From assembly GCA_003488105.1 (NCBI GenBank), contig DNMS01000196.1, positions 1 through 11,768 of the forward strand: a DNA stretch of 11,768 nucleotides. Direction: 5' to 3'. The notes under the pieces are model-generated. The model saw nothing but the letters and a program-made list of their open reading frames with translations. It had not been told where the DNA came from and searched no databases. This document shows positions 1 through 11,768 of this stretch, piece by piece. The DNA comes from Rhodospirillaceae bacterium (lineage in GTDB: Bacteria; Pseudomonadota; Alphaproteobacteria; Rhodospirillales_A; Casp-alpha2). Position numbers and translations under genes: made by a program. Position 1 is the stretch's first letter. Each line of letters starts with the position of its first letter.

Positions 1-1499
1 GATCCCTTGTATTCGCGGACCATCTCGAAGGCTTCCTCGGCGATGGCGCGCATCTGCTTGGCACCCAGCTCCTGTTTCAGGTTGATCACCGGCCGCACGT
101 GCAAGGTCCCGACGGAAGCATGGGCGTACCAAGTGCCTTCCGTGTTGTGCTTGTGAAACACCTGCGTCAGGCGGTCGGTGTATTCGGCCAGGTCCTCCAG
201 GCGCACGGCGCAGTCCTCGACGAAGGAGATCGGTTTGCCGTCCCCTTTCATGGACATCATGATGTTGAGACCCGATTTTCGGACCTCCCAGACGTCGCGC
301 TGGAACGCCGGGTCCACGGCCTCGACCACCGCGTCGGGGAAGCCCAGGTCGGCCATCATCTCGACCAGTTGTGCAAGCTTGGCGAGCAGGGGCGCGCGTT
401 CCTCCCCCGCGAATTCGACCAGCAGCAGGGCGTCCGGCTCCCCCTTCACGAAGCGTTCGACCGTGGGGCGGAAAATCTCGATGTCGCGGGCCAGACCGAT
501 CATGGTGCGGTCGACCAGTTCCACCGCCGCGGGGCCCAGGGTCACCAGATGCTGGGCCGCGTCCATGCATTTGTAGAAGGTCGGGAAATGACAGACGCCC
601 AGCACCTTGTGCTTCGGCAGGGGCTGCAGGTCCAGGTGAAGCTTGGTCGAAAAGGCCAGCGTGCCTTCCGATCCGATCAAAAGATGCGCCAGGTTGGGGT
701 GGGTCTGCTGGCGGTACAGCGTCGCCTCGGCCCAGGGGCCCTTGGGCGCGCCGCCCGGCATCAGGGAATCGATGTTGTAGCCGCCGACCCGGCGCATCAG
801 GTCGGGGAAGGACTGGCGGATGTGGTCGCCCTCGCGCCGGCCGAGGTCGAGCAGCTTGGCGACCAACTCCTGCTGCACGGCGTCGAGCTTGGCCGCGGGC
901 GCGTTGTCGGAGACTTCGCCGAAGCGCATGGCGCGGCCGTCCATGGTCACGGCGTCGATGGCGCGCACGTTGTCGCGCATGGTGCCGTAGACGATGGAGC
1001 GCGAGCCGCAGGAATTGTTGCCGGCCATGCCGCCGATGGTGGCGCGCGACGAGGTCGAGACGTCGACCGGGAACCACAGGCCGTGGGGCTTGAGATAGGC
1101 GTTCAGATGATCCAGCACCAAGCCCGGTTCGACCAGGGCCTGGCGCCCCGAGGCATCGAAGTCGAGAATTTTGTTCAGATGTTTCGACAGATCGACGACT
1201 AGCGCCTCGCCCACGGTCTGGCCGCATTGCGAGGTGCCGCCGCCGCGCGGCAAAATCGGCACGCCGGCGTCGCGGGCGATGGCGATGATCGTTTCCACGT
1301 CTTCCGCGTCCTCGGGCACGACGACGCCCAAGGGTTCGATCTGATAGATCGAGGCGTCCGTCGAATAGCGCCCGCGCGAGAACGGATCGAACAGGACCTG
1401 GCCCTTGATCGCGGCCTTCAGGCGGCGGGCGAGGGCCGCATCACCCTTGGCCGGGCGGTTGCGGGGGGCGGTGGCGAGAGCGGTGTCGGACGGGGCCAT
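1..1499 (-). CDS. FAD-binding oxidase (GlcD/D-2-hydroxyacid dehydrogenase type), partial, C-terminus outside window
   Basis: The reading frame starts at ATG 1499 and runs off the left edge without a stop, giving about 499 residues. A PCMH-type FAD-binding domain covers roughly residues 55-230. Its signatures are PRGGGTSQCGQTVG (84-97) and ATIGGMAGNNSCGSRS (153-168), followed by the FAD-oxidase C-terminal domain with VGTLHVRPVINLK near the edge. Enzymes of this family oxidise D-2-hydroxyacids such as D-lactate, glycolate or D-2-hydroxyglutarate and pass electrons to the respiratory chain. Relatives with this N-terminus are usually near 1000 residues and carry a C-terminal 4Fe-4S/CCG region, so about half of the gene is probably missing here (inference). 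The gene is divergent from the aminotransferase at 1754. Upstream of ATG the Shine-Dalgarno match is weak. The substrate cannot be decided from sequence. The family call is secure; the exact enzyme is not. Confidence 0.9.
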   Translation of the reverse strand, partial: MAPSDTALATAPRNRPAKGDAALARRLKAAIKGQVLFDPFSRGRYSTDASIYQIEPLGVVVPEDAEDVETIIAIARDAGVPILPRGGGTSQCGQTVGEALVVDLSKHLNKILDFDASGRQALVEPGLVLDHLNAYLKPHGLWFPVDVSTSSRATIGGMAGNNSCGSRSIVYGTMRDNVRAIDAVTMDGRAMRFGEVSDNAPAAKLDAVQQELVAKLLDLGRREGDHIRQSFPDLMRRVGGYNIDSLMPGGAPKGPWAEATLYRQQTHPNLAHLLIGSEGTLAFSTKLHLDLQPLPKHKVLGVCHFPTFYKCMDAAQHLVTLGPAAVELVDRTMIGLARDIEIFRPTVERFVKGEPDALLLVEFAGEERAPLLAKLAQLVEMMADLGFPDAVVEAVDPAFQRDVWEVRKSGLNIMMSMKGDGKPISFVEDCAVRLEDLAEYTDRLTQVFHKHNTEGTWYAHASVGTLHVRPVINLKQELGAKQMRAIAEEAFEMVREYKG

Positions 1500-1537
1500 G
1501 GGCGGGATCGCCGTTGTTGTTTTCAGGACAGGGTCAG

Positions 1538-1565
1538 AGTGTAGCAAATTGCATTCAAAATTCAA
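1538..1565 (-). promoter_or_regulatory. Candidate sigma70-type promoter for the FAD-binding oxidase
   Basis: Reading leftward, TTGAAT (1565-1560) and TACACT (1543-1538) are separated by 16 bases. Both hexamers match the sigma70 consensus at four of six positions. The start point would fall near 1531, about 30 bases before ATG 1499. A second TTGAAT copy overlaps at 1558-1553. This is a pattern match only. Confidence 0.35.
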
Positions 1566-1606
1566 TAAGGCAAATCAAGGGTGACTGAGAAAGGACGATG
1601 TCATGT

Positions 1607-1637
1607 ATTATATCTCATTGTAATTAAATGATATAAT
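1607..1637. promoter_or_regulatory. AT-rich dyad, candidate operator in the divergent spacer
   Basis: ATTATATC (1607-1614) is mirrored exactly by GATATAAT (1630-1637). An inner pair, TCATT (1615-1619) and AATGA (1627-1631), forms a second dyad with its centre one base away. Each outer arm contains a perfect TATAAT, one on each strand. The element lies between the two candidate promoters, about 30-40 bases upstream of each -35 box. It may be a regulator site for both transcripts. No family of regulator is indicated. Confidence 0.4.
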
Positions 1638-1668
1638 TTGTTTTTATAGGCCGCCGGATGAATCCCGG

Positions 1669-1696
1669 TTGCTTGGGCAAAAAATGTATGCATAAT
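1669..1696 (+). promoter_or_regulatory. Candidate promoter for the aminotransferase/CoA-transferase operon
   Basis: TTGCTT (1669-1674) and CATAAT (1691-1696) are separated by 16 bases, and the -10 matches consensus at five of six positions. The start point would be near 1703, about 50 bases before ATG 1754. The 8-base palindrome TATGCATA (1687-1694) overlaps the -10 box and could be an operator half or full site. Pattern match only. Confidence 0.35.
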
Positions 1697-1753
1697 TCCA
1701 GGGCCATCGCGTCCCCTGACGCGAAAACCCGAATGTAAAGAGGACATCCGATC

Positions 1754-2932
1754 ATGACTGTGCGCCGCGGCCGCCATTTCCTGCAGATTCCGGGCCCCTC
1801 CAACACGCCCGACCGCATCCTTCGCGCCATGGACAACCCGGTGATGGATCACCGCGGCCCCGATTTCGCCGACCTGGACCTGTCCTGCCTGGACGGCATG
1901 AAGAAGGTGTTCAAGACGGAAAAGTGCGAGGTCGTGATCTATCCCGCCTCCGGCACCGGCGCTTGGGAAGCGGCGCTGGCCAATACCATGTCGCCGGGCG
2001 ACCGGGTGCTGATGTACGAAACCGGGCAGTTCGCCACCTTGTGGAAGAACCTGGCCCTGCGTCTGGGTCTGGTGCCCGAATTCATCGACGGTGACTGGCG
2101 CCACGGCGTCGATGCCGCCGCCATTGAGGCGCGCCTGAACGAGGATACCGACCGCGAGATCAAGGCCGTCTGCATGGTCCATAACGAAACGTCGACGGGC
2201 GTGACCTCGCGGGTCAAGCTGGTGCGCGAAGCCATCGACCGCACGGGCCATCCGGCCCTGTTCATGGTCGACACCATCTCGGGCCTGGCCTCTGCCGATT
2301 TCCGCCAGGACGAATGGGGCGTCGACGTCGCCGTCGCCGGCTCGCAGAAGGGCCTGATGCTGCCGCCGGGGCTCAGCTTCAACTGCGTCTCGAAAAAGGC
2401 GCAGGAAGTCGCCAAGACGTCGACCCTGCCCAAGTCCTATTGGGCCTGGGACGAGATGATCACCATGAACAAGACCGGCTATTTTCCCTATACGCCGGCG
2501 ACCAACCTGCTCTACGGCCTCAAGGAAGCCATCGCCATGCTGATGGAGGAGGGGCTCGATAACGTGTTCGCCCGCCACGACCGCATGGCCGAAGCGACCC
2601 GCCGCGCCGTCCGCGCCTGGGGTCTGGAGGTTCTGTGCCAGGAGCCCAAGGAATATTCCCCCGTGCTGACCGCCGTGGTCATGCCCGAGGGCCATAGCGC
2701 CGACAACTTCCGCAAGGTGACGCTCGAAAACTTCGACATGTCGCTGGGCAACGGGCTCAACAAGATCGCCGACAAGGTGTTCCGCATCGGCCATCTGGGC
2801 GACTTCAACGAACTGATGTTGATGGGTACCCTGTCGGGCGTGGAAATGGGCCTGGAACTGGCCAAGGTGCCGCATGAAAAAGGCGGCGTCGATGCGGCCA
2901 TGGCCTATCTGGTCAACCCGCAGGCCCGCTGA
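1754..2932 (+). CDS. Serine-glyoxylate aminotransferase-like class V aminotransferase
   Basis: This 392-residue PLP enzyme belongs to the class V fold-type I aminotransferases. The N-terminus (LQIPGPSNTPDRILRAM, residues 10-26) is typical of alanine/serine-glyoxylate aminotransferases. The PLP-phosphate loop is SGTGAWEA (66-73), the ring-stacking segment HNETSTG is at 143-149, and D173 lies in VDTISGLAS. K199 in AGSQKGLMLPPGL is the expected Schiff-base lysine, and R344 in FRIGHLGD should bind the substrate carboxylate. Length matches the bacterial serine-glyoxylate enzyme (about 400). That enzyme converts serine plus glyoxylate to hydroxypyruvate plus glycine in the cytoplasm. ATG 1754 is preceded by AAAGAGGA (1737-1744). 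The CoA-transferase follows after 58 bases on the same strand, so the pair is probably an operon. Alanine-glyoxylate or another amino donor remains possible. Confidence 0.88.
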   Translation: MTVRRGRHFLQIPGPSNTPDRILRAMDNPVMDHRGPDFADLDLSCLDGMKKVFKTEKCEVVIYPASGTGAWEAALANTMSPGDRVLMYETGQFATLWKNLALRLGLVPEFIDGDWRHGVDAAAIEARLNEDTDREIKAVCMVHNETSTGVTSRVKLVREAIDRTGHPALFMVDTISGLASADFRQDEWGVDVAVAGSQKGLMLPPGLSFNCVSKKAQEVAKTSTLPKSYWAWDEMITMNKTGYFPYTPATNLLYGLKEAIAMLMEEGLDNVFARHDRMAEATRRAVRAWGLEVLCQEPKEYSPVLTAVVMPEGHSADNFRKVTLENFDMSLGNGLNKIADKVFRIGHLGDFNELMLMGTLSGVEMGLELAKVPHEKGGVDAAMAYLVNPQAR

Positions 2933-2990
2933 TCCGAACCGCGGCGCAGCGCGGACAGGATGCAGATAAGAAGAAACGGAAGGAAACATC

Positions 2991-4202
2991 ATGGCACGAG
3001 GTGACGGGCCGCTCGGCGGCATGAAGGTCTTGGACCTGACCCATGTGATGGCCGGGCCGACCTGTGCCCTCATGCTGGCCGACATGGGTGCCGACGTGAT
3101 CAAGGTGGAAAAGGTGCCGGGCGGCGACGACACGCGCCGCGCGGCCCCGCCCAAGATCGGCGACGAAGCCGCCGCCTTCCTGGTCATGAACCGGGGCAAG
3201 CGGTCGGTCGCCGTCGACCTCAAAACCCCGGGCGGTCAGGCCGCCGTGCGGCGCATGGCGCTCGAGGCCGATGTGCTGCTGGAAAACTACCGCCAGGGCA
3301 CCCTGGCTAAGCTGGGCCTGGATTACGACACCCTGAAAAAGGAAAACCCCAAGCTGGTGTGGTGCTCGATCTCCGGCTTCGGGCAGACGGGCCCTTACGC
3401 GGAACGCGGCGGCTTCGATCTGATCGCCCAGGGCATGTCGGGGCTCATGCATATCACCGGCGAGGGCCCGGGACGCCCGCCCTGCAAGGTCGGCTCGCCG
3501 ATCACCGACATCACCGCCGGCCTGCTGGCCGCCATGGGCGTGTCCGCCGCCTATGCCCATGCGGTCAAGACCGGCCAGGGCCAGGTCGTCGATACCTCTT
3601 TGTTCGAGGCCGGGATCATTCATACCTACTGGCAGTCGGCGATCGCCTTCGCGACCGGGGAATCCCCCGCCGCCATGGGCTCGGCCCATCCCCTGAACGC
3701 CCCCTATCAGGCGTTCGAAACCGCCGACGGCTGGATCACCTGCGGTGCCGCCAATCAGCGGACCTGGGAGCGCCTGCTTGAAGCCCTCGACAATCCGGCC
3801 ATCGCCGACGATCCCCGGTTCACGGACAACACCGGGCGCATGGCCAACCGCCAGGCGCTCGAAGACGTGCTGACGCCGATCTTCAAATCGAAACCCTCCG
3901 CCGACTGGCTCGCCACGTTCGACGCCGTCGGCCTGCCCGCCGGGCCGGTCCTCGACATCACCCAGATGCACGCCGACCCGCACGCCATTGCCCGCGACAT
4001 GATCGTCGAGGTGCCGCACAAGACCCTCGGCACCGCCAAGGCGTTGGGCATGCCGGTGAAGTTTTCCGGCACGCCGGCCAAGACGGACCAGGGCGCGCCT
4101 GTCTACGGTCAGCACACGCGGGAAGTTCTCGCCGAATACGGCTATGGCGCCGACGAAATCCAGAGCCTGATCGATACGGGGGCCGTGATTGCCGCCGACT
4201 AG
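2991..4202 (+). CDS. Family III CoA-transferase (CaiB/BaiF family)
   Basis: The 403-residue protein shows the full CaiB/BaiF pattern. It opens with GPLGGMKVLDLTHVMAGP, then has DMGADVIKVEK (31-41) and the RGKRSVAVDLKTPGG block (68-82). LVWCSISGFGQTGPYAERGGFDLIAQG follows at 122-148. D201 in GQVVDTSLFEA is the expected catalytic aspartate, which forms an acyl-aspartyl anhydride in this family. The C-terminal half carries GLPAGPVLDI (314-323). These enzymes move CoA between carboxylic acids, for example formyl-CoA and oxalate or succinyl-CoA and other diacids. Substrate cannot be predicted from these motifs. A strong GGAAGGAA (2978-2985) supports ATG 2991. The gene lies directly after the aminotransferase. 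Its TAG overlaps the stop of the convergent protease gene. Confidence 0.9.
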   Translation: MARGDGPLGGMKVLDLTHVMAGPTCALMLADMGADVIKVEKVPGGDDTRRAAPPKIGDEAAAFLVMNRGKRSVAVDLKTPGGQAAVRRMALEADVLLENYRQGTLAKLGLDYDTLKKENPKLVWCSISGFGQTGPYAERGGFDLIAQGMSGLMHITGEGPGRPPCKVGSPITDITAGLLAAMGVSAAYAHAVKTGQGQVVDTSLFEAGIIHTYWQSAIAFATGESPAAMGSAHPLNAPYQAFETADGWITCGAANQRTWERLLEALDNPAIADDPRFTDNTGRMANRQALEDVLTPIFKSKPSADWLATFDAVGLPAGPVLDITQMHADPHAIARDMIVEVPHKTLGTAKALGMPVKFSGTPAKTDQGAPVYGQHTREVLAEYGYGADEIQSLIDTGAVIAAD

Positions 4203-5182
4203 GGCCGCGGCTTTAAGATCAGGGTGATTTCACGAATCGCTCCGCCGCGCCGCACGGTCAGGGCGACGGTATCCCCCGCGTGATGGCGGAACAAGGATGC
4301 GCGAACCTGCCCCGGTGACGTGACGGGCCTGCCGTCGGCTTTTGTGATGATATCTCCGGCATCGATTCCGGCCGTGAAGGCGGGGCCGTCCGGTGTCACT
4401 TCAACCACCGCAACGCCGCCGGTCTGTTCCTGTTGTTGGGCGGACAGTAACCCCGTCTCCATCCCCGCCGTGGTTTCGATGACCTTGCCGTGGGCGGCCA
4501 GGTCGCGGACGACCCGCGCGACAATCGGCTGAGACGCGGCGAAGTTGACGCCGATGTTGGCATCAGACCCTTGCGCGAAGATGGCCGAGACCATGCCGAT
4601 CAGGCGGCCCTTACCGTCGACCAGGGCTCCTCCCGAGCCGCCCGGATTGACGGCCGCGTCGGTCTGAATGAAATCCTCGATCTCGTTGAACCCGGCATTG
4701 GCCCGGCCCACCGCCGAGACGACGCCGCAGGACACGGAAATTCCCCGGCCGAACGGATTGCCGATGGCGCAGGCCGGTTCGGCCAGATTTGGTTCGGGCC
4801 CCGGCTCGGCCACGGGCAGGTCGATGGCGGCCTTCAGCAGGGCGATGTCTGTCGCCTTGTGGCGGCCGACGATTTCGGCGGGAACCGTGCGGCCGTCGCT
4901 CAGGCGAACGCGGACACTGACGGCGTTGCCCAGCACATGATCGTTGGTCGCGACATAGCCGCCGGGCAGGACCGCGACGCCGGAGCCTTCCGGGGCGATG
5001 CGCCCATCGGCGCTTTTCGGCGCGAAGCCGGGCCGCACGCCTTGCCAACTCGGCAACACGACGACCACGGACTGTGCCGCCTTGGCCACGGCGGCGGGGT
5101 CGATGCCGTCGGCTGTTCCCATGCGGGGTGCCAAAGCAAGGGTTGCCGCCAGGGCGGAAGCAATGAGAAAGCGTGCGCTCAT
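4199..5182 (-). CDS. HtrA/DegP-like periplasmic serine protease with one PDZ domain
   Basis: From ATG 5182 the product has 327 residues. It starts with a signal peptide (MSARFLIASALAATLALA, plausible cleavage after A24 in GTA). The trypsin-like domain shows H82 in TNDHV, D112 in TDIALLK and S183 in NPGGSGGAL, which form the expected catalytic triad. One PDZ domain follows at about residues 255-325, containing GPAFTAGIDAGDIITKADGRPV. The family degrades or senses misfolded envelope proteins. The usual GNSGG around the serine is GGSGG here. The frame stays open up to 5263, but the extension would bury the signal peptide inside the protein and cover the divergent promoter region, so I chose 5182. 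The Shine-Dalgarno sequence is weak (GAAGG very close to ATG). DegQ/DegS-like members with one PDZ are close alternatives. The gene is convergent with the CoA-transferase. Confidence 0.87.
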   Translation of the reverse strand: MSARFLIASALAATLALAPRMGTADGIDPAAVAKAAQSVVVVLPSWQGVRPGFAPKSADGRIAPEGSGVAVLPGGYVATNDHVLGNAVSVRVRLSDGRTVPAEIVGRHKATDIALLKAAIDLPVAEPGPEPNLAEPACAIGNPFGRGISVSCGVVSAVGRANAGFNEIEDFIQTDAAVNPGGSGGALVDGKGRLIGMVSAIFAQGSDANIGVNFAASQPIVARVVRDLAAHGKVIETTAGMETGLLSAQQQEQTGGVAVVEVTPDGPAFTAGIDAGDIITKADGRPVTSPGQVRASLFRHHAGDTVALTVRRGGAIREITLILKPRP

Positions 5183-5211
5183 GCCTTCGTCTTTACCATG
5201 ATGCGAAGCGG

Positions 5212-5235
5212 CCTGCCGACCTCTATATTGGCAGG
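5212..5235 (+). promoter_or_regulatory. Dyad around a TATATT box between the protease and DUF6505-like genes
   Basis: CCTGCC (5212-5217) and GGCAGG (5230-5235) form a 6-base inverted repeat with 12 bases between the arms. Inside lies TATATT (5224-5229), a reasonable -10 box placed about 34 bases before ATG 5263. No clear -35 box is seen at the right distance. The element could be an operator over the promoter of the rightward gene. Confidence 0.3.
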
Positions 5236-5262
5236 TCAGGACTTGGGAGGAATTCCGACACA

Positions 5263-5745
5263 ATGAAGTTTGCGCGCACCATCCGGCTTGATGGCTCGGA
5301 CCAGAATGTGTTCGACAACCCGGCGGAACCGGGTGAATGGGCTGTCGCCGGCACCTTTGAATTCGCCGATGGCGATCCGTCTTTCTGGACCAATAAACAG
5401 CAGCTGGCGTTCAAAAGCGGTTGGCTCGGCCTCGGCAGTTTCGGGCGGTCGACCTTCGTGCAGGTCGCGGTGCTGCCCGACGGCCAGGTCGAGGATGCGG
5501 TGCGCGCCCTGGCCGGGTATCTGTATGAACGCTACGGTGCCCCCGACATGATGGCGGCCCTTGATGCGGCCCGGGGCGAATGCCGCGACATGGCGGAGTT
5601 GTGCGACCATCCGGCAGGCACGCTTCTGGCCATCGAACGGGATCTGACCGACGAAGGCATTGCTGAGCGTGTACGCATCATCCCCGCTAAGGGCGACGGC
5701 CAGCACGCCCGCATCTGGGGTGTGGCGGGGGACGATCCGGCCTGA
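5263..5745 (+). CDS. Small DUF6505-like protein of unknown function
   Basis: The 160-residue product starts at ATG 5263, after a strong GGGAGGAA (5245-5252). The opening MKFARTIRLDGSDQNVF and the following AEPGEWAVAGTFEFAD resemble, from memory, the alphaproteobacterial family DUF6505. No enzyme motif, signal peptide or membrane segment is visible. The chain is acidic, has two cysteines (C110 and C117) in the C-terminal half, and includes a WLGLGSFGRSTFVQVAVLP segment that looks like beta strands. The function is unknown. It is divergent from the protease with 80 bases between start codons and is followed by a 159-base gap before bufA. The frame could be extended upstream to 5173, but the ribosome binding site supports 5263. 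It could share regulation with the protease. Confidence 0.72.
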   Translation: MKFARTIRLDGSDQNVFDNPAEPGEWAVAGTFEFADGDPSFWTNKQQLAFKSGWLGLGSFGRSTFVQVAVLPDGQVEDAVRALAGYLYERYGAPDMMAALDAARGECRDMAELCDHPAGTLLAIERDLTDEGIAERVRIIPAKGDGQHARIWGVAGDDPA

Positions 5746-5904
5746 ACGGCCCACAGAATCCGCCGTATTTCGCTCAACTCCGTCTCACACCCTTGTGATG
5801 CCCTGCGACGTCAACGTTACGCCCACATTCGGAATGCACGGGTACACTCCCCATCGACCGGACACGAGAGCCGGGTCATAGGCTTCACCTAAGGAGAGTA
5901 CCCA

Positions 5905-6171
5905 ATGTCGATCCAGAAAAAGACCGCCGGCGCCACGCTGGCCACCGCCGCCGCCGCCCTGTTCATCGCCGGTGCCGCCATGACGGTCGCCCCGACCGCG
6001 GCCCAGGCCGATGGTGTTAAATGCATGGGCGCCAATTCCTGCAAGGGCCACGGGTCCTGCAAGACCGCGTCCAACGAGTGCAAGGGCCACAACGCCTGCA
6101 AGGGCAAGGGCTGGGTGTCCACAAAATCCGAAAAGGAATGCATGGAAATGGGCGGCACGGTCGCCAAATAA
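5905..6171 (+). CDS. bufA2: BufA2-like bufferin precursor (secreted Cys-rich peptide metallophore)
   Basis: The 88-residue precursor starts at ATG 5905 behind AAGGAG (5891-5896). It has a long signal peptide with the basic start MSIQKK, an Ala-rich core and an AQA cleavage site after A35. The mature part is about 53 residues with six cysteines at 40, 46, 52, 59, 65 and 79. They sit in two related units, NSCKGHGSCK and NECKGHNACK, followed by GKGW. Bufferins are ribosomal peptides whose cysteines are oxidised to heterocycles by a DUF692 enzyme. They act in the periplasm and, in studied members, help cells withstand excess copper. The next two genes are exactly the maturation partners expected. 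The peptide family is identified by architecture and memory. The metal bound and the residues modified are inference. Confidence 0.85.
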   Translation: MSIQKKTAGATLATAAAALFIAGAAMTVAPTAAQADGVKCMGANSCKGHGSCKTASNECKGHNACKGKGWVSTKSEKECMEMGGTVAK

Positions 6172-6206
6172 CGGCACCCTGATCCCTGCCCGATACGACG
6201 GATTGC

Positions 6207-6244
6207 GGGGGGCCGGAGGCATCCGGCCCCTCGTTTCCGTTTTT
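6207..6244 (+). terminator. Intrinsic terminator or attenuator between bufA and bufB
   Basis: GGGGCCGGA (6209-6217) and TCCGGCCCC (6222-6230) form a perfect 9-base-pair stem with a four-base loop, GGCA. A G-T and a G-C pair extend it to 6207-6232. TTT (6234-6236) and TTTTT (6240-6244) follow. It lies 35 bases after the bufA stop and 17 bases before bufB. Partial read-through would give abundant precursor and little enzyme. Confidence 0.75.
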
Positions 6245-6261
6245 GCGCTAGGCTTCTTTCC

Positions 6262-7119
6262 ATGACTCTCTGCCAAGGTTCCTTCACCGGTTTCGGGCTC
6301 GGCCTGCGGCCGCAGCATTTCCCGGACATTCTCGGCCCCGAGGGGGCCGATGACCTGGATCGTGTCGACTGGTTCGAAATCATCTCGGAAAATTTCATGG
6401 CCGTGGGCGGCATGCCGCTGCGCAACCTGATGGCCGTGCGCGAACGCCGTCCCATGGCCATGCACGGGGTGTCGCTGTCGATCGGCGCCCCCGATCCCCT
6501 GGATGACGACTATCTCAAAAATCTGAAATCGCTGGCCGATCTGATCGACCCGGCGGTCGTGTCCGACCATCTGTGCTGGACCGGCGCGCACGGCGTCAAC
6601 CTGCACGACCTTTTGCCCCTGCCGTTGACCGAGGAAACCCTGGACCATGTGGCGGCGCGGGTCCGTCAGGTGCAGGACGCCCTGGGGCGGCGCATCGCGT
6701 TGGAGAACGCCTCGACCTATGTGACCTTCACCGCCGACACCATGAGCGAATGGGATTTCCTTGCCGAACTGACGCGGCGGGCGGACTGCGACCTGCTGCT
6801 CGACGTTAATAATGTTTACGTGTCGGCCTTCAACCACGGTTTCGATCCGGCCGACTACCTGGCGGGCATCCCCAAGAACCGCGTGCGCCAGATCCATCTC
6901 GCCGGGCACGAACACAACGGCGACCACATCGTCGACACGCACGATGCGCCGGTGGCCGACCCGGTATGGGATTTGTACCGCAGCGCGGTCCGTAGATTCG
7001 GCGCCGTGCCGATGATGATCGAACGCGATGCCAACATCCCGCCCTTTGCCGACCTGGTTGATGAATTAGGCGCGGCGCGGCGGCTGACCGCAGAGGTATT
7101 GGACGAGGCTGCGGCATGA
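6262..7119 (+). CDS. bufB: BufB, DUF692/MNIO family bufferin maturase
   Basis: The 285-residue protein has the DUF692 TIM-barrel pattern of multinuclear non-heme iron oxygenases. Motifs in order are GLGLRPQHF (12-20), E39 in WFEIISENF, H68 in MHGVSLSIG, D102-H103 in SDHLCW and E148 in LENASTYV. D181 and the Asn pair in DVNNVYVSAFNHG follow, then H212 and H216 in IHLAGHEH, D225-H227-D228 in DTHDAP, and E254/D256 in ERDANIP. These acidic and histidine residues are the expected iron ligands. Enzymes of this type oxidise cysteines of a precursor peptide, here presumably the bufA product, in the cytoplasm before export. The ribosome binding site is weak (TAGG at 6249-6252), consistent with low expression relative to bufA. 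The stop overlaps the start of bufC as ATGA. Methanobactin enzyme MbnB is a distant relative, but the neighbours point to BufB. Confidence 0.93.
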   Translation: MTLCQGSFTGFGLGLRPQHFPDILGPEGADDLDRVDWFEIISENFMAVGGMPLRNLMAVRERRPMAMHGVSLSIGAPDPLDDDYLKNLKSLADLIDPAVVSDHLCWTGAHGVNLHDLLPLPLTEETLDHVAARVRQVQDALGRRIALENASTYVTFTADTMSEWDFLAELTRRADCDLLLDVNNVYVSAFNHGFDPADYLAGIPKNRVRQIHLAGHEHNGDHIVDTHDAPVADPVWDLYRSAVRRFGAVPMMIERDANIPPFADLVDELGAARRLTAEVLDEAAA

Positions 7120-7910
7120 CTTCCCTGGCAGAAATACAGAACCTGTTCCAGGACCGCCTGTTGACAGGCCGCGCGGATATCGAAGCGCATCTGACGTCGG
7201 GCGGCCCGTTCCTCAAGGTCTACGACCATGCCTATGTGGCGCGGTTGCTGGAAATCATGGGCGAGGACTTCCCTGCCGTGCATACGCTGCTCGGCGACGA
7301 CGCCTTCGCCGAGGCGGCGGCGGCCTACGTGCGGGGCCAACCGTCGACCGCGCGCTCCGTGCGTTGGCTGGGCGCGCGGTTCAGGAATTGGCTGGGCGAC
7401 ACCGCGCCCTGGTCGGACCTGCCGGTACTAGCCGACATGGCGGCGTTCGAATGGGGCCTGGGCCTGGCCTTCGATGCGCCCGACGCGGATGCCCTGGGTG
7501 TCACGGCGCTGGCCGCCGTGCCGCCGGAAGCCTGGCCGGTCCTGACCTTCGATTTCCATCCCGCCCTGAACACGGCGGCGCTTGCCCACGACGTCGCCCC
7601 GTTCCAGCAGGCCGTGGCCAACGGCCGGGACCCCGAGGCGGCGCCCGAGGTGGCGCCGGACGGCCCGCAAGCCTGGGCCTTCTGGCGCGACGGGGAAACC
7701 TGCCAGGTGCGTTACCGTGCCCTCAATGCCGATGAGGCATCAGGGCTCGCCCTGCTGCGTGCCGAGGGAGATTTTCAGGCCTTGTGTGAAACCCTTGCCG
7801 AGACGGGCGATGGGGATGCCGCCGCCCTGCGTGCCGCCGGATACCTGCGCGGCTGGGTCGAGGCGGGCTGGATCATCGACCTGTCCGCGCCCGGCCTCAG
7901 CTGGGCCTGA
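7116..7910 (+). CDS. bufC: BufC, HvfC/BufC family partner protein (DUF2063)
   Basis: The 264-residue product begins with a DUF2063 domain at about residues 1-95. Signatures are IQNLFQDRLL, FLKVYDHAYVARLLEIMGEDFPAVHTLLGDDAFAEAA in shortened form at 32-68, and a final RFRNWL (88-93). The C-terminal half is a less conserved domain ending in a helical, DUF2063-associated region. In buf and hvf operons this protein forms a complex with the MNIO enzyme and presents the precursor peptide. It is not an enzyme as far as known. Its ATG overlaps the bufB TGA by one base on each side (ATGA, 7116-7119), so translation is probably coupled. No signal peptide is seen, so it should act in the cytoplasm. The older name 'DNA-binding domain' for DUF2063 has no support here. 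Confidence 0.9.
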   Translation: MTSLAEIQNLFQDRLLTGRADIEAHLTSGGPFLKVYDHAYVARLLEIMGEDFPAVHTLLGDDAFAEAAAAYVRGQPSTARSVRWLGARFRNWLGDTAPWSDLPVLADMAAFEWGLGLAFDAPDADALGVTALAAVPPEAWPVLTFDFHPALNTAALAHDVAPFQQAVANGRDPEAAPEVAPDGPQAWAFWRDGETCQVRYRALNADEASGLALLRAEGDFQALCETLAETGDGDAAALRAAGYLRGWVEAGWIIDLSAPGLSWA

Positions 7911-7921
7911 TCAAGGCCCAG
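7901..7921. terminator. Hairpin at the bufC stop, possible bidirectional terminator
   Basis: CTGGGCCT (7901-7908) and AGGCCCAG (7914-7921) form an 8-base-pair perfect stem with loop GATCA. The bufC stop lies in the left arm and loop. No T tract follows on either strand. It sits between the convergent bufC and tRNA genes, where a shared terminator would be expected. Confidence 0.35.
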
Positions 7922-7931
7922 GCCGGGCGGC

Positions 7932-8008
7932 TGGTGACCCCGACAGGATTTGAACCTGTGACCCCAGGATTAGGAATCCTGTGCTCTATCCGACTGAGCT
8001 ACGGGGCC
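7932..8008 (-). tRNA. tRNA-Arg, anticodon CCU
   Basis: A complete cloverleaf can be folded on the minus strand. The acceptor strand GGCCCCG (8008-8002) pairs with CGGGGTC (7942-7936), including one G-U pair. The D arm has GCTC/GAGC. The anticodon stem CAGGA/TCCTG carries loop TTCCTAA, so the anticodon is CCT and the tRNA reads AGG. The T arm is ACAGG/CCTGT with loop TTCAAAT. Discriminator A is followed by an encoded CCA (7934-7932). AGG is a rare Arg codon in GC-rich genomes, so this is a minor tRNA. Confidence 0.97.
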
Positions 8009-8100
8009 AACGCCGACGCGGTTGGATGCGCCCGTCTATACCACAGGTCTCCGCGCCGATTCCAAGGTTTGCTGGCGGGGACGGTAGGGCGGCGGACCGC

Positions 8101-8622
8101 CTATTTGAACAGGCGCTTGATGCGGTCCATGGACATGGAATAGTTCAGCATGACCGATTCCACGCCCGGATTGCCGTCGCCCAGGCCCGCGTTGGATGAA
8201 TGGTCGATGGAAATGCCGATGCGCGAACGGTCGTCGAAGCGGTAGGCAAGTTCCAGGCGGGAGCGGAATTCAAGTTCGTGCCCCAAGTCCAGGTTCGACG
8301 TGGCGCCCCGCCAGTAGGTCGGCGAGAACTGAGGCGTCAGCACGAAGCGCCGCCCGAGATAGATGTCGACCAGCACGCCGGCCCCGATGAACGACGAATT
8401 GTTGGTCGCATAGGCGGCGGTCAGGAACGGTTTGAAAATCCAGAATTTGTTGCCGAACCGATAGTCGAGGCGGATTTCCGCATCTTGTTCCCGGTTGCGC
8501 AGGGTATCGAATTTACCGACGGCGAGGGTCAGAAAGTCGGGGTCGTCGGCGGCCCGCGCGGCGCCGGACGGCAATACCGTCACGGCGGCAAGCAATGCCG
8601 GAACGATCAATTTCTTGAACAT
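8101..8622 (-). CDS. PagL-like lipid A 3-O-deacylase (acyloxyacyl hydrolase family)
   Basis: The 173-residue product begins with a signal peptide (MFKKLIVPALLAAVTVLPSG, cleavage near ARA, residue 24). The rest reads as alternating amphipathic strands typical of a small eight-stranded outer-membrane barrel. It ends in the basic tail RIKRLFK. H141, S143 and E155 in DHSSNAGLGDGNPGVES have the spacing (+2, +14) of the catalytic His-Ser-Glu triad known for PagL. PagL removes the 3-O acyl chain from lipid A, which alters outer-membrane properties and immune recognition. ATG 8622 is preceded by GGGGAAGAG. The gene stands alone between the tRNA and the aminopeptidase, all on the same strand, and has its own candidate promoter at 8674-8701. 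The barrel start and family are clear. Activity on this host's lipid A is inference. Confidence 0.82.
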   Translation of the reverse strand: MFKKLIVPALLAAVTVLPSGAARAADDPDFLTLAVGKFDTLRNREQDAEIRLDYRFGNKFWIFKPFLTAAYATNNSSFIGAGVLVDIYLGRRFVLTPQFSPTYWRGATSNLDLGHELEFRSRLELAYRFDDRSRIGISIDHSSNAGLGDGNPGVESVMLNYSMSMDRIKRLFK

Positions 8623-8673
8623 GTTGCTCTTCCCCGAAATGACCCGATTATCGGGCCCGCCCCTTTGGCCCGC

Positions 8674-8701
8674 ATCTTAAGGGATCAGGCTGATCTTTCA
8701 A
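8674..8701 (-). promoter_or_regulatory. Candidate promoter of the PagL-like gene with a palindrome in the spacer
   Basis: Reading leftward, TTGAAA (8701-8696, five of six matches) and TAAGAT (8679-8674, four of six) are 16 bases apart. The spacer contains GATCAG-C-CTGATC (8695-8683), a 13-base perfect dyad that could be an operator or the end hairpin of the upstream gene. The start point would lie about 45 bases before ATG 8622. Confidence 0.4.
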
Positions 8702-8723
8702 GCCGTTACGCATGGGAGCGGGG

Positions 8724-9725
8724 TTAGACCGCGTCGAGCCGCCGAAAGCTGTCCATGGCTTTGACCAGGGAGGAGCGGATGCCCGGCTCCATAGCCGAAT
8801 GGCCGGCGTCGGGCACGATGACGTAGTCGGCATCGGGCCAGGCCTGCGCCAGTTCGTCCGCCGTGGCGATCGGACAGACCATGTCATAGCGGCCCTGCAC
8901 GATGGCGCAGGGCAAATGGATGATGCGCCCGATGTTGGCGAGCAGATGATTTTCCGCCATGAACACGTCGTTGACGAAGTAATGGGCCTCCAGCCGGGCC
9001 AAGGATAATGCCCCTCGCCCGGAACCGCCGCCGCCGTCGCCGTGATGCAGGGTCGAACAGGCGGATTCGAACTGGCTCCAGACCTCGGCTGCCGGACGGT
9101 GGATGTCCGGGTCGGGGTCGTTCAGGCGTTTGTGGTAGGCGGTCAGGATGTCGCCCCGTTCGGTTTCGGGCAGATATCCCGAAAACCGGCGCCAGGCTTC
9201 GGGGTAGATACGTTTCATGCCGTAGAGGAACCAGTCGACCTCTGACTTGCGGCCGAGAAAGATGCCGCGCAGCGCGAAGCCCCGGCATCGGTCCGGATGG
9301 GCGATGCCGTAGGCCAGCGCCAGGGTCGAGCCCCAGGAGCCGCCGAACACGAACCATTTGTCGATGTCGAGCTGGCGGCGCAATGCCTCCATGTCGTCGA
9401 TCAGGTCCTGGGTCGTGTTGTTGCGCGTCTCGCCGAAGGGGGTGGAGCGTCCCGCACCCCGCTGGTCGAACACGACGATGCGGTAATGATCGGGGTCGAA
9501 GAACCGGCGGTGCGACGGGTTGGAGCCGGCCCCCGGCCCGCCGTGCAGGAAGATCACCGGCACGCCGGTCGGATTGCCTGACTGTTCCCAATAGATGCGA
9601 TGCCCGCCGGAAACGTCCAGATGGCCCTGGGCATGGGGTTCGATCCGGGGATAGAGGTCCGGCGACGGGCGGTTCAAGGCGGAGTTGGATTTATCCAATG
9701 TTCGTTGGCCGGTTCGGGTTTTCAA
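8724..9725 (-). CDS. pip: Prolyl aminopeptidase (proline iminopeptidase), TTG start
   Basis: The alpha/beta hydrolase of up to 333 residues has the family opening LYPRIEPHAQGHLDVSGGHRIYWEQSGNP in shortened form at residues 24-52. Oxyanion motif HGGPG is at 61-65 and DQRGAGRS at 87-94. The nucleophile elbow GGSWGS (128-133) carries S130. D281 in GRYDMVCP and H309 in AGHS complete the triad. The enzyme releases N-terminal proline from peptides in the cytoplasm (EC 3.4.11.5). There is no ATG or GTG before residue 112, so translation must begin at TTG, either 9725 or 9698. I favour 9725, which has a GGGGG run a few bases upstream. A Gly-rich loop, GGGGSGRG (231-238), lies in the cap domain. It is the last gene of the operon with the YtoQ-like gene, 37 bases apart. 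Confidence 0.88.
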   Translation of the reverse strand: MKTRTGQRTLDKSNSALNRPSPDLYPRIEPHAQGHLDVSGGHRIYWEQSGNPTGVPVIFLHGGPGAGSNPSHRRFFDPDHYRIVVFDQRGAGRSTPFGETRNNTTQDLIDDMEALRRQLDIDKWFVFGGSWGSTLALAYGIAHPDRCRGFALRGIFLGRKSEVDWFLYGMKRIYPEAWRRFSGYLPETERGDILTAYHKRLNDPDPDIHRPAAEVWSQFESACSTLHHGDGGGGSGRGALSLARLEAHYFVNDVFMAENHLLANIGRIIHLPCAIVQGRYDMVCPIATADELAQAWPDADYVIVPDAGHSAMEPGIRSSLVKAMDSFRRLDAV

Positions 9726-9762
9726 AGGCCCCCAAGGGGCGGGTGGCGGGCGCGGGCCCTCG

Positions 9763-10254
9763 TTAATTAAGTTGGCCGGAAATCGCGTATTTCAACAGGC
9801 GCACGACCTGATCGGGCGTTTCCGCCGTTGCCATGGCGGCACCGTTCACTTCCTTCAACGCGTGGGTCAGGGACGGATCGTGCAGCGTGATCATCGGCGT
9901 CCCAAGGGCGGCGGCATATCCGGCGTCGAAGGCGGCGTTCCATTGTTTGTACTTGTCGCCGAAGCGCACGACAACCACGTCGGCGCGTTCCATCAAGGTG
10001 CGGGTGCGGATGGCGTTGACCTTGGCACCCTTGTGGTCCTTCCAGAAGGGGTCGGGCTCGTCACCCAGAATGGCCACGCCGCAATCGTCGCTCGATGCAT
10101 GGTCGGTCACCGGGCCGACGAATTCGATGGGCAGGCCTGCCTCGGCGGCGCCGGCGGCGATCTGGTCGCGCCAGTCGGTATGAATTTCGCCGGACAGATA
10201 AACAGTCCAGGGCGTATCGTCGCTGAACGGGCGGTTGTTCGCTTGGTTGCTCAC
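9763..10254 (-). CDS. ytoQ: YtoQ family protein
   Basis: The 163-residue product starts at GTG 10254, preceded by AAGGGAA at a good distance. It matches the YtoQ family: VYLSGEIHTDWRDQI (22-36), FVGPVTDHASSDDCGVAILG, then DPFWKDHKGAKVNAIRTRT and ADVVVVRFGDKYKQWNAAFDAGYAAALG in shortened form toward the C-terminus. The fold resembles nucleoside 2-deoxyribosyltransferases and other Rossmann-like nucleotide binders, but no activity is established for YtoQ as far as I know. A longer frame to TTG 10323 would overlap the Nudix gene and has no good ribosome site, so I rejected it. It lies 31 bases after the Nudix gene and 37 before the aminopeptidase, which suggests one transcript. Confidence 0.85.
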   Translation of the reverse strand: MSNQANNRPFSDDTPWTVYLSGEIHTDWRDQIAAGAAEAGLPIEFVGPVTDHASSDDCGVAILGDEPDPFWKDHKGAKVNAIRTRTLMERADVVVVRFGDKYKQWNAAFDAGYAAALGTPMITLHDPSLTHALKEVNGAAMATAETPDQVVRLLKYAISGQLN

Positions 10255-10285
10255 TGGGTCGTTCCCTTCGTTTTCTGATTTTCGG

Positions 10286-11140
10286 TCAGCGCAGGGCCGT
10301 GTGCAGGCCCCGTTGAATCTCAAGGTAATCGGAATGGTCGGGTCCGATAAACCCCCGGCGGATTAAAAAGTCGATGACGACAACCCCGCAGTTGAATTTG
10401 AAATCTTCGCTCTCGCGCACAGTGTCCATGACCTGGTCCATGGACCACAAGTAGAATTCCTCGACCTCGCCGTCCGTGTTGTGGGGCTGGAAGTCGGCCG
10501 GAAGCTCCAGATCGTAATTGAACAATACGTCGCGGCGCAGGCCCTCGGGCCGCTCCGTGCAGTAGGACATGGCCCCGATGGGCTGGGCCCGGCGGGCGAT
10601 GCCCTCGGGAATTCCGGCTTCCTCGACACATTCCTTGATCAGATTGTCCATCACGCCGATCCCGGCGGGCAGGCCGCCGGCGACCAGCTGATCCAGCTTG
10701 CCGGGCCCTGTCGGCTTGGTCATCGAGCGTTTTCCGACCCACATCTTCAGCCGGTCGCCGTCATGCACGAACCCGTTCAGGTGCACGCCGTAGCCCAAGG
10801 TCCCGAACAGGGGCACGGCCGCGCGCTCCATCTGGAACAGCGGCGGGGTCCCCCAGTCCTCGCAAACGGCATAAGGCTCGTTGCGCCAGCCGGGGATCAG
10901 ATCCCGTGATCGCAGTTCGGCCAGGACCTCGGCCATGGCGGCGCTGCGTGACGCCGCATCGCCCAACTCCGGGGTCAGCGTGACCTCGGCATCGGAAATC
11001 TGCAAAACCGCCCCGAAATCGGCCAACTGGGGGATGAAATCCCGATGGATCAGGCCGACCCGCCTGTGGTCCACGGTGAAGGGCCGATAGGCCGACGGCT
11101 CCCAGGCCTGCAGGGCGCGGACACGCTCCAGATAGCTCAT
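10286..11140 (-). CDS. DUF4743 Nudix hydrolase (thiamine diphosphate phosphatase-like)
   Basis: The 284-residue product has an N-terminal DUF4743 region (about 1-115, including LIHRDFIPQLADF) and a Nudix domain at about 116-260. The Nudix box runs 155-177: GGLPAGIGVMDNLIKECVEEAGI in parts GGLPAGI and KECVEEAGI. E170, E173 and E174 are the metal-binding glutamates. The first conserved Glu of the general consensus is Ile (I161), and Arg is Lys (K169); both changes match plant NUDX20/24 and the yeast YJR142W protein. Those enzymes hydrolyse thiamine diphosphate, with preference for damaged thiamine derivatives. The role here, cleaning up damaged cofactor in the cytoplasm, is inference. ATG 11140 follows the ACT gene by 21 bases. 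GGCGGA is a modest ribosome binding site. Confidence 0.88.
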   Translation of the reverse strand: MSYLERVRALQAWEPSAYRPFTVDHRRVGLIHRDFIPQLADFGAVLQISDAEVTLTPELGDAASRSAAMAEVLAELRSRDLIPGWRNEPYAVCEDWGTPPLFQMERAAVPLFGTLGYGVHLNGFVHDGDRLKMWVGKRSMTKPTGPGKLDQLVAGGLPAGIGVMDNLIKECVEEAGIPEGIARRAQPIGAMSYCTERPEGLRRDVLFNYDLELPADFQPHNTDGEVEEFYLWSMDQVMDTVRESEDFKFNCGVVVIDFLIRRGFIGPDHSDYLEIQRGLHTALR

Positions 11141-11161
11141 GCGGATGTTCCGCCCAGGGGA

Positions 11162-11506
11162 TTAGGCATGGGCGTCACCTTGCTTTTCGGCGACCAGAAC
11201 GGCCTCGACACAGAACTGACGGCGCAGTTCCTGGGCGATGAGCCGGGCCTGTTCCGCATCCGAATCTTCAAGATGAACCTCAACGATCAGGCCTTCCTTC
11301 GGCGTGGATGTGCGGCTGGCGTGGATGTGCCCGGGGATCAGGCCGCGCTTGGCGAAAACCGCGACCACGCGGGGCAGGGTGCCCGGATCGGCCAGGGCCT
11401 GCACGGAAAAGCATTGCGTCGGCTGGGCCTTGCGTTCGTGTCGCGCACGGGAAGCCGGGGAAAAAGCGGGGGAATGCGGGGCGTGCCCGCGGTCTTGGGT
11501 CTGCAT
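11162..11506 (-). CDS. Small ACT-domain protein, IlvH/IlvM-like
   Basis: The 114-residue product has a polar, probably unstructured N-terminus (1-30). One ACT-like domain covers about 31-108, from QCFSVQALADPGTLPRVVAVF to RQFCVEAVLVAEK in shortened form. The pattern of the first strand and helix, with a Pro-Gly turn before LPRVVAVFAKRG, resembles the small subunit of acetolactate synthase, where the ACT domain binds valine. It is longer than IlvM and shorter than IlvH, so a distinct regulatory ACT protein is equally possible. No synthase large subunit is in the window. ATG 11506 is preceded by AAAGGA. It is the first gene of the operon with the Nudix, YtoQ and aminopeptidase genes (gaps of 21, 31 and 37 bases). 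Confidence 0.72.
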   Translation of the reverse strand: MQTQDRGHAPHSPAFSPASRARHERKAQPTQCFSVQALADPGTLPRVVAVFAKRGLIPGHIHASRTSTPKEGLIVEVHLEDSDAEQARLIAQELRRQFCVEAVLVAEKQGDAHA

Positions 11507-11556
11507 CGGAAAATCCTTTGGCGTGGGGGAAGCCGGTCACGGCGAATCAGGAAAGG

Positions 11557-11634
11557 CCCGGTCCTCGATTACGAGGCCGGGACGATAATTCGCCGGATGG
11601 TTCCGGTCACACGGAGGGGCGATGCAATCCTCAT
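11557..11634 (-). promoter_or_regulatory. Candidate leader/attenuator: short ORF ending in a hairpin, upstream of the ACT operon
   Basis: A 21-codon frame runs from ATG 11634 to TAA 11571-11569. Four Ile, two Val and one Leu make up a third of it (MRIASPL... ...RRIIVPAS). Its stop lies in the loop of a dyad: CCCGG-T-CCTCG (11557-11567) pairs with CGAGG-CCGGG (11572-11581), ten base pairs with one bulge. A smaller stem, CCGGA/TCCGG (11593-11606), lies inside the frame. The layout resembles branched-chain amino acid leaders, but the T tract after the hairpin is only CCTTTCC. The short ORF may be chance. Confidence 0.22.
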
Positions 11635-11640
11635 GCCCTG

Positions 11641-11668
11641 ATGATAGTCCGCCCGCCTTAAAATTCAA
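11641..11668 (-). promoter_or_regulatory. Candidate promoter of the ACT-Nudix-ytoQ-pip operon
   Basis: Reading leftward, TTGAAT (11668-11663, four of six) and TATCAT (11646-11641, five of six) are 16 bases apart. The -35 box lies in the loop of the long dyad at 11649-11677 and the right arm forms the spacer. The predicted start is at about 11634, which coincides with the ATG of the candidate leader ORF. Confidence 0.35.
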
Positions 11669-11677
11669 GGCGGGCGG
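11649..11677. other. Perfect 11-base-pair inverted repeat
   Basis: CCGCCCGCCTT (11649-11659) and AAGGCGGGCGG (11667-11677) pair perfectly around loop AAAATTC. On neither strand does a T tract follow; instead an A run (11679-11683) flanks the right arm. It lies about 60 bases beyond a possible leftward stop codon at 11735, so it could end that transcript as a hairpin without a U tail. It also overlaps the candidate promoter, so it could be an operator. Confidence 0.6.
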
Positions 11678-11734
11678 TAAAAAGCGCGGAAAAGTGATTA
11701 CCCGGTCACGGGCGCCATGATCAGATATGGGCGA

Positions 11735-11768
11735 TCATGCGGCGGCGACCTTGCGGCGGCCCTTGGTG
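11735..11768 (-). CDS. Possible C-terminal tail of a leftward gene, partial
   Basis: A leftward frame enters at the right edge and ends in TGA at 11737-11735, giving the last ten residues TKGRRKVAAA. A basic, Ala-ending tail of this kind is common at C-termini, and a strong dyad follows about 60 bases downstream as expected after a gene. Only 34 bases are visible, so this is a weak call and the product cannot be named. Confidence 0.3.
   Translation of the reverse strand, partial: TKGRRKVAAA

What the first reader, a model, noticed from the sequence alone, without database searches (positions are those of the whole stretch)
5905..7910. Complete bufA2-bufB-bufC operon for a cysteine-modified peptide metallophore
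A secreted 53-residue six-Cys peptide is followed by a DUF692/MNIO enzyme with all expected ligands and a DUF2063 partner overlapping it by ATGA. This is the layout of bufferin biosynthesis, a recently recognised class of modified peptides tied to copper stress. The Cys pattern (spacings 6, 6, 7, 6, 14) with two CKGH units is specific and could carry several heterocycles. No DoxX-type membrane gene (often found with buf operons) is in the window.
Basis: partly seen in the sequence, partly recalled or inferred. Interest (0 to 1): 0.72.

Follow-up and report, generated by a model that had tools for sequence, protein, structure and literature searches.

The report
Bufferin-2 copper-binding peptide operon
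This is a standard three-gene operon, found in many proteobacteria, for a small exported cysteine-rich peptide that two partner proteins probably modify chemically so that it can bind excess copper; it is a new example of a recently described kind, not a new kind.

Summary
Window 5905-7910 (+) carries bufA2-bufB-bufC. BufA scores 87.4 bits on NCBIfam Cu_RiPP_BufA2 (cut-off 60), BufB 373 on MNIO_BufB (cut-off 310). BufC has DUF2063 and a predicted fold like NGO1945 (PDB 3dee) and TglHI-entry chains. The candidate iron ligands and the proposed base are invariant in 86 of 86 BufBs (window included) that follow a BufA2 gene. The six-Cys pattern is the family norm; four central Cys are Cys-Lys sites. 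Missing DoxX is normal here: 0 of 13 BufA2 operons in 61 related genomes have it, against 15 of 15 Buf1 operons.

Modest additions: (1) a terminator-like hairpin between bufA and bufB (stem of 10 or more pairs in 60 of 85 homologous spacers, 52 of 850 shuffles), a thing not named in three papers searched for it; (2) a conserved motif inside the signal peptide, fitting a leader role; (3) Ala at the BufB site where the published Cys-Lys group has Asp. Modification, copper binding and regulation are inferred, not shown. New member of a known kind; modest interest.

The parts
5785..5848 (+). conserved upstream block with fixed spacing, TCACA-N4-YGTGA-N13-CAWCGTKAC-N22-TACACT; candidate operator and -10
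   Evidence: seen by aligning the upstream regions of the window and 10 relatives (L111 departs in the last hexamer). The part up to CAWCGTKAC has one exact match in each of 10 genomes, none for the backwards-read control; the pattern was derived from these loci.
5905..6171 (+). bufA2: bufferin-2 precursor, 88 aa; signal peptide about residues 1-35, six Cys at 40-79
   Evidence: NCBIfam NF050166 Cu_RiPP_BufA2 87.4 bits, cut-off 60
5929..5961 (+). conserved signal-peptide motif GxxLAxAAAxL (BufA residues 9-19), candidate leader/recognition motif
   Evidence: A13 in 83 of 84, G9 in 70 of 84, A15 and A16 each in 75 of 84 aligned homologues
6205..6234 (+). terminator-like hairpin between bufA and bufB (13 pairs, 4-base loop), followed by TTCCGTTTTT
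   Evidence: hairpins at the same place in relatives and stems of 10 or more pairs in 60 of 85 homologous spacers
6262..7119 (+). bufB: MNIO (DUF692) bufferin maturase, 285 aa
   Evidence: NF050167 373.2 bits, cut-off 310; PF05114 370.3 bits, cut-off 25
7116..7910 (+). bufC: DUF2063 partner protein (PME type 1), 264 aa
   Evidence: PF09836 58.9 bits, cut-off 27.2; AlphaFold2 model, mean pLDDT 93.5, matches 3dee and chains of TglHI entries

Best explanation
A bufferin-2 (Buf2, 'Cys-Lys captophorin') operon of an alphaproteobacterium whose nearest named relatives are Rhodospirillaceae MAGs. BufA is made with a Sec signal peptide that also serves as leader. In the cytoplasm the C-terminal RRE-like part of BufC holds the precursor while BufB, an iron enzyme, oxidises central Cys residues (most likely C46, C52, C59 and C65, each followed by Lys) to 5-thiooxazoles; the outer Cys C40 and C79 probably pair as a disulphide, by analogy with Buf1. 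The product is exported by Sec, cleaved after AQA, and binds excess copper in the periplasm. The hairpin after bufA lets a share of the transcripts end there, so that precursor outnumbers enzyme. Shown by sequence: gene identities, order, active-site residues, hairpin. Inferred from relatives or from the anatomy: modification, sites, export, copper role, attenuation.
For: Curated family hits for BufA and BufB above cut-off; DUF2063 in BufC. H68, H103, E148, D181, N183, N184, H212, D225, H227, E254 and base D256 invariant in 86 of 86 BufBs beside a strong BufA2, window included; they line up with MbnB and 3BWW. BufC model resembles NGO1945 (3dee, E 8.3e-6) and chains of TglHI entries (E about 1e-5), and more weakly leader-binding lasso B1 proteins (probability 0.96-0.99, E 0.2-0.7). 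Six Cys invariant; Lys after C46 in 77 of 86, after C52 in 65 of 86, after C59 in 69 of 86, after C65 in 84 of 85. Hairpin enrichment (19 of 31 clusters at 70% BufB identity). The Buf2 description in PMC12452194 and the Cys-Lys group in PMC13097082 fit.
Against: BufC does not reach the NCBIfam HvfC cut-off (35.9 against 142 bits). The BufB residue proposed to contact the substrate Lys is Ala (A257), not Asp. None of the 9 other window ORFs scanned is a copper gene, and 2 of 8 genomes of the genus showed no BufA2. The terminator scan of 5200-8200 found 1 site against 2.0 expected from shuffles, so the window's hairpin alone is not significant; its T-run is interrupted (TTCCGTTTTT); the closely related L105 hairpin fails the T-run rule (listed there as L006); and in 44 of 85 spacers no stem of 10 or more pairs with a T-run was found.
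Confidence: 0.85

Rival explanations
1. Same operon, but the physiological metal or stress is not mainly copper (zinc, gold, mercury or oxidative stress); the modified peptide buffers another soft metal.
For: PMC12452194 (passages and section 14 seen) mentions MerC fusions and bufferin operons linked to gold. No copper gene among the 9 other window ORFs scanned; the upstream element matches only at bufA in the 10 genomes scanned, so it names no regulon.
Against: The abstracts of PMC12452194 and PMC13097082 tie characterised members to copper stress and copper detoxification.
Confidence: 0.2
2. A different number or kind of Cys modification than four thiooxazoles, because the Lys-contacting Asp of BufB is Ala here: for example only C46, C59 and C65 modified, or fewer.
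For: A257 in BufB (Ala in 17 and Gly in 3 of 86). C52 is the central Cys least often followed by Lys (65 of 86). Ala/Gly enzymes go with slightly fewer CK sites (mean 3.42, n = 19, against 3.80, n = 41; only precursors with exactly six Cys in the last 110 residues counted; no significance test, related sequences).
Against: Ala/Gly enzymes still mostly face CK-rich precursors (11 of 19 have four); FonB-F250A still gave modified product (PMC13097082 section 14).
Confidence: 0.35
3. A decayed or unexpressed operon.
For: None beyond lack of expression data.
Against: All three frames intact; the 12 best homologues are 85-98% identical over the full length; operon, hairpin and upstream block are kept in six genomes of the genus and in four genomes of two other genera (upstream block weaker in L111).
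Confidence: 0.02

Closest known systems
Bufferin 2 (Buf2, Buf_6/12Cys; BufA2 family, NCBIfam NF050166)
   Same: secreted six-Cys precursor, gene order bufABC, MNIO and DUF2063 partner
   Different: no DoxX here; BufB has Ala at the proposed Lys-contacting site; no other difference seen
Bufferin 1 (Buf1, DUF2282) of Caulobacter vibrioides
   Same: signal peptide, MNIO plus DUF2063 partner, thiooxazole chemistry expected
   Different: other precursor family; Buf1 operons of the related genomes carry DoxX (15 of 15), and 7 of 8 read have a shorter precursor-enzyme spacer than the Buf2 median
Captophorins of the Lys-Cys (EGKCG) group: fontiphorin (FonABC), oxazolin (HvfABC)
   Same: MNIO with PME-type 1 partner, Cys-rich precursor, 5-thiooxazole (PMC13097082)
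   Different: Lys-Cys repeats instead of Cys-Lys; Phe at the site that is Ala257 here
Methanobactin (MbnABC)
   Same: MNIO whose conserved residues align with those of BufB
   Different: no signal peptide, other partner (MbnC), oxazolone-thioamide product, copper scavenging (PMC12452194 section 4)

Membership tests
BufA2 (bufferin 2 precursor) | score above the curated cut-off of NF050166 | tested here: met
   87.4 bits, cut-off 60
BufA2 (bufferin 2 precursor) | six conserved Cys (90% of Buf2; PMC12452194) | tested here: met
   Cys 40, 46, 52, 59, 65, 79; invariant in all aligned rows that have the column (84-86 rows)
BufA2 (bufferin 2 precursor) | N-terminal Sec signal peptide | tested here: inconclusive
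   basic start, hydrophobic stretch and AQA site read by eye; no signal-peptide predictor run
BufB / MNIO | PF05114 and NF050167 above cut-off | tested here: met
   370.3 bits, cut-off 25 and 373.2 bits, cut-off 310
BufB / MNIO | iron ligands and catalytic base | tested here: met
   aligned to MbnB and 3BWW, invariant in 86 of 86; which residues bind iron is partly recalled; metal content not measured
BufB / MNIO | Asp at the proposed Lys-contacting site of Cys-Lys enzymes (BufB2-Asp251, PMC13097082) | tested here: not met
   Ala257; D 66, A 17, G 3 of 86. A trait of a published sequence logo, not a defining feature of the family; position matched by me through the ERD-x motif
[quoted passage not shown]
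   PF09836 58.9 bits; model matches 3dee; a profile of 30 BufCs hits 3dee, E 0.00079, the single sequence does not. The RRE part also shows in lasso B1 matches, but with E above 0.1
BufC / HvfC | NCBIfam HvfC model NF050145 | tested here: not met
   35.9 bits, cut-off 142; HvfC is the partner named for another captophorin, so this does not exclude BufC
Bufferin operon | gene order bufA-bufB-bufC | tested here: met
   window; bufC seen downstream in 69 of 86 homologous operons, many of the others being on loci too short to show it
Bufferin operon | DoxX gene (core in many, not universal) | tested here: not met
   none in the window; 0 of 13 related BufA2 operons have one
Captophorin | 5-thiooxazole on Cys, copper binding | not testable with these tools
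   needs mass spectrometry, UV and metal binding

The most novel reading that the evidence does not exclude
Buf2 operons share an undescribed built-in ratio control: a partial transcription terminator between the precursor gene and the enzyme genes, kept as a structure more than as a sequence across Alpha-, Beta- and Gammaproteobacteria, which yields extra bufA-only messages and may respond to metal stress; and the Ala257 clade recognises Cys-Lys sites without the published Asp-Lys contact.
Probability: 0.45. Interest if true: 0.4.

Novelty: new member of a known kind. Interest (0 to 1): 0.28.

Why it matters
It adds a clean Buf2 operon and shows that in its relatives DoxX goes with Buf1 and not with Buf2, so a linked DoxX gene is not needed for all bufferins. 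The shared hairpin gives a simple, testable account of how a cell could make much stoichiometric buffer peptide with little enzyme. The Ala257 enzymes are natural test cases for the proposed rule of substrate reading.

Tried and rejected
Regulator of bufA: I recalled that the upstream GTGAC/GTTAC repeats resemble the Caulobacter UzcR site, but the review PMC8963506 (passages seen) gives CATTAC-N6-TTAA, so the idea was dropped; PMC12864828 (passages) prints no site. A triple-repeat scan had its two spacers in the wrong order for this site and gave 110 matches against 128 for its control; it says nothing. The half-element with the -10 had its only exact matches at bufA, in 3 of 4 genomes (G025 none), and 16 two-mismatch matches elsewhere against 13 for the control.

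Search for a copper regulon through the upstream element: one match per genome, all at bufA, so no regulon. The pattern was made from these same loci, so only the lack of other sites is informative.

Asp/Ala257 against the number of Cys-Lys sites: a small difference, not tested against phylogeny, not claimed.

The DoxX seed from G060 was an ORF in a wrong frame; the DoxX count that I use rests on the Pfam search, not on that profile.

The window's own genome was not held, so copper genes elsewhere in it could not be examined, nor did I look for them in the relatives. A literature search with the bare word 'bufferin' returned papers on buffering and was useless; one search added nothing new.

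Full report
What is there. Neighbours by Pfam: aminotransferase class V (1754-2932, +), CoA-transferase family III (2991-4202, +), trypsin-like/PDZ protease (4199-5263, -), DUF6505 (5269-5745, +), then the buf genes, a tRNA-Arg(CCT) at 7932-8008 (-), PagL (8101-8622, -), an alpha/beta hydrolase (8724-9725, -), a YtoQ-type deoxyribosyltransferase (9763-10323, -), a DUF4743/NUDIX protein (10286-11140, -) and one ORF without a hit (11162-11506, -). The ORF that runs off the left end (3-1565, -) was not scanned. None of the scanned neighbours is a copper gene.

Family tests. BufA scores 87.4 bits on NCBIfam NF050166 (BufA2, cut-off 60) and BufB 373.2 bits on NF050167 (MNIO_BufB, cut-off 310); BufC scores only 35.9 on HvfC (cut-off 142), but 58.9 on Pfam DUF2063 (cut-off 27.2), and BufB 370.3 on PF05114 (cut-off 25). 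The homologue search with BufA scored 175 candidates and returned 166 proteins at E <= 0.001, of which 120 were listed; two listed rows carry the UniRef name 'BufA2 family periplasmic bufferin-type metallophore' (one cut short in the listing). Annotation pipelines already know this family.

Kinship. The nearest named record by BufB is L023 (Rhodospirillaceae bacterium isolate SAT42, 89% identity), then L024 (EAC36, 77%). The genome nearest by DNA, G001, shares 38% of sampled 31-letter words. A marine origin is likely from the names of the MAGs but was not tested.

BufB. From the loci I collected 128 MNIO ORFs; 107 were unique by their last 240 residues. Of these, 86 (window included) had a strong BufA2 (above 60 bits in a profile made from the 120 listed homologues and the window) upstream, 7 a weak one and 14 none. 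In the 86, H68, H103, E148, D181, N183, N184, H212, D225, H227, E254 and D256 are invariant, and they align with residues of MbnB (7dz9) and 3BWW. Which of them bind iron is partly recalled from the MbnB literature; PMC13419390 (section 23 read) reports that the predicted site-3 ligands N175, D242 and H244 of HvfB are needed for activity, which fits the N...D-x-H pattern here. I place D256 at the proposed base FonB-D249 and A257 at FonB-F250 / BufB2-D251 of PMC13097082 (sections 13-15 read) by the ERD-x motif. Residue 257 is Asp in 66, Ala in 17 and Gly in 3 of 86. The Ala group holds the window, six genomes of its genus, seven further relatives of G001, Rhodobium orientis (L039) and two gammaproteobacterial MAGs (L072, L075).

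BufC. An AlphaFold2 model from 30 BufCs (picked by hand from those found, window first) has mean pLDDT 93.5. Foldseek against the PDB gives three matches at E <= 0.001: 3dee (NGO1945), 8hi7_A and 8hci_A (TglHI entries); leader-binding lasso B1 proteins follow with probability 0.96-0.99 but E 0.2-0.7. The profile of the 30 also finds 3dee by sequence, E 0.00079; the single sequence finds nothing at 0.001.

BufA. Aligned over the 86 loci (15 to 86 rows per column), all six Cys are invariant; Lys follows C46 in 77 of 86, C52 in 65 of 86, C59 in 69 of 86 and C65 in 84 of 85; in the window C40 and C79 are followed by Met. In Buf1 the central Cys are modified and the first and last form a disulphide (PMC12452194, Fig. 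3 legend); carrying this to Buf2 is inference. The signal peptide is rather conserved: mean information 2.43 bits over residues 1-26, against 1.73 for 27-38, 3.31 for 40-70 and 2.42 for 71-88, with the motif GxxLAxAAAxL. PMC12452194 speaks of preliminary results that the Buf1 signal peptide is part of the recognition sequence (passage), which this fits.

DoxX. In 61 related genomes (G001 and 60 relatives) BufA2 was found in 18 (14 with a match above cut-off), PF05114 in 20, DoxX in 38 and DUF2282 in 14. Joining the tables, of 30 MNIO places 13 follow an above-cut-off BufA2 and none of these has DoxX within 3 kb downstream on its strand; 15 follow DUF2282 and all 15 have it, 849-1056 bases after the MNIO match; 2 follow neither and have none. 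In G036 the contig ends 943 bases after the MNIO match and in G011 about 1.7 kb after, so G036 could hide a DoxX. Among the 80 loci, 12 hold a DoxX-like ORF, none directly after the bufC of a strong-BufA2 operon; four Colwellia or Cognaticolwellia loci and L034 have it just before bufA on the same strand. Several of the 80 loci are too short to show the downstream side.

Hairpin. A 13-pair hairpin with a T-rich tail lies between bufA and bufB (6205-6234). The scanner found 1 such site in 5200-8200 against 2.0 expected from shuffles, so alone it proves nothing. But 10 of the 11 family loci (window included) show a hairpin of 11-17 pairs there by a simple search, and the eleventh (L111) shows one in its fold. 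Over 85 distinct spacers (of 86; one was too short), a stem of at least 10 pairs occurs in 60, against 52 of 850 dinucleotide shuffles and 13 of 83 stretches of equal length ending 330 bases before the bufA stop (mostly upstream of bufA; inside it for long precursors); with at least four T in the next eight bases, 41 of 85 against 4 of 850 and 5 of 83. Reduced to 31 clusters at 70% BufB identity, 19 have the stem and 9 also the T-run. Folding energies agree: median z -3.17, 62 of 85 below -2 (60 shuffles each). In eight Buf1 operons taken for contrast, one spacer was too short to search and one of the other seven had such a stem, none with a T-run; L118 has a longer-looped stem by eye. The words terminator and hairpin do not occur in the main text of PMC12452194, PMC13097082 or PMC12538549, and one wider search (10 of 675 papers listed) showed nothing relevant; the original bufferin paper was not among the papers found, so I cannot say that the hairpin is unpublished. 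Partial terminators after precursor genes are known from other RiPP operons (recalled), so the idea is not new in kind.

Promoter region. Upstream of bufA a block with fixed spacing (5785-5848) is kept in the window and 10 relatives, L111 departing in the last hexamer. In 10 genomes the core pattern matches once each, always at bufA. No regulator is proposed.

Verdict. A real, intact and ordinary Buf2 operon. Its chemistry and copper role are very likely those of its family but rest on relatives. The additions (hairpin, DoxX split, signal motif, Ala257) are useful details of a known kind.

Noticed in passing
window 7932-8008 (-): tRNA-Arg(CCT) stands directly after bufC; ARAGORN also finds one in the fetched buf loci of 5 of 6 genomes of the genus (L103-L107, not L108) and in L114, not in L109-L113.
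   Followed up: partly
window 8101-8622 (-): PagL-like lipid A deacylase domain (PF09411, 62.2 bits, cut-off 23).
   Followed up: no
window 5269-5745 (+): DUF6505 ORF (PF20115, 173.5 bits) ends 159 bases before bufA; similar sequence stands upstream of bufA in the six genomes of the genus.
   Followed up: partly
L114 (G028), positions about 4000-8000: A BufA2 operon and a Buf1-MNIO-DoxX operon stand back to back, divergently, in one genome.
   Followed up: partly
L041, L046, L049, L051, L052, L054, L057, L062, L065, L081, L083; L066, L085, L087, L091, L092, L102: BufA2 precursors with duplicated domains (13 Cys counted in the ORF) or with extra Cys units inserted (10-12 Cys counted), beside the usual six-Cys form.
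   Followed up: no
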